The notes below the pieces were generated by a model. It did no database searches and had not been told where the DNA came from. It worked only from the letters and a program-made list of their open reading frames with translations. From an uncultured Candidatus Nitrosopumilus sp. (GTDB lineage: Archaea > Thermoproteota > Nitrososphaeria > Nitrososphaerales > Nitrosopumilaceae), in assembly GCA_905612485.1 (NCBI GenBank), contig CAJQSE010000010.1, positions 1 to 54,868 on the forward strand: a stretch of 54,868 nt of DNA, in the 5' to 3' direction. A program made the translations under genes and the position numbers. The first letter of the stretch is position 1. Every line of letters starts with the position of its first letter. Of the stretch, positions 1 to 54,868 are shown one piece after another.

Positions 1-402
1 AATCACAGAGTCATCACTTGTTGAAACAGATGATACAGATTGTTTAGATTCTTGAGCTTGCGTTATACTCATAATTCCTTCTTTAATTAAAAATTGAATT
101 CCTTGAACAAATGCAGCGTCATCAATTGTTCCTTCTGCCCACCAGCCTGCATTATTTTTAATCCATGATGGGATGTCATTAGTAGAACTTACACCTTGTG
201 TGGTTGCAGGAATTTCCATGATTCCCTCTTTGATCAAGAATTGAATTCCTTGAACAAATGAGTCATCATCAATTGTTCCATCAGCCCACCAACCTGCATT
301 ATTTTTTACCCAAGATGGAACTTCTGCATAAACAGATGGAATACTTGAAGTAACAAGTAGTAGTGCTGCAATTGTAGAAATTGTGGTTAGCATGATTTTC
401 AT
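1..402 (-). CDS. Secreted WIKNNAGWWA-repeat protein (C-terminus outside window)
   Basis: The reading frame is open from an ATG at 402 to the left edge (134 codons, no stop), so the gene is partial. Residues 1-26 form a signal peptide (MKIM, then a hydrophobic stretch ending in VYA). Two repeats of about 40 residues follow, each with the core W-[IV]-K-N-N-A-G-W-W-A and then DGTIDD-type and FVQGIQFLIKEGIM-type segments. The same repeat occurs in the protein at 28468-29172. The repeat is common in secreted thaumarchaeal proteins; its function is not known to me. Its promoter carries the locus-wide box at 452-460, 50 bp from the ATG, which suggests it belongs to the neighbouring regulon. Confidence 0.85.
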   Translation of the reverse strand, partial: MKIMLTTISTIAALLLVTSSIPSVYAEVPSWVKNNAGWWADGTIDDDSFVQGIQFLIKEGIMEIPATTQGVSSTNDIPSWIKNNAGWWAEGTIDDAAFVQGIQFLIKEGIMSITQAQESKQSVSSVSTSDDSVI

Positions 403-423
403 TATTTGTTTAATGTGATAATT

Positions 424-460
424 GTATTTAACATAGTGTCAAATCAAAGTCTAGTGCTAA
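424..460 (-). promoter_or_regulatory. Promoter of the repeat protein with TTAGCACTA box
   Basis: On the minus strand a TATA-like element (about 424-431) is centred about 26 bp before the ATG at 402, as expected for a leaderless transcript. TTAGCACTA (452-460, plus-strand TAGTGCTAA) lies about 20 bp further upstream, its near edge 50 bp from the ATG. A weaker copy, plus-strand TAGTGTCAA, is at 434-442. The box is read from sequence; its role is inferred from the shared spacing at other promoters in this locus. Confidence 0.65.
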
Positions 461-491
461 AAAAATAATTAAATGAAAATACCCAAAAATA

Positions 492-531
492 TAGTGGTAA
501 AGTAGTTTTTAATGATTTGCAGTTATATACA
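492..531 (+). promoter_or_regulatory. Promoter of the DUF1722 gene with inverted box variant
   Basis: TTATATAC at 523-530 is centred 25-26 bp before the GTG at 552, so the transcript is probably leaderless. TAGTGGTAA at 492-500 is the inverse of the TTACCACTA variant seen at 6450 and 14028 and ends 52 bp before the GTG. The reversed orientation makes this the least certain member of the box set. Confidence 0.5.
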
Positions 532-551
532 AATTAAAAAGTAATTGGAAA

Positions 552-1103
552 GTGAATAAAAAAGAACGAGGAATAGACAATAAAAGTTACAAAGAACTAG
601 CATTACAAGATATCCATATATTTGTAAAAACAAGATTTACGGAAGTAAAAAAATCTAAGAAAATAAAAGATCTAGTTTCGTTTCAAACCACAAATAAATT
701 TTTAATTATGGCGCACAGTCAAGAAGAATTAAAAATATTGGGAAGAATTGTTGCAAGTAATAATAAGAATAATTTATCAGAAATATTAATTGAATATGAA
801 GAGCATCTCAATTTAGCTTTAGAATGTATACCTACAACTAAAACACATAGTAATGTATTGATGCATATTTTTGGATTTTTTTCTAATGAATTTTTAGATT
901 TTGAAAAAAATAAATTTTTTGAATTACAAGAGAATTATAAAAAAGGAAAAATCACAATTGGTACAATTCTTGGAGATATACACCCAATAATTTATAGATT
1001 CAATAAAATATATCTGGCTAGTCAAACATATTTTCTTTTGTATGCAAATCAAGAATCACAAAGTATTTTTAAAATTCTAGATGAAAAAAACTTTAAAATT
1101 TAA
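552..1103 (+). CDS. YbgA-like DUF1722 protein
   Basis: This 183-residue protein matches the DUF1722 (YbgA) family: F-V-K-T-R-F near residue 24, K-F-L-I-M-A-H-S near 49-56, then a G-R-I-V-A segment and a helical C-terminus. The family's biochemical role is unresolved, but in Escherichia coli ybgA is directly upstream of the photolyase gene, and it recurs in bacterial light-response clusters. The GTG start is supported by a TATA box 26 bp upstream (leaderless). Here it lies 9 kb from the photolyase but in the same locus, which supports a link to light or UV stress. I see no catalytic residues that would define an activity. Confidence 0.75.
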   Translation: MNKKERGIDNKSYKELALQDIHIFVKTRFTEVKKSKKIKDLVSFQTTNKFLIMAHSQEELKILGRIVASNNKNNLSEILIEYEEHLNLALECIPTTKTHSNVLMHIFGFFSNEFLDFEKNKFFELQENYKKGKITIGTILGDIHPIIYRFNKIYLASQTYFLLYANQESQSIFKILDEKNFKI

Positions 1104-1129
1104 TTTTAAGAAAAAAATTAATTTTTTAA

Positions 1130-2557
1130 TTATGAAAAATCAGTATTGTAAACAGGTCTAGATCCAATAGGAACTTCAGCAGCAGCAGATTCAGATACAG
1201 GCTTACCTTTTGCCTGATAAACTCTCACTTTATGAAATACATTATGTGATGAAAATATAGCTAATCCTGCAATTACCACACCAATGAAGTTACGTATTGT
1301 AGTATCAATACTAGGCTGTGAAGCTACTAATGAAATATCAAATACCACATAGAAATTATCAAATGACCAAAACGCCATTGTTACCCACGACAATATACCG
1401 CCAATCAAATAACCTAGTCTTGCCTTCTGCCTAACAAAAGATATTGCAAACAATATTGCAGCATACCAAATAATTGAACCAACTAACCATGGAATTTGCC
1501 AAACATCACTCCGGTCATCCATCCAATAATAAGTAGTTCCAATAAACGCCATTGCACAAAGAGTAATCAAAAGTATTTTTTGATTTATTTTATAGGATGT
1601 TTTTTCCTCTCCAGATTTTGTTATTGGTCTGAATGCTTTAGCTTCTTCCCTAGCATCTGCAATTGCCTCAGTCATAGGTTTGAGTTGAACTGGAACTAAT
1701 TGATCAATGGATTTATCTTTGACAACTGAATCATGAACTAAACTATCTACAAGAGGTCTTGCTAAGGATGCTTTAACAGGAGTTACCAGATCAATCCAAT
1801 ATGAGGATAATCGTGGAGTTAAAAATGGTATTTGAATTACAGTTAAATTTCTATTAAGAATATAGGAATACAATCTCATTAATTGTTCATATGTCATAAT
1901 ATCAGGGCCACCAATTTCTAAAACTTTTCCAGATGTTTCAAAATTTTTCATTACCCCGATTAAATAATCAACAACATTGTCTACTGCAATTGGTTGTGTT
2001 TGAGATTTAACCCATTTAGGACAAACCATAAGAGGTAATCTTTCAACAAGATAGCGAAGCATGGCATAAGAGCCACCTTCAGATCCAACAATTAATGATG
2101 CTCTTAATTCAGTAACAGGAATAGGTCCAGATGCTAAAATTCTACCAACATCATGCCTACTTTGCATATGCTTTGATAAATCTAAACTTTCATTGACCAA
2201 TCCTCCAAGATAAATAATTCGCTTTACTCCAGATTCAGTTGCAGATTTTAAGAAATTTTCTGCCTGTTGCTTTTCTCTAGTTGCAAATTTTGCCCAATCC
2301 TTTTTGGATCCTTCCATTGAATGTAGTAAATAAAATGCAATTTCAATTCCTTTTGTAGCAGTAGTTAGTGAATCTATATCAAAAGCATCTGCCTGGACAT
2401 ATTGGATATTTTTAGTATCAGGATGTTTTGAACGAGACATAGCCTTGGTAGTGTATCCAGAATCAGATAATTGCGCCAATAGTTTTTTTCCAATAAATCC
2501 AGTTGATCCAGTGACCAAAATATTAAATGCTTTATTTTGAATTAATTTTTCAGCCAT
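1130..2557 (-). CDS. SDR-family NAD(P)-binding protein with C-terminal membrane helices
   Basis: The N-terminal ~300 residues are an atypical short-chain dehydrogenase/NmrA-like domain (COG0702 type). The Rossmann motif TGSTGFIG is at about 16-23, with YLLHSM and RIIYLGGL segments typical of the group. The C-terminal ~150 residues contain about four hydrophobic helices, so the enzyme is probably membrane-tethered. The ATG lies 2 bp after the stop of the upstream gene, making it the last gene of a three-gene operon driven by the boxed promoter at 3145-3182. Related SDRs accompany photolyase and amine-oxidase-like genes in bacterial light-response loci. The substrate is unknown; a lipid or isoprenoid substrate is possible given the membrane helices. 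Confidence 0.75.
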   Translation of the reverse strand: MAEKLIQNKAFNILVTGSTGFIGKKLLAQLSDSGYTTKAMSRSKHPDTKNIQYVQADAFDIDSLTTATKGIEIAFYLLHSMEGSKKDWAKFATREKQQAENFLKSATESGVKRIIYLGGLVNESLDLSKHMQSRHDVGRILASGPIPVTELRASLIVGSEGGSYAMLRYLVERLPLMVCPKWVKSQTQPIAVDNVVDYLIGVMKNFETSGKVLEIGGPDIMTYEQLMRLYSYILNRNLTVIQIPFLTPRLSSYWIDLVTPVKASLARPLVDSLVHDSVVKDKSIDQLVPVQLKPMTEAIADAREEAKAFRPITKSGEEKTSYKINQKILLITLCAMAFIGTTYYWMDDRSDVWQIPWLVGSIIWYAAILFAISFVRQKARLGYLIGGILSWVTMAFWSFDNFYVVFDISLVASQPSIDTTIRNFIGVVIAGLAIFSSHNVFHKVRVYQAKGKPVSESAAAEVPIGSRPVYNTDFS

Positions 2558-2559
2558 TT

Positions 2560-2931
2560 TTAAAACACATCATTCAATTTTTTTAATTTTCTTAAATCAG
2601 TAATTTCAATATCACTACTCAATGTTATTATTTTTGCAAGTTTAGGGTTTGCTTTTTCTCCAAGTTTTAATACAGGGTCGCCGCGCAATCGAACTTCAAT
2701 TGTAGTTTTTTGTTTTGTCAAATTCTTTGCAAGGTCTTTTGCTTCAGATAATTGTTTTAGGAATCCAGGCATTTTTGTAATTTTTATCGGAATATCAATC
2801 ACATCAATAATTTTTGTGCTTCCTTCCACATGAAAATTAATTGTAGGAGAATCGTTGCAAGTTACACTTAATTTTCCATTATCTAAATAAGATAAAAAAT
2901 TAGCGGGAATATCAAAATTTTTCATTGTCAT
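2560..2931 (-). CDS. Hypothetical protein, middle gene of boxed operon
   Basis: I do not recognise this ~123-residue protein. It is predicted soluble, with alternating beta-like segments around a lysine-rich helix near the middle. The longest frame begins with GTG at 2937, but a GAGGTG ribosome-binding-like sequence overlaps that point. ATG at 2931 or 2925 is therefore the more likely start, consistent with translational coupling to the upstream gene, whose TGA is at 2939-2941. Position between a small protein and the SDR, under the boxed promoter, ties it to the putative light/B12 regulon. Confidence 0.65.
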   Translation of the reverse strand: MTMKNFDIPANFLSYLDNGKLSVTCNDSPTINFHVEGSTKIIDVIDIPIKITKMPGFLKQLSEAKDLAKNLTKQKTTIEVRLRGDPVLKLGEKANPKLAKIITLSSDIEITDLRKLKKLNDVF

Positions 2932-2938
2932 CCACACC

Positions 2939-3124
2939 TCATTTTGCTGTAATAGTCAGTTTCCCACTAAGAGAAACAGTACCTGTTGGCACTACTTGAC
3001 CATCTTTTGTTATCTTACCAGCCATCTCAAGATTTTCGAAATCATAAGTGATTGAGGCATGTTTTTGAGTAAGTTTTTCAAAGATTTCAGCAAGTAGATT
3101 TGCCCATTCTTGTTCTTCTGCCAT
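2939..3124 (-). CDS. Small hypothetical protein, first gene of boxed operon
   Basis: This 61-residue protein (MAEEQEW...) has an acidic N-terminal helix followed by a beta-rich tail with a VSLSGKLTI segment. No family is recognised. The frame could extend to 3163, but the TATA box at about 3146-3153 sits 26 bp upstream of the ATG at 3124, so that ATG (or the one at 3133) is the realistic leaderless start. It heads an operon with the 2560-2931 gene and the SDR. Confidence 0.6.
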   Translation of the reverse strand: MAEEQEWANLLAEIFEKLTQKHASITYDFENLEMAGKITKDGQVVPTGTVSLSGKLTITAK

Positions 3125-3144
3125 GTAATGCATTTGTAATTTAT

Positions 3145-3182
3145 GATATTTAAAAAACAACAAAAACTAATCATAGTGCCAA
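3145..3182 (-). promoter_or_regulatory. Operon promoter with TTGGCACTA box
   Basis: The minus-strand TATA element (TTTAAATA, about 3146-3153) is centred 26 bp from the ATG at 3124. TTGGCACTA (3174-3182) lies 20 bp upstream of it, its near edge exactly 50 bp from the ATG. It shares the intergenic space with the divergent promoter of the CarH-like gene. Confidence 0.65.
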
Positions 3183-3210
3183 CTAAATTAATTTTAAAAA
3201 TAAATAATTC

Positions 3211-3247
3211 TTAGCACTAGAAATTAATATTACCATTATTTTATATA
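3211..3247 (+). promoter_or_regulatory. Promoter of the CarH-like gene with TTAGCACTA box
   Basis: TTTATATA at 3240-3247 is centred 25-26 bp before the ATG at 3269 (leaderless). TTAGCACTA at 3211-3219 ends 50 bp before the ATG, 20 bp upstream of the TATA box. TTACCATTA at 3230-3238 is a weaker variant abutting the TATA box. A box in the regulator's own promoter suggests autoregulation. Confidence 0.65.
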
Positions 3248-3268
3248 TTAACAATATACAATAATCTC

Positions 3269-4123
3269 ATGGTCTACATTAGGGCTAAAAAAGTTAAATC
3301 TGATCAATATCTGTATCTAGTCAAAAGTGTTTGGGATTCTAAAAAAAAGACATCAAAACAAAAAATAATAAAATATCTTGGAAAGGCATCACTAGTGGTA
3401 AAAGATGACGTTCCAATTGAATTTAGAAACGATGCTAAAATTCTATCAGTGTTAGCATCGTACAACCCACAAGATATACAAAAAAGAGAAGATGCGACAA
3501 AAAAATCAAGGCATCAATTATTGAAAAAATTAACAGATGGAAATATAGATGGATCTATAAAAATTTACAAAGAGTATGTAAATATATTCAGTATATCAGA
3601 TTTCTTTGATAAGATCCTTAGACCTGTAATGACTAAAATAGGTTCAGATTGGGAGACAGGAAAATTATCAGTTGCAACAGAACATGTAGCAAGTAACGTA
3701 GCCCAAACATTAGTAAAAATAATTATGGACCAGGTTTCAAGTGTAAAAAATAAAAAGAAAATATTACTTTGTGTGCCACTAGGTGAAGAACATCACATAG
3801 GATGTGATGTACTTGAAACATATCTAACAATAAAAGGTTTCAAAGTATTCAACATGGGAACTTCAGTTCCAAGTGATGTATTAATAGAATTTATAGATAT
3901 GGAAAAACCAGACATAGTTTTAATTTCAATTACAATTAATGATAATATATTAGCAGGGCAAAGATTAGTAAAAAAAATTAAAGAACAAAGTAAAATTCCA
4001 GTACTAGTAGGAGGGTATGCATTACAAGGAGATAATATTCCAAAATTTGAGGGAAATGTAATAGGAGATACTAGACTTGATGAAATTCCAAAAATTCTAC
4101 GAAATAGTACACTACTTAATTAA
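3269..4123 (+). CDS. CarH-like B12-binding putative photoreceptor with non-MerR N-terminal domain
   Basis: This 284-residue protein has three parts. Residues 1-40 are a basic domain (YIRAKKVK, then YLYLVKSVWD, then IIKYLGK) resembling the short N-terminal module of some IS1634-type transposases. Residues ~80-155 are a four-helix B12-binding cap. Residues ~163-270 are a Rossmann-like B12-binding domain. The lower-ligand motif E-x-H-x-x-G is present (E173, H175, G178). So is the light-sensor signature W-x9-E-H (W128, E138, H139) that in CarH covers the adenosyl group of AdoCbl. The usual MerR DNA-binding domain is absent. By homology it would sense adenosylcobalamin and light in the cytoplasm. 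DNA binding through the N-terminal domain is my inference. The gene has its own boxed promoter and overlaps the convergent CrtI-like gene by 12 bp. A corrinoid methyltransferase subunit is the alternative, but no methyltransferase gene is near. Confidence 0.8.
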   Translation: MVYIRAKKVKSDQYLYLVKSVWDSKKKTSKQKIIKYLGKASLVVKDDVPIEFRNDAKILSVLASYNPQDIQKREDATKKSRHQLLKKLTDGNIDGSIKIYKEYVNIFSISDFFDKILRPVMTKIGSDWETGKLSVATEHVASNVAQTLVKIIMDQVSSVKNKKKILLCVPLGEEHHIGCDVLETYLTIKGFKVFNMGTSVPSDVLIEFIDMEKPDIVLISITINDNILAGQRLVKKIKEQSKIPVLVGGYALQGDNIPKFEGNVIGDTRLDEIPKILRNSTLLN

Positions 4124-5467
4124 AGAATTTAAAAAAGATTTAATTTTTGGATGACATAGAATAGAACTATGTGCTGCAGAATCAGTTCCAATACCATAGC
4201 TAATTGTAGAGTCACCAACAAAAAATAAACCTTCAATGCCAGGAATTTGGTGGGGCATCTTAGACTTCCAAACTTTACCAGGTTCCTTAACAACAGATTC
4301 AACTAATTTCCACGCCATAGGACGTTCCCAAAGTAATGCAGAATTAAATTTAGGATAAATTGAAGATATTTCTTCCTTCATTTTAGTAACAATATTTTGA
4401 ACTTTTCTAGAATCTTCAGTATCATCAGACGATACAGGAGTTCCTGCAATTATCAAATGCTCTCCAGCAGGTGAAACTGAAGGAGTGATATTAGATATAA
4501 AAAAGATCCCCTTAGTGACATAGTCCTTACCAACTGGAAATACAACTTGGCGAGTATCTATTTGTGAATTTAATGCAAAATGCACTTCAACAACAGAAGT
4601 TGTTTTATTTAATTTATTGATTTTTTCAATAAATTTTAGATTAATAATATTTTTTTCAAATAATTGATTTAGTGCAGTGTATGCAGGGTATGAAACCACC
4701 ACGGAATTTGTAGGAATTATTTTTTTAGCATTTAAAGAATCAATTACAACAACACCAGTAACTTTAGAATCTTTAATAATTATTTTTTTTACGGATTGTT
4801 TAGTTTTAAGAATTCCATTGTGTTCTAAAATAAAATCTCCAAGAACATGACATATTGAATCATATCCACCACCGTCAGGATATGCAAATTCGCTTGTGCC
4901 ACCCTTGAATGGATTAGCACGAATAATAGTTCTGGCAAATTCACCTAATGAAATATGATCAGCAGTGTCGGCAAAAGCTAGCATGCATACAGCTTCAAAA
5001 AAAGCATTTGTATCAGCATCTAAATCATGAGTTATTTTTGTTAGAGGTATGTCATCCCACAATTCAGTTTTTTCAATTGAAGAAAATGCTAATGGAAGTA
5101 ATAATTTAAGGAGTCGAATTCTACTTTTAAAAGGAATTAAAGATAGGCGAAGTAAATCAACCATACCTTTAGGATAGATATGAAAGCCTGTTGTGGCATA
5201 AAATGCAATATCATCAACTTTCGCTAGTTTTAATCTAGATTCAATACCTAAATTTTTTAAAATAGTAAAAATTGCAGATTTTTTGTAAAATGGCATAATA
5301 TGAAATCCATTATCAAGAATGTGATTTTTAAATTTCATTGATGCAGTTCGTCCACCTAACTTGGTTGATTTTTCTAAAACAATTACATCATGACTGTCAT
5401 GGGCTAACAAAGCACCAGTAGTTAAACCACCTACGCCTGCACCTATAATGATTGTAGGAAGAGACAT
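4112..5467 (-). CDS. CrtI/amine-oxidase-type FAD oxidoreductase
   Basis: This 451-residue flavoprotein begins with the dinucleotide-binding motif IIGAGVGGL, followed by LEKSTKLGGRTAS (the R of GGR is typical of phytoene desaturase-type enzymes). It ends with the C-terminal FAD motif GLFFVGDST..GIGTDSA. Family members desaturate or isomerise carotenoids or oxidise amines. No phytoene synthase or other carotenoid gene is in the window, so the substrate is unknown. Similar flavoproteins sit beside photolyase genes in bacterial LitR/CarH loci. It has its own boxed promoter (5490-5525) and converges on the CarH-like gene with a 12-bp overlap. Confidence 0.8.
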   Translation of the reverse strand: MSLPTIIIGAGVGGLTTGALLAHDSHDVIVLEKSTKLGGRTASMKFKNHILDNGFHIMPFYKKSAIFTILKNLGIESRLKLAKVDDIAFYATTGFHIYPKGMVDLLRLSLIPFKSRIRLLKLLLPLAFSSIEKTELWDDIPLTKITHDLDADTNAFFEAVCMLAFADTADHISLGEFARTIIRANPFKGGTSEFAYPDGGGYDSICHVLGDFILEHNGILKTKQSVKKIIIKDSKVTGVVVIDSLNAKKIIPTNSVVVSYPAYTALNQLFEKNIINLKFIEKINKLNKTTSVVEVHFALNSQIDTRQVVFPVGKDYVTKGIFFISNITPSVSPAGEHLIIAGTPVSSDDTEDSRKVQNIVTKMKEEISSIYPKFNSALLWERPMAWKLVESVVKEPGKVWKSKMPHQIPGIEGLFFVGDSTISYGIGTDSAAHSSILCHPKIKSFLNSLIK

Positions 5468-5489
5468 GAAAATAGATTGTAGAATTTTC

Positions 5490-5525
5490 TATTTAATAGA
5501 GCCTAACTTAATGTAATAGTGCTAA
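5490..5525 (-). promoter_or_regulatory. Promoter of the CrtI-like gene with TTAGCACTA box
   Basis: The TATA element TATTAAATA (about 5490-5498 on the minus strand) is centred 26-27 bp from the ATG at 5467. TTAGCACTA (5517-5525) is 18-20 bp upstream of it and 50 bp from the ATG. It lies in the short gap downstream of the SRPBCC gene, which shows that the CrtI-like gene has its own promoter. Confidence 0.65.
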
Positions 5526-5537
5526 CTAGATATGAAT

Positions 5538-5978
5538 TTAATTAGATTTAGAATAAATTTCAGCACATATTATAAATTCAGACATAACAGAATTCATTTT
5601 TTTTAATAGTAAAAATTTTAAAAATGGAAATAATTTAAGAATGCCATGAAATTTTAAATCCACCAAAATAGAAATTTTTGTTCCAGATAAAGTTGAATAA
5701 TATGTTTCGATAAAAGAAGTACCCCTTACAGGACCATCCAAAATAAACACCTTGTGTACATTAGGTTTTAAAATTACATGTTTAGTTTTAATTTTAATTT
5801 TTTTACCTAAGAAATGTATAGATTCTAGCACAATTTTTTCATTTAATAAATTACTAATCACAATTAAAGATTGAAAATATTTTGGCATTATTTTATGAAA
5901 ATTTTCTACATCAGTACTAATATTAAAAATAACATCACGAGATAAATTACTTTTTTGAATTAGATTAAAACCAGTCAT
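5538..5978 (-). CDS. SRPBCC (START-like) protein
   Basis: This 146-residue protein has the pattern of a polyketide-cyclase/START-like fold: N-terminal strand and helix (VFNISTDVENFHKIMPKYF), a run of beta strands, a P-V-R-G-T segment and a long C-terminal helix. Such proteins bind hydrophobic ligands in a closed cavity. The start overlaps the upstream gene's stop by 4 bp (ATGA), so the two are cotranslated. An SRPBCC protein next to an SDR and a CrtI-like oxidase suggests a shared hydrophobic substrate, but this is inference. Confidence 0.7.
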   Translation of the reverse strand: MTGFNLIQKSNLSRDVIFNISTDVENFHKIMPKYFQSLIVISNLLNEKIVLESIHFLGKKIKIKTKHVILKPNVHKVFILDGPVRGTSFIETYYSTLSGTKISILVDLKFHGILKLFPFLKFLLLKKMNSVMSEFIICAEIYSKSN

Positions 5979-6334
5979 TTAATAATATCTTTTTCTAAAT
6001 AATCCCATAAATTTGATTTGACAACATTCATCTTAGGATAATGTTTCTGAATTTGTAAGCAGAGCAAAGCTAAGGATTTTTTTACTGAATCAGTTTTTAG
6101 GGGATCAGTGACAGGTAATAATCTAATTGTAGTTCTATCCTTGCCAGATAATAATTGAATAAAAAACTCATGATGTGAATCATCAATTACAACCACACTG
6201 CATAAAGCACTGGTCCCTTTAGATTCAATGTACATGTTTTGAATTCTAATTAAAGGTGATTTTTGAAAAATGGGAGAGAATAAAACAGAGAAATCAAAAA
6301 AATTTAAACTATTATCTAAAACAATATGAGGCAT
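5975..6334 (-). CDS. Hypothetical protein upstream of the SRPBCC gene
   Basis: I do not recognise this 119-residue soluble protein. It has a beta-strand-rich centre, a conserved-looking DDSHHEFF segment near residue 51 and a C-terminal amphipathic helix. It is the first gene of a two-gene operon with the SRPBCC protein (4-bp overlap). A boxed promoter lies directly upstream, its TATA element 24-26 bp from the ATG. Confidence 0.65.
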   Translation of the reverse strand: MPHIVLDNSLNFFDFSVLFSPIFQKSPLIRIQNMYIESKGTSALCSVVVIDDSHHEFFIQLLSGKDRTTIRLLPVTDPLKTDSVKKSLALLCLQIQKHYPKMNVVKSNLWDYLEKDIIK

Positions 6335-6352
6335 TTTATTATTTAATTAGAT

Positions 6353-6416
6353 TTTTTATAAAAAGGAATAATTAAAAAAAAACTAGTGCCAGAAAAATAA
6401 AAAAAACTAGTGCTAA
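6353..6416 (-). promoter_or_regulatory. Promoter of the 119-aa/SRPBCC operon with two boxes
   Basis: The TATA element TTTTTATAAA (about 6353-6363) is centred near 26 bp from the ATG at 6334. CTGGCACTA (6384-6392), a one-base variant of the box, has its near edge 50 bp from the ATG. A second perfect copy, TTAGCACTA, is at 6408-6416. Both read in the direction of this operon. Confidence 0.65.
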
Positions 6417-6449
6417 AAAAGTATAGAAAGTTAGTAATTTTTGCCTATA

Positions 6450-6485
6450 TTACCACTAGATAAGAAATTTTTAGTCTTTTAAATA
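6450..6485 (+). promoter_or_regulatory. Promoter of the TFB paralogue with TTACCACTA variant box
   Basis: TTTAAATA at 6478-6485 is centred 25-26 bp before the ATG at 6507 (leaderless). TTACCACTA at 6450-6458 ends 49 bp before the ATG. It differs from the consensus at the fourth base, C for G. The variant also occurs at 14028-14036 and, inverted, at 492-500. Confidence 0.6.
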
Positions 6486-6506
6486 AAATAAAATATTAGT
6501 GAGAGC

Positions 6507-7418
6507 ATGTTAACTGAATTAGTTCATCAAAGAAATTGTAAAAAAAATGAAATGATTACAGATGCATATACAGGTGAAGTGGTATGTGGTAGTTGTGGCA
6601 GTGTATCATCTGACAAAGTAGTTGATCTAGGTTCTGAATCAGTTGGTTTGAATCCAAATGATTATCTAAATAATTCCAGAGTGGGTGCAAAAAGATCATT
6701 AAAAATGATTGACATGGGATTGTCAACAATAATTGAAGCCAAGGATAGAGATGTTACAGGAAAACCATTATCATTAGAAAATAGAAGAATGTTTTACAGA
6801 TTAAGAATGTGGGATAGAAATAGTCGCTCAGCAGCATCTTCTAGATCATTTCAAAAAGCATTCATATTATTAGATGCAATTAGTTCAAAGTTAGGATTAC
6901 CTGAATCAGTTGTTGAAGAAACAGCATATTTATTTAGAAAAATTGCAGCAAGAAAAGTTTTAGCAGGTAGATCTACATCTGCAATGTTGTGTGCAGCAAT
7001 TTACATTACGTGTAGAATTACAGATACACCTAGAACACTACAGGATGTTGTGAATGCAGGGAATGTTAAGAAAAAAGTATTACAAAGAACATATAGATTT
7101 ATTGCCAAAGAATTAGATTTAAGCCCTGAAGCATATTCTCCATCAGAGTTTGTTACAAGAATTTCAAAGGGATTAACACTTTCTCAAAAAACACAAAGGT
7201 TAGCATTTAAAATATTAGATTTATGTGCAAAAAAACAAGTTTCAACGAGTAAAAATCCAATGTCGATGGCAGCAGCTGCAGTATATCTTGCATCAACGAT
7301 AACAGTCGAAGACGTGTCACAATTAAAAATTTCCAAAATCTCAGGAATTAGTGCAGTTACAATTAGAGAAAGAAGTAAAGAAATAGTAATGAAAGTAGGG
7401 GATGTAACAATTGGGTAG
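6507..7418 (+). CDS. tfb: Divergent transcription initiation factor TFB paralogue
   Basis: This 303-residue protein has the TFB layout: N-terminal zinc ribbon, B-finger/linker and two cyclin-like repeats (about 105-195 and 200-295). The zinc ribbon is degenerate. C11 and the C27-x2-C30 pair are present, but the position of the first cysteine (residue 8) is Gln, with His7 beside it as a possible substitute ligand. The linker keeps the family pattern (MIDMGLSTII, GKPLS). It is clearly different from the canonical TFB at 23105. Multiple TFBs in archaea can direct promoter-specific transcription. Its location and boxed promoter suggest a role in the local regulon. Confidence 0.88.
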   Translation: MLTELVHQRNCKKNEMITDAYTGEVVCGSCGSVSSDKVVDLGSESVGLNPNDYLNNSRVGAKRSLKMIDMGLSTIIEAKDRDVTGKPLSLENRRMFYRLRMWDRNSRSAASSRSFQKAFILLDAISSKLGLPESVVEETAYLFRKIAARKVLAGRSTSAMLCAAIYITCRITDTPRTLQDVVNAGNVKKKVLQRTYRFIAKELDLSPEAYSPSEFVTRISKGLTLSQKTQRLAFKILDLCAKKQVSTSKNPMSMAAAAVYLASTITVEDVSQLKISKISGISAVTIRERSKEIVMKVGDVTIG

Positions 7419-7608
7419 AACTTGTAAAAACATTTGTACAAGATATCGGGCAGACCCTGTTCCCAACAAAATTAGGTATGAAATTGGACAAAAAAGATGT
7501 ACATTTTGTGGAATTTTCTTATCTTTAGATGACGTTAGGTGTATTTGTTGTAAAGCAGTCTTAAGAACAAAACCACGAAGTAAGAGAAAAGCGAATAACA
7601 CTGTATGA
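7411..7608 (+). CDS. Small cysteine-rich zinc-binding protein
   Basis: This 65-residue basic protein has cysteines spaced as CxxxC (5, 9), CxxC (30, 33) and CxCC (44-47), and an arginine/lysine-rich tail. It begins with TTG, and the first codons overlap the TFB stop by 8 bp. The N-terminus MGRTCKN agrees with a small archaeal family I recall (MG-K/R-TCKN-x-C), which supports the TTG start. Cotranscription with TFB is likely. Function unknown; a zinc-stabilised nucleic-acid-binding protein is plausible. Confidence 0.7.
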   Translation: MGRTCKNICTRYRADPVPNKIRYEIGQKRCTFCGIFLSLDDVRCICCKAVLRTKPRSKRKANNTV

Positions 7609-7643
7609 TTAAATTGTAGGAAGATAGTTTTAAAATTACTAAA

Positions 7644-8324
7644 TTATTTTTTAAAGATTTTTTTCCTTAAGATAATCACAGATAATAATACAGGCACCCC
7701 AATCAACATAAAAATTGCAATTATAATTGAAACATAGTCATTTAGAAATAATTTTGTATCAAACCATGCCTTTGGTAATATAGTAAAAAAATCAGAACCA
7801 GAAAAATCTTCAATAGTACCTATAGCTAAACTATATTTTCCATTTTGATTTTTTTCATCTAGTACTAGAATAAAATATTGTCCATCCTCAGGAATAGTTG
7901 TTTTTACTTCTTGTCTTTCCCAGTAAGTTACTTGTCCAAATGGTTCATAGAATTCATTTCCAGGATAATCACCCTCATAGAGAAATTTTTGTATATTAGA
8001 TTCAATGTTTGATGGAATATTTTCACCATTAAACATCTCATCATTCATCAAAATAATGGAAGGAGAGTAATTTTCAAGGCCTTCAAGTTTGGGGATAACA
8101 ATAGATGCATAAAATGAATCCCCTTCTTTAGCATCAAATGTATAAAATTTAGTTTCACTTGCGCCTAAATTTTCATAAATTGCCCAAGAAATTTTATGAT
8201 CTGGAATAACTAATGCAGAATTAAAATCTTTATGAGAGTCATCATGACTAATTAATTTATGACCATATGCGGGACTTGTTGAAATAATTGTAATTAAAAA
8301 AAGTAAAATAATAATTTTATTCAT
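7644..8324 (-). CDS. Signal-peptide, membrane-anchored extracellular protein
   Basis: The protein has an N-terminal signal peptide (MNKIIILLFLITII..., cleavage after PAYG), a ~170-residue extracellular domain rich in beta strands and aromatic residues, one C-terminal transmembrane helix and a KKIFKK cytoplasmic tail. No family is recognised with confidence. A TTG start at 8345 would overlap the upstream stop, but the ATG at 8324 places the signal peptide at the N-terminus and is preferred. It is cotranscribed with the DUF6659-like gene 8342-8743. Confidence 0.65.
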   Translation of the reverse strand: MNKIIILLFLITIISTSPAYGHKLISHDDSHKDFNSALVIPDHKISWAIYENLGASETKFYTFDAKEGDSFYASIVIPKLEGLENYSPSIILMNDEMFNGENIPSNIESNIQKFLYEGDYPGNEFYEPFGQVTYWERQEVKTTIPEDGQYFILVLDEKNQNGKYSLAIGTIEDFSGSDFFTILPKAWFDTKLFLNDYVSIIIAIFMLIGVPVLLSVIILRKKIFKK

Positions 8325-8341
8325 ATTGGAATTTAATATAA

Positions 8342-8743
8342 TCAAAAATTTTGAGATTCAACAAATTCAACAATAGAAAGGACTTCACCCATTTGAACAA
8401 GATGACCATAACTAGTGTTTTTAGCATTTTTCATAGGTTTGTTATTAACACTAATGAAAAGCATTTTACCATCAGAAAGAGGAATACTAATTCTTTTAAT
8501 TTTTGAATAAGAGGTAATAGAGTATAATCCATTTCCAACATGTTCAGAGATAGAAGCATAATTGTCCCATTCACTCCTAGATCTAGACATAGTTGCTTTT
8601 GTTTTTTCTATAGGGACAATATTGCTAACACCATTTCTTTGACTATTCCAAAGTAATTGACCACTTGCATCAGATACAGCTGCAAAACGTACTGATTCGT
8701 TGAAATCCATAAGCATATTCAAAAGTTGTTCATATTTTTCCAT
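8342..8743 (-). CDS. DUF6659/roadblock-like protein
   Basis: This 133-residue cytoplasmic protein begins with a helix (YEQLLNMLMD), then a strand-turn-strand FAAVSDASGQLLW like the roadblock/profilin-type core. It continues with RISIPL and MLFISV strands and a C-terminal helix. It matches the thaumarchaeal DUF6659 pattern as I recall it. It has a close paralogue at 8821-9228. Such folds often act as small sensor or GTPase-partner modules; no ligand is visible. It heads an operon with the membrane-anchored protein and has a boxed promoter 51 bp upstream. Confidence 0.65.
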   Translation of the reverse strand: MEKYEQLLNMLMDFNESVRFAAVSDASGQLLWNSQRNGVSNIVPIEKTKATMSRSRSEWDNYASISEHVGNGLYSITSYSKIKRISIPLSDGKMLFISVNNKPMKNAKNTSYGHLVQMGEVLSIVEFVESQNF

Positions 8744-8765
8744 TAATTCCTAATGAAGATTTCAG

Positions 8766-8802
8766 TTAATATAATATTCTAAATTTTAAAGTCTAGTGCC
8801 AA
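8766..8802 (-). promoter_or_regulatory. Promoter of the DUF6659-like operon with TTGGCACTA box
   Basis: The TATA element TATTATATTA (8766-8775) is centred 26-28 bp from the ATG at 8743. TTGGCACTA (8794-8802) lies 18 bp upstream of it, 51 bp from the ATG. Confidence 0.65.
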
Positions 8803-8820
8803 ATTATTTTTCAAATAGGA

Positions 8821-9228
8821 TTATTCCTCAAAAGTGTTAACAAAATCAACAATAGACATTATTTTGCCCATTTCAACATAACGACCATAACTTTTTGTTT
8901 TTGTTTTATTGAGTGGTATATTATCAACATACACCATCAATAAATGAAATGCATCTAACGGAACGGTAATTTGTTTAATTTTTTGAAATGATGCAATGTG
9001 ATACATTGCCCTACCAAGATCATCAGAATCTTCAATTTTACAACGCTCAATCCAATCTGCAGATTCATGTGTAAGAGTTTTTTTTATTTCAGGTAAAGGA
9101 ACTTGAACTTTAGAATCATCCCTAATAGTATTCCACAAAATATTTCCAGAAGTATCACTAATAGCAGTGAATATAATTGTTGTATCATAATCCATTAGCA
9201 TATGCAAAAGTTTTTCATATCTTGACAT
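8821..9228 (-). CDS. DUF6659/roadblock-like protein, paralogue
   Basis: This 135-residue protein is homologous along its length to the 8342-8743 product: YEKLLHMLMD, then FTAISDTSGNILW, then KQITVPL and LLMVYV strands, then SYGRYVEMGKIMSIVDFV. The frame could extend upstream to 9261, but ATG at 9228 gives the same N-terminus as the paralogue and follows a TATA-like element by about 25 bp. It has no box in the correct orientation. The box at 9281-9289 belongs to the divergent DICT gene, though it could act on both. Confidence 0.65.
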   Translation of the reverse strand: MSRYEKLLHMLMDYDTTIIFTAISDTSGNILWNTIRDDSKVQVPLPEIKKTLTHESADWIERCKIEDSDDLGRAMYHIASFQKIKQITVPLDAFHLLMVYVDNIPLNKTKTKSYGRYVEMGKIMSIVDFVNTFEE

Positions 9229-9280
9229 TATGAATATTAAAGATTTATAGAATAAAAACAATTACGAAATTAAAAAATAA

Positions 9281-9317
9281 TTGGCACTAGTATTGCAAAA
9301 TATAATTAATTTATAAC
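9281..9317 (+). promoter_or_regulatory. Promoter of the DICT-photolyase operon with TTGGCACTA box
   Basis: AATTTATAA (about 9308-9317) is centred 26-27 bp before the ATG at 9340. TTGGCACTA at 9281-9289 ends 51 bp before the ATG and 19 bp before the TATA box. This puts the photolyase gene under the box through the DICT gene ahead of it. Confidence 0.65.
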
Positions 9318-9339
9318 TGAATTTATCACCAGAAGTATT

Positions 9340-9894
9340 ATGAAAAATCCTTATGGTGATTTTGTGCATGAAATATGGGAAGAATTTCCACAATTGTCTG
9401 AATGGCATAATTTAGATAACAAAATTTTACCAATATGGAAACTAGAACAATTCATTGAAGCAGGTTATCATAATTTCGATGCAGGTAGAAAACCACTATA
9501 CCACCTAAGTAAAATAATTGAAAAGTATGCTCAAGAAAATAAAGAACCACTACTAGCAACATTTGAAAAAATTGCAAAATTCTCATATGTTAAGGAAAGA
9601 TATCAAAAAATGGTCAAAGACATGCCTAAAGTATGGATTATTGCTGATTTTGATGATGAAGTGATTCCAGCAGATGTAGTGTTGCCAAATTCAGAATTTC
9701 TAAGTTGTAGTAATACAAACTTAGCAAATGTATGGTCAGTTTTTACCAGAGGGCCATATGGACCATTTGGATTAATAGCTGAAGAGTATGAAGATGGAAA
9801 ATTCAGAGGCTTTTTTACACTTAATTCCAATGTATGCAGGCATGTTCTAAATGTAATGGGTAAAACATTAGGAAGTAAATTCGATATTCAATAA
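9340..9894 (+). CDS. DICT-domain-like sensory protein 1
   Basis: This 184-residue protein has a helical N-terminus (~1-55) and a C-terminal region that fits the DICT domain: LLATFEKIAKFSYVKERYQKM near 68-90, WIIADF, a W-S-V-F-T-R-G strand, GLIAEEYEDGKFRGFFTLNS near 145-165. DICT was named from diguanylate cyclases and two-component proteins and has been linked to light responses. Here it stands alone without an output domain. The photolyase gene begins 21 bp downstream, so they form an operon. A paralogue lies just after the photolyase. Domain assignment is from pattern recognition only. Confidence 0.6.
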   Translation: MKNPYGDFVHEIWEEFPQLSEWHNLDNKILPIWKLEQFIEAGYHNFDAGRKPLYHLSKIIEKYAQENKEPLLATFEKIAKFSYVKERYQKMVKDMPKVWIIADFDDEVIPADVVLPNSEFLSCSNTNLANVWSVFTRGPYGPFGLIAEEYEDGKFRGFFTLNSNVCRHVLNVMGKTLGSKFDIQ

Positions 9895-9915
9895 TTTTAA
9901 AAATAAAAATATCTA

Positions 9916-11262
9916 ATGTATAAAAAATCATTATTCATTTTCCGTAGAGATTTAAGATTAGAAGATAATGTAGGGCTAATGGAATCCCTCCAAAAATCTA
10001 CAGAAGTAATTCCATGTTTTATCTATGATGAAAATTTGATTAAAAATTTTAAAGATTCAAAATTTAGATGGAATTTTCTTAATGAATCATTAGTAGATTT
10101 AGATGTAGAATTAAACAAAAATGGAGCCAGGTTACAAATACTAGAAGGAGAGCCAGAAAAAACATTAGATAAGATAATTAAAAAGTATAATGTAGATGCA
10201 GTGTTTTTAAATACAGATTTTACCAATTATTCACAAAATCGAGATGAAAAAATATATCAAAATTGTAAAAAAAATAAAATATCATTTCATAGTACATTAG
10301 ATTTTTTACTTCACAATCCAAATGAAATAAAAACTAATGAAGGTTCACCATACACAATTTATTCATTTTTTTATAAAAAAGCAAAACAAATACCAATTAG
10401 AAATATCATTAAAAATATTAAAAAAAATTATTCAAAAGAAATTATTTCAGATGATAAAATTAAAAATTCTAAAATAAAAAATAATGAAATTATAGGAGGA
10501 CGTAGAGAAGCATTAAAGATTTTAAGAAACTTAGATAAATTTAGAAATTATGACAAAATAAGAGATTTTCCAGGATTAAACCAAACAACGATGCTTTCGG
10601 CGCATAACAAATTTGGAACAATTTCAATTAGAGAAATTCACAATCAGATTAAAGAGGTTTTAGGCTTAGATCATACAATAATGGGTGAAATATACTGGCG
10701 AGAATTTTTTAGCTACATATTATTTCATTTCCCACACGCTCAAAAAACATCATTTAGACAAAAATTCCAAAAAATACCATGGTCAAAATCTAAAGAATCC
10801 TTTAAAAAATGGAGTGAAGGAAAAACAGGATTTCCAATTGTGGATGCAGGAATGAGACAATTGAATGAAACAGGATTTATGCATAATAGAGTCAGAATGA
10901 TTGTAGCATCATTTCTGACTAAAGATCTACATATCGATTGGAGATGGGGAGAAAAATATTTTGGAGAAAAATTAATTGATTACGATCCAGCTGTAAATTC
11001 AGGTAATTGGCAATGGGCAGCATCAACAGGATGTGATTCAGTTCCATATTTTCGAATTTTTAATCCATGGAGACAACAAGAAAGATTTGATGTTAATTGT
11101 GATTATATTAAAAAATGGATTCCAGAATTAGAAAAAATAGAACCAAAAATTATTCATAATTTGTGGAAAGAATTTCCAAAAAAATTAAAATATCCAAAAC
11201 CAATGTTAATCCATAAAATTGAAGCAGAAAAAACAAAGCAAATTTTTAAATCGCAAAAATAA
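9916..11262 (+). CDS. phr: Class I CPD photolyase / cryptochrome-family protein
   Basis: This 448-residue protein has both domains of the family: an N-terminal alpha/beta antenna domain (KKSLFIFRRDLRLEDN) and a C-terminal helical FAD-binding domain with E-I-Y-W-R-E-F-F, GFMHNRVRM, WRWGEKYF and the signature NWQWAASTGCD..PYFRIFNPWRQ. These match light-dependent cyclobutane pyrimidine dimer photolyases. A cryptochrome role cannot be excluded from sequence. It would repair UV lesions using blue light. Cotranscription with DICT protein 1 from the boxed promoter at 9281 suggests light or stress induction. Confidence 0.93.
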   Translation: MYKKSLFIFRRDLRLEDNVGLMESLQKSTEVIPCFIYDENLIKNFKDSKFRWNFLNESLVDLDVELNKNGARLQILEGEPEKTLDKIIKKYNVDAVFLNTDFTNYSQNRDEKIYQNCKKNKISFHSTLDFLLHNPNEIKTNEGSPYTIYSFFYKKAKQIPIRNIIKNIKKNYSKEIISDDKIKNSKIKNNEIIGGRREALKILRNLDKFRNYDKIRDFPGLNQTTMLSAHNKFGTISIREIHNQIKEVLGLDHTIMGEIYWREFFSYILFHFPHAQKTSFRQKFQKIPWSKSKESFKKWSEGKTGFPIVDAGMRQLNETGFMHNRVRMIVASFLTKDLHIDWRWGEKYFGEKLIDYDPAVNSGNWQWAASTGCDSVPYFRIFNPWRQQERFDVNCDYIKKWIPELEKIEPKIIHNLWKEFPKKLKYPKPMLIHKIEAEKTKQIFKSQK

Positions 11263-11268
11263 AATAAT

Positions 11269-11306
11269 TTGGCACTATTTTAAAAAATTATTAGTGTATT
11301 ATATAC
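11269..11306 (+). promoter_or_regulatory. Promoter of DICT protein 2 with TTGGCACTA box
   Basis: TATTATATAC at 11297-11306 is centred about 25-26 bp before the ATG at 11327. TTGGCACTA at 11269-11277 ends exactly 50 bp before the ATG. The box begins only 7 bp after the photolyase stop codon, so DICT protein 2 has its own promoter. Confidence 0.65.
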
Positions 11307-11326
11307 GGAAAAAAAAGTAAAGAATT

Positions 11327-11878
11327 ATGAATGAACATTTTGTAAGTTTTATTGATGACATATGGAATACATTTCCAACATTTAAAGAAATAAAAAATAC
11401 AGATCTTACAAACCATAACATATTATGGACATTAGAGGAATATCGTAAAGCAAATTATGTTAATTTCAGGACAGGTAAAAAGGAACTATACAGGCTCAGT
11501 ATTTTATTAGAAAATTATGCAGTAAAGCATAACACCCCATTATTGGCTACTTTTGAAACGGAAGCCAGATACAAGTACGTTGAAGAGCGTTACAGAGAAA
11601 TTTTAGATAAAATTTCAAAAGCATGGATAATTGGTAATTTTAATAATCCAGATTTAGCTCCACATCCTCCACCATCTGCAGAAGTAGTAAGTTGTGATGG
11701 AACAAATATTTCTCCAATGTGGATTGTCATTACAAAAGGTGAAAACGGTCCATTTGGATTAGTTGCTGAGGATATTGGAGATGATCAATACAGAGGGTTC
11801 TTTACAACAAACTCAGATATCATAACAAGGGTAATAGAAAATATACAGGAACAACTAAAAATTAAAATTACAATATAA
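11327..11878 (+). CDS. DICT-domain-like sensory protein 2
   Basis: This 183-residue protein is homologous to the 9340-9894 product throughout: FVSFIDDIWNTFP at the N-terminus, LLATFETEARYKYVEERYREI, AWIIGNF, WIVITKGENGPFGLVAED and RGFFTTNSD. The two paralogues flank the photolyase and each has a TTGGCACTA promoter box, which suggests duplication with retained regulation. A sensory role is inferred from the DICT assignment; no effector domain is present, so it probably acts through a partner. Confidence 0.6.
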   Translation: MNEHFVSFIDDIWNTFPTFKEIKNTDLTNHNILWTLEEYRKANYVNFRTGKKELYRLSILLENYAVKHNTPLLATFETEARYKYVEERYREILDKISKAWIIGNFNNPDLAPHPPPSAEVVSCDGTNISPMWIVITKGENGPFGLVAEDIGDDQYRGFFTTNSDIITRVIENIQEQLKIKITI

Positions 11879-11967
11879 AATAGAATAAAAAAGTCAAAAT
11901 AATAAAAACAATTTCAATTTAAAATAAAAAACTAGTCAAAAAAACTAAAAAAAACAAATAAAAATAA

Positions 11968-12831
11968 TTATATGGTTTGGATGATTTCAGATTTTTTGGA
12001 TTGAATAAGTTTTAAAATTTTTGTAATTGAAAGATTTTGTCCAATAGAAGCATTCCAGTTTTCTGAAGCATTTTTTACAGCTTGACCTCCAATAATAATT
12101 GGAATGGCATATTTATCATTAATTTTTTGAATCATTCTTTTAGCAGATAAAATATTTTCATCAAGGGTAATAGAAACAAAAATACAATCAGGATTATTGT
12201 ATTCAATAGATTCCATTATTAATGAAATAGGTGTAAAAGGAGAAAGATTGTAAACGGTATTTCCTGTAGATGAGAGTTGCGATTCAAGTACTTTTGTACC
12301 TAACGTATGTTGCTCACCATAAGGTACACAAATCAAGATTTTTTTTGTTTTTAATTGACTGTGGTTATTTTCTAAAATTAAATTCATTAAATCTTGTACT
12401 GCATTATAACAAGTTGTTTGCGTACCTAAATCAATTTTTTTGGAATATCCCAATGATTCGATTTCTTCAATCAAAGGAATCAAAACATCATTAAGAAATG
12501 ACTCAAAACCATATATTTTTTTGTATGATCCAAGTAAAGAATTTGCTTCGATATAATCACCATTTTTGAAAGATAAAAGTAAATCTTTTTGAAGTTTTTT
12601 AATTATTTCATTTTGAACGGTAGGTTGAAAATATTTTTGATTCATAAAATAGTCAATTATTTTTTCAGAATCTCTAAAATTTTCAGGAATATCAGAAATA
12701 GATACACCAGATTCTATTCCTAAATATTTGATAATACTCTGTTTTGATGTCTTTTTTTTAGAATCCCAGACACTTTTTACTAGATAAAGGTATTTTTGGT
12801 CACGAATGGATTTTACTCTCAAATATGCCAT
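11968..12831 (-). CDS. B12-binding protein paralogue lacking the light-sensor motif
   Basis: This 287-residue protein aligns without gaps over the key region with the CarH-like protein at 3269. The N-terminal domain is nearly identical (YLYLVKSVWDSKKKTSKQ). The lower-ligand motif is kept (E173-x-H175-x2-G178), but the W-x9-E-H signature is lost: G128 replaces Trp and Q138-T139 replace Glu-His. It should bind cobalamin but not respond to light as CarH does. A frame opens at 12903, but ATG at 12831 matches the paralogue's start. No TTRGCACTA box is at the usual spacing, so it may be controlled differently. It could be a dark-constitutive partner or competitor of the first protein. Confidence 0.78.
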   Translation of the reverse strand: MAYLRVKSIRDQKYLYLVKSVWDSKKKTSKQSIIKYLGIESGVSISDIPENFRDSEKIIDYFMNQKYFQPTVQNEIIKKLQKDLLLSFKNGDYIEANSLLGSYKKIYGFESFLNDVLIPLIEEIESLGYSKKIDLGTQTTCYNAVQDLMNLILENNHSQLKTKKILICVPYGEQHTLGTKVLESQLSSTGNTVYNLSPFTPISLIMESIEYNNPDCIFVSITLDENILSAKRMIQKINDKYAIPIIIGGQAVKNASENWNASIGQNLSITKILKLIQSKKSEIIQTI

Positions 12832-13029
12832 TGAATAGAATATTGATTTAGTACTTAATCCGATTACGCACCATGGTGAGTATCTAGATATTTTTAGAAC
12901 CATAAATTTTTTTAAAAAAATAAGAAAAACTAGATATTTGTAAAGATATATTCCATCATCTTCTGTGGCACCAGTTAGCAGAATATTAAAACTCTTAATA
13001 ATAGAAATTATTTAAAAAATGATATCAAA
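12832..13029. other. Divergent intergenic region with imperfect box
   Basis: The region separates the second B12-binding gene from the MEDS gene. It holds a 10-bp palindrome CACCATGGTG at 12869-12878 and GTGGCACCA at 12965-12973. The latter is a 7-of-9 match to the locus box but ends 57 bp before the MEDS ATG. Neither meets the criteria met by the other promoters, so I report them only as candidates. Confidence 0.3.
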
Positions 13030-13590
13030 ATGAGTTATACAGAGATTAGTCAGGATCATTTGGAATCACTTGATAATACACACATCTTACTATTTCACGA
13101 AGAGCAAAAAAAGGCTGAAGAAATAGAATTTAATTTTATTAAAACAGGTTTGGAAATGGAGCAACGTTGTTTCTATACAACTAATGATATTGAAAAATTA
13201 AAGGAAAATATGAAAAAATTTGGAATTGATGTTGAAAATAATATTAAAAAGGGATTACTAAACATAGTTCCAATTCCAAAAGAATTTGAAAATTATGAAA
13301 AAATGATTTCAGCAAAAGTAGAATCGCTACCACAAGATGGAAAAATTAGAGTGGTCTCAACACATTATTTTGATTTTAATACTGATAAAAAAACAGAATC
13401 AATGGAAGAAATAGAGCAATGCGTGGATGATAATTTTCATAAAATTCCAGGAAATTTTATTTGTTCATTTCATGTACCAAGTGTCGATAAAAAATTGGCA
13501 CCACAATTTATGAAGAATTTACTTGATTCACATCACGAAATCTTGTTTCTTACCGAAGACAATAAAATAGAAAAATTCAATTTTGTCTAA
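13030..13590 (+). CDS. MEDS-domain sensory protein
   Basis: This 186-residue protein fits the MEDS domain (methanogen/methylotroph DcmR sensory domain): HILLFHEEQKKAEEIEFNFIKTGLEMEQRCFYTT at the N-terminus, then LKENMKKFGIDVENNIKKGLLNIV, and a C-terminal FICSFHVPS strand. MEDS domains are thought to sense small molecules and usually sit beside regulatory domains; here the domain is alone. It overlaps the convergent winged-helix gene by 4 bp. Its presence beside DICT and B12 sensors makes this locus rich in stand-alone sensory domains. Confidence 0.7.
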   Translation: MSYTEISQDHLESLDNTHILLFHEEQKKAEEIEFNFIKTGLEMEQRCFYTTNDIEKLKENMKKFGIDVENNIKKGLLNIVPIPKEFENYEKMISAKVESLPQDGKIRVVSTHYFDFNTDKKTESMEEIEQCVDDNFHKIPGNFICSFHVPSVDKKLAPQFMKNLLDSHHEILFLTEDNKIEKFNFV

Positions 13591-13862
13591 GTCAATCTTT
13601 GAGTAATTTCATTGATTAAATTATTAACACTAGAATAATCTTGATAAAATTTAGTTCCTAATTCAGTAGTATCTATTTTATTGTCCTGTATGATAAGTCC
13701 TTTTTCAGTCATCTGATCAAGATAGTTCAATAGTTTATCATATGATGTATTGCTTTTGTGTTGAAGTCTAGTTTTAGAGATAATCTCATTATTTTGTTTT
13801 TCTAATAAAATTGCAGAAAATACATCAAAATAAATTTGTAATTTACTTCTTTTATCACGCAT
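13587..13862 (-). CDS. ArnR1-like winged-helix protein
   Basis: This 91-residue protein resembles the archaeal ArnR1-like winged helix-turn-helix family: SKLQIYFDVFSAIL N-terminal helix, SKTRLQHKSNTSYDKLLNYLDQMTEKGLI recognition region and an I-D-T-T-E-L-G wing, then a C-terminal helix. It is a likely DNA-binding regulator without a sensor domain. It converges with the MEDS gene with a 4-bp overlap. It is one candidate for the protein that binds the locus box. Confidence 0.75.
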   Translation of the reverse strand: MRDKRSKLQIYFDVFSAILLEKQNNEIISKTRLQHKSNTSYDKLLNYLDQMTEKGLIIQDNKIDTTELGTKFYQDYSSVNNLINEITQRLT

Positions 13863-13935
13863 TATTACTTCGTATTTAAATAAATTTTGCTTACTAAAAA
13901 ATTATACCACATAACAAGAAGCAGGGGGAATTGCA

Positions 13936-13992
13936 GTGTGGAAAAAACAATGTTACACATGTAAGAAGTTTTGGCAAGGTACAATAGGATAG
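13936..13992 (+). other. CxxC micro-ORF or relic
   Basis: A short frame from GTG 13936 to TAG 13990-13992 encodes 18 residues, with CYTCKKFW forming a CxxC knuckle flanked by Trp and Lys. The frame has no good start, and the following box cluster overlaps its end. It may be a relic of a zinc-ribbon or transposase N-terminus rather than a gene. Confidence 0.2.
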
Positions 13993-13996
13993 TAGT

Positions 13997-14047
13997 TTAT
14001 CACTAAATTTAGCACTAGGTTATTTCTTTACCACTATTTTAAATATA
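13997..14047 (+). promoter_or_regulatory. Promoter with three tandem boxes
   Basis: Three direct copies precede the 14075 gene: TTATCACTA (13997-14005), TTAGCACTA (14009-14017) and TTACCACTA (14028-14036). A TATA element TTTAAATATA follows at about 14038-14047. The perfect copy ends 58 bp before the ATG, and the last copy abuts the TATA box. This is the densest box cluster in the window. Confidence 0.65.
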
Positions 14048-14074
14048 ATGTTTACAAATATTTAATGAACACAA

Positions 14075-14389
14075 ATGCAACAAGCAATACAAAAGAAAAC
14101 ACCTCAATCAAAATTCATAGTAATGGTGGCAATTGCAACTGCAGTAATACTGGTGTTTACAGTCACACCTTGGAACATACTTCCAACATCAGTAACTGAG
14201 CAAGTACAAGTTATCGCCATAACGGATTACGGTTGTGTTGCTGAATCAGTTTTAGGACATTCAGTTGTTGTTGAAAACTGTCAAGCAAAAGTTGGAGATA
14301 TAATTTCTGCAACATTCAATGTTCCAGCAATGGAACAAAATGGATACTATGATAAAATCCATGAAAAGTTAGAAAAGATAACTCCATAA
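14075..14389 (+). CDS. Small single-pass membrane-anchored protein
   Basis: This 104-residue protein has a short basic N-terminus, one transmembrane helix (about 15-35, FIVMVAIATAVILVFTV) and a ~65-residue outward-facing domain. That domain has two cysteines (54, 69) that could form a disulfide and a DYGCVAESVLGHSVVVENC segment. No family is recognised. Three copies of the locus box lie upstream, so it is probably a target of the same regulator. Confidence 0.65.
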   Translation: MQQAIQKKTPQSKFIVMVAIATAVILVFTVTPWNILPTSVTEQVQVIAITDYGCVAESVLGHSVVVENCQAKVGDIISATFNVPAMEQNGYYDKIHEKLEKITP

Positions 14390-14540
14390 TTTTTATTTTT
14401 ATTTAAATCAGGTTACGTAAAACAAAGAAGAAGTAAGTTTCTGATAAAGATGGTTTATAATTTTACGCCTAATATTATTTTATAACAACCCAAAGTTGGC
14501 CTCTTATTCGTTTATAATAGGAATATTTTTTTCTACGTGT

Positions 14541-14864
14541 ATGGCTGGAACAAACAAATCAAAAGGGTCCAAAGATACAAAAAAAGATACAAAAAAAGAT
14601 ACAAAAAAAGATACAAAAAAAGGTAAAAAAGACAAGGTTGAAGGTGGTACAAAAAAAGCCGAAATCATAGTTATCTTAAATGAGCAACAAGCTATGAAAG
14701 TAATTAAAAATTCTAAAGTTGTCACAGTACAAGATCTCGCAAGACAAACAGGTGTCAAAATATCTGCTGCAAACGCATTCCTAAAAGAATCAACTGCCAA
14801 AGGATTAGTAAAAAAAGTTGGAGGTTATTCAGGACATCATTTGTATCAAGTAGTTTCCTCATAG
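14541..14864 (+). CDS. rps25e: Ribosomal protein S25e
   Basis: The 107-residue product has a lysine-rich N-terminal tail and a C-terminal winged-helix domain (EQQAMKVIKNSKVVTVQDLARQTGVKISAANAFLKES, then KGLVKKVGGYSGHHLYQ) typical of S25e. The frame opens at a TTG at 14496, but that would add a hydrophobic N-terminus unlike the family; ATG at 14541 is preferred. The tail contains four KDTK-type tandem repeats. It converges with the cyclophilin-like gene with a short overlap. Confidence 0.9.
   Translation: MAGTNKSKGSKDTKKDTKKDTKKDTKKGKKDKVEGGTKKAEIIVILNEQQAMKVIKNSKVVTVQDLARQTGVKISAANAFLKESTAKGLVKKVGGYSGHHLYQVVSS
14574..14621 (+). repeat. Tandem 12-bp repeat in the S25e gene
   Basis: Four perfect head-to-tail copies of GATACAAAAAAA encode the repeated KDTK unit of the S25e basic tail. 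The array is in frame and coding. Its A7 runs make it prone to copy-number change by slippage in multiples of 12 bp without loss of frame. Confidence 0.95.
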
Positions 14865-15232
14865 AGACGTAAAACATCACCAGATTTAACATTCTTTAAT
14901 TCATTATTATCATCTTGGAATTTTCCAATAGGAGTCATATTTTTTACAGATTCAACAGGACCAACAAAAAAACAAAAGCTTCCAGTAGAAGGCAAGAATG
15001 CAACATCGCCTTTTTCAAATTCGGATCTAGATCTTTCAATTCCAGAATCAACACTAGTTTCAAAATAAACAATATTTTTACCCATTAAATGAGAATTACC
15101 ATCCAAAGGTAAAGATCTCATAATTGTACCAACAGTTCTTGGAGATAAATGTCGTTTTAGATCACAAGGTAACTTTACTTTTCCAGCAATTTCTAATATC
15201 AATTGCTTTCGTGAGACTGAAGAGATACTCAT
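14846..15232 (-). CDS. Cyclophilin-like fold protein (COG2164 type)
   Basis: This 128-residue protein shows the archaeal/bacterial cyclophilin-like pattern: LSPRTVGTIMRSLPLDGNS, IVYFET, then FEKGDVAFLPSTGSFCFFVGP and TPIGK. It lacks a clear prolyl-isomerase active-site set, and related proteins have no firm function. A frame extends to 15292, but ATG at 15232 lies exactly 26-27 bp from the centre of the palindromic TATA box at 15255-15262. It is divergent from rpoK. Confidence 0.75.
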   Translation of the reverse strand: MSISSVSRKQLILEIAGKVKLPCDLKRHLSPRTVGTIMRSLPLDGNSHLMGKNIVYFETSVDSGIERSRSEFEKGDVAFLPSTGSFCFFVGPVESVKNMTPIGKFQDDNNELKNVKSGDVLRLYEETT

Positions 15233-15254
15233 TTGGTAGATTAAAATGATTAGA

Positions 15255-15262
15255 TTATATAA
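15255..15262. promoter_or_regulatory. Palindromic TATA box shared by two divergent leaderless genes
   Basis: TTATATAA is its own reverse complement. Its centre (15258.5) is exactly 26.5 bp from the first base of the minus-strand ATG (15232) and of the plus-strand TTG (15285). That is the normal distance for leaderless archaeal genes, so one TBP site could serve both directions, with flanking BRE sequences setting orientation. Confidence 0.65.
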
Positions 15263-15284
15263 CGTTTTAAGAAAAATTTTGTAC

Positions 15285-15776
15285 TTGTCCAAGTCTAAAG
15301 AGCCTCAATTAGATACACCTGAAACTAAAATTGTAGAAGACGAGTCAGATTCAAATTTAGGATTAAACAAAGCATTAGACACTTATCGAAAATTAATTGA
15401 AAAGAATGTAAGCAATCCAACAGAACCATTATCAGATAAAGAACAAACAAGTCTTGAAGGTAGAATTAAAGAGATTGAAGAAAGAGAAGTGATAGAAAAA
15501 GTTGAGGAACACGATCCAATTGAAATTCCTTGTGAGAAAGGTAAAATTACAATTGGTCCACCAAGATTAACAAGATTTGAGAAAGCAAGAATTATGGGGG
15601 CTAGAGCATTACAATTATCATTAGGTGCACCACCATTTATTACAATTCCAAAAGATGCAAGAATATCATTAGATATTTCAATGGTAGAATTAGAAAAAAG
15701 GGTAATACCAATTACAATTAGAAGAGTATTACCAAACGGAGACTATCAAAATATTCCAATTGATTATTTTCTATAA
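15285..15776 (+). CDS. rpoK: RNA polymerase subunit K with long N-terminal extension
   Basis: The C-terminal ~75 residues are RpoK/Rpb6: RLTRFEKARIMGARALQLSLGAPPFI, then ELEKRVIPITIRRVLPNG. This subunit helps assemble and stabilise RNA polymerase. About 85 residues of acidic, helix-prone sequence precede it, longer than the roughly 60-90 residues of most archaeal RpoK. The frame is open from ATG 15246, but that start would precede the TATA box. TTG at 15285 is exactly 26-27 bp from the TATA centre and is chosen. The acidic extension resembles that of eukaryotic Rpb6. Confidence 0.85.
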   Translation: MSKSKEPQLDTPETKIVEDESDSNLGLNKALDTYRKLIEKNVSNPTEPLSDKEQTSLEGRIKEIEEREVIEKVEEHDPIEIPCEKGKITIGPPRLTRFEKARIMGARALQLSLGAPPFITIPKDARISLDISMVELEKRVIPITIRRVLPNGDYQNIPIDYFL

Positions 15777-15830
15777 AGAACCTATCGTCGATAAAACTTA
15801 AAAGAACAAAAAATTTCTAAATGTTGTATA

Positions 15831-16127
15831 ATGCTCATGGAAGACGTGAATGAATTAAAAGGTCAAGGGCAGGCCGAAATAAACATTGGAAACGATCCAG
15901 TAATGCTCACTGCGGTAGACGTAGTATCAAAACTTATGATTCAAGATAAAATAAGTTTGAAAGCAAGAGGAAATTCAATTCCAAGTGCAGTTGCTGTTGC
16001 AAATATAATTACGGAAAAAATGTTAGTAGGCAGTACCAAAATAGAAAAAATCAATTTAGATACAGTGGCAGAAGCAGGGATAGGAGATATGACATCAACT
16101 GTAGAAATTATCATTAAAAAAAATTAA
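15831..16127 (+). CDS. albA: Alba-family DNA/RNA-binding protein
   Basis: This 98-residue protein has the Alba core: a strand INIGNDPVMLTAVDVVSKLM, then KISLKARGNSIPSAVAVANIITEKM and a C-terminal strand pair STVEIII. Alba dimers bind nucleic acids and help organise archaeal chromatin or RNA. ATG at 15837 is an alternative start. It converges with the XRE-type gene with a 4-bp overlap. Confidence 0.85.
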   Translation: MLMEDVNELKGQGQAEINIGNDPVMLTAVDVVSKLMIQDKISLKARGNSIPSAVAVANIITEKMLVGSTKIEKINLDTVAEAGIGDMTSTVEIIIKKN

Positions 16128-16540
16128 TAAACGCTACCAGGACCTTTAAGAAGTATATTTTCACATTCTTTACAAATTTTTTCGTCAATGTTAGATTCCA
16201 AATTATGATGTATCTCACAAATTAATAGACTAGATTTAATGTAATTACACAATCCAATAAATTTAGAAAGACTTGAAGGAGTATAAGCTAAATCAGAAGA
16301 AAGATGATCACATAATTCATCAATTAGTTGTGCAACTTGTTTTTCTGCCAATAATTTTGCAATTAAAGATGGATCACCACGAGTACCACGAATATAATTA
16401 CTGATTGCAGCTTGTGTTACTCCAAGCATTTTAGATATTTCATCCTCTCTAATATCATGTTCTTCAGCTAATTTTTTTGCCAATATGGCTCTTAACGCAG
16501 GAATCAATGTTTTAGATTCAATTTCAGCAGGAAGTAACAT
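16124..16540 (-). CDS. XRE-type helix-turn-helix regulator (COG2522-like)
   Basis: This 138-residue protein has an N-terminal HTH (EDEISKMLGVTQAAISNYIRGTRG, about 38-60), a helical middle and a C-terminal segment with CEIHHNLESNIDEKICKEC that could bind a metal through Cys/His. It resembles the HTH part of archaeal COG2522 regulators such as ThiR, without the ThiN ligand domain. Target and ligand unknown. Confidence 0.75.
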   Translation of the reverse strand: MLLPAEIESKTLIPALRAILAKKLAEEHDIREDEISKMLGVTQAAISNYIRGTRGDPSLIAKLLAEKQVAQLIDELCDHLSSDLAYTPSSLSKFIGLCNYIKSSLLICEIHHNLESNIDEKICKECENILLKGPGSVY

Positions 16541-16647
16541 TATTTTTCAAGTGTGAATGTATGAATTTAAAGTTTGCAATATCTAAGTAAAAAATTAAAT
16601 TCAATATTAGGCATAGATATTTTAATTTCAAAACAAGTAGAATTACA

Positions 16648-17592
16648 TTGGAAGATATTTCTAAAAAACTATATCAGATTTTAGAAGAGTCGTGTGATTC
16701 ATGTGAGTCAAAATTGATTGCATTATCAGGAGGGCTAGATAGTTCAATACTAGCACATTTTTTTAAAAAAAGAAAGCCAGATGGCATTGCAGTAATTTCA
16801 GAAGATTTTGTTTCAACAGATCTAACATATTGTCAAACAATTTCAAAAGAGACAAAAATTCCATTGACAATATACAATGCAACCACATCCACAATACTTG
16901 AAGCAGTAGAAAGTACCATCAAAATATTAAAAAATTTTAACGATATTGAAATTCGTAATAATGTTGTAATGTATTTAGCATTAAAATGGGCGAAAGAGAA
17001 TGATAAAAAATCAATTATCACAGGAGATGGGGCAGATGAATTATTTGCAGGGTATAATTTTTTAGTAAATAAACCAGAAGAAGAATTAGAAGCAGAAATT
17101 AAAAGAGTGTGCACCGTAATGCATTTTCCAACTCAAGAAATTGGAAAAGCATTAGGAATTAAAATAGAATCACCGTTTCTTAATCAAAAAGTAATAGAAA
17201 TAGCAAATCAAATACCATCTAATCTTAAAGTTAAAGAAGAAAAGAGTGTAAGATATGGAAAATGGATTTTACGTAAAACATTTGAAAAACACATACCAAC
17301 ACAAATTGCATGGAGAAGAAAATCACCCATGCAAGAAGGGGCAGGAACAGTAGGATTAACAAATTTATTTGAATCGATCATTAATGAAGAAAAATATATT
17401 GGAAAAAAACTAACTGTAGAAAAAGAAGATCAGGTAGTTATTAGAAGTAGGGAATCAATGTATTATTATGAAATTTTTAAAAAATTATATGGGTCAACAG
17501 TAGAAAATGATGCAGAATTTAAATGTCCATATTGTAAACATGGGATTAATAATTCAAAATTTTGTGGAATGTGTGGAGCATTTCCAATCTAA
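16648..17592 (+). CDS. Asparagine-synthetase-like PP-loop protein with C-terminal zinc ribbon
   Basis: This 314-residue protein has the AsnB synthetase domain: PP-loop SGGLDSS (about 26-32), TGDGADELFAGY, then ESPFLNQKVIEIANQIP and RRKSPMQEGAG. The N-terminal glutaminase domain (Cys2) is absent, so it would use free ammonia or another partner. The last ~25 residues carry CPYCKHG and CGMCG, a two-knuckle zinc ribbon. A TTG start is used. In an ammonia oxidiser an ammonia-dependent amidotransferase is reasonable, but the acceptor need not be aspartate. Confidence 0.8.
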   Translation: MEDISKKLYQILEESCDSCESKLIALSGGLDSSILAHFFKKRKPDGIAVISEDFVSTDLTYCQTISKETKIPLTIYNATTSTILEAVESTIKILKNFNDIEIRNNVVMYLALKWAKENDKKSIITGDGADELFAGYNFLVNKPEEELEAEIKRVCTVMHFPTQEIGKALGIKIESPFLNQKVIEIANQIPSNLKVKEEKSVRYGKWILRKTFEKHIPTQIAWRRKSPMQEGAGTVGLTNLFESIINEEKYIGKKLTVEKEDQVVIRSRESMYYYEIFKKLYGSTVENDAEFKCPYCKHGINNSKFCGMCGAFPI

Positions 17593-17735
17593 CCGTTATT
17601 TTTATACTTTCGTGGTTTCTTAATGAAAATTTTTCTACAACCATTACAGCAAAAATAGAAATTTTTTCCATTATGATCATGAATTAGAGCAAGATCCTCA
17701 TCAAGTTCAATTCCACAAACAGGATCAACTGGCAC
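17589..17735 (-). CDS. Small YHS-domain protein
   Basis: A 48-residue frame runs from GTG 17735 to TAG 17589-17591. It matches the YHS pattern: DPVCGIELDEDLA, NGKNFYFCCNGC, then a basic tail. The YHS domain binds metals, often copper or other soft metals, through its cysteines. A TATA box at 17757-17766 is centred 26.5 bp from the GTG, so a leaderless transcript is well supported. It overlaps the 3' end of the AsnB-like gene by 4 bp. Confidence 0.75.
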   Translation of the reverse strand: MPVDPVCGIELDEDLALIHDHNGKNFYFCCNGCRKIFIKKPRKYKNNG

Positions 17736-17756
17736 AATTTTTTTTGTTTTTAATTT

Positions 17757-17766
17757 CTATTTATAG
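17757..17766 (-). promoter_or_regulatory. TATA box of the YHS gene
   Basis: CTATAAATAG on the minus strand is centred 26.5 bp from the GTG start at 17735, the canonical leaderless spacing. It decides the choice of GTG as start. Confidence 0.6.
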
Positions 17767-17850
17767 ATTCAGTAATTTACAATAATGTATTTTTGAAATT
17801 TAAGTATCAAAATAACAAAAGGGGTGTACTTGACATTTTTCTACAGATAT

Positions 17851-18963
17851 TTAAAATAAAATTAAGAAGTTAATTTTTTTACCAATTGCAAAAAAATCTT
17901 CATCAGATAGTGGAGGAATATCCATAATTGCTAAATTTTCTGTAACATGTTGAGATGATTTTTGACCAACAAGAGGGGCAAGAACACCAGGAGATGAACG
18001 GATAAATTGTAATGCACGCAACGATGGTTTCAAATCACTGAAATCAGGCATCACACCAGGAGATAACAATCTTCCTTGCATAAATGGAACACTAGTAAAC
18101 ACACCAATTCCCAAAGTAACTGCAGATTCTAATATAGATACAGGTTTGTTTTGAACTAATTGATTTTTCCCAAGTAGTGCTTGATCATAATTCATGTTGT
18201 AAGGTAATTGTATAAATTTGAATCCATGATCAACGCCACCAATATTTTTTGCTATTTCAACAATATCTTCAAGTAAAAGATATTGAGGATCATTATTCAT
18301 AACTCGAAAACACTCCCAAGTTGCCATTCCATAAAATTTGATTTTACCTTCATCACGTTTTTGTTCATACAGTTCAAAAACAGATTTTAAATTTTCTAAA
18401 AATTGTTCTTTGGAAATATCTTTTATTTGCCCTTCAATTCCATTATGAAGATACATTAAATCAAGACATTCCAAGTTTAGATTTTTTAAACTTCTATCCA
18501 ATTGATCAGATAGATACGAAGTAGTCATACAATGATATCCAGATGTTATGTCCCCTTCCTTTACAATTCCAGGTTTTCCAAGTTCACGCATCACATATTG
18601 CATAAAATCTTCTTTGATGTCGGCATCATTTGTGACATACCCATTTTTACTACTAACAAAAATTTGATCACGGGAAATATTCTCTTCCTCAATTAACTCA
18701 GATATAGCTAAACCAACAGAACGTTCAGCCTTTTGAGCACGATAATTAATTGCGGTATCAATTACATTTACACCAGATAACACAGATTGTTTAACAGCAT
18801 TTTTTACTAATTCATCAGTAGTAGCATCAGGATCACCAAGATAGGTCCCTATTCCAATATTTGATAAATGAAGATTTTCAAAAGTGTTAAAATTAACTGA
18901 ATTTACACTTGAATTTTGTTTGAATGTTTTAGTTCCATCAGTTGTGGCAAATCCTGAAATCAT
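17851..18963 (-). CDS. Aldo/keto reductase
   Basis: This 370-residue protein has the AKR (alpha/beta)8 barrel markers: GIGTYLG near the N-terminus, VIDTAINYRAQKAERSVG with the catalytic Asp and Tyr, SSKNGYV with the catalytic Lys, and DLMYLHN with the His. NADPH-dependent reduction of carbonyl compounds is the family activity. It is longer than the usual ~320 residues because of inserts around residues 115-150. Substrate unknown. No operon partner: flanking genes are separate. Confidence 0.85.
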   Translation of the reverse strand: MISGFATTDGTKTFKQNSSVNSVNFNTFENLHLSNIGIGTYLGDPDATTDELVKNAVKQSVLSGVNVIDTAINYRAQKAERSVGLAISELIEEENISRDQIFVSSKNGYVTNDADIKEDFMQYVMRELGKPGIVKEGDITSGYHCMTTSYLSDQLDRSLKNLNLECLDLMYLHNGIEGQIKDISKEQFLENLKSVFELYEQKRDEGKIKFYGMATWECFRVMNNDPQYLLLEDIVEIAKNIGGVDHGFKFIQLPYNMNYDQALLGKNQLVQNKPVSILESAVTLGIGVFTSVPFMQGRLLSPGVMPDFSDLKPSLRALQFIRSSPGVLAPLVGQKSSQHVTENLAIMDIPPLSDEDFFAIGKKINFLILF

Positions 18964-19077
18964 AAAAGAACTATAATTTTACTAAATTTATGTCTGTGGT
19001 GGAAATTCCCTAACTAAACAACTATTTCGCAGAAGAGAAAAGGAAATCAATATCAAGAACAATTTACTTTATAGATC

Positions 19078-19389
19078 ATGGGGTCATTATTTGGAAAGAA
19101 GAAAGCGAAATGCCCTGCTTGTAGAAGACCATTTGAAGATCATGAAGAATTCATAGAACATATCACAACAATACACCCAGAAGAACGACCTTGTCCTGAT
19201 TGTACTGGAACTATGCGTTGGGTTGATCTGACATCAGAGAATCATCCATACGATACTCCAGAATTTACATGTGATACTTGTGGCTACACAAAATACTATC
19301 TTCCTTGGGATGAGTGGGATGGGGGATATGGTAAAAAGAAGTATAACTTCTATCCTAACCTAGAAAAAAATAAAAAACCAAAGAAATAG
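19078..19389 (+). CDS. Zinc-finger protein with C2H2 and CxxC pairs
   Basis: This 103-residue protein has a C2H2-like finger (CPACRRPFEDHEEFIEHITTIH) followed by CPDC and CDTCGY knuckles, an acidic/aromatic segment LPWDEWDGGYG and a lysine-rich tail. It could bind nucleic acids or proteins. No family name is recognised. Confidence 0.75.
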   Translation: MGSLFGKKKAKCPACRRPFEDHEEFIEHITTIHPEERPCPDCTGTMRWVDLTSENHPYDTPEFTCDTCGYTKYYLPWDEWDGGYGKKKYNFYPNLEKNKKPKK

Positions 19390-19484
19390 ATCTGGATGAT
19401 TTAATGAAAGATGGAATTACTGATTTTTGTTAGAATTGAAACTACAAGGAGTTATAATGAACGATAGGGGAAAAATGAATAGAA

Positions 19485-19577
19485 ATGCCTAAGAAAAAAC
19501 CCAATGGACATAATATTGGAGGTTCGTCTAAACAGAAAAGACGTAAAGAGAATAAACAAAAATCTCAGGACACCTAG
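19485..19577 (+). CDS. Possible 30-residue basic protein
   Basis: ATG 19485 to TAG 19575-19577 encodes a highly basic, Lys/Gln/Asn-rich peptide (MPKKKPNGHNIGG then KRRKENKQK). Composition is like the small basic protein at 21314-21457. A stretch of about 90 bp follows, to the UbiA gene, in which I see no further gene. There is no homology evidence. Confidence 0.4.
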   Translation: MPKKKPNGHNIGGSSKQKRRKENKQKSQDT

Positions 19578-19671
19578 TACTAATTTTTCAAAAACCTAAC
19601 AAATACTACTGTTTACAACTATGGGTACCCCCTGTTTAGTAAGGGAATTGTTGAACCACGTTTATGTCTGG

Positions 19672-20556
19672 TTAGATAGGAATTAAGAAACTTAAAACAA
19701 ATAAAATTCCCGTTATTCTACTAAATTTTAGACTAGAAGACATGAATGGCACTAAATCATTAACAGAATTATAATTTTTTTGTAATCCTAATCCAGATTT
19801 TATTACTAATGGAAAACTTAGTAAACTAATCAAAGATAGAAGTGGGAACAAATTAAATAAAATTCCAATAATAATTACAGAATATACAATTAAAGGAAAG
19901 AACCAAAATAATTTTCTTGCTTTCTCTTTTCCAACTAGAATAACTAAAGTTTTTCTTCCTTTTGATTTATCAGCATCATGATCAGGGAAAGAAGCAATAA
20001 ACAAAACCAGAGAAGAGAGAGTTCCAACAATTATGCCTGCCATAACAGATTCAAGATTTACTTCTCCAGATTGAATGAAAAATGCTCCAATCACAATCAT
20101 TGACCCCTTTACACCAACAAAAAATTCACCTAATCCAGAATCAACAATTTTAGTAGAGTAAAAATAAATGGAGATAACAGCAAAACCCAAAATTATTGCA
20201 ATCAAAATTCCATTTGTAATTACAAAATAACTACCAATTAAAGAACCAATAATTAAAAACACAACACCAGCACGATAAACAGAAGAAGGTTTGAGTAATC
20301 CTTCAGGTAAAACACCAGTTCCACCACTCATTTTTGTTCTAGTTGTTTTAGTATCAATACCTCTTTTAAAATCCCAATAATCATTTAGCAAATCAACACT
20401 TGCATGAAGTGCCATTACTCCTGCAAAAGTCAAAATTGCATCAAAATAACTAATTGTAATATTTTGTGACCAATTTATTGCCAATCCAACTAGCACGGCA
20501 ATTACTGAAGCTAATAAAAAACGAACTCGTATAACACGTAGCCAAACGGAAATCAT
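19672..20556 (-). CDS. UbiA-family prenyltransferase (MenA-like)
   Basis: This 294-residue membrane protein has about eight helices and the two UbiA Asp-rich motifs: NDYWDFKRGID (about 58-68) and DHDADKSKGR (about 192-201). UbiA enzymes attach isoprenoid chains to aromatic or other acceptors. A KMSGGTGVLPEG loop after motif 1 is typical of MenA-like (1,4-dihydroxy-2-naphthoate) enzymes, which fits the menaquinones of thaumarchaea. Other acceptors are possible. Confidence 0.8.
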   Translation of the reverse strand: MISVWLRVIRVRFLLASVIAVLVGLAINWSQNITISYFDAILTFAGVMALHASVDLLNDYWDFKRGIDTKTTRTKMSGGTGVLPEGLLKPSSVYRAGVVFLIIGSLIGSYFVITNGILIAIILGFAVISIYFYSTKIVDSGLGEFFVGVKGSMIVIGAFFIQSGEVNLESVMAGIIVGTLSSLVLFIASFPDHDADKSKGRKTLVILVGKEKARKLFWFFPLIVYSVIIIGILFNLFPLLSLISLLSFPLVIKSGLGLQKNYNSVNDLVPFMSSSLKFSRITGILFVLSFLIPI

Positions 20557-20640
20557 TAGTAATAATACTAATTTTTACTATAAAATTCGTTAGTTTTGAT
20601 TTTAACTAAATTTTATATGAAAATAAATTAAATCATAGTC

Positions 20641-20853
20641 ATGAAATTTGGAAAAATTGAAGAAAATGAGAAAATCATTAAATTTAATTTGGAATTGAAG
20701 TGTATCAATTGTAATAAAAAAGTTCCAGGAGGAATGAAATCAGGGCAAAATTATTTTAAAACTATAGAATTTAATAAAGAATTAGAGAAATTTAAAAAAA
20801 CGTATCTTTGTGGTGTTTGCAGAGACAAAAAAAGAATCAAAGATCAAGATTAA
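20641..20853 (+). CDS. Small double-CxxC zinc protein
   Basis: This 70-residue protein has two CxxC knuckles (CINC about 21-24, CGVC about 57-60) separated by a lysine-rich stretch, forming a plausible zinc ribbon. No family is recognised. The end overlaps the convergent DUF2203 gene by 4 bp. Confidence 0.65.
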   Translation: MKFGKIEENEKIIKFNLELKCINCNKKVPGGMKSGQNYFKTIEFNKELEKFKKTYLCGVCRDKKRIKDQD

Positions 20854-21257
20854 ATTAAAGTTTCATCACTAACTTCAATAGGTTTTCTTCCCATGAAGCC
20901 AGAATCTTTATCATGCCAAAATTTAATTTCAGACTCACCGTGTTTCCAGCAAAGACAAACTTCTTCATCAAATCGCTTAGAAGGAAAATCAAGTAATCCC
21001 TGCTCAATACTTTTAATCATAACTCCAGTATTTTCTAAAATCTCAATGGATTGATAAAATTTAGTTATAGCAGAATTCAATTGTTGTTTTAATATCATAT
21101 ATTTTTCAAATGAGTCAGTAGTGGAAAGGGTCATTTGTAATTCTTTTTCGATTTTTGTAATATCATTTTTTTTAGCTAAAGCATATTCAAATTTTTTAAT
21201 TACATCAGGTAATGCTTCATTTGCTTGTTTTGCAGTAAAAAAAGAAAACATACCCAT
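20850..21257 (-). CDS. DUF2203 family protein
   Basis: This ~135-residue protein matches DUF2203: FFTAKQANEALPDVIKKFEYAL at the N-terminus, a coiled helical middle, then GLLDFPSKRFDEEVCLCWKHGESEIKFWHDKDSGFMGRKPI. The function of this family is unknown. TTG at 21263 opens the frame, but ATG at 21257 or 21251 is more likely. Confidence 0.8.
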   Translation of the reverse strand: MGMFSFFTAKQANEALPDVIKKFEYALAKKNDITKIEKELQMTLSTTDSFEKYMILKQQLNSAITKFYQSIEILENTGVMIKSIEQGLLDFPSKRFDEEVCLCWKHGESEIKFWHDKDSGFMGRKPIEVSDETLI

Positions 21258-21313
21258 ATTCAAAAAGCCTTAATTAAATATCTTAGGTGTGAAATTGAAC
21301 TAAAATTAATAAT

Positions 21314-21457
21314 TCAGTATTTTTTTGGTTTAGATCCACTTTTCTTTACTTGTTGTTTCTTTTTATATTGGTTAACGCGTTGTTGTTGCTCTGCTTGTTT
21401 TTGTCCTTTTTGTTTTCTTCCATCTCTTTTAACGTCATTTTTCTTTTTAAATCCCAT
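21314..21457 (-). CDS. Small basic Lys/Gln-rich protein
   Basis: ATG 21457 to TGA 21314-21316 encodes 47 residues (MGFKKKNDVKRDGRK then KQAEQQQRV...KKKQQVKK). Codon use looks coding on this strand. The overlapping plus-strand frame is Cys/Phe-rich and is its shadow. Likely a small nucleic-acid- or ribosome-associated protein by composition; function unknown. Confidence 0.55.
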   Translation of the reverse strand: MGFKKKNDVKRDGRKQKGQKQAEQQQRVNQYKKKQQVKKSGSKPKKY

Positions 21458-21550
21458 TCAATTAGTATGAATTTAGATTCTCATAAGTATTGTTTTAAAT
21501 AAATAGGTATTAGAATGCAAATTTATTAAGAATACGTTCTAAATTTAGAT

Positions 21551-21832
21551 ATGAGTGAAGATCCATTAGAAACAATAATTTTACAAACAATTAATGGCGC
21601 AATAGCAACAATTCCAGGATATCTTGAGGAGATTAAAGAAAATAAAGAAACACTCAAAGTTGAAAATGCTGAAGAATTTGTATACGGAGTGGTAATGGGG
21701 ATGGCATTAGGAATGAGTGGAGCAATACTTAGCGCACAAGAAAAACCACCAACTGCAGAAGATCAAATGAGAGTTAGAGATATCATATATAAACACATTC
21801 CAGAGATAAGAGAAAGAATTTTCAATTCATAA
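21551..21832 (+). CDS. Hypothetical protein
   Basis: This 93-residue acidic protein is mainly helical with a small hydrophobic Gly/Ala/Met segment (VVMGMALGMSGAIL, about 47-60). No family is recognised. It could be a soluble helical bundle; the hydrophobic part is short for a membrane helix. It stands alone with its own upstream AT-rich promoter region. Confidence 0.6.
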   Translation: MSEDPLETIILQTINGAIATIPGYLEEIKENKETLKVENAEEFVYGVVMGMALGMSGAILSAQEKPPTAEDQMRVRDIIYKHIPEIRERIFNS

Positions 21833-21867
21833 AAATTTTAAAAATATAGTTTTCTATTTTGAGGAAA

Positions 21868-22926
21868 TTATTTTATTTTATATCGTAAAATTGCCAAAAC
21901 AGAATCATCAAGTTCAAGTTTTTTAATTATCTCTGAGGAGGTAGCAAATTCTATTTTACAAGAGGTTTTTTTGGCAATTTCCAACATTTTCAGAATATTT
22001 TTAAATTGAGAATTAGTATGATAGTTTGCAGAAACAATTAATGTTTCAACACTACCCATTTCTAAAGCACGATAAATAACATTATTTCTTTTGGCAGTCA
22101 ATCCGTCTTTTACTAATGTTTCATATTTTTGAATTAATTCTCTCATGTGTTTTTTTCTATATTCATATAGATGATGAATAATTATTTTATGAATATCATT
22201 TATTGGAGTGGTAAAAGATAGACCTTCAACAAATCTGCATTTAAAAGATAATTCAGAATTTAATTCATCATAAAATTCTGTTTTTCCAGGACCATTTCCA
22301 CCTAAAAGTACCAATTCAGTATCAGTATCCATTAGCCTTACTTTATTTGCAACCTTTTTGAAAAATACGTGGATTTTTGTTTGCCTTGCACGTAAAAATC
22401 GACCTTGACTTTGTCCACCTTTTTTATGTCTTCCCTGTAAATCAATTCTTAGTTTAGATTCTTGTACAATTTTATTACCATGAAATTTTTGTATTCGAGC
22501 AGTTTTTTGATCAACAGTTATTACTAAAACATTATAATTTATTTTTAAAATATCAGAAAAGGGTTTTACGTATGGTTTTTTATTTACCATGTAGATATAA
22601 GGTAATTTTTGAGATGTTCCAATAACTTTGAATTGAATTTTTTCATTTTTTATCCAACCAAAAATACATAGTGTTTTAGTAAATTTTCCAACAGATACTG
22701 GATTCTTTTTTAGTTCTAATATTTTGGTTTCAATTTTATTTTCAATTTTCTTTAATGATTCAGACCTGCGTGTTTCTTGCAATAATTGGATAGTGTCTTT
22801 TCCCTTACCATAGGGATAGTATACTGAAATACACTGTGAATTAATTTCTTTTAATTCTTGTACAAATTGATTTAATGACAACCATTCAGAAGGTGTAATT
22901 TCAGATAATGAAGAACGACTACTCAT
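21868..22926 (-). CDS. eRF1-like GGQ protein lacking the NIKS stop-codon domain
   Basis: This 352-residue protein aligns with archaeal release factor eRF1 domains 2 and 3. Domain 2 has GRHKKGGQSQGRFLRAR (about 185-201) with the catalytic GGQ that triggers peptidyl-tRNA hydrolysis. Domain 3 follows, with VETLIVSANYH near 293-303. The N-terminal region is short and has no NIKS or YxCxxxF motif, so it should not read stop codons. This layout is like Vms1/ANKZF1 and baeRF proteins, suggesting a role in ribosome rescue. ATG at 22926 is preferred over TTG at 22929. Confidence 0.75.
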   Translation of the reverse strand: MSSRSSLSEITPSEWLSLNQFVQELKEINSQCISVYYPYGKGKDTIQLLQETRRSESLKKIENKIETKILELKKNPVSVGKFTKTLCIFGWIKNEKIQFKVIGTSQKLPYIYMVNKKPYVKPFSDILKINYNVLVITVDQKTARIQKFHGNKIVQESKLRIDLQGRHKKGGQSQGRFLRARQTKIHVFFKKVANKVRLMDTDTELVLLGGNGPGKTEFYDELNSELSFKCRFVEGLSFTTPINDIHKIIIHHLYEYRKKHMRELIQKYETLVKDGLTAKRNNVIYRALEMGSVETLIVSANYHTNSQFKNILKMLEIAKKTSCKIEFATSSEIIKKLELDDSVLAILRYKIK

Positions 22927-23068
22927 CAAAAATGATGAAATTGTTATTGTAATAAAAGTTTGAAAAATGGTTTAAAATAAGAAATTACTAGACATGAAAT
23001 CATCTAAAAATTACAAAGTAACAACAATTTCACTCTAAAGATGATTTTTTAAATAAATTTGAAATAGC

Positions 23069-23078
23069 TTATATACTA
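23069..23078 (+). promoter_or_regulatory. TATA box of tfb-tbp operon
   Basis: CTTATATACT lies 9 bp before the first possible GTG (23087) and about 31 bp before the in-frame TTG at 23105. Given a normal TATA-to-start-site distance of about 25 bp, transcription begins near 23098-23100. The GTG would then be outside the transcript. Confidence 0.55.
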
Positions 23079-23104
23079 ACGGCGTTGTGAAAGACTGTAT
23101 TATT

Positions 23105-24025
23105 TTGGTTCAAGAAATTACAAATACGGACGCACTTTGTGGTCGTTGTGGCAAAAATGGTATGCTTACAGATAATGTTACAGGAGAAAGATTCTGTGGT
23201 AAATGTGGTTTTGTAATTTCTGAAACTTTACAAGATGCAGGTCCAGAATGGAGATCATTTTCAAAAGAAGGAGGAGCTGATCCAACTAGAACTGGAGCTC
23301 CAACATCATTGACGATGCACGATAGAGGACTTGCAACAATTATCAATCCATTAAACAAAGATGCATCTGGAAAACCATTATCAACATCTATGAAAAGTAC
23401 TATTGAGCGTCTTAGAACTTGGGATAGTAGAAGTAAAGTTAATGCATCGTCAGATAAAAATTTGAGACAAGCATTAAGTGAACTTGCAACATTAAAGGAT
23501 AAACTTTCACTTTCAGATTCAGTTATTGAAAAAGCTGCTTACATTTACAGAAAAGCATTAGAAAAAGGATTAGTTAAAGGTCGTTCAATTTCTGCATTAA
23601 TTGCATCAGCATTGTATGCAGCTTGTAGAGATACAGAAACACCAAGAACCCTAAAAGATGTTGCAGATGCAGGAAATATTAAGAAAAAAGATATCGCAAG
23701 ATGTTACAGACTATTACATAGAGAATTAGAATTAAAAATGCCAGTAGTTGATCCAACACAATGTGTTGCAAAGATTGCAAGTAAATTACAAATTTCTGAA
23801 AAAACAAAACGTTATGGAATTAAAGTGTTAAGAGAAGCACAGGAACATGAAGAATCTGCAGGTAAAGATCCAATGGGTCTTGCAGCAGCAGCACTCTACC
23901 TATCATGTGTTAAAAATGGGGAAGATAGAACTCAACGAGACATAGCAGAAGCTGCAAATGTAACAGAAGTAACAATAAGAAATAGATACAAGGGGCTCAG
24001 ATTGGATCAGAGTATAGTGAGGTAG
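23105..24025 (+). CDS. tfb: Transcription initiation factor TFB (canonical)
   Basis: This 306-residue protein has a complete N-terminal zinc ribbon (CGRC and CGKCG), a B-finger/linker (EWRSF, TGAPTSLTMHDRGLATII) and two cyclin repeats ending in EVTIRNRYKGLR. It recruits RNA polymerase to TBP-bound promoters. The frame opens at GTG 23087, but the TATA position argues for TTG 23105. It is 11 bp upstream of the TBP gene, forming a core initiation operon. Confidence 0.93.
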   Translation: MVQEITNTDALCGRCGKNGMLTDNVTGERFCGKCGFVISETLQDAGPEWRSFSKEGGADPTRTGAPTSLTMHDRGLATIINPLNKDASGKPLSTSMKSTIERLRTWDSRSKVNASSDKNLRQALSELATLKDKLSLSDSVIEKAAYIYRKALEKGLVKGRSISALIASALYAACRDTETPRTLKDVADAGNIKKKDIARCYRLLHRELELKMPVVDPTQCVAKIASKLQISEKTKRYGIKVLREAQEHEESAGKDPMGLAAAALYLSCVKNGEDRTQRDIAEAANVTEVTIRNRYKGLRLDQSIVR

Positions 24026-24036
24026 AATGAAATAAA

Positions 24037-24597
24037 ATGCCACAAACAAAACCAATTATTGCAATTGTAAACGTAGTAGCTTCAGCAACAATTGATCAAA
24101 AATTAGATCTTGTAGATATTACAAAAAAATTTCCAGATGTAGAATACCATCCAGAACAATTTCCAGGAGCAGTATTTAGACTAAAAAATCCAAAAACAGC
24201 CACTCTATTATTTAGTTCAGGTAAAATGGTATGTACTGGTGCAAAATCACAAGAATTAGCAGAAACTGCAGTATCAAATGTAGTAAAAATATTAAGAAAA
24301 GGCAAAATCAAAATAAAAAAAGATGCCGTAGTTACAATTCAAAATATTGTATCTTCAATTAATCTTGGAGGTAAAGTCAACTTGGAGCAAGCAGCAAGAA
24401 CATTACCAAGAAGTATGTATGAACCAGAACAATTTCCAGGTTTGATTCACAGAATGCTTGACCCAAAAACAGTCATCTTGATTTTTGCATCAGGAAAATT
24501 AGTTTGTGTTGGAGCTAAACTTGAAAAGGAGATTCATCGATCAGTTCACCAAATTCACAGTCTATTAGAAGAAAAAGAACTAATGGTTTACGATTAA
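24037..24597 (+). CDS. tbp: TATA-box-binding protein TBP
   Basis: This 186-residue protein has two imperfect ~90-residue repeats, each with the TBP pattern: EYHPEQFPGAVFRLKNPKTATLLFSSGKMVCTGAKS in the first and MYEPEQFPGLIHRMLDPKTVILIFASGKLVCVGAK in the second. It binds TATA boxes in the saddle fold. The C-terminal tail is short and less acidic than in some archaea. Confidence 0.96.
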   Translation: MPQTKPIIAIVNVVASATIDQKLDLVDITKKFPDVEYHPEQFPGAVFRLKNPKTATLLFSSGKMVCTGAKSQELAETAVSNVVKILRKGKIKIKKDAVVTIQNIVSSINLGGKVNLEQAARTLPRSMYEPEQFPGLIHRMLDPKTVILIFASGKLVCVGAKLEKEIHRSVHQIHSLLEEKELMVYD

Positions 24598-24683
24598 TTA
24601 AACATCACATAAAACAATAATTTTTTCAATTTTAAATCAGGTTAAGAAAAACAAATAAAAGATAAGGGAATGGAGATATTACG

Positions 24684-24959
24684 TTGTCAAATAAAGTAAA
24701 ATGCTCACACATCCTTGTTGAAAAACAAAGTCAAGCAATAGAATTACTAGAAGAAATTAAAAAAGGTAAAAAATTTGGAGCAGTTGCAAAAGAAACATCC
24801 ACATGCCCTAGTGGAAAAAAAGAAGGTGATTTAGGATATTTCACAAAAGGACAAATGGTCAAAGAATTTGAGGATGTTGCTTTTAAATTACAAATTGGAG
24901 AGGTATCTGAGCCTGTTAAAACAGAATTTGGATATCATATTATCAAACGATCAGGATAA
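24684..24959 (+). CDS. Parvulin-type peptidyl-prolyl isomerase
   Basis: This 91-residue protein is a minimal single-domain parvulin: KCSHILVEK, then FGAVAKETSTCPSGKKEGDLGYFTKGQMVKEFEDVAFKLQIGEVSEPVKTEFGYHII. Thaumarchaeal parvulins of this size are known. No signal peptide, so it is cytoplasmic. TTG start gives the standard N-terminus. Confidence 0.9.
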   Translation: MSNKVKCSHILVEKQSQAIELLEEIKKGKKFGAVAKETSTCPSGKKEGDLGYFTKGQMVKEFEDVAFKLQIGEVSEPVKTEFGYHIIKRSG

Positions 24960-24975
24960 TAGAATCTTAATAAAA

Positions 24976-25251
24976 ATGACAGTTCTAACTGAAAAAAATT
25001 TAAATGATATTTTAGAATATTTAGAAAAATCAATCAGTAATTTAGCAACAGATGTATTTGATAATTTAGAGATCGAAGGAGGAGTTCAAGGAGTAAAAAG
25101 TTTTCTAGAAAATCAATTTGATATTAGATTAGAGAATTTGTTAATTGCAAAAAAAAGTAGTATTCATCATTTAGAATCAAGAATGAAAAATAAAGTGATA
25201 ATAAAAAAACAAGAAATCATAGAAAGTGTTTCTAAAAAATATGAGAATTAA
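24976..25251 (+). CDS. Hypothetical helical protein
   Basis: This 91-residue, mostly helical protein (MTVLTEKNLNDILEYLEKSISNLATDV) has a Lys/Ile-rich C-terminus. The frame is open further upstream inside the parvulin gene, but ATG at 24976 follows the parvulin stop by 16 bp and is the sensible start. No family is recognised. It overlaps the end of the convergent helicase gene by 4 bp. Confidence 0.6.
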   Translation: MTVLTEKNLNDILEYLEKSISNLATDVFDNLEIEGGVQGVKSFLENQFDIRLENLLIAKKSSIHHLESRMKNKVIIKKQEIIESVSKKYEN

Positions 25252-26774
25252 ATAAAAGCATCAAGGCCAGTTTTTTGAGATTTATCAGTTTTATTTTTTT
25301 CTAAAACTTTAGTCATTTTAGATCCCATTGATTTTGCTGCAGTAATTTTTCTTTTACCAATCCAATAATATGTCTCATCAATTGTATTTTTAGCAATTAA
25401 TACAACTAGTTTACCAGTGTCTTTTCTGCCCGTTCTTCCCCTTCGTTGAATGAATCTAATTGAACTTGGAACATTATCATAAAAAATCACCTGATTAACT
25501 TCTGCAATATCCAGTCCTTCCTCCCCAACACGTGTTGCAACTAATACTTTGAATTCACCATCCCGAAATTTTTGTACGATCTCTATCTGTTTTTTTTGCT
25601 TTAATCCAGCATCACCTGCTTTCCCAATCAAAATACCTGCAGGAATTCCAAGTTCAGTAAGTTTGTTAAAAATCATATCTACAGAATCACGATAACTAGT
25701 AAAGATCAAGGCTTTACCAGGAACAGAATCTAAAATTTCTTTTAATTTTGGAATTTTTGAATGTTCTATGCCGTGTGATTGTGCTTCTTTTGCAAGAGTT
25801 AGTGCTTTAGTAAAATTAGGATCAAGTTCAAACAGATCTTTTACGCCTACTCCTTTTTTTGCCTGTGCACGCTTACAAAATTGTAAAAATGGAGTAATAC
25901 CATGAGCTTCAAGCATGTTAAGAGCATAATGAATTCTAATTCCAGAAAATAATGGTTTTGCAGATTTTCTACTTTTTGCCAATACAAACGGTCTCAATCG
26001 AAGTAATGCTGAAAGAGATTGTTGATCATTTAATTTAAGGCCATTTTTTCTAAGAGCACCATACCGTTCATCTAAAGCTAATTTTAATAATTTTTGAATG
26101 GATTTTAATTCTGGAGGTAATTCAACATTAATCCATTCAGTTTTAGTTTCTTGGATGTATGGTTTTACATCAGGACTGTTTTCAGTTCTCTCAGCAACAC
26201 TTGAAATTTTTAATCGTGTTAGAATCTCAGTAGCTTTTTCTTGCTCACTTGGAAGTGTCGCAGTCATTCCCAAAAGTCGAGTATCTGAATTTTCAAAATA
26301 TTTAGCAATGCTAGAGTATGCGTAATCTCCAGTAGTGCGATGTACTTCATCAAAAATTACCAAACTAAATTGTTGTGAAGTTATAATTTTTCTATTTAGA
26401 TCATTTCTAGCAACTTCAGGGGTAGCACAAATTATACGACTATTCCAAAGTTCAATTCGTTTTTCAACTGTATCTTCCCCAGTGATTAGTGTTATATCAT
26501 CAATTGTCAGATTTTTTTTTAAAAAGTCAAAATGTTGATTTACTAAAACTCGAGTTGGAGCTAAAAACAAAATTCCAGTGGATTCATTGGATAAATATTC
26601 AGCAATGACATGTAATGCAATAGTAGTTTTTCCAAGACCAGTAGGTAAAACTACAACACAGTTTTCATTCATTGCCTGATTTGCAAGATTAATTTGATAA
26701 TCTCGTTTTTCTACAGAATTTTTTTGCACGTATTTTTTTTCAATATATTCAATCAAAGTATAAAGAAAAATCAA
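25248..26774 (-). CDS. Hef/FANCM-type SF2 helicase (no nuclease domain)
   Basis: This 508-residue protein has SF2 motifs in order: I LPTGLGKTT, Ia APTRVLVNQH, II DEVH, III MTATLPS, IV LIFTSYRDS, V ATRVGEEGLDI, VI QRRGRTGR. The Hef/MPH1-type insert lies between the two RecA domains. The XPF-like nuclease part of euryarchaeal Hef is absent. It is expected to remodel stalled forks and branched DNA. The start is TTG at 26774; a TTG seven codons in is an alternative. A C-terminal KSQKTGLDAFI tail fits a PCNA-binding PIP-like motif (Q-K-T-G-L-D-A-F-I). Confidence 0.87.
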   Translation of the reverse strand: MIFLYTLIEYIEKKYVQKNSVEKRDYQINLANQAMNENCVVVLPTGLGKTTIALHVIAEYLSNESTGILFLAPTRVLVNQHFDFLKKNLTIDDITLITGEDTVEKRIELWNSRIICATPEVARNDLNRKIITSQQFSLVIFDEVHRTTGDYAYSSIAKYFENSDTRLLGMTATLPSEQEKATEILTRLKISSVAERTENSPDVKPYIQETKTEWINVELPPELKSIQKLLKLALDERYGALRKNGLKLNDQQSLSALLRLRPFVLAKSRKSAKPLFSGIRIHYALNMLEAHGITPFLQFCKRAQAKKGVGVKDLFELDPNFTKALTLAKEAQSHGIEHSKIPKLKEILDSVPGKALIFTSYRDSVDMIFNKLTELGIPAGILIGKAGDAGLKQKKQIEIVQKFRDGEFKVLVATRVGEEGLDIAEVNQVIFYDNVPSSIRFIQRRGRTGRKDTGKLVVLIAKNTIDETYYWIGKRKITAAKSMGSKMTKVLEKNKTDKSQKTGLDAFI

Positions 26775-26918
26775 AATTTAGGAATTTTATGCTTTCCATG
26801 TGTAAAATACTATATCTTGATCAATATTGAAGAAAAAAGGTTTCAGGCACAAAATTTGTGACCAATACAATAATTATGAATAAGATAGATTTAGATAATT
26901 TATTCAGATAAAATAATT

Positions 26919-26993
26919 ATGATTTCCAAAGGTCTCATTTTAGGAATATGTATAATCATAACAGGTGCAATTCTACTAACAATGACAAAATAG
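26919..26993 (+). CDS. Possible 24-residue membrane peptide
   Basis: ATG 26919 to TAG 26991-26993 encodes one hydrophobic helix (ISKGLILGICIIITGAILL) with a polar tail. A TATA-like stretch lies about 22 bp upstream. Together with the next entry it fills the 420-bp gap between the helicase and the 27216 gene. No homology evidence. Confidence 0.35.
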   Translation: MISKGLILGICIIITGAILLTMTK

Positions 26994-27006
26994 TAATCAA
27001 AATAAA

Positions 27007-27117
27007 TTATTTTAAAAAGGCTAGAATGCCACCAGCAATCAATCCCCCAATTACAAGAAGAATCATACTTTTAGCAGAAAATACAGAATTAGTGTACTTG
27101 CTCCAAAATTTATCCAT
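27007..27117 (-). CDS. Possible 36-residue single-helix membrane protein
   Basis: ATG 27117 to TAA 27007-27009 encodes MDKFWSKYTN..., then a Gly-rich transmembrane helix (MILLVIGGLIAGGILAFL) and a final Lys. Amphipathic N-terminus plus Gly-rich helix is typical of small real membrane proteins. The overlapping plus-strand frame looks like its shadow. TTG starts slightly upstream are possible. Confidence 0.45.
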   Translation of the reverse strand: MDKFWSKYTNSVFSAKSMILLVIGGLIAGGILAFLK

Positions 27118-27215
27118 ATCAAACAAATGATTATTCAATTCATTAAGTTTTTGGATAAATTAAAAAAATCAAACAAAATATGTGAATACAAATAGAAGTG
27201 CAAATAGATAAAATT

Positions 27216-27452
27216 ATGCCATTGTTATGTAAAGAATGTAATGAAAGAAGATTTCCCATTGCATTTACAGGAGAAAGAGATGCATTATGGCTTTGTGAGA
27301 AATGTAAAAACTTTGTAAATATTAAAGATGAATTTATTCGTGAATGGACAGAAAAAGAAATGGAAGAAAACAAATTGAAATTAGAGAATTTCAATAATGA
27401 TGTAACTGTAAAAAAAACACCAGAGATTAAAAGACGTAGTGGCGTAAATTAG
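27216..27452 (+). CDS. Small CxxC zinc protein
   Basis: This 78-residue protein begins MPLLCKEC and has a second knuckle CEKC about 20 residues later, forming a zinc ribbon followed by a long charged helix. A GTG at 27198 also opens the frame, but ATG 27216 places the first knuckle near the N-terminus as in similar proteins. Function unknown. Confidence 0.6.
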   Translation: MPLLCKECNERRFPIAFTGERDALWLCEKCKNFVNIKDEFIREWTEKEMEENKLKLENFNNDVTVKKTPEIKRRSGVN

Positions 27453-27493
27453 AAAATACATTGGAATAAATAATTTAATTTTAGACAAATATC

Positions 27494-27688
27494 ATGGCCG
27501 TTCTAAATAAAAAAAATATAATCAGAAACATCATGTTAGGGATTGGAATAATATTTGTAATATTATTTATAATTTTAGCATTAAATGATTTAGAATTAGG
27601 TGTAATTACTCAGTGGACAGTTATGTCATCGTACTTTATGATTATTTTCCTGATAATTGGAATAGTGCTCAGAATTACTCAAAAATAA
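27494..27688 (+). CDS. Small two-helix membrane protein
   Basis: This 64-residue protein has two transmembrane helices (IMLGIGIIFVILFIILAL and VMSSYFMIIFLIIGIVL) separated by a short acidic/polar loop, with positive residues at both ends. No family is recognised. Confidence 0.55.
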   Translation: MAVLNKKNIIRNIMLGIGIIFVILFIILALNDLELGVITQWTVMSSYFMIIFLIIGIVLRITQK

Positions 27689-27691
27689 TGC

Positions 27692-27844
27692 TCAAATATC
27701 TTGCCCAGTAGTTATCCATTCAAGTGTACGGAGTGCACCTTGATAATATTTCATAGCACCTATTGGATCAGATAATTTAGAAACATCAATCAATCGTTGC
27801 TCAATATCTTTTCGAAATGCTTCAATTTCTTTTTCAGTTTTCAT
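27692..27844 (-). CDS. Small 50-residue helical protein
   Basis: ATG 27844 to TGA 27692-27694 encodes MKTEKEIEAFRKDIEQRLIDV, then SDPIGAMKYYQGALRTLEWITTG. The regular amphipathic helices, sensible composition and snug position 3 bp after the convergent gene's stop argue for a real gene. No family is recognised. Confidence 0.6.
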   Translation of the reverse strand: MKTEKEIEAFRKDIEQRLIDVSKLSDPIGAMKYYQGALRTLEWITTGQDI

Positions 27845-27932
27845 TATTCATAGTAAGATTCAAAAAATATAAGTTAATTCATCACGAATTGTATAAAATT
27901 TAATTCATAAAAATAAGAAAAAAATATGGCTC

Positions 27933-28046
27933 TTACAAGAAATCTGTAAAGAGCACTAATCCAAGTGCTACGATTGTAATCATAGTTCCAGCCATGATTC
28001 CAAAGACTTTCTTTCCACTCAGTGGTTTTGTGTATTCTTTTTGCAT
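27933..28046 (-). CDS. Small 37-residue membrane protein
   Basis: ATG 28046 gives MQKEYTKPLSGKKVFG followed by one transmembrane helix (IMAGTMITIVALGLVLFTDFL). The frame is open to 28121, but a TATA-like element TGTTATAAC lies about 25 bp upstream of 28046, supporting the shorter, leaderless form. Function unknown. Confidence 0.55.
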   Translation of the reverse strand: MQKEYTKPLSGKKVFGIMAGTMITIVALGLVLFTDFL

Positions 28047-28262
28047 GAATAAACTAAACAAAGTAGGGTTATAACAAAAACTCATCTTGGTGTTTTTTTG
28101 TTTTCCCCCTTGATTATTCATAAAATATCATTATAGATATTGTAAGTCAAAAGCCCATAGTTTAATACAAAAAAGAATAGTCCAATTTGGAATACATTGA
28201 ATTTAAATTCTTTATTTTCTATAATTGCCAAAGACTAAATAATTTATAAAAAAATATTCATT

Positions 28263-28478
28263 ATGCCAATTCCATGTAAATTACCAATTCTAAAAAATAT
28301 TAGTTACCTTAGCGGAATGATGTTCATATTTTCATTATTTGTTCCACTAATTTCTGAAACGCCATCAACAGTTGATATTAATTCACTAACAATAATTTCA
28401 ATAACTGGAATGATCATATCGTTTGGAATAGGTATGAAGATTAGAAAAAAACTAGCAAAGAAAAAAGTTAATTGGTAA
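28263..28478 (+). CDS. Small two-helix membrane protein
   Basis: This 71-residue protein has two hydrophobic helices (about 16-31 and 43-58) with a polar loop, and a lysine-rich C-terminus. It overlaps the end of the convergent repeat-protein gene by 11 bp. No family is recognised. Confidence 0.5.
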   Translation: MPIPCKLPILKNISYLSGMMFIFSLFVPLISETPSTVDINSLTIISITGMIISFGIGMKIRKKLAKKKVNW

Positions 28479-29172
28479 TTTTCATAAATCCTTCTTGTAC
28501 CAAAAATTGAATTCCTTGTACAAATGAAGCATCATCAATGGAGCCATCAGCCCACCAGCCTGCATTGTTTTTAATCCAGACAGGAATTTTGTTACTATCT
28601 GTTCCGGAACCTTGTTGAGTTACAGGAATTTTCATAAATCCTTCTTGTACCAAAAATTGAATTCCTTGTACAAATGAAGTATCATCAATGGAGCCATCAG
28701 CCCACCAGCCTGCATTGTTTTTAATCCAGACAGGAATTTCAGACGTGTTTGATGCCGTTGTAGAAGTATTTCCAGCACTAATCAGAAAAGAGAACGTGTT
28801 TACAGTGGATTTAGAATTCCCATATTGAGATCTAACAATATATTTCCCATCAGAGAATTTTTCACTTAATTCTACGGTGTAAGAGAATTTACCATAATTA
28901 TCAACAGGTATTTTTTTAGTTATGATTAAATTTTTACTAAAATCAAAAACAGAAATTCGCAAAGAACGGTCTTCATCATATTTATTTACAGAACCAGTAA
29001 ACATTACAGATTCTCCAAGAGCATATGATTCTTGGTTAGATGTAATTTCTACAGTGTAGTTATTTGCAGAATTATTTTCAGGAGGACCGCCATACCCAAA
29101 AGCAGATTGACCTATTGCAGAAACAGCAAATATAGAAACCATTGTAATGATGAAAAATGTGTTAAGTTTCAT
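28468..29172 (-). CDS. Secreted Ig-like protein with two WIKNNAGWWA repeats
   Basis: This 234-residue protein has a signal peptide (about 1-27), an Ig-like domain of about 95 residues (VEITSNQESYALGESVMFTGSV then DGKYIVRSQYGN) and two ~40-residue repeats with the core WIKNNAGWWADGSIDD and FVQGIQFLVQEGFMKI. The Ig-like part resembles macroglobulin/bacterial surface-adhesion modules. The repeat is shared with the partial gene at 1-402. It is probably cell-surface located; function unknown. Confidence 0.8.
   Translation of the reverse strand: MKLNTFFIITMVSIFAVSAIGQSAFGYGGPPENNSANNYTVEITSNQESYALGESVMFTGSVNKYDEDRSLRISVFDFSKNLIITKKIPVDNYGKFSYTVELSEKFSDGKYIVRSQYGNSKSTVNTFSFLISAGNTSTTASNTSEIPVWIKNNAGWWADGSIDDTSFVQGIQFLVQEGFMKIPVTQQGSGTDSNKIPVWIKNNAGWWADGSIDDASFVQGIQFLVQEGFMKITN
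28478..28739 (-). repeat. Near-identical 150-bp-period coding duplication
   Basis: Segments 28478-28589 and 28628-28739 are identical over 112 bp except for one base. They lie at an exact 150-bp offset, which is 50 codons. The near identity at synonymous sites shows recent duplication or gene conversion within the gene. Confidence 0.92.
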
Positions 29173-29273
29173 TTCGTTATGTGATATTTTAATTTGAATT
29201 TAAAGGTGAGGAATAGAATAAATTTTAAAATAAATTATGATCGCAAATAAATCATAATTAACGAGATCCATAT

Positions 29274-29825
29274 ATGGTACAATTAGACATAATTCGTATG
29301 AGTGATTCTTTTGAGAGGCCAGATTGGGATGAATATTTTATGTTACAAGCAGAATTGGCAAAATTACGTTCAAATTGTATGACCAGACAAGTGGGAGCAG
29401 TAATTGTTAGAAACCACAGACAATTAGCAACAGGGTATAACGGAACACCGCCTGGAATCAAAAATTGTTTTGAAGGAGGATGTAAAAGATGTCAACTTAG
29501 AATGGAAGGAAAAATCAAATCAGGTGCTTCACTAGATAGATGTGTATGCAATCATGCCGAAGCAAATGCAATCATGCACTGTGCAATTTTAGGAATTGAG
29601 GCAGGTACAGCAGGAGCTATACTATACACAACCTTTGTGCCATGCCTAGAATGTACAAAAATGGCAATAACAATTGGAATAAAAAAATTTGTTTGTCTTG
29701 ATAAATATCCTGAAACAGATTATGATTTACTAAATGAGGCAGGTGTAGAAGTAATTCATTTAGATAAAAATAAAATTGTAAAATGGGCAAAAGAGTTAGT
29801 TAGTAAATACGAGAATTCTGTGTAA
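29274..29825 (+). CDS. dCMP/cytidine deaminase (ComEB type)
   Basis: This 183-residue protein has the zinc deaminase motifs: HAEANAI with the catalytic Glu and a zinc His, and PCLEC for the two Cys ligands. Additional Cys/His residues (CFEGGCKRC, CVCNH) are as in dCMP deaminases. It makes dUMP for dTMP synthesis. ATG at 29298 is an alternative start. polB starts 4 bp downstream, so the two are one transcription unit. Confidence 0.88.
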   Translation: MVQLDIIRMSDSFERPDWDEYFMLQAELAKLRSNCMTRQVGAVIVRNHRQLATGYNGTPPGIKNCFEGGCKRCQLRMEGKIKSGASLDRCVCNHAEANAIMHCAILGIEAGTAGAILYTTFVPCLECTKMAITIGIKKFVCLDKYPETDYDLLNEAGVEVIHLDKNKIVKWAKELVSKYENSV

Positions 29826-29829
29826 GAAA

Positions 29830-32386
29830 ATGCAAGTCAAAGTAGCACAAGTAGAAAAAATAGAAACAATGCTTCCATCCATGTTAGTATCTGCAACATA
29901 TGACGGGGTAAGTAAATCAGCGGTTCTAAAATTTTATGAACCGACAGCACAAAAATTATTTTTGTGGAAAGATGAAATAGGGCACAAACCATATTGTTAC
30001 TCAAAATTATCTCCAGACGAATTAGATTTTTTGCAGGAGAGAGAAGACGTTTTAGAAATTAAGACAGTTAAGAAATATGATTTAATCAAAGATAAAGAAA
30101 TTGAGGTATCAAAGATAACAGTAGACAATCCACTTTCAATTGGAGGAAATTATGGAGATAGTATAAAAAATCAAATTGAAACATGGGAATCAGATATCAA
30201 ATATTATGAAACATACTTGTATGATAGAAAATTAATTGTTGGAAAATATTATGAAATAACAGATGGTTTACTCAAACCACACAACATGGAAATCTCAGAT
30301 GAAGTTAAACTTGCACTAAAGAGTTTGTTGTGGGATAAAGTAGATAGCAAAAGCATGATAGATGCAGAAGAGTTTAAAGAATTTATTTCAGAGTGGGCAG
30401 ATTTACTTAATCAACCAATTCCAAAAATAAAAAGATTAAGTGTAGATATTGAAGTTGAATTTGATCCAGGGAGATTCCCAGATCCCAAACTTGCTGAAAA
30501 AAGAATTACGGCAATAGGACTGAAAGGGACTGATGATTTTGATCAAATTTTTGTGCTCAAAACAGAAGGGACTGAGAAGGGGCATAACGAATTAAATGAA
30601 AATATCAAAGTCACTTTCTATGATTTAGATAAAGAAAAAGAAATGATTGCAGATGCATTCAAAATAATTGAAGAATTTCCATTTGTACTCACATACAACG
30701 GGGATGAATTTGATTTACCATATTTGTATAATAGAGCAGAACGATTAGGAATTTCAAATCAAGATAATCCGTTATACATGATGAGAGATTCTGCCACCCT
30801 AAAACATGGAGTTCACATTGATTTGTATAGAACATTATCAAATCGCTCATTTCAAATATATGCATTCAGTCAATCATATACAGATTTTTCTTTAAACAGT
30901 GTATCAAAAGCACTGTTAGGAAAAGAAAAAATTGATTATGGTTTAGAGTTTGACAAGTTATCACTTTACCAAACTGCAAATTATTGTTACAATGATGCAC
31001 AATTAACATATGAACTTACAAGTTTCAACAGCGACTTGTTGATGAATTTACTTGTAATTATTGCAAGAATTGGAAGAATGCCAATTGATGATATTGCAAG
31101 AGTAGGAGTATCTCAATGGATTAGAAGTTTGATGTATTACGAACATAGAAAAAGAAATGCACTCATTCCAAAAAGAGAAGAATTGCAAAAAAGATCAGAA
31201 GGGGTTATGTCTGATGCAGTGATTAAAGATAAAAAATATCGAGGCGGTTTAGTTATTGAACCAAAACAAGGAATTCATTTTAATGTAGTTGTAATGGATT
31301 TTGCAAGTCTATATCCAAGCATAATTAAAGTTAGAAATTTATCTTATGAAACAGTTAGATGTTCTCATGAAGAATGTAAAAAAAATACAATTCCTCAAAC
31401 AAATCATTGGGCATGTTCTAAAAAAAATGGATTAACTGCATTAATCATCGGATCATTACGAGACTTGAGAGTAAATTATTACAAAAGTCTCTCTAAAAAA
31501 GAGACGTTAACTGACGAACAAAGAGAACAATACACAGTTGTCAGTCAGGCACTTAAGGTAATTTTGAATGCTAGTTATGGCGTAATGGGTGCAGAGATAT
31601 TTCCACTATATTTTCTCCCAGTAGCAGAAGCAACAACTGCAGTGGGCAGACACACAATTTTAGAAACAATCAAAAAGTGTGAAGACATAGAGATTGAAGT
31701 TCTATATGGAGATACAGATTCATTATTTATTAAAAATCCTACACAAGAACAAATTCAAAAAGTAATTGAACAAGCTAAAATTGATCACGGTGTAGATTTA
31801 GAAATTGACAAGACATACAGATATTGTGTACTAAGTAACAGAAAGAAAAATTATTTGGGAGTAACAAATTCTGGAAAAGTGGATGTAAAAGGCCTTACTG
31901 GAAAAAAATCTCACACTCCTGCATTTATTAAAAAATTATTTTTTGAATTAGTAGATGTTCTATCTGAAGTTCAAACAATGGAAGATTTTGTAAAAGCAAA
32001 AAAACAAATTTCTGAAAAAATTTCAGCATGTGGTAAAAAATTAGAAGCAAAAGAAATTCCTTTAGAAGATTTAACATTTAATGTGATGTTAAGTAAAGCA
32101 CCATCAGAATATACAAAAACAATACCACAGCACATCAGGGCAGCAAAACAATTAGAGGGAATGAGAGAAATAAAAAAAAGGAGACAAAATTTCATTCATT
32201 AAGATACTAAACAAGCCAGGAGTAAAACCAGTTGAATTGGCAAAAAAAGAAGAAATTGATTCCAAAAAATACATGGAATTTTTAGAATCAACATTAGAGC
32301 AAATAACATCATCAATGGATTTAGATTTTGATGTAATGCTTGGAAAACCAAAACAAACAGGATTGGACGAATTCTTTTGGAGTTGA
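29830..32386 (+). CDS. polB: Family B DNA polymerase, frameshifted near the 3' end
   Basis: The first 790 codons encode the exonuclease motif DIE (near 206), motif A MDFASLYPSII, motif B KVILNASYGVMG and motif C YGDTDSLFI. Stop TAA at 32200-32202 ends this frame. The family-like sequence continues in another frame (GDKISFIKILNKPGVKPVELAKK...) to TGA 32384-32386. The break is at an A8 run, 32172-32179; removing one A restores an 851-residue protein of normal length. The detached tail ends QTGLDEFFWS, a PCNA-binding PIP box. Most likely a sequencing indel; a real or slippage-corrected frameshift is possible. Confidence 0.88.
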
Positions 32387-32393
32387 TGGGATA

Positions 32394-32675
32394 ATGGAAG
32401 TTGACGGAGTACTATTAACAATTCTTGGGACATTGGCAGGAATTTTAATTCTAACTGGATGGGTTGAGCAGGTCTACAAAGGCTATAAAACCAAAAGTAT
32501 GAAAGACATTTCTAAATTTTTAATGATATTTATCGCAGCAGGATCAACATTATGGCTAGTTTACGGATCAATTGTATCAGATGTATTTATCATAGGCACA
32601 AACATTGCAGGACTAATTTTAATGATTATTGTTTCAGCAATGAAAAGAAGATATCAAAATGTAGTTAATGTATAA
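32394..32675 (+). CDS. SemiSWEET/PQ-loop-like membrane protein
   Basis: The 93-residue product has three transmembrane helices with the pattern of SemiSWEET/MtN3 proteins: ILGTLAGILILTGWVEQVYKGYKTKSMKDIS, then FLMIFIAAGSTLWLVYG and a third helix. Dimers of such proteins transport sugars or other small solutes. An upstream ATG at 32340 lies inside the polB tail; 32394 gives the family's usual length. Confidence 0.8.
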   Translation: MEVDGVLLTILGTLAGILILTGWVEQVYKGYKTKSMKDISKFLMIFIAAGSTLWLVYGSIVSDVFIIGTNIAGLILMIIVSAMKRRYQNVVNV

Positions 32676-32722
32676 TAAATTCAACCAAGAATTAAATACG
32701 ATATAAAAAAATCCAAACAAAG

Positions 32723-33379
32723 ATGTTTGTAATTAATTGTAAAAACTATGAAGAAATATCAGGTGATAAAATTATCAAATTTATAAAAATTGCAGAACAA
32801 GTTTCTAAAAAATATAAAATTAAAATTGCCATATCACCACCACAACATCTAATGGGATTAGTTGCAAATAGTTCAATTTCAATCTTATCTCAACACATAG
32901 ATGATTCAAAAATTGGAAGTACTACAGGATTCATAGTTCCAGAATTATTAAAAAAATCAAAAGTTAAAGGATCATTAATCAATCATAGTGAACATAGGAT
33001 ATCAAACAAAGAAATTGAAAAATTGGTTTTAAAATTAAAAGAATTAAAGATGATTTCAATAGTTTGTGTAAAAGATATTGCAGAAGTTAAAAAATATGTT
33101 AAACTTAATCCAAATTTTATTGCAATAGAACCACCAGAGTTAATTGGTTCAGGAAAGGCAATATCTAAAGAAAAACCAGAATTAATTGCAAAAGCTGCAA
33201 GCATAATTAATAATTCAAAAAATAAAACAGAATTACTTTGTGGTGCAGGGATTGTATCAGGTGAGGATGTATCAAAAGCAATTGAGTTAGGATCAAAAGG
33301 AATTCTTGTTGCAAGTGGAATAATTAAAGCAAAAAATTGGAATAAAATAATTTCTGAATTTGCAAAGGCATTAGTTTAA
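32723..33379 (+). CDS. tpiA: Triosephosphate isomerase
   Basis: This 218-residue TIM-barrel enzyme is short, as is typical of archaea. Catalytic residues are visible: NCKNY (Asn5, Lys7), NHSEHR (electrophilic His near 92) and IEPPELIGSG (catalytic Glu near 136), followed by the phosphate-binding GAGI and ASGII loops. It interconverts dihydroxyacetone phosphate and glyceraldehyde 3-phosphate. pyruvate phosphate dikinase follows 27 bp downstream. Confidence 0.93.
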   Translation: MFVINCKNYEEISGDKIIKFIKIAEQVSKKYKIKIAISPPQHLMGLVANSSISILSQHIDDSKIGSTTGFIVPELLKKSKVKGSLINHSEHRISNKEIEKLVLKLKELKMISIVCVKDIAEVKKYVKLNPNFIAIEPPELIGSGKAISKEKPELIAKAASIINNSKNKTELLCGAGIVSGEDVSKAIELGSKGILVASGIIKAKNWNKIISEFAKALV

Positions 33380-33406
33380 AAAGCCAAAAAATTTACAAAT
33401 TTTTGT

Positions 33407-36076
33407 ATGGTAAAAAACAAGCCAGTTTATGCATTTGAAGAGGCAGATAGTAAAAAAAGAATACTGTTAGGCGGAAAAGGTGCAGGTTTAAGTGAAATGA
33501 CTCGATTAAAACTACCAGTACCACCAGGATTTACAATTACAACTGAAGTTTGTAACAAGTATTATGATAACAATAAAAAACTTCCAAAAGATGTGATGTC
33601 AGCAGTGATGAAAAACATTGCAAAAATGGAAAAAAAGACAGGTAAAAAATGGAATTCAACAAAAAACCCATTACTAGTTTCAGTTCGTTCAGGTGCAGCA
33701 ATATCAATGCCAGGAATGATGGATACAATTTTGAATTTAGGATTAAATGAAAAAACAGTAGAGGGGTTTGCGGAGCAGACAAAAAATCCACGATTTTCAT
33801 GGGATTCTTACAGGAGATTTATTCAATTATTTGGAAAAGTAGTGTTTGGGGTAAATGATGAAAAATTTGATCATGTGTTAGGTGCTGCAAAAGAAAAACA
33901 AGGGGTTACAGATGACAGTAAACTAAACGTGGAATCACTAAAAATAATTGTATCAAAATATAAAAAAATCTGTGAAGAACATACAAAAAGAAAATTCCCA
34001 GATACACCGGATGAACAATTGGTATTATCAATTGAAGCAGTTTTTAAAAGTTGGATGGGAGAAAGAGCAATAGTTTATCGTGAAAAAAATAACATTACAA
34101 AAGATATTGCAAATGGAACTGCAGTAAATATAGTTACAATGGTATTTGGCAATATGGGTGATGATAGTGCAACTGGAGTTGTTTTTACAAGAAATGGTCA
34201 TAATGGTAAAAAAGAGATGGAAGGAGAATATCTGATTAATGCTCAAGGAGAAGATGTTGTTGCAGGAGTAAGAACAGGAATGAGTATTGAATTATTAAAA
34301 AAAGATATGCCAAAGTCATATAAAGAATTAAGTAATGCATGTGCAAAATTAGAAAAGCATTTCAGAGAACCACAGGATATAGAATTTACAATAGAACAAG
34401 GAACATTTTACTTGTTACAAACAAGAACTGCAAAGATGAGTGCAGGTGCACTAGTAAAAACATCAGTAGATATGGTTAAAGAAAAATTAATTGATAAAAA
34501 TAAAGCACTTACAAGAATTCCTGCACAGCAATTAGAGGCATTGTTACATAGAACAATGGATGAATCTAAAATTAAAGATTTTAAACAACTGGCAAAAGGA
34601 ATTGCAGCATCTCCGGGAGCTGCAAGTGGAATAGTGATATTTGATGTAAAAAAAGCAATAGAATTAGGGGATGCAGGTAAAAAAGTCATACTAGTAAGAA
34701 AAGAAACAAAACCAGAAGATGTGCCTGCCTTCTTTTCATCAGAAGGAATTTTGACAAGTTTAGGAGGAAAATCATCTCATGCAGCAATTGTTTCAAGAGG
34801 AATGGGAAAACCATGCATAGTAGGATGTCCAGAATTAAAAATTGATTATGATAACAACATAGGTACTGCAAACGGAATAACAATCAAAGAAGGCGAGACA
34901 ATCACCATTGATGGGAGTGAAGGAACTGTCTTTATTGGAGAAATTCCAACTGTAGAGCCAAAAGTAACAAAAGACTTTGAACAAATTTTGGAATGGGCAC
35001 AAAAAATAAAAACACTTGGAATTAGAGCAAATGCAGATACTCCAGAAATGGCAAAACTTGCAAGAAAGTTTGGAGCTCAAGGAATCGGGTTATGTAGAAC
35101 AGAAAGAATGTTCAATGGCAGTGATAGAATTAACTTATTTGTAGAAATGATCATGGCTGAAAATATTGAAGAGCGAAGTAAAATATTGAAGAAGCTTGGT
35201 CAATTACAAAAAAGTGACTTTATTGAAATTCTAAAAGCAATGGAAGGGTATGAAGTTACAATTAGACTTTTAGATCCACCACTACATGAATTTTTACCTA
35301 ATCCAGAAGAATTGGTTGAAAAAATTCAAAAATTAAAAGCAAATGGAAAGACAAACGAAGTTGATAAAGCAAAAATTGTACTAAAGAGAGCAAGAGAACT
35401 TGCAGAAATTAATCCAATGATGGGACATAGAGGGGTAAGAGTAGGGATCACATATCCAGAAATTTATGAAATGCAAATTAGAGCAGTGTTTGAAGCATTA
35501 GTTGAATTAACAAAGAAAAAAGTCAAAGCACATCCACAAATTATGATACCACAAATTAGTAGTATTGCAGAATTAAATCACATAAAGAAAATATATGATA
35601 TTATTAAAAAAGAAACAGAAACAAAATACAAGATGAAATTAAAAATAAACTTTGGAACTATGATTGAAGTTGTAAGAGCTGCATTAACTGCAAATGAACT
35701 TGCAAAGACAGCGGAATTCTTTAGTTTCGGTACTAACGATTTAACTCAAGGAACATTTAGTTTTAGTAGAGAAGATGTTGAAGGTAAATTCTTACCAGAA
35801 TATATGGAAAAAGAATTACTAGAAAGAAATCCATTTCAATCAATTGATGTTAATGGTGTAGGTAGTTTAATTAAAATCGGTATTTCAGCAGGTAGAGGAA
35901 TTAGAGCAAATATGGAAATAGGAATATGCGGAGAACATGGAGGGGATCCAAGTTCAATTAAATTCTGTCACGGGGAAGGACTAAGTTACGTTAGTGCATC
36001 ACCACATAGAATCCCTATTGCAATAGTTGCAGCAGCCCAAGCAGCAATTGAACAAACAAAAAGAAAGAAAAAATAA
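33407..36076 (+). CDS. ppdK: Pyruvate, phosphate dikinase
   Basis: This 889-residue enzyme has all three domains: nucleotide-binding (GGKGAGLSEM near the start, SVRSGAAISMPGMMDTILNLG), the phospho-His domain (GGKSSHAAIVSRGMGKPC) and the PEP/pyruvate barrel (CRTERMF, MIEVVRAAL, SFGTNDLTQ, CGEHGGDP). It interconverts pyruvate + ATP + Pi and PEP + AMP + PPi and feeds gluconeogenesis in autotrophic thaumarchaea. Full length. Confidence 0.95.
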   Translation: MVKNKPVYAFEEADSKKRILLGGKGAGLSEMTRLKLPVPPGFTITTEVCNKYYDNNKKLPKDVMSAVMKNIAKMEKKTGKKWNSTKNPLLVSVRSGAAISMPGMMDTILNLGLNEKTVEGFAEQTKNPRFSWDSYRRFIQLFGKVVFGVNDEKFDHVLGAAKEKQGVTDDSKLNVESLKIIVSKYKKICEEHTKRKFPDTPDEQLVLSIEAVFKSWMGERAIVYREKNNITKDIANGTAVNIVTMVFGNMGDDSATGVVFTRNGHNGKKEMEGEYLINAQGEDVVAGVRTGMSIELLKKDMPKSYKELSNACAKLEKHFREPQDIEFTIEQGTFYLLQTRTAKMSAGALVKTSVDMVKEKLIDKNKALTRIPAQQLEALLHRTMDESKIKDFKQLAKGIAASPGAASGIVIFDVKKAIELGDAGKKVILVRKETKPEDVPAFFSSEGILTSLGGKSSHAAIVSRGMGKPCIVGCPELKIDYDNNIGTANGITIKEGETITIDGSEGTVFIGEIPTVEPKVTKDFEQILEWAQKIKTLGIRANADTPEMAKLARKFGAQGIGLCRTERMFNGSDRINLFVEMIMAENIEERSKILKKLGQLQKSDFIEILKAMEGYEVTIRLLDPPLHEFLPNPEELVEKIQKLKANGKTNEVDKAKIVLKRARELAEINPMMGHRGVRVGITYPEIYEMQIRAVFEALVELTKKKVKAHPQIMIPQISSIAELNHIKKIYDIIKKETETKYKMKLKINFGTMIEVVRAALTANELAKTAEFFSFGTNDLTQGTFSFSREDVEGKFLPEYMEKELLERNPFQSIDVNGVGSLIKIGISAGRGIRANMEIGICGEHGGDPSSIKFCHGEGLSYVSASPHRIPIAIVAAAQAAIEQTKRKKK

Positions 36077-36113
36077 TACAACTTAAAGCCAAATAAATTT
36101 TATACTAATTGAG

Positions 36114-36671
36114 TTGCTTCCAAGAATTGATTCCATAAAACAAATTAGGCTAAAAATTGGGATTACTCAAAAAAAACTTGCAGAACTGGTTGGAGTTAGT
36201 ACGTCAATGATTAACCAAATAGAATCAGGTAGAAGTCAACCAAGTTACGATACAGCAAAAAAAATATTTGAAAGTCTTGCAAAACAGGAAGGGGAATCTT
36301 CATCCCACACAGTAGGGGATTTCTGTAGTAAAGATATCATAAAATTGAAACCTTCAAACACATTACATGATGCAATTAAAAAGATGCACGAATTGTCAAT
36401 TAGTCAAATACCTGTTTTTAATAATTCAGAGGTTGTAGGTGTTATATCAGAAGATGGAATTGTAAAACATTTAGCAGATATAGGAGAATCAGAATTAAAA
36501 AAATCAAAACTTGCAGATACAATGGATTCAGTTCCACCAATTGTAGATTGGGATACACCCGCAAATGTATTAGTACCGTTGATCAGATATTCAAAATGTA
36601 TTTTAGTTTCAAAAAAATTAAAAATTGTTGGAATCATTACAGCTTCAGATACATTAAAGATGATGGAATAA
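36114..36671 (+). CDS. HTH-CBS pair transcriptional regulator
   Basis: This 185-residue protein has an N-terminal XRE-type HTH (GITQKKLAELVGVSTSMINQIESGRSQPSYDTAKKIFE) and two CBS motifs (about 70-120 and 130-185). CBS pairs bind adenine nucleotides or S-adenosylmethionine, so this may sense energy state. TTG start. Lying 38 bp after ppdK, it could regulate that gene; this is inference from position. Confidence 0.82.
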   Translation: MLPRIDSIKQIRLKIGITQKKLAELVGVSTSMINQIESGRSQPSYDTAKKIFESLAKQEGESSSHTVGDFCSKDIIKLKPSNTLHDAIKKMHELSISQIPVFNNSEVVGVISEDGIVKHLADIGESELKKSKLADTMDSVPPIVDWDTPANVLVPLIRYSKCILVSKKLKIVGIITASDTLKMME

Positions 36672-36782
36672 AATTAGAATGAATTAATTTAAGAAATTAA
36701 TTAAAAAAAGATTATACAAATAAAAAAATTAGGAGTGTCTAATTTTAACAGCATTTAATACAATTAAAAAATAAAAAAATCT

Positions 36783-37061
36783 ATGAATCCGTGGGCTAAA
36801 TTTTGGAATTGGTATGAAAATAAAATACTAGGAAGTATTATGATTATTGCAGTAATACAATTTATTCAAATACCACATATGATATGGAATGCAGACATTA
36901 TGCTTGAAGCAGGGATTGTTTCAAGAATTCATCCAGTAATTGATTGGTTCCTATACGGCGTAGATTTAATTGAAATCATTTCAATTATCAATGTTGGAAT
37001 GATTATGTTTAGTTTAATTAAAAAAAGACGTGCAGATAAAAAACAATCTAAAAATACCTAA
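36783..37061 (+). CDS. Two-helix membrane protein
   Basis: This 92-residue protein has two hydrophobic segments (about 17-32 and 60-78) between an aromatic N-terminus (WAKFWNWYENK) and a lysine-rich tail. No family is recognised. It overlaps the end of the convergent mscS gene by 4 bp. Confidence 0.55.
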   Translation: MNPWAKFWNWYENKILGSIMIIAVIQFIQIPHMIWNADIMLEAGIVSRIHPVIDWFLYGVDLIEIISIINVGMIMFSLIKKRRADKKQSKNT

Positions 37062-37882
37062 TCCTTTCCATTCCAAATTACTCTTTGTGGGAAAGGAATT
37101 TCAATTCCAGATTTATCAAGAGCACGTTTAAGAGTAGTTAGAAGGATGGGTTGAGCTTGACTCCAATCATCTCTAGGATGCCAAACAAACACATGAATAT
37201 TTACACTAGAATCACCTAATTCTTCTGTCCGAAATTCAGGTTCAGGGATTTGGAGTACAAAAGGCATTGTTTGTAAAATCTCATTTTTCATTACGAGTAT
37301 TGCATTATCTATGTCAGATTCATATGAAATTCCAACAATTACATCTGCACGTCTAACAGTTGAAAGAGTTAATGAACGAATGTTAGATGTAAAGAATTTT
37401 TCATTTGGAATTCTAGTTACAGTTCCATCAAATCTTAGAACTTTACTGGAAAAGGTTCCAATATCTAAAAGAGTTCCAGTAATGCCCATATCAGGAAGTT
37501 CGATAGTATCACCATGTTTTGCAGGTTTTTCAACAATCAAAAAAAGTCCAGAAATTAAATTTGAAACAACTGATTGGGTTGCAAATCCAATCACTACAGC
37601 AAATATTCCACCAGCAACCATTATTCCAGATAAATCAATTCCCTGACTTGAAGTGAATCCTAAAAATGTAATTATTAAAATTCCAAAATAAATTAATTTA
37701 CTAATATTTTTTGCTGTATCTTTAGGTAATGAAGGAGCATAATATTTGTGGAATAACAATTTTGTAATTTTTGCAATAATTACACCACCAGCCATTATAA
37801 TACCACCAATCAATAAAGATAGAGCAGTTAATTCACCAACAATTTGCATTTCAGATAAACTCTGAAGAATTTCTACAACCAT
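37058..37882 (-). CDS. mscS: MscS-family mechanosensitive channel
   Basis: This 274-residue protein has three transmembrane helices and the MscS core: GGIFAVVIGFATQSVVSNLISGLFLIVEKPAKHGDTIEL, then IPNEKFFTSNIRS and the C-terminal cage region. It would open on membrane tension to release solutes after osmotic downshock. Its ATG overlaps the stop of the upstream DUF432 gene by 1 bp, so both are cotranslated. Confidence 0.9.
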   Translation of the reverse strand: MVVEILQSLSEMQIVGELTALSLLIGGIIMAGGVIIAKITKLLFHKYYAPSLPKDTAKNISKLIYFGILIITFLGFTSSQGIDLSGIMVAGGIFAVVIGFATQSVVSNLISGLFLIVEKPAKHGDTIELPDMGITGTLLDIGTFSSKVLRFDGTVTRIPNEKFFTSNIRSLTLSTVRRADVIVGISYESDIDNAILVMKNEILQTMPFVLQIPEPEFRTEELGDSSVNIHVFVWHPRDDWSQAQPILLTTLKRALDKSGIEIPFPQRVIWNGKD

Positions 37883-38643
37883 TATTCTAACTCCATCTCC
37901 ATATGGGTATTAGCAGTTTTATCTTCCCATGTAGGAGACATAGACCAATCAGTTTCAATAGAAGTAGTGTTAACATCAGCAATATTTACAGCTGCACGTT
38001 TTTTCATAGTGATTTTTATTCCATCAATAATTGTTTTAGAATCTTCATAATACAAAGTATTATCAGTTATTGGAAAGACAACTTTACTAATTGATTGACT
38101 AGAAGATAAATTATTTTCTAAAACAATTTGCATGACACCTTCAAAATAAGAATTAGAATCACTATAATCAGTAGCGGATGATACTTCTGCATATTTACAT
38201 AAAGTTCCAGTATCAGGTGAACCATACAAACCAAATCTAGAATTCAAAGAATTGCAAGTAATCCAATCAAGGGAATCATGAATTGAATCATGAATTAAAA
38301 AAATTCCTATTTCAATAGGACAATGAATAAAAATACTTGCAGCAGAATTTGCACTAAGGTGTATATTCTTATCAAATTTTAAGAAAATATGACTAGTACG
38401 TCGTGCAGGATGATTGAGTGGACGTATTGGTGCTAATTCAATTTTAAGATCATTGGATTGAACAGGAATAATTTTTTCAACGATTTTACCTTCAGAGTTC
38501 TTTCGAAAATAAGAAAAAGCATTATCACTTATTCTATGAAATTTAATGGAAGTGTTAGGAAGAAGTAATTCAAGATCATCTTTTAAATCATATATTCCAT
38601 AATTTGAAAAAATTGTTTCAGAATTATCACTCATTCTTTTCAT
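37882..38643 (-). CDS. DUF432 family protein
   Basis: This 253-residue soluble protein matches archaeal DUF432: an LAPIRPLNHPARRTSHIFLKF segment, IEIGIFLIHDS, then SRFGLYGSPDTGTLCKY. DUF432 genes are often coupled to mscS in archaea, as here (1-bp overlap), so it may modulate the channel. The function is not established. ATG at 38634 is an alternative start. Confidence 0.8.
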   Translation of the reverse strand: MKRMSDNSETIFSNYGIYDLKDDLELLLPNTSIKFHRISDNAFSYFRKNSEGKIVEKIIPVQSNDLKIELAPIRPLNHPARRTSHIFLKFDKNIHLSANSAASIFIHCPIEIGIFLIHDSIHDSLDWITCNSLNSRFGLYGSPDTGTLCKYAEVSSATDYSDSNSYFEGVMQIVLENNLSSSQSISKVVFPITDNTLYYEDSKTIIDGIKITMKKRAAVNIADVNTTSIETDWSMSPTWEDKTANTHMEMELE

Positions 38644-38732
38644 TTTATTATAGATAAATCTGTAATTTCACCCATTTTAACAACTTTCATTGTCAATGTC
38701 ATTAGAAATCATAGACAAAAAAAACGGAAAAA

Positions 38733-38933
38733 TTAACTTCTTGTTCTCTTTTTTATAGTTGCAATTTTCTTTGACGACCTAGATTCCTTTGTTTTTGAAG
38801 TTGATTTAGAAACTTTTCCTTCAGTTTTCATACTTTTTCCACTTCTTCTAGCAGCGCGAGATTGTTTTGCTCTTATTTTTTGTTCTTTCTTTGTCTTTTC
38901 TTTTTCTTTTTCAGTTAACTTTACTCGAACCAT
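38733..38933 (-). CDS. Small Lys/Ser-rich basic protein
   Basis: This 66-residue, highly basic protein (MVRVKLTEKEKEKTKKEQKIRAKQ then KSTSKTKESRSSKK) is probably disordered and nucleic-acid-associated. The frame is open to 39017 into the BtuF-like gene, but ATG 38933 excludes the unlikely hydrophobic leader. Low complexity limits the confidence. Confidence 0.55.
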   Translation of the reverse strand: MVRVKLTEKEKEKTKKEQKIRAKQSRAARRSGKSMKTEGKVSKSTSKTKESRSSKKIATIKKRTRS

Positions 38934-38970
38934 ATAAAATAGAGATATTTGATCATAGATAAAGTAATTT

Positions 38971-39894
38971 TTAACAAATATGGGAAAAAGATCCTTCAGA
39001 AACAGGCAAATTGGCAAATTTTTCAGATTGAATAATTTTTGCTAAAATTTCTAACCCTTCAACAGTCCGGATACTAGGCTTACTAAAGAAAGAATTTGCA
39101 TCTACAGCAAAAATTTGATTATTTTTTACAGCATTTAGAGAATTCCAAGTAGAATTTTTCTTTAAAATTGAATCATATTCAGAGATTGTACGTTTAGTGT
39201 CAAATCCACATGGCATTAAAATAATAATATCAGGATCAGAACTCATAAGTTCATTCATATCCATACGTCGAGAGTGCTCACCAGTTTTACTGATTAAATT
39301 AATCCCTCCAGCAAATTCAATCATTTCAGGAATCCAATGACCAGCAGTGAAAAAAGGTTCAATCCATTCTATTGCAAGAACTTTAGGTAAAATATTATTT
39401 TTTGAGTTTTTTATATTTTGAATTCTTTTTTCTAATCCATTCACAATTTCTAAGGCTTTTTGATCTTGCTGTAAAATATTTCCTAATTTTATGACAGACT
39501 GAATTATTTCATGGAGATTATGAGGATCCATAGAATATAATTCAGGTTTTTTTGGAAGAATTTCTAACGCATTTTTAATTTGAGTAGTATAAGCAGCACA
39601 AACCTCACAAGTTTCTTGAGATATAATTAAATCAGGATTTGCATCTCTAAGATTTTTTTCATTTAATTGAAAAATATCTTTTCCGTCTCTTAGCAGAGTA
39701 CAAGTCATAGTATTAATTTCATTACTAGTTAATTCATCAGAATTTATTACTGATGAAATTACTTGTGGTTTTAATTTTGCAGAATCAGGATATTTACATT
39801 CATGTGTGACTCCAAATAATTTATCCTCCACACCAAATTCATAAAGTAGTTCAGTTGCACTGGGTAAAAATGAAACAATTCTATCTATAACCAT
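38971..39894 (-). CDS. BtuF-like periplasmic-binding-fold protein without signal peptide
   Basis: This 307-residue protein has the class III substrate-binding fold of BtuF/FepB proteins: RIVSFLPSATELLYEFGVEDKLFGVTHECKYP, PDLIISQETCEVCA, then GHWIPEMIEFAGGIN and DPDIIILMPCGF. Such proteins deliver cobalamin or iron-chelates to ABC importers. There is no signal peptide or lipobox, and no permease or ATPase gene lies nearby, so it may act in the cytoplasm. A cobalamin link is attractive given the B12 proteins at 3-13 kb, but it is unproven. Confidence 0.78.
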   Translation of the reverse strand: MVIDRIVSFLPSATELLYEFGVEDKLFGVTHECKYPDSAKLKPQVISSVINSDELTSNEINTMTCTLLRDGKDIFQLNEKNLRDANPDLIISQETCEVCAAYTTQIKNALEILPKKPELYSMDPHNLHEIIQSVIKLGNILQQDQKALEIVNGLEKRIQNIKNSKNNILPKVLAIEWIEPFFTAGHWIPEMIEFAGGINLISKTGEHSRRMDMNELMSSDPDIIILMPCGFDTKRTISEYDSILKKNSTWNSLNAVKNNQIFAVDANSFFSKPSIRTVEGLEILAKIIQSEKFANLPVSEGSFSHIC

Positions 39895-39986
39895 ATGTTA
39901 GAATAAAGATTACAAACTTTAAAAATTATACAGATCTGTTTTTAAAATTAGTCAAGTTAATAGGCGCATTTTAGGCATAAATTACA

Positions 39987-41144
39987 ATGTCATCAGATTC
40001 TCAAGAGATACGACGATCAATATTATCAAAATGGCATGAAACATTATCAAAATATGGAAACTTATTTTCATCAGATTCCATTAGTGGGACAAGTCCACCG
40101 TCAGTATTTGTAGGATCATATAATTATCCAAAAGTGTTTGTCGGTCCAATGGTACCCCCAATTCACGGAAATACAGAATTATTAGATAATCCAGAAAAAT
40201 GGAAAGGAAAATCACTTGAAGAAATTATAAATTTTCGTTTGAGCTTAGTTAGAGGAATTCAAAAAATACCAATAGAACAAACAGAAGGTAGGTACATTGA
40301 AAATTTACAAGAAGTCACAATGTCATCAAAACCAACAGATTTAGATTTAATATTTAACAAAAATGTATCATCAAATATTTCCATAGATGGTGAAAGTGCA
40401 CCTTTTGGTCCAGTTGGAGAAATAAAATCTGCAAAATTTTCAGGAAGCATATCTACCAAACCAATTGAAAAAATATTCTATGATAGAGATATGAAAGCAC
40501 AAGATGCAGTTTTAAAATTATATAATTCTGGAATTGAAATTTCAAAAATACAAAAATGTTTTAGTATTGGAATGTTAGGTCAAAAAAGAAAATTAGTTCC
40601 AACAAAATGGAGTATCACTGCAACAGATGATATAATATCAAAATCAATGGTGAACAAAATTTTAGAAAATAATTTAATCGATACATGTAAAATTTTTTCA
40701 TATGAACATTTAGGAAATATATTTTCAGTGGTATTATTTCCACACAGGTGGATTTTTGAGATGGTTGAAGCATGGTATTCAAATGGAATCTTAGGGTTTG
40801 GCTCAGATAATGAAGATGCACGTGGAATAAATCATCCACCACATATTGCCGGAGCATATTTTGCTGCAAAATTAGCAGTTTCAGAATATTTATTAAAAAA
40901 TAAAATTCAAGCAGGAGTTTTAATTTTCAGAGAAATTAGGCCAGAATACGCAATCCCAGTTGGAGTATGGCAAGTTCGTGAAGGAATTAGAGAAGCAATG
41001 AAGCAAAAACCACAAATCATCATAGATTTCAATAATGCACTACAAATGGCATCTGCAAAAACAAGCATAAGTAAAAATGAATGGATTGTAAATGGAAACA
41101 TTACAAATATGATTAGACAAAAAACGCTTTTAGACTACATATGA
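39987..41144 (+). CDS. nreA: NreA-family DNA repair protein
   Basis: This 385-residue protein matches archaeal Nre (DUF650/DUF651): SGTSPPSVFVGSYNYPKVFVGPMVPPIHGNTELLDNPEKWKGKSLEEII at the start, and GIREAMKQKP near the end. It ends QKTLLDYI, a PIP-like box for PCNA binding. Haloarchaeal NreA works in mitomycin-type DNA damage repair. The N-terminal zinc finger of some family members is absent. Confidence 0.88.
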   Translation: MSSDSQEIRRSILSKWHETLSKYGNLFSSDSISGTSPPSVFVGSYNYPKVFVGPMVPPIHGNTELLDNPEKWKGKSLEEIINFRLSLVRGIQKIPIEQTEGRYIENLQEVTMSSKPTDLDLIFNKNVSSNISIDGESAPFGPVGEIKSAKFSGSISTKPIEKIFYDRDMKAQDAVLKLYNSGIEISKIQKCFSIGMLGQKRKLVPTKWSITATDDIISKSMVNKILENNLIDTCKIFSYEHLGNIFSVVLFPHRWIFEMVEAWYSNGILGFGSDNEDARGINHPPHIAGAYFAAKLAVSEYLLKNKIQAGVLIFREIRPEYAIPVGVWQVREGIREAMKQKPQIIIDFNNALQMASAKTSISKNEWIVNGNITNMIRQKTLLDYI

Positions 41145-41151
41145 AATTAAA

Positions 41152-42141
41152 TTAAAGTTCCTTCATTTTTAATAAAATATTCAAATTTTGATGAATTACA
41201 CCATCAGGATAACAGTTTAAGTGAAATCCATTTTCAATTTCAATGAATTCCCAAGTTAAACATTCGGAATCATACTCATAATGATGAAATCTTTCTTCAA
41301 TTCCATAATCGAATCCATTAGCAATAGATTTTTCTGGATAATTATGTCCACGTATTAACGTCATAGTATTATCATCATAATTTACATCAATTTCTGCATA
41401 TAGTGCATTTGGTGCTAAGAAAATAAGATTAGGGTGATTGCTGATGGCATCAAACATTTTTTTAGTTACATATTCATTATGTAGTAAAATTACAGTGTCA
41501 TAATTTTGTAAAAGTTCAGGATTTTTATCAACTTCGATGTCGGTGAGAAAATCATAACCTACATGATAAAGAATTTGTGCAGTTAAACCACTGGAAGTAT
41601 ATTTGAATTCAGGATTTTTAAATGATATATCAGTAACACAAGATTCATCACAGTTTCCACCAAAGTAAGTATAAAATCCAGGTTCTTTATAGGCAGCAGA
41701 AGTAAAAACAGGATAAATAACTACAGAAGTATTATTAGGTTTTAAGAGATCAATTATTTGTTCAGCAGTTGATTCATTCAAAGTAATTCTTATACCATCA
41801 ATAGGAGCAAGATTATTTTTATTTCGAGCATAATCATTATTGGTAATATAAGCGTCAAAATATGGCACACCTATAGATACAATATTTTTACTAGTATCAG
41901 AAAAATTATTAATATAATCAGACATCGTCAAAGTAGATTCAGATGAGGTTATAGAAGTTTCAGGTAAAGTCACAGAAGTTTCAGGCAAAGTCACAGAATC
42001 CATAGTAAATGTAATCGACAACACCGATGCAGAAATTATGGCACATGCAATAACAGCAACAATAGTTTTTTTATTATCCTTCTTTTTATTATCTATTTTC
42101 TTATTATCAGTTTTTTTACTAGAATTATTTTTTTTAACCAA
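41152..42141 (-). CDS. Membrane-anchored extracellular protein
   Basis: This 329-residue protein has a Lys/Asn-rich cytoplasmic tail, one transmembrane helix (about 27-46), a short Thr/Ser/Pro spacer with repeated TLPETS units, and a ~260-residue extracellular domain. The domain includes a segment YDTVILLHNEYVTKKMFDAISNHPNLIFLAPNALYAE that resembles glutamine-amidotransferase-like folds of surface hydrolases. Four cysteines may form disulfides. TTG start. No firm family. Confidence 0.65.
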   Translation of the reverse strand: MVKKNNSSKKTDNKKIDNKKKDNKKTIVAVIACAIISASVLSITFTMDSVTLPETSVTLPETSITSSESTLTMSDYINNFSDTSKNIVSIGVPYFDAYITNNDYARNKNNLAPIDGIRITLNESTAEQIIDLLKPNNTSVVIYPVFTSAAYKEPGFYTYFGGNCDESCVTDISFKNPEFKYTSSGLTAQILYHVGYDFLTDIEVDKNPELLQNYDTVILLHNEYVTKKMFDAISNHPNLIFLAPNALYAEIDVNYDDNTMTLIRGHNYPEKSIANGFDYGIEERFHHYEYDSECLTWEFIEIENGFHLNCYPDGVIHQNLNILLKMKEL

Positions 42142-42221
42142 ATTAATAATTATCTAAATTTTTCATAATAATTAAATGAATAGATTATTCTAGATTTATA
42201 AAATATTACGCTAGACTAATT

Positions 42222-42308
42222 ATGGCACCAAGATCAAAATTATTTCCCATAATCAATATGTTAGATTATCGTTTACCAATACTAGTACTCTTAAATAGAA
42301 TTTTTTAG
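42222..42308 (+). other. Possible leaderless 28-residue ORF or RNA promoter
   Basis: ATG 42222 to TAG 42306-42308 encodes 28 residues (MAPRSKLFPIINMLDYRLP...). A good TATA box (ATTTATAAAA, about 42194-42203) is centred 25 bp upstream. Either a tiny leaderless gene or the promoter of a small RNA antisense to nothing known. I see nothing else in 42142-42337. Confidence 0.3.
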
Positions 42309-42337
42309 TCGGGAATTGGTTTGAGTTATTGCTAGAA

Positions 42338-42419
42338 CGCCGGGAAAGGGATTTGAACCCCTGCACGCTTTCACGTAGCTGTTTTCGAGACAGCCGCCTT
42401 ACCACTTGGCTATCCCGGC
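42338..42419 (-). tRNA. tRNA-Ser(CGA)
   Basis: The minus strand folds as a tRNA. Acceptor arm GCCGGGA/TCCCGGC with discriminator G. Anticodon stem GCTGT/ACAGC with loop CTCGAAA gives anticodon CGA (Ser, codon UCG). There is a long variable arm (ACG/CGT), typical of tRNA-Ser, and a T-loop TTCAAAT closed by AGGGG/CCCTT. No intron; CCA is not encoded. Confidence 0.95.
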
Positions 42420-42462
42420 AATAAATCTAGGATAATCGTCATAATAAAACAAATTGCTTGAA

Positions 42463-42732
42463 CTATAGTTTGTAATAGATATCAAAAAGTTCATTTTGAA
42501 ATTGTTTTTTGATTTGATCTTTAGTTTTATCCCATTCATCATCAGTAACATTATCATTAAAAATAGAATGAAATTCAGGAAAATCAGGTTAATTTAACTG
42601 AGAAGTTAAAGTACGACATTCTAATTCAGATAAAGGGAAATAAGAAATAATTTTAAAAGCAGATTCATCAGAAGGGTATTTAATTTTAAAAAATTTATCT
42701 TTAATTTTATAAGGAATATCAAGTGTTTTCAA
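42463..42732 (-). pseudogene. Small ORF interrupted by a nonsense codon
   Basis: A coding-like frame runs from TTG 42732 to TAG 42463-42465 (90 codons) with one in-frame TAA at 42589-42591, after residue 47. Both halves have normal composition: LKTLDIPYKIKDKFFKIKYP before and PDFPEFHSIF..DDEWDKTKDQ after. No family is recognised. A single-base change of the TAA would restore an 89-residue protein, so this is a recent pseudogene, a sequencing error, or two short genes. Confidence 0.55.
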
Positions 42733-42847
42733 GATAAATTATAGAAATCAAGAAGACATTAAATTAATTTCTTCACAGCACAGATAACAAAAAATAGATC
42801 GATTTTAAAAGATAAAGACAAAATACCATAAAATATTCAACTAACTA

Positions 42848-43870
42848 ATGGGATTAAACCTAAAAGAGTTAGTAGTAAGAGAGAAAACAACTCTAGAAGC
42901 ATTTTCAAATAAAATAGTTGCAATTGATGCATACAATGCAATTTATCAATTTTTAGCAAGCATCAGAGGTCCAGATGGATTACAATTAACTGATGGGGAA
43001 GGGAGGATCACAAGTCATCTTAGTGGATTACTTTACAGAAATGTTAATTTCCTATCATTAGGAATTAAACCAGTTTATGTATTTGATGGAAAACCACCAT
43101 CTCTAAAAACAGCTGAAATTGAGCGCAGAAAACAAATTAAAAAAGATGCAACTATAAAATATGAAAAAGCAATTTCTGAAGGAAACATGGAAGACGCAAG
43201 AAAATATGCTCAACAAACAACTAGTATGAAAGATGGGATGGTAAAAGAATCAAAAGAATTTTTAACATATTTTGGAATACCATACATTGAAGCACCTTCA
43301 GAAGGAGAAGCTACTGCAGCACATCTAACAAACACAGGTCAAGCATATGCATCTGCAAGTCAAGATTATGATTCAATTTTATGTGGGGCAAAAAAACTAG
43401 TAAGGAATTTTACAAGTAGTGGAAGAAGAAAAATTCCAAACAGAAACACATACATCGATGTTCTTCCAGAAATTATTGAAACACAAAAAACACTTGATTC
43501 ACTTAAAATGACAAGAGAAGAATTAGTGGATGCAGGAATTTTAATTGGAACAGATTTTAATCCAAATGGATTTGAGAGAATTGGTCCAAAAACTGCAATG
43601 AAATTAATCAGGCAACACAAAAGATTAGAAGACATACCACAAATTCAAGAACAATTAGGAAAAATTGAATATGAAAAAATTAGACAAATCTTTCTAAATC
43701 CAGATGTTGCAGATGTTGATGAAATTATTTTCAAAGAAGTAGATTATGATGGAATTTTAAATTATCTAGTGAAAGAAAGGAGTTTTTCAGAAAACAGAAT
43801 ACAAACGACCTTAAACAGATTAAAAAAAGCACTTGAGAAAAAAAGTCAAAATTTAGATCAGTGGTTTTAG
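42848..43870 (+). CDS. fen: Flap endonuclease Fen1
   Basis: This 340-residue protein has the XPG N and I regions: [57 protein letters not shown] and the H3TH region [25 protein letters not shown], with all expected acidic metal ligands. It removes 5' flaps in replication and repair. It ends NLDQWF, a PIP box with the core L-x-x-W-F though the first Gln is displaced by one residue. Confidence 0.94.
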
Positions 43871-43910
43871 AAATATTTCAATTTAATAACTAGTTAATCC
43901 AATTTGAGAA

Positions 43911-44438
43911 ATGCCTCAAACTGAAGCAAGAAAGACACTAAAGGATGCACCAATAATGTGGAGACGAATCAATTCCATAGGCATAATTTTGGACTGCAAT
44001 TCAACATATGCCTCAAACTTAGGATATGCAAAATCAGAGATTTTAGGCAAACCAATTTTTGAGCATGTTCCAAAAGAATCATGGGAGTCAATGAATGATT
44101 CTCTGAAAATTTGGTTTGAGACAGGTAAAGTTACAGATAGAAAAATTACATTTATCAGAGAAGATAAAAGTAAATTTTTAGCATTATTACAAGCAACAAG
44201 TTTGTATGATGAAAATAAAAATTTGATTGGAAGTAATACAGTAATTTTTAATTTAACGCAAATGAGTGATAAAAATATAGAAAAATATGAAGAATTTTTT
44301 AAAGAATCAAATCAGAAATTAGATAAAATCAAAGAAAAAGAATATGATCAATTAGATAAAGATTCAAAATCAGAATACAATGGATTAAAAGAAATGTTTC
44401 AAATGTTAGCAGAAATAAATCTAAAAAAATTAAAATAA
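43911..44438 (+). CDS. PAS-domain protein
   Basis: This 175-residue protein has a single PAS domain (about 15-125: INSIGIILDCNSTYASNLGYAKSEILGKPIFEHV, then TDRKITFIREDKSKFLALLQATSLYDENKNLIGSNTV) and a C-terminal coiled-coil-like helix. There is no kinase or HTH, so it would signal through a partner. It overlaps nothing but ends 1 bp before the convergent acs gene. Confidence 0.8.
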   Translation: MPQTEARKTLKDAPIMWRRINSIGIILDCNSTYASNLGYAKSEILGKPIFEHVPKESWESMNDSLKIWFETGKVTDRKITFIREDKSKFLALLQATSLYDENKNLIGSNTVIFNLTQMSDKNIEKYEEFFKESNQKLDKIKEKEYDQLDKDSKSEYNGLKEMFQMLAEINLKKLK

Positions 44439-44439
44439 A

Positions 44440-46338
44440 TTATTCAGATTTTTCTTGAACAATTTTTTGAATCTCAGTAACAACAGATACATCATCTAAA
44501 GTACTAGTATCTCCAATTTTTTCACCATTTCCAATTGATTTCAGTAATCGTCGTATAATTTTTCCACTTCGTGTTTTTGGAAGTTTTGAAACAAAGTAGA
44601 TTTGCTTAGGAGTAGCAATCGCTCCAATATCATTTCTAATTTTAGTATAGAGATTTTTTTCTAAAATAATTTTATTAGTGGTAATTCCATTTTTCAAAAC
44701 AACAAATGCGATAATTACTTCACCTTTAATTTTATCAGGAATTCCACATACAGCAGATTCCACTATATCATCATTAGATACAATACAACTTTCAAGTTCA
44801 GTAGTTCCAATTCTATGACCTGCAATTTTTAAAACATCATCAGCACGTCCAAGTAACCATAAATATCCATCATTATCTTTTAGAGCATAATCACCAGGAT
44901 AGTAACAATTAGGATATTTTGACCAATAGACAGTTTTGTATTTCTCATCATCTCCCCATAATGTCAAAAGCATACCAGGCCACGGTTTTTTGATAACCAG
45001 GTATCCCTTAGTGTTAGGAGAAACTTCAGTTCCAAATTCATCAACTACAGAAATATCAGTGCCTGGAATTGGCAATGTTCCAGAACCAGGTTTCAAAGGA
45101 ATTGTTTCTAGTCCAGGCAAAGGAGAGATCATTATACCACCAGTTTCGGTTTGCCACCAAGTATCAATTATAGGACATTTTTCTTTTCCAATAATTTTGT
45201 AGTACCATTTCCAAACTTCAGGATTAATTGGTTCACCAACAGTTCCAAGTAATCGTAATGAAGAAAGATCAAATGAATTTGGAATATCATCACCAAATTT
45301 CATAAACATTCTAAGTGAGGTTGGAGTGGTATAGAAAATAGAAACACAGTATTTTTGTAAAATATTCCACATTCTAGACACGTCAGGAAAGTCAGGTGCA
45401 CCTTCATACATTATTTGAGTTGCACCATGAAGGAGAGGAGCATATACAACATAGCTATGTCCAGTTACCCAACCAATATCAGCAGTACAAAAAAATATAT
45501 CTGAATCTTTAATGTCAAATGCCCATTTGAAAGTTGAATAAAGATGAGTCAAATACCCACCAGTTCCATGCAAGACGCCTTTGGGTTTTCCAGTAGTTCC
45601 AGAAGTGTATAATATGTAAAGAGGATGATCACTATCTAATTTTTCAGCATCACATGAATCAGAAACAGTGGCCATCAAATCATTCCAAAGTTTATCCTTA
45701 GGTAAAATTGAAATTTTATTTTTTGTTCGTTCCAAAACAACTACATGTTCAACAAATTCAAAATTATCAATTGCATCATCTATTACTTCTTTAAGTTTAA
45801 CAATTTTTCCTCGCCTGTATCCACCATCAGCAGTAACTATAATTTTAGATTTAGAATCATCTATTCTATCTCTAATAGACGCAACACTGAATCCAGAAAA
45901 AATAACAGTGTGAATAGCACCTATTCGTGCACAAGCAAGCATTGCAATAGGTAACTCAGGAACCATCGGAAGATAGATTGTTACTCTATCGCCTTTTTTT
46001 ACTCCAAGGGATTTTAAAACATTAGCAAACTTTTGAACTTCAATAAATAAATCACCATAAGTGAGTCTCCTAGAATCACCATTTTCACCTTCCCACAAAA
46101 TGGCTGGTTTGTCATATTTAGTATTTTGATGTACATCAAGGGCATTGTAGGAGGCGTTAATTGTACCCCCAACAAACCATTTAGCAAAAGGAGGTCTCCA
46201 ATCAAGTGTTTTTTGCCAAGTAGAAAACCACAGTAAATTTTTAGCCTGATCACTCCAAAAAGAAACAAAATCAGAATTTGCTTGTTTTCTTAAATCATCA
46301 TCATTATTTCCTAATCCAATATCATATTTTTCAGACAT
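44440..46338 (-). CDS. acs: Acetyl-CoA synthetase (AMP-forming)
   Basis: This 632-residue enzyme has the ACS signatures: YILYTSGTTGKPKGVLHGTGGYL (P-loop-like), DTWWQTETGG, and PKTRSGKIIRR with the catalytic Lys of the C-terminal domain. It activates acetate (possibly propionate or 3-hydroxypropionate) to the CoA ester with ATP. The ATG is at 46338; the frame opens at TTG one codon earlier. A role in the 3-hydroxypropionate/4-hydroxybutyrate cycle is not indicated, because thaumarchaea use ADP-forming synthetases there. Confidence 0.92.
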   Translation of the reverse strand: MSEKYDIGLGNNDDDLRKQANSDFVSFWSDQAKNLLWFSTWQKTLDWRPPFAKWFVGGTINASYNALDVHQNTKYDKPAILWEGENGDSRRLTYGDLFIEVQKFANVLKSLGVKKGDRVTIYLPMVPELPIAMLACARIGAIHTVIFSGFSVASIRDRIDDSKSKIIVTADGGYRRGKIVKLKEVIDDAIDNFEFVEHVVVLERTKNKISILPKDKLWNDLMATVSDSCDAEKLDSDHPLYILYTSGTTGKPKGVLHGTGGYLTHLYSTFKWAFDIKDSDIFFCTADIGWVTGHSYVVYAPLLHGATQIMYEGAPDFPDVSRMWNILQKYCVSIFYTTPTSLRMFMKFGDDIPNSFDLSSLRLLGTVGEPINPEVWKWYYKIIGKEKCPIIDTWWQTETGGIMISPLPGLETIPLKPGSGTLPIPGTDISVVDEFGTEVSPNTKGYLVIKKPWPGMLLTLWGDDEKYKTVYWSKYPNCYYPGDYALKDNDGYLWLLGRADDVLKIAGHRIGTTELESCIVSNDDIVESAVCGIPDKIKGEVIIAFVVLKNGITTNKIILEKNLYTKIRNDIGAIATPKQIYFVSKLPKTRSGKIIRRLLKSIGNGEKIGDTSTLDDVSVVTEIQKIVQEKSE

Positions 46339-46395
46339 CAAAAAGTGTATAAAGTTAGATCTTTCTAAGTGTTAAAAAATAAATTAAAAAAAGTA

Positions 46396-47271
46396 TTATG
46401 CTTCCATTCTAGCTAACCAATCATTATCGTGGTTGTCTTTAGATGTTTCTGATGTTACCTGTTGAGGTGGTTCTGGGAATGTAAATGTCACTTCAGATTC
46501 AGTAGAAGGTTCAGGCATTGAGAATATTTGAGCTTCAATTGGTTCTGAAGGTGTTACGATTGGTTCTGTTGGTGCTTCTGGAAGTATTGTTTGAACTACT
46601 TGTTGTGGTTCAGGTGTCTCCAGATATGAAACGGCAGATTCTTGGATATTTAGTTCTGCAACGGATGTTATCTCTTGCACTTCCAATTCAAGGTCAGTAA
46701 TTCTACTCTTTACATTTGAAATTTCAGATTTTTCATGTAATACATGATCAATCACCTCAGTTGTGCATAATTTCACAGTTTCAAATGTTGCATCAGAGAT
46801 TTCATTACTTTTGAATTGTACTTTGGCATCAAACGATAACATTTTTGCAGATTTCATTTGTATATCCAACTCAATTAATCTTCCTTCAAGCTTAGATTTG
46901 ATTTCAGATTCCATTTTATCTAAAGATACAAGTTTGTATTGATATTTTTCATAAATGATTTCAGCGTCTGCTTTCATATCATCATTTTCTGAAACAATGT
47001 CCATCAATGCTTTTAGACGACGTAGAGTGAGTTGTTTTTCACGAATGAGTCTTTGAGAGTCTAGTCTCCATTTTGGAATGAAGATTACAGTTTCACCTTG
47101 GACTACAAGTTGCTCAAATTGGATTTGCTGTAATCCTTGAGAACCGCAATCAATACCAACGGATTGAATACTACCGTCAATTTCAGTGAGTGTTCCTATG
47201 ACTTTACCCATGAATGTTCCGTACATGTCTTTGACGTTTTTGCCGATTATTTCGATATCGTCTTGTGTCAT
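46396..47271 (-). CDS. cdvA: Cell division protein CdvA
   Basis: This 291-residue protein has an N-terminal PRC-barrel domain (MYGTFMGKVIGTLTEIDGSIQSVGID, about 12-70), a long coiled coil (about 85-200) and a disordered Pro/Glu/Thr-rich C-terminus. That is the layout of CdvA, which recruits the ESCRT-III-like CdvB during archaeal division. The frame extends to 47367 but ATG 47271 (MTQDDIEIIG) gives the family start. The C-terminal FPEPP segment may be the CdvB contact. Confidence 0.85.
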   Translation of the reverse strand: MTQDDIEIIGKNVKDMYGTFMGKVIGTLTEIDGSIQSVGIDCGSQGLQQIQFEQLVVQGETVIFIPKWRLDSQRLIREKQLTLRRLKALMDIVSENDDMKADAEIIYEKYQYKLVSLDKMESEIKSKLEGRLIELDIQMKSAKMLSFDAKVQFKSNEISDATFETVKLCTTEVIDHVLHEKSEISNVKSRITDLELEVQEITSVAELNIQESAVSYLETPEPQQVVQTILPEAPTEPIVTPSEPIEAQIFSMPEPSTESEVTFTFPEPPQQVTSETSKDNHDNDWLARMEA

Positions 47272-47404
47272 GGTAATGACTAATGGGATTTGTATAACCG
47301 ACAAAGTGTAAGAAATATTGTTAGTTTTAGTAAGATTAAATTCACTAAGTTCAAGTATTGGGCTCAATAGTAATTTTAAAATTTAGAGTTTTTACAACAA
47401 AATC

Positions 47405-47698
47405 ATGATTCAAAGAGAAGAACTGGATAAAATTCTAAGTTTTGTAGCAAGTAGATGGAATACAACAGTTCAAGAACCAAATAATAAAACAATGGAAGGA
47501 TTACCAAATGATTTTTGGATGAATTCAATTGGAGGGAAAACTGCAAAGGGAGGGTTTTGGGTTACAACAATTATGTATACTGAAAATGAATCTGACGCAG
47601 CAGGATTTAAGGAAGTTTTGCTAAGATGGCAAACTAAAGGCAATGACAAAAATAAAGATAAAGGTCCCGATCTAATTCAAATTGGAAAAAAGAAATAG
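47405..47698 (+). CDS. Hypothetical protein
   Basis: This 97-residue protein starts with a helix (REELDKILSFVASRW), followed by beta strands (GFWVTTIMYT) and a lysine/aspartate-rich tail ending LIQIGKKK. No family is recognised. It is divergent from cdvA and 32 bp upstream of the ThyX-like gene. Confidence 0.6.
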   Translation: MIQREELDKILSFVASRWNTTVQEPNNKTMEGLPNDFWMNSIGGKTAKGGFWVTTIMYTENESDAAGFKEVLLRWQTKGNDKNKDKGPDLIQIGKKK

Positions 47699-47730
47699 AG
47701 TATTAATAATTGTAAAACCAGATACCCATA

Positions 47731-49350
47731 TTGCCAGAATTTACAATTAAAGAAAAAAGAACATTATCAGATCATTTTTCAAATACAGATGATAATGTAT
47801 TTGCAATTATCACCCCACGACAAGTTGATCGAGGAGCACTAATGTCAAGATATAGTAGAACAGACAAAAGTATGAGAAGAATTTTTCTTGATGAGTTTTT
47901 AAAAAATAAGAATAGAGGTGAAGAATTTTACGACAGAGTGTTACTGGAGTACGGGGATGATTCAGTTGCAGAACTGGGAGAAGCACAAATTGCAATTGAA
48001 GGATTATCAAACATTGCAGTAAAAAAAATTGAAGATAGAAGGATCGGACTATCATATTTAGAAAAATCATCAAGATATGTTACATGGAATAAAAAAGAAA
48101 ATGGAAAGTATAGATTTTACAGAGATGAAAAAATTATGAATTCAAAATTTGCAAATATGTATGAAGACAGTTGTAATTTTTCTTTTGATATTTATTCTAA
48201 AAATATAGAACCAATGGTAAATTACATTAGAGAAAAATATCCAATTGAAAAATATAGTTTCAAAGATTCAACAGATAGGAAAGAAAAATTATTTTACAAA
48301 TTAAAAAATGAGAGAGATATTAAATCTGCAAATATGATCTACAGAGGTTCAACTAAAGCAAAAGCATTAGATATTCTACGAGGATTATTACCAGCCTCAA
48401 CTTTAACAAATGTAGGAATTACGGGAAACGGAAGAGCATTTGAATATCTTTTAACAGTATTAGGCTCATCAGAACTGGATGAAGAGCAAAAATTAGCCTC
48501 AAAAATTAAAAATGAATTAGAGACAACCATCAAATCTTTTGTCAAAAGAGCAGATGACAAATATGGAAAAGCATTTCAAAAATACCTAAAAGATGTAAAA
48601 AATAAATCAAAATTAATTACAATTAAAGAAATTAAATCAAATCCAATAAAAGGAACGATTACAAAATTAGTAGATTATAAATCAGAAAAACAGGCACTTG
48701 ACACAATTATTACATCCATAATGTATGAACAATCACCAAGTACATCATATCAAAACATAATGCAACAAGTTAAAAAAATATCCACAAAAAGAAAAATTGA
48801 AATTATTAATGAATTTACAAAAATAAGAACTAATAGAAGACATAGACCATCTCGAGCATTTGAAAATATTTACTATACATTTGATCTATGTAATAATTTT
48901 GGAATGTTTAGAGATTTTCATAGACATAGGGCGCTCACATTAGAAAGACAGCTATTAACAACAGATCATGGATATGTGTTACCAAAAGAAATCAAAACAG
49001 TAGGATTAGAAAAAGATTTCAAAGAATGTATGAATAATACAAAAATAACTTTTGAAAAAATTAGAAAAAAACTTCCAGAACAAAGTCAATATGTCGTAAA
49101 TTTTGCATATAATTACCCATATTTTATGAAATTAAATTTAAGAGAAGCATGTCACTTAATTGAGTTAAGAACAATACCACAAGGACATATTGATTATAGA
49201 CGTGTTGCACAAGAAATGTACAAGCAAATTAACAAGGTACATCCAAACTTGAGTAAGATTATGAAATTTGTGGATTTAAAAGAGTATGATTTAGAAAGAT
49301 TTGAATCTGAAAAAAGAACAGAAGATAAAAGACAGAAGATAAAGAAATAA
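47731..49350 (+). CDS. Two-domain ThyX-like protein
   Basis: This 539-residue protein appears to hold two ThyX-like halves. The first (about 10-270) has [16 protein letters not shown], a variant of the flavin-dependent thymidylate synthase signature. The second (about 300-520) has [23 protein letters not shown] and [22 protein letters not shown]. Classical ThyX is ~220-250 residues and acts as a tetramer. It may be the cell's dTMP-forming enzyme, or a paralogue of other activity; the first-half signature is incomplete. TTG start. Confidence 0.75.
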
Positions 49351-49386
49351 AACAATATTCTAATAACAATAAAACCAAGATAATTC

Positions 49387-49785
49387 ATGACAGAAAAAAT
49401 TGTGAAAGATCCACAAGAATGGAAAGAACATCTAACACCAGAACAGTATGAAATTTGCATTAAACATGGAACTGAACCACCATTTTCAGGGAAATATAAT
49501 GATAGTAAATTAGAGGGTGCCTTCAAATGCATATGCTGTGGGGAAGAGCTATTTTCATCAAATTCAAAATTTGATTCAGGTTCAGGTTGGCCAAGTTTTT
49601 GGGAACCAATATCAGAAGATAATATTGAATATATTTCAGATACGGAATATGGGATGGTACGAACAGAAGTTAATTGTAAGAAATGTGGTTCACACCTAGG
49701 ACATGTATTTGATGATGGACCAAAGCCAACAAATCAAAGATATTGTATTAATTCAGTTTCATTAAAACATGAAAAAGACAAATAA
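49387..49785 (+). CDS. msrB: Peptide methionine-R-sulfoxide reductase MsrB
   Basis: This 132-residue enzyme has the MsrB pattern: two structural zinc knuckles (CICC, CKKCGSHLGHVFDDGP), GSGWPSFWEP and the catalytic-Cys region RYCINSVSL. It repairs oxidised methionine. Full length and cytoplasmic (no signal peptide). Confidence 0.95.
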   Translation: MTEKIVKDPQEWKEHLTPEQYEICIKHGTEPPFSGKYNDSKLEGAFKCICCGEELFSSNSKFDSGSGWPSFWEPISEDNIEYISDTEYGMVRTEVNCKKCGSHLGHVFDDGPKPTNQRYCINSVSLKHEKDK

Positions 49786-49887
49786 TTGCAAATATGGCTG
49801 TAAAAATTAAGTATGTAATTCAATAAATTCAGATTAAAAAATTATTAATAAAACACAATTAAGGATAAGAAATCAAAGAGAAATAAA

Positions 49888-49929
49888 ATGAAACACAAGT
49901 ACACAATAAAAAAGGATGAAATAATATGA
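49888..49929 (+). other. Possible upstream leader ORF of hom
   Basis: ATG 49888 to TGA 49927-49929 encodes 13 residues (MKHKYTIKKDEII). Its TGA overlaps the ATG of the homoserine dehydrogenase gene as ATGA, which allows termination-reinitiation coupling. Three of the 13 codons are Ile and one is Thr, end-products of the pathway. Confidence 0.3.
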
Positions 49930-50936
49930 GAATCATATTATGTGGTTTTGGGGTTGTTGCTCAAAGTTTAGTGAAATTATTTGAAGCAAGAAAAGATGAA
50001 CTCTATTCAAAATATGGATTAAAACCAAGATTATTGGCAGTGTTTGACAGTAAAGGAAGTGCAGTAGATCAATCGGGATTAAAATTTGATAAACTGATAG
50101 AAACAAAGAAAAAGTTTGGGACTGTAAAAAACTATTCAGATAAAAATAACACCATGACAGGTGCCGAAATATTAAAAAATATTGAAGCTGATGTTTTAAT
50201 TGAAACTACATCTAGTAATTACAAAGATGCAGAGCCAGGAATGACACACATTACAACTGCAATGAAAAAAGGGATGCATGTTATTTCTGTAAACAAAGGC
50301 CCACTAGCATTAGCATTTCCATCACTAATGGAGTTGGCAACATACAATCAAGTAATGTTCAAATTTAGTGGTACGGTAGGAGGAGGAACCCCAATATTAG
50401 ATTATGCTAAAAATAGTTTAAGTGGAGAAAAAATTACATCATTTGCAGGAATATTAAACGGTACAACTAATTATATTTTATCAAATATGACTACAGGTTT
50501 ATCATTTGATGAAGCATTAAAAGATGCAAAAGATAAAGGATATGTTGAAGCTGATGAAGCATTAGACTTAGATGGGTTAGACGCTGCGGCAAAATTAGTT
50601 ATTCTTGCAAATTGGATCATGGGGATGAAAGTTACAATGCCAGACATAAAATGTATAGGAATAAGAAAAGTAACAATTAATGATATTAAAAAAGCTGAAA
50701 AAAATAATTCAGTATTAAAATTAATTGCATCGTGTGATAATGAACTGGTGGTAAGTCCAAAAGAAATACCAAAAGATGACCCATTAGGAGTAAATGGAAC
50801 ATTAAATGCAATTGCATTTACATCAGAACATTCCGGAACTCAAACAATCATTGGAAAAGGAGCGGGGGGAACTGAAACTGCAAGTTCCATCTTAAGAGAT
50901 CTTCTAGATATTAGACAAGAGATTGCAAAAAATTGA
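49926..50936 (+). CDS. hom: Homoserine dehydrogenase
   Basis: This 336-residue enzyme has an N-terminal Rossmann motif (GFGVVAQSLVKLFE) and the catalytic domain with GTVGGGTPILDYAKNSLSGEKITSFAGILNGTTNYIL. It has no C-terminal ACT domain or fused aspartokinase. It reduces aspartate semialdehyde to homoserine for threonine and methionine. The TTG of the next gene overlaps its stop (TTGA). Confidence 0.93.
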   Translation: MRIILCGFGVVAQSLVKLFEARKDELYSKYGLKPRLLAVFDSKGSAVDQSGLKFDKLIETKKKFGTVKNYSDKNNTMTGAEILKNIEADVLIETTSSNYKDAEPGMTHITTAMKKGMHVISVNKGPLALAFPSLMELATYNQVMFKFSGTVGGGTPILDYAKNSLSGEKITSFAGILNGTTNYILSNMTTGLSFDEALKDAKDKGYVEADEALDLDGLDAAAKLVILANWIMGMKVTMPDIKCIGIRKVTINDIKKAEKNNSVLKLIASCDNELVVSPKEIPKDDPLGVNGTLNAIAFTSEHSGTQTIIGKGAGGTETASSILRDLLDIRQEIAKN

Positions 50937-51409
50937 AATCAAATTTAATTTCAAAAAGTGAAACATCAACATTACTAAAAAAAGTATCAAAAGATTGGGG
51001 AATAGAATTTCCTAAAATGAAAAATGTTAAAGTGCATCAAATTTTGAATGATGCTCAAATAATTACAGGAGAGGGGTTGAAAATATTAAAAATTGATGAA
51101 GATTATTTACCATTTTTATCAGAAACAGAAATTTTAAAAAAATTTCCTAGTGTTGAAGTAGATATGGGTGCAGTCAAATTCATGTGTAAAGGCGCAAATT
51201 TAATGAGGCCTGGAATTAAAAAATTTACAGAATTTGAAAAGGAAAAACTTGTATGTATTGTTGAAGAAACACATCATAAATTTTTGGCAGTGGGAAAAGC
51301 AATGGTATCAAGTTCAGAATTGGAAAAGATGGAAAAAGGGGAAGTAATACAAAACATACACTATATTTCAGATAAATTCTGGGAAACAGGTAAAATGATT
51401 TATGATTAA
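50933..51409 (+). CDS. PUA-domain RNA-binding protein
   Basis: This 158-residue protein has an N-terminal domain like archaeal DUF1947/MCT-1 proteins and a C-terminal PUA domain (VDMGAVKFMCKGANLMRPGIKKF then LVCIVEETHHKFLAVGKAMVSSSEL). MCT-1-like proteins bind ribosomes or tRNA in initiation or recycling. TTG start overlaps the hom stop by 4 bp; cotranslation is likely. Confidence 0.83.
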   Translation: MKSNLISKSETSTLLKKVSKDWGIEFPKMKNVKVHQILNDAQIITGEGLKILKIDEDYLPFLSETEILKKFPSVEVDMGAVKFMCKGANLMRPGIKKFTEFEKEKLVCIVEETHHKFLAVGKAMVSSSELEKMEKGEVIQNIHYISDKFWETGKMIYD

Positions 51410-51417
51410 CTAGAAAA

Positions 51418-52014
51418 TTATTTTATACTTTCAGTAAATTCTTCTGTACCGTCTTTAGTAATTACAAGCACATCCAATCCATCACCACTTGCAGAATCTC
51501 TTAAAGCTGCTGCACGAACTGCATGTTTGGCTAAACTAATAGCATCATCCTTAGTCATGTTTGGTTTGAACTGAGGATCTAAAACACCTAATGCCATTTC
51601 AGCACCTGTACCAACTGCAGCATATTCATCAGGAAGTACTGAACCTAGAGGATCAAGGGTATACATAACGGGTTTATCGACTACACCGCCAACAATTACT
51701 TGTGTAAGTAATGGAAAATATCTTCTTTCGTACATCATATTTGACATCATTTTAGCAACAGTGTTAGGAGGAACATCTCTTTTTAGATCCATTTTTCTAA
51801 TCTTTGCAAGAGCTGAAATTTGTAAAGTTAAAATTTGCATATCAGCAACAAGACCAGCACAAGTTGCACCAACTTTATCAGTAATAGAGAAAGTTTTCTT
51901 TGTTGTTTTACTTACAAGGAAATTACCAAATGCTATCCTTTTTTCACTAGCAAAAACTACGCCACCATCAAAAGTAATTCCAACAGCAGTTGCTCCTGGC
52001 ATATACATTGACAT
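51418..52014 (-). CDS. psmB: Proteasome beta subunit with Ala in place of catalytic Thr1
   Basis: This 198-residue protein has the beta-subunit fold: GATAVGITFDGGVVFASEKR, then KTTKKTFSIT, and GTGAEMALGVLD. After the MSMYMPG propeptide-like leader the catalytic Thr1 is replaced by Ala (GATAVG instead of GTT/GTTAVG), while Glu17 and Lys33 equivalents are kept. It is therefore predicted non-catalytic and must pair with an active beta subunit elsewhere in the genome. Confidence 0.9.
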   Translation of the reverse strand: MSMYMPGATAVGITFDGGVVFASEKRIAFGNFLVSKTTKKTFSITDKVGATCAGLVADMQILTLQISALAKIRKMDLKRDVPPNTVAKMMSNMMYERRYFPLLTQVIVGGVVDKPVMYTLDPLGSVLPDEYAAVGTGAEMALGVLDPQFKPNMTKDDAISLAKHAVRAAALRDSASGDGLDVLVITKDGTEEFTESIK

Positions 52015-52179
52015 ATCTCAAATAATTTTATCACATAATAAAGGGCTTTCTACAATATAGATCAAATTTGTGGCTAAAATTTAAAAATACTAAATCATTA
52101 GTACCACAAAATAACAGAATTATGTAGTACAAAGATAGAATGAGCCATATCTTTTTTATGTGAATAATGAAAAAAATAA

Positions 52180-52608
52180 TTGAATACATTGACCACCAGT
52201 GAAATTAAAGAAAAAATCTTGAACGATGTGGTCTTTCTCGGATTGAGATTAGTAATGGGAGTGATTTTCATTATTCATGGATATAGTAAATTTGGCAATG
52301 ATGGGTTTGTTGGGTGGATCTCATCAATGGGAATTCCAGGGGAATTAGCAATAATTATTGCATTAGCTGAAGTAGTTCCAGGCATCCTACTAATCATAGG
52401 GGTTTTAAATAGAATTTCAGCATCAATTATTTCAATAATTATGGTAGGGGCAATATTTCATGTAAAAGGTACTCAAAGTATCACAGGTGAAAAAGGGATT
52501 GAATTAGATTTAATTTTACTGGCAGTAGCATTAGTAATTATTGTTGCAGGACCAGGAAGAATATCATTATCACAAATAATTAAAAAAAGTCCCAGATATC
52601 TTCACTAA
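52180..52608 (+). CDS. DoxX-family membrane protein
   Basis: This 142-residue protein has four transmembrane helices with the DoxX pattern: GLRLVMGVIFIIHGYSKFG, then GIPGELAIIIALAEVVPGILLIIGVLNR, and LDLILLAVALVIIVAGPGR. DoxX-like proteins associate with terminal oxidases or thiosulfate:quinone oxidoreductases; many members have no assigned role. TTG start at 52180; a second TTG at 52189 is possible. Confidence 0.82.
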   Translation: MNTLTTSEIKEKILNDVVFLGLRLVMGVIFIIHGYSKFGNDGFVGWISSMGIPGELAIIIALAEVVPGILLIIGVLNRISASIISIIMVGAIFHVKGTQSITGEKGIELDLILLAVALVIIVAGPGRISLSQIIKKSPRYLH

Positions 52609-53966
52609 GTTTTTCCAAAATTTTCCATAATCAAGCAAATGCACTTTGTAGTTTTTTTTAACAAATCAATTCTAGCAAATTCATTTGGAGAATGAATTCT
52701 TGAAAACATGTAGGTACTTCCTATGGATATACAAGGAGATTTTAAAATATCAACAAATGGATACATAGGACCAGTACCAGCATTTGAAACATTTAAAATA
52801 GATTTTCCAAAAGCTTTGTCAGCTGCATTTTTTACTTGAGATACAAAAGGATGGGAAGAATCAGTTCTAGCTGCAGCCTCACCATGAAAGATTTTAATTT
52901 TTACATCATGAAACCCATATGATTTCAAATGTTTTTTTAATCTAATGACTTGCTTCTTTGGATCCATTTTAGGAATTAATCTAAAATCAATTTTTACCAA
53001 AGCATCACCAGGAAGAACAGTTTTAGCTCCATCTCCAGTGTAACCTGAAACAAATCCTGCAATATTACATGTTGCATCACCAACTAAAGCCTTTTTTGCA
53101 TCAAGATTTTTTTTATTACCAATAAAAGAAGTGATTCCAAATTCTTTTTTGAATACATTTTGATCAAAAGGTTCTTTCTCAATTAATTCTAAATCTTTTT
53201 TTGAAAATGGAATGACTTCTTTGTACCAATCTTTAATCAAAATGTGTCCATCAGAATTTCTCAATGTTTGAATAGCATCAATTAACCGCCATGCAGGATT
53301 TTTAATTAATACAGCTAAACTAGAGTGAGCGTCTCGAATAGATTCTTTCACAGATAGTTCAACAAACAACAACCCTTTCATTCCAAGACCAATGATAGGT
53401 CTATTTTTTGCATCAACATAACCAAATTCCCAAATTACACCATCATTGGAAAATTTCTTTTTGTATTTTTTCAAATATTCTTCAATATGAGCACTGCCAG
53501 TTTCTTCTTCTCCCTCGATTACAAATTTTATGTTACAAGGAACATCACCAGTTGTTACCAAACAAGCCTCAACGGCTTTAATTCTAGTAATTAATTCACC
53601 TTTATCATCAGTAGAACCTCTCCCAAAAATTTTATTTCCTTTTCTTACTCCACTAAACGGAGGATCGTCCCATAAGTCAAATGGTTCTGCAGGTTGAACA
53701 TCATAGTGATTATAAAACATCAATGTTTTATCAGGATTTTTTTTAGATGTTATCTCAGCAAACACTATTGGAGCTACACCTTTTTTTAAACGTAAAATTT
53801 CAGATTTAAGACCAGAAGACTTCAATAATGTTTTAACTAATTTTGCACATTTTTCAATGCCTTCATTTTTTGCAGATACACTAGGTTGTTGAATTAGTCT
53901 TTGCAGATCACAAATAAGATCATCCATATGGGTATCCACATGTTTTAATGCATTCATTCTAATCAT
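52605..53966 (-). CDS. M20-family metallopeptidase (dipeptidase)
   Basis: This 453-residue enzyme has the M20 metal-site motifs: FYNHYDVQPAE, GRGSTDDKGE, VIEGEEETGS and SIGSTYMFSRIHSPNEF, with the inserted dimerisation domain between. It would release C-terminal amino acids from dipeptides or acylated amino acids. It is cytoplasmic. Its ATG overlaps the stop of the upstream NnrD gene by 4 bp. Confidence 0.9.
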   Translation of the reverse strand: MIRMNALKHVDTHMDDLICDLQRLIQQPSVSAKNEGIEKCAKLVKTLLKSSGLKSEILRLKKGVAPIVFAEITSKKNPDKTLMFYNHYDVQPAEPFDLWDDPPFSGVRKGNKIFGRGSTDDKGELITRIKAVEACLVTTGDVPCNIKFVIEGEEETGSAHIEEYLKKYKKKFSNDGVIWEFGYVDAKNRPIIGLGMKGLLFVELSVKESIRDAHSSLAVLIKNPAWRLIDAIQTLRNSDGHILIKDWYKEVIPFSKKDLELIEKEPFDQNVFKKEFGITSFIGNKKNLDAKKALVGDATCNIAGFVSGYTGDGAKTVLPGDALVKIDFRLIPKMDPKKQVIRLKKHLKSYGFHDVKIKIFHGEAAARTDSSHPFVSQVKNAADKAFGKSILNVSNAGTGPMYPFVDILKSPCISIGSTYMFSRIHSPNEFARIDLLKKTTKCICLIMENFGKT

Positions 53967-54826
53967 ACGATTCTATCAAAAGGTTTCATCACATTAGGAA
54001 TTGAATCAATCAAATCCATAGGAGTCATATGAAGTCCCAATTTTTCTTGAACTTCTTTTCCAGCTAAACCACAAATATAACTAGCTGCTGCAGCAGATTC
54101 TAAACTATTTCTATTCTTAGATAATAGACCAGCAACTAATCCAGATAACACATCACCAGTACCACCAACAGTCATTGCAGGAATATTTTTTTCACAAAGA
54201 TAAGTAATGTTTCCATCAGATATAATATCAGTAGGACCTTTGAGCAGAACAGTTATGCCATATTTCAAAGCATTTTGTTCAACTAATTTTATTCGCTCAA
54301 GATTAGACTCAGAGGGTATATCTCCAAACAATCGTTTGAATTCTCCAGCATGTGGAGTTACTACAACATTTTTGTGAGCTAAAAATGGTAAGACCTCAGG
54401 AATTAAGGCACTAGCATCCAAAGATAGTCTAACATCTCGATCCAAAAGAGACTTTACAAGATGTAATAGAGAATTTCTTTCTTGTATTGCAAGACCCATT
54501 CCAATTGTTGCAGAATGTAAATTACGAGGTAAAGCACCAACAAGTTTCTTTACAGCACCAAGAGTTAGTTTTTGATCAACTAAAGGAATTACAATAAGAT
54601 TTGGAGAAATTGCACGAGTTGGAGTTACATTGATTTTTGGAACAGAAGTATAAACTAAATCAGTACCACATCTAAGGGCAGCAAGTGAGGACAATACGGG
54701 GGCTCCATGATAAATGTAACTTCCACCAATAACAAGTACAATTCCATTATCACCTTTTCGAGACGTAGATGTTCTTGCAGGTATAAAATTTTGAACAATT
54801 GAAGATGAAAGGATTTGGGGTTCCAT
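53963..54826 (-). CDS. nnrD: ADP/ATP-dependent NAD(P)H-hydrate dehydratase
   Basis: This 287-residue protein has the ribokinase-like NnrD motifs: RKGDNGIVLVIGGSYIYHGAP, VTPHAGEFKRLFG, VLLKGPTDIISDG and GGTGDVLSGLVAGLLS with the catalytic Asp. It repairs hydrated NADH/NADPH. The NnrE epimerase domain, often fused N-terminally, is absent. It forms an operon with the M20 peptidase. Confidence 0.92.
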   Translation of the reverse strand: MEPQILSSSIVQNFIPARTSTSRKGDNGIVLVIGGSYIYHGAPVLSSLAALRCGTDLVYTSVPKINVTPTRAISPNLIVIPLVDQKLTLGAVKKLVGALPRNLHSATIGMGLAIQERNSLLHLVKSLLDRDVRLSLDASALIPEVLPFLAHKNVVVTPHAGEFKRLFGDIPSESNLERIKLVEQNALKYGITVLLKGPTDIISDGNITYLCEKNIPAMTVGGTGDVLSGLVAGLLSKNRNSLESAAAASYICGLAGKEVQEKLGLHMTPMDLIDSIPNVMKPFDRIV

Positions 54827-54868
54827 GATACAACAGTCTAGAGATTAGATGAATAAATATTGTTTTCA

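Follow-up and report, generated by a model that had tools for sequence, protein, structure and literature searches.

We describe here a protein of ammonia-oxidising archaea that would bind AdoCbl, sense light and control the transcription of a photoprotection regulon; it would do the work of CarH/LitR but contact DNA through another kind of module, a reading to which we give a probability of roughly 0.6. Its gene lies in a stretch of 54,868 nucleotides from an uncultured Candidatus Nitrosopumilus sp., which was analysed as a whole and is called the window below. Light is well known to inhibit ammonia oxidation (PMC9239080), and searches of the open-access literature found neither an archaeal B12 photoreceptor nor any light sensor described in ammonia-oxidising archaea. 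The regulator is not a one-off: of 250 genomes of the family, about half encode full-length relatives (123 once the weak matches of methionine-synthase type are removed), and others occur further out in the class. The protein and its parts are the following.

3269..4123, + strand: B12 photoreceptor-like regulator, 284 aa, ATG start (ORF, Pfam, orthologue alignment, model)
3269..3388, + strand: N-terminal basic three-stranded β-sheet, residues 1-40, candidate DNA-binding domain (model, conservation, remote profile matches)
3512..3724, + strand: four-helix cap, PF02607, with W128-x9-E138-H139 (Pfam, alignment, model)
3761..4021, + strand: Rossmann B12-binding domain, PF02310, with E173-x-H175-x2-G178 (Pfam, alignment, model)

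The cobalamin module was recognised by Pfam as B12-binding_2 (PF02607) at residues 82-152 (E 2.9e-11) followed by B12-binding (PF02310) at residues 165-251 (E 2.7e-12), and neither MerR nor any other Pfam domain was matched at the N-terminus. The motifs W128-x9-E138-H139 and E173-x-H175-x2-G178 sit exactly where the original prediction had placed them, and five of their six residues are invariant: among the 39 orthologues, down to 40% identity, G125, W128, E138, H139, G172, E173, H175 and P201 never vary, and G178 is a glycine in 34. This invariance indicates that the motif residues are selected, and a chance motif is thereby ruled out. The signature of light-responsive cobalamin domains given in the SignatureFinder text (PMC11796333), namely GxxW, EH, GxxH and GxxxP, which CtMerR and the other light-responsive CBD proteins of that text also carry, is present in the regulator with all four elements; across the 39 orthologues the first three are invariant, as is the P of GxxxP, the G of which is found in 19. 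The AlphaFold2 model, built with 39 sequences, has a pLDDT of 89 and orders the chain as a three-stranded sheet (strands 2-9, 12-23 and 28-39), then helices, then a Rossmann fold. Its top PDB match by Foldseek is the photocobilin 8j2x (E 2.8e-13), and the T. thermophilus CarH structures 5c8d and 8c31 are also among the best fold matches (TM about 0.84-0.85 over the CarH B12 domain, E about 1e-12). The conserved residues and the modelled fold thus lead us to predict that the C-terminal half forms an AdoCbl pocket of the CarH/photocobilin type, and the proposal of a CarH-like B12 sensor module devoid of MerR agrees with both the Pfam search and the fold match.

The likeness to CarH/LitR (T. thermophilus CarH, PDB 5C8D) is that of the four-helix cap and Rossmann B12 domain with W-x9-E-H and GE-x-H-x2-G. 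The motifs had been said to define a CarH photoreceptor; they do match the AdoCbl photoreceptor signature (PMC11796333), but they do not prove light sensing, and the residue following W128, which occupies the position of CarH His132, is never a histidine in the 39 orthologues, where A, E, S, K, V, R, D or T stands instead. In TtCarH, His132 serves as the upper ligand in the light state and is required for the tetramer to come apart, which the H132A variant largely fails to do (PMC10442372); given this phenotype and the absence of the histidine from all 39 orthologues, the coupling to the output must differ. CarH/LitR proteins have a MerR helix-turn-helix and a His after the Trp, whereas the archaeal regulator has a β-sheet module and no such His; the absence of both places it outside CarH/LitR, and only residues 80-229 align with the CarH NCBIfam model (55 bits against a cut-off of 400). 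Most likely, then, it works like a CarH and is an analogue of CarH, not a CarH. The photocobilins (SasPcob, PDB 8J2W/8J2X) provide the best match to the PDB in fold and in sequence and also have a Trp without a following His, but they carry a C-terminal biliverdin domain, whereas the archaeal protein has an N-terminal basic module and promoter boxes. The fusion partners named in the main text of the SignatureFinder paper (PMC11796333) are HTH, DGC, BBD, GAF, MEDS, DICT and ANTAR, and the archaeal module is not among them.

The N-terminal module, announced as a basic domain of about 40 residues ending in K-Y-L-G in place of MerR, is real. It carries 12 K/R against 2 D/E over 39 residues, and 14 of its positions are invariant among the 39 orthologues (R5, K7, Y14, Y16, L17, V18, S20, W22, T28, Q31, K35, Y36, L37 and G38, the last four being the K-Y-L-G end). 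Residues 1-40 are the best-conserved region of the protein, with a mean major-residue frequency of 0.82 vs 0.61 elsewhere. The structure prediction suggested for this N-terminus and for the B12 domains was run, and yielded for the former a basic three-stranded sheet with a pLDDT of about 90 within the full model and of 93.6 when modelled alone by AlphaFold. The profile of the module has no PDB match, and the sheet alone, searched against PDB folds by Foldseek, gives nothing with E below 1; the PC4 and fluorescent-protein folds that come out at the top (best E 1.3) were taken as noise. There being no solved relative of the sheet, we take DNA binding from the charge, the conservation and the kinship with transposases. 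This kinship is remote: the profile matches long ORFs encoding DDE transposases (PF01609) and Fic proteins (PF02661), and for the transposases hhalign gives 81% probability over 32 columns. The proposed kinship with transposases is thus supported, but the label of an IS1634-type N-terminus was narrower than the evidence, which points to DDE transposases at large and to Fic proteins as well. The DDE (IS4-superfamily-like) transposases and the archaeal Fic proteins have the basic module Y-x-Y-L/Y-V/E-x-S ... K/G-Y-L/V-G in common with the regulator, but they possess a DDE or Fic catalytic domain, whereas the regulator has neither, Pfam finding no DDE domain in its 284 aa. Two Fic/DOC proteins have N-termini remotely related to the basic module (L178 2437-3351, - strand; L179 2999-3913, - strand), a kinship that suggests a mobile nucleic-acid-binding unit in archaea. 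In another family (f7), a 138-aa protein (L187 4492-4905, + strand) consists of the N-terminal module without a B12 domain.

The TTRGCACTA box is a real promoter element. Its exact form occurs 10 times in the window, always within the first 14 kb, and with at most one mismatch 49 times vs 20 expected; genome-wide (948 kb in 50 contigs, 73.6% complete, archaeal), 21 exact boxes face 9 for the reversed-pattern controls. The shuffle and reversed-pattern controls rule out a chance pattern. Ten genes or operons of the window are in register, with the box 57-59 bp before the start codon and the TATA at box +28 to +30; two of these ten boxes, at 6384 and 6450, have one mismatch. The link between the regulator and this box, which had been put forward from the start, is thus upheld: the box is over-represented in the window, phased to the TATA and placed ahead of the regulator gene itself. 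The elements are the following.

3211..3219, + strand: box 1 TTAGCACTA, at -58 of the regulator's own gene (sequence)
3230..3238, + strand: box 2 TTACCATTA, repeating box 1 in the same direction at a start-to-start distance of 19 bp, adjoining the TATA (sequence)
3240..3246, + strand: TATA (TTTATAT) of the regulator gene, with leaderless-type spacing to the ATG (sequence, register statistics)
452..460, - strand: box TTAGCACTA of the left-end gene, TATA at +29, start of the NNAGWW-repeat protein at +58
3174..3182, - strand: box TTGGCACTA before the gene of about 60 aa at 3124, followed on the same strand by 2560-2937 and the SDR gene 1130-2557
5517..5525, - strand: box TTAGCACTA before the FAD amine-oxidase-like gene 4112-5467
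6384..6392, - strand: box CTGGCACTA before the operon 6334-5538, with a second exact box at 6408-6416
6450..6458, + strand: box variant TTACCACTA before the TFB gene 6507-7418
8794..8802, - strand: box TTGGCACTA before gene 8342-8743
9281..9289, + strand: box TTGGCACTA before gene 9340-9894, with the photolyase gene behind it
11269..11277, + strand: box TTGGCACTA before the weakly DICT-like gene 11327-11878
14009..14036, + strand: tandem box TTAGCACTA-N10-TTACCACTA before gene 14075-14389

A further box at 2986-2994 (+ strand) was rejected as a promoter element; it lies within a small gene, out of phase, and is attributed to chance. Among the 11 boxes found elsewhere in the genome, most of which are unphased background, one fits the promoter register (C4:636-644, - strand, locus L004) and precedes a predicted secreted protein.

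The same arrangement recurs in the relatives. Upstream of the regulator gene, dozens of loci show TTAGCACTA-N10-TTAGCATTA directly followed by the TATA at a constant distance from the start codon, the spacing from box 1 to box 2 being 19 bp start to start, or 18 in a minority. In the collected loci, the TATA begins 29 or 30 bp from the box start for 145 of 304 boxes, vs none of the 14 sites of the reversed pattern. The comparison between genomes was made with the tandem and TATA-phased patterns in place of raw box counts, which were too noisy because background copies also occur in genomes without the regulator. The tandem box is present in 108 of the 123 genomes with the regulator vs 11 of the 127 without (p 3e-40), box-plus-TATA promoters number 298 in the former vs 12 in the latter, and this association remains strong when stratified by genus (CMH chi2 77). 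Of 12 homologues from outside the family, five are preceded by the tandem box, in four of these at -59, against a shuffle mean of 0.0005. The SDR gene is absent from all 26 regulator-minus genomes tested, so that box and protein come and go together as one block, and their co-occurrence is not enough to tell which member reads the box. The tandem direct repeats at the promoter recall those of the CarH operator, which are 11 bp long and overlap the promoter, but the archaeal repeats adjoin the TATA, are spaced by 19 bp and have another sequence; unlike CarH/LitR, the regulator is predicted to act at archaeal TATA/TFB promoters.

A neighbourhood of light-damage genes is common to CarH/LitR and to the archaeal regulator, as seen from the genes of the window.

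552..1103, + strand: DUF1722 protein, PF08349 8.6e-31 (Pfam)
1130..2557, - strand: NmrA-type SDR with a membrane C-terminus, conserved neighbour (Pfam, locus comparison)
4112..5467, - strand: FAD amine-oxidase/CrtI-like oxidoreductase (domain matches)
6507..7418, + strand: transcription factor B (TFB) paralogue, conserved neighbour (domain matches, locus comparison)
9916..11262, + strand: DNA photolyase, PF03441 2.9e-80, PF00875 6.7e-37 (Pfam)
13030..13590, + strand: MEDS sensory-domain protein, PF14417 4.2e-09 (Pfam)

In many loci the genes for the SDR, the regulator, the FAD enzyme and the TFB follow one another in this order, and an SDR-type gene still adjoins the regulator in a distant family (L180). 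A gap of 21 bp separates gene 9340-9894, a paralogue of the weakly DICT-like 11327-11878, from the photolyase gene downstream. The regulator is present in 50 of the 52 genomes that possess the photolyase, often within 3 kb of it, and in G216 a gap of about 17 bp lies between their genes; a TATA-phased box, on the other hand, precedes the photolyase in only 6 of 27 upstream regions. In bacteria, the LitR light-induced region comprises PhrB, an SDR and a FAD oxidoreductase (PMC9758184), and RudS, a DUF1722 fusion, is located in light operons (PMC11417400). The types of target genes thus overlap with those of the Pseudomonas class II LitR regulon (phrB, SDR, FAD oxidoreductase, ufaM; RudS operons), but the Pseudomonas regulators are of the bacterial MerR type, and in P. 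mendocina it is a LOV protein that drives the class II LitR. The position of the regulator among light-damage genes with a common box makes it probable that ammonia-oxidising archaea switch genes in response to light, in a manner not previously described.

Other genes of these loci deserve mention. Two secreted-type proteins of the window (1-402 and 28468-29172, both - strand) are built on the repeat W(I/V)KNNAGWWA(D/E)G(T/S)IDD..FVQGIQFL(I/V)(K/Q)EG, the first of them having the phased box 452-460. Between the TFB gene and the photolyase operon lie the related genes 8342-8743 and 8821-9261 (both - strand), which belong to no Pfam family; the first has a phased box, and elsewhere, too, both are encoded close to the photolyase (genomes of loci L089 and L090). 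In the genus g16, a winged-helix protein of the HVO_A0261_N type is encoded near the B12 regulator (L125 5085-5882, - strand; L143 8621-9415, + strand).

The mechanism we propose comprises five steps, of which the first two rest on the sequence, model and comparative evidence computed here and the last three are inferred. The C-terminal half would provide an AdoCbl pocket of the CarH/photocobilin type. The box TTRGCACTA marks a set of promoters, often as a direct repeat of 19 bp start to start, with the TATA in constant register. The basic three-stranded N-terminal sheet would read the box, including that of its own promoter; taken jointly, the pocket, the box promoters and the sheet as their reader appear to us rather probable. 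In the dark, an AdoCbl-bound oligomer seated on boxes 1 and 2 would block TFB/TBP, because box 2 occupies the BRE position. Light would break the Co-C bond, loosen the assembly and thereby turn on the photoprotection genes: the photolyase, the SDR, the FAD oxidoreductase, the TFB, the sensory partners and perhaps the DUF1722 protein.

If the first three steps are granted, the chances of dark repression and of light-dependent activation are evenly balanced. Repression is favoured by precedent, the CarH/LitR proteins characterised in PMC9304148 and PMC11417400 being dark repressors, and by box 2, which, where present, abuts the TATA at the BRE position. The same protein and box might instead compose a light- or AdoCbl-dependent activator that contacts TFB/TBP from box 1, upstream of the BRE; the nearly constant TATA offset of 29-30 bp at many promoters argues for it, as a repressor would tolerate more variation, and so does the better retention in the window of box 1, which leaves the BRE free, than of box 2. 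Set against the precedent and the place of box 2, this activator is possible, though rather unlikely. That the box is read by another protein, whether the TFB paralogue or a regulator encoded elsewhere, and that the B12 protein is a target or a cofactor-responsive partner without DNA specificity of its own, seems unlikely to us. Those of the tested genomes that lack the B12 protein also lack the SDR and the close TFB orthologue, and box 2 lies where TFB is expected to contact the BRE, but four genomes (G023, G216, G222, G226) have boxes and the B12 protein without a close TFB orthologue, which disfavours the TFB paralogue as reader. Against any other reader also stand the tandem box that marks the B12 gene itself across families, the basic N-terminus as the best-conserved part of the protein, and the protein-minus genome G101, in which a FAD-oxidoreductase relative, 60% identical, has no phased box upstream.

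The signal itself could be the level of AdoCbl or the redox state, conveyed by the same box. The missing counterpart of His132 would fit such a sensor, as would the cobalamin synthesis genes of Thaumarchaeota (PMC4303638), which make AdoCbl status meaningful to these organisms. We nevertheless hold this to be quite improbable, since the regulon consists of photolyase, SDR and FAD oxidoreductase beside DUF1722, no cobalamin gene was seen among the box genes of the window, and the photocobilin also lacks a His after its Trp (W-Q) and yet responds to light (PMC11796333). The B12 fold is homologous to that of the corrinoid methyl-carrier proteins of the MtaC/MtbC type, and TIGR02370 matches with 57.5 bits, but this score is far under the cut-off of 215.3 bits and the W-x9-E-H cap is of the photoreceptor type. 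Orthologues beside methyltransferases had been envisaged as the contrary finding; in the loci examined no methyltransferase adjoins the gene, and light-damage genes are found in its place. A methyl-carrier is thus extremely improbable, and we reject this identity on the sub-cut-off score and the neighbourhood.

The preferred reading, an AdoCbl-dependent light-sensing regulator, would if true add a new DNA-binding partner to the B12 photoreceptors, suggest that regulation here has taken over a module of transposase type, and provide a light switch for archaea that is compatible with the TATA promoter. For culture tests, it names a light-sensor candidate, defines the promoter box to look for and lists the genes. 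In its most specific form, several families of ammonia-oxidising archaea would possess a B12-dependent light-switched regulator that reads DNA with a β-sheet akin to that of transposases, in strict TATA/TFB register, and thus an archaeal B12 photoreceptor and light regulon built independently of the MerR-type CarH; this form may equally prove right or wrong.

A second member of the family is encoded in the window, with no exact box seen upstream of it.

11968..12831, - strand: regulator paralogue, E-x-H-x2-G kept, W-x9-E-H lost (G125E, W128G, E138Q, H139T) (alignment)

Its N-terminal module is identical to that of the regulator at 28 of 40 positions (70%), the remainder at only about 22-32%. 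This paralogue, which lacks the light signature, probably reads the TTRGCACTA box but is blind to light, standing to the regulator as CarA does to CarH. In several genomes, for example G166 and G171, the photolyase gene lies near that of the paralogue.
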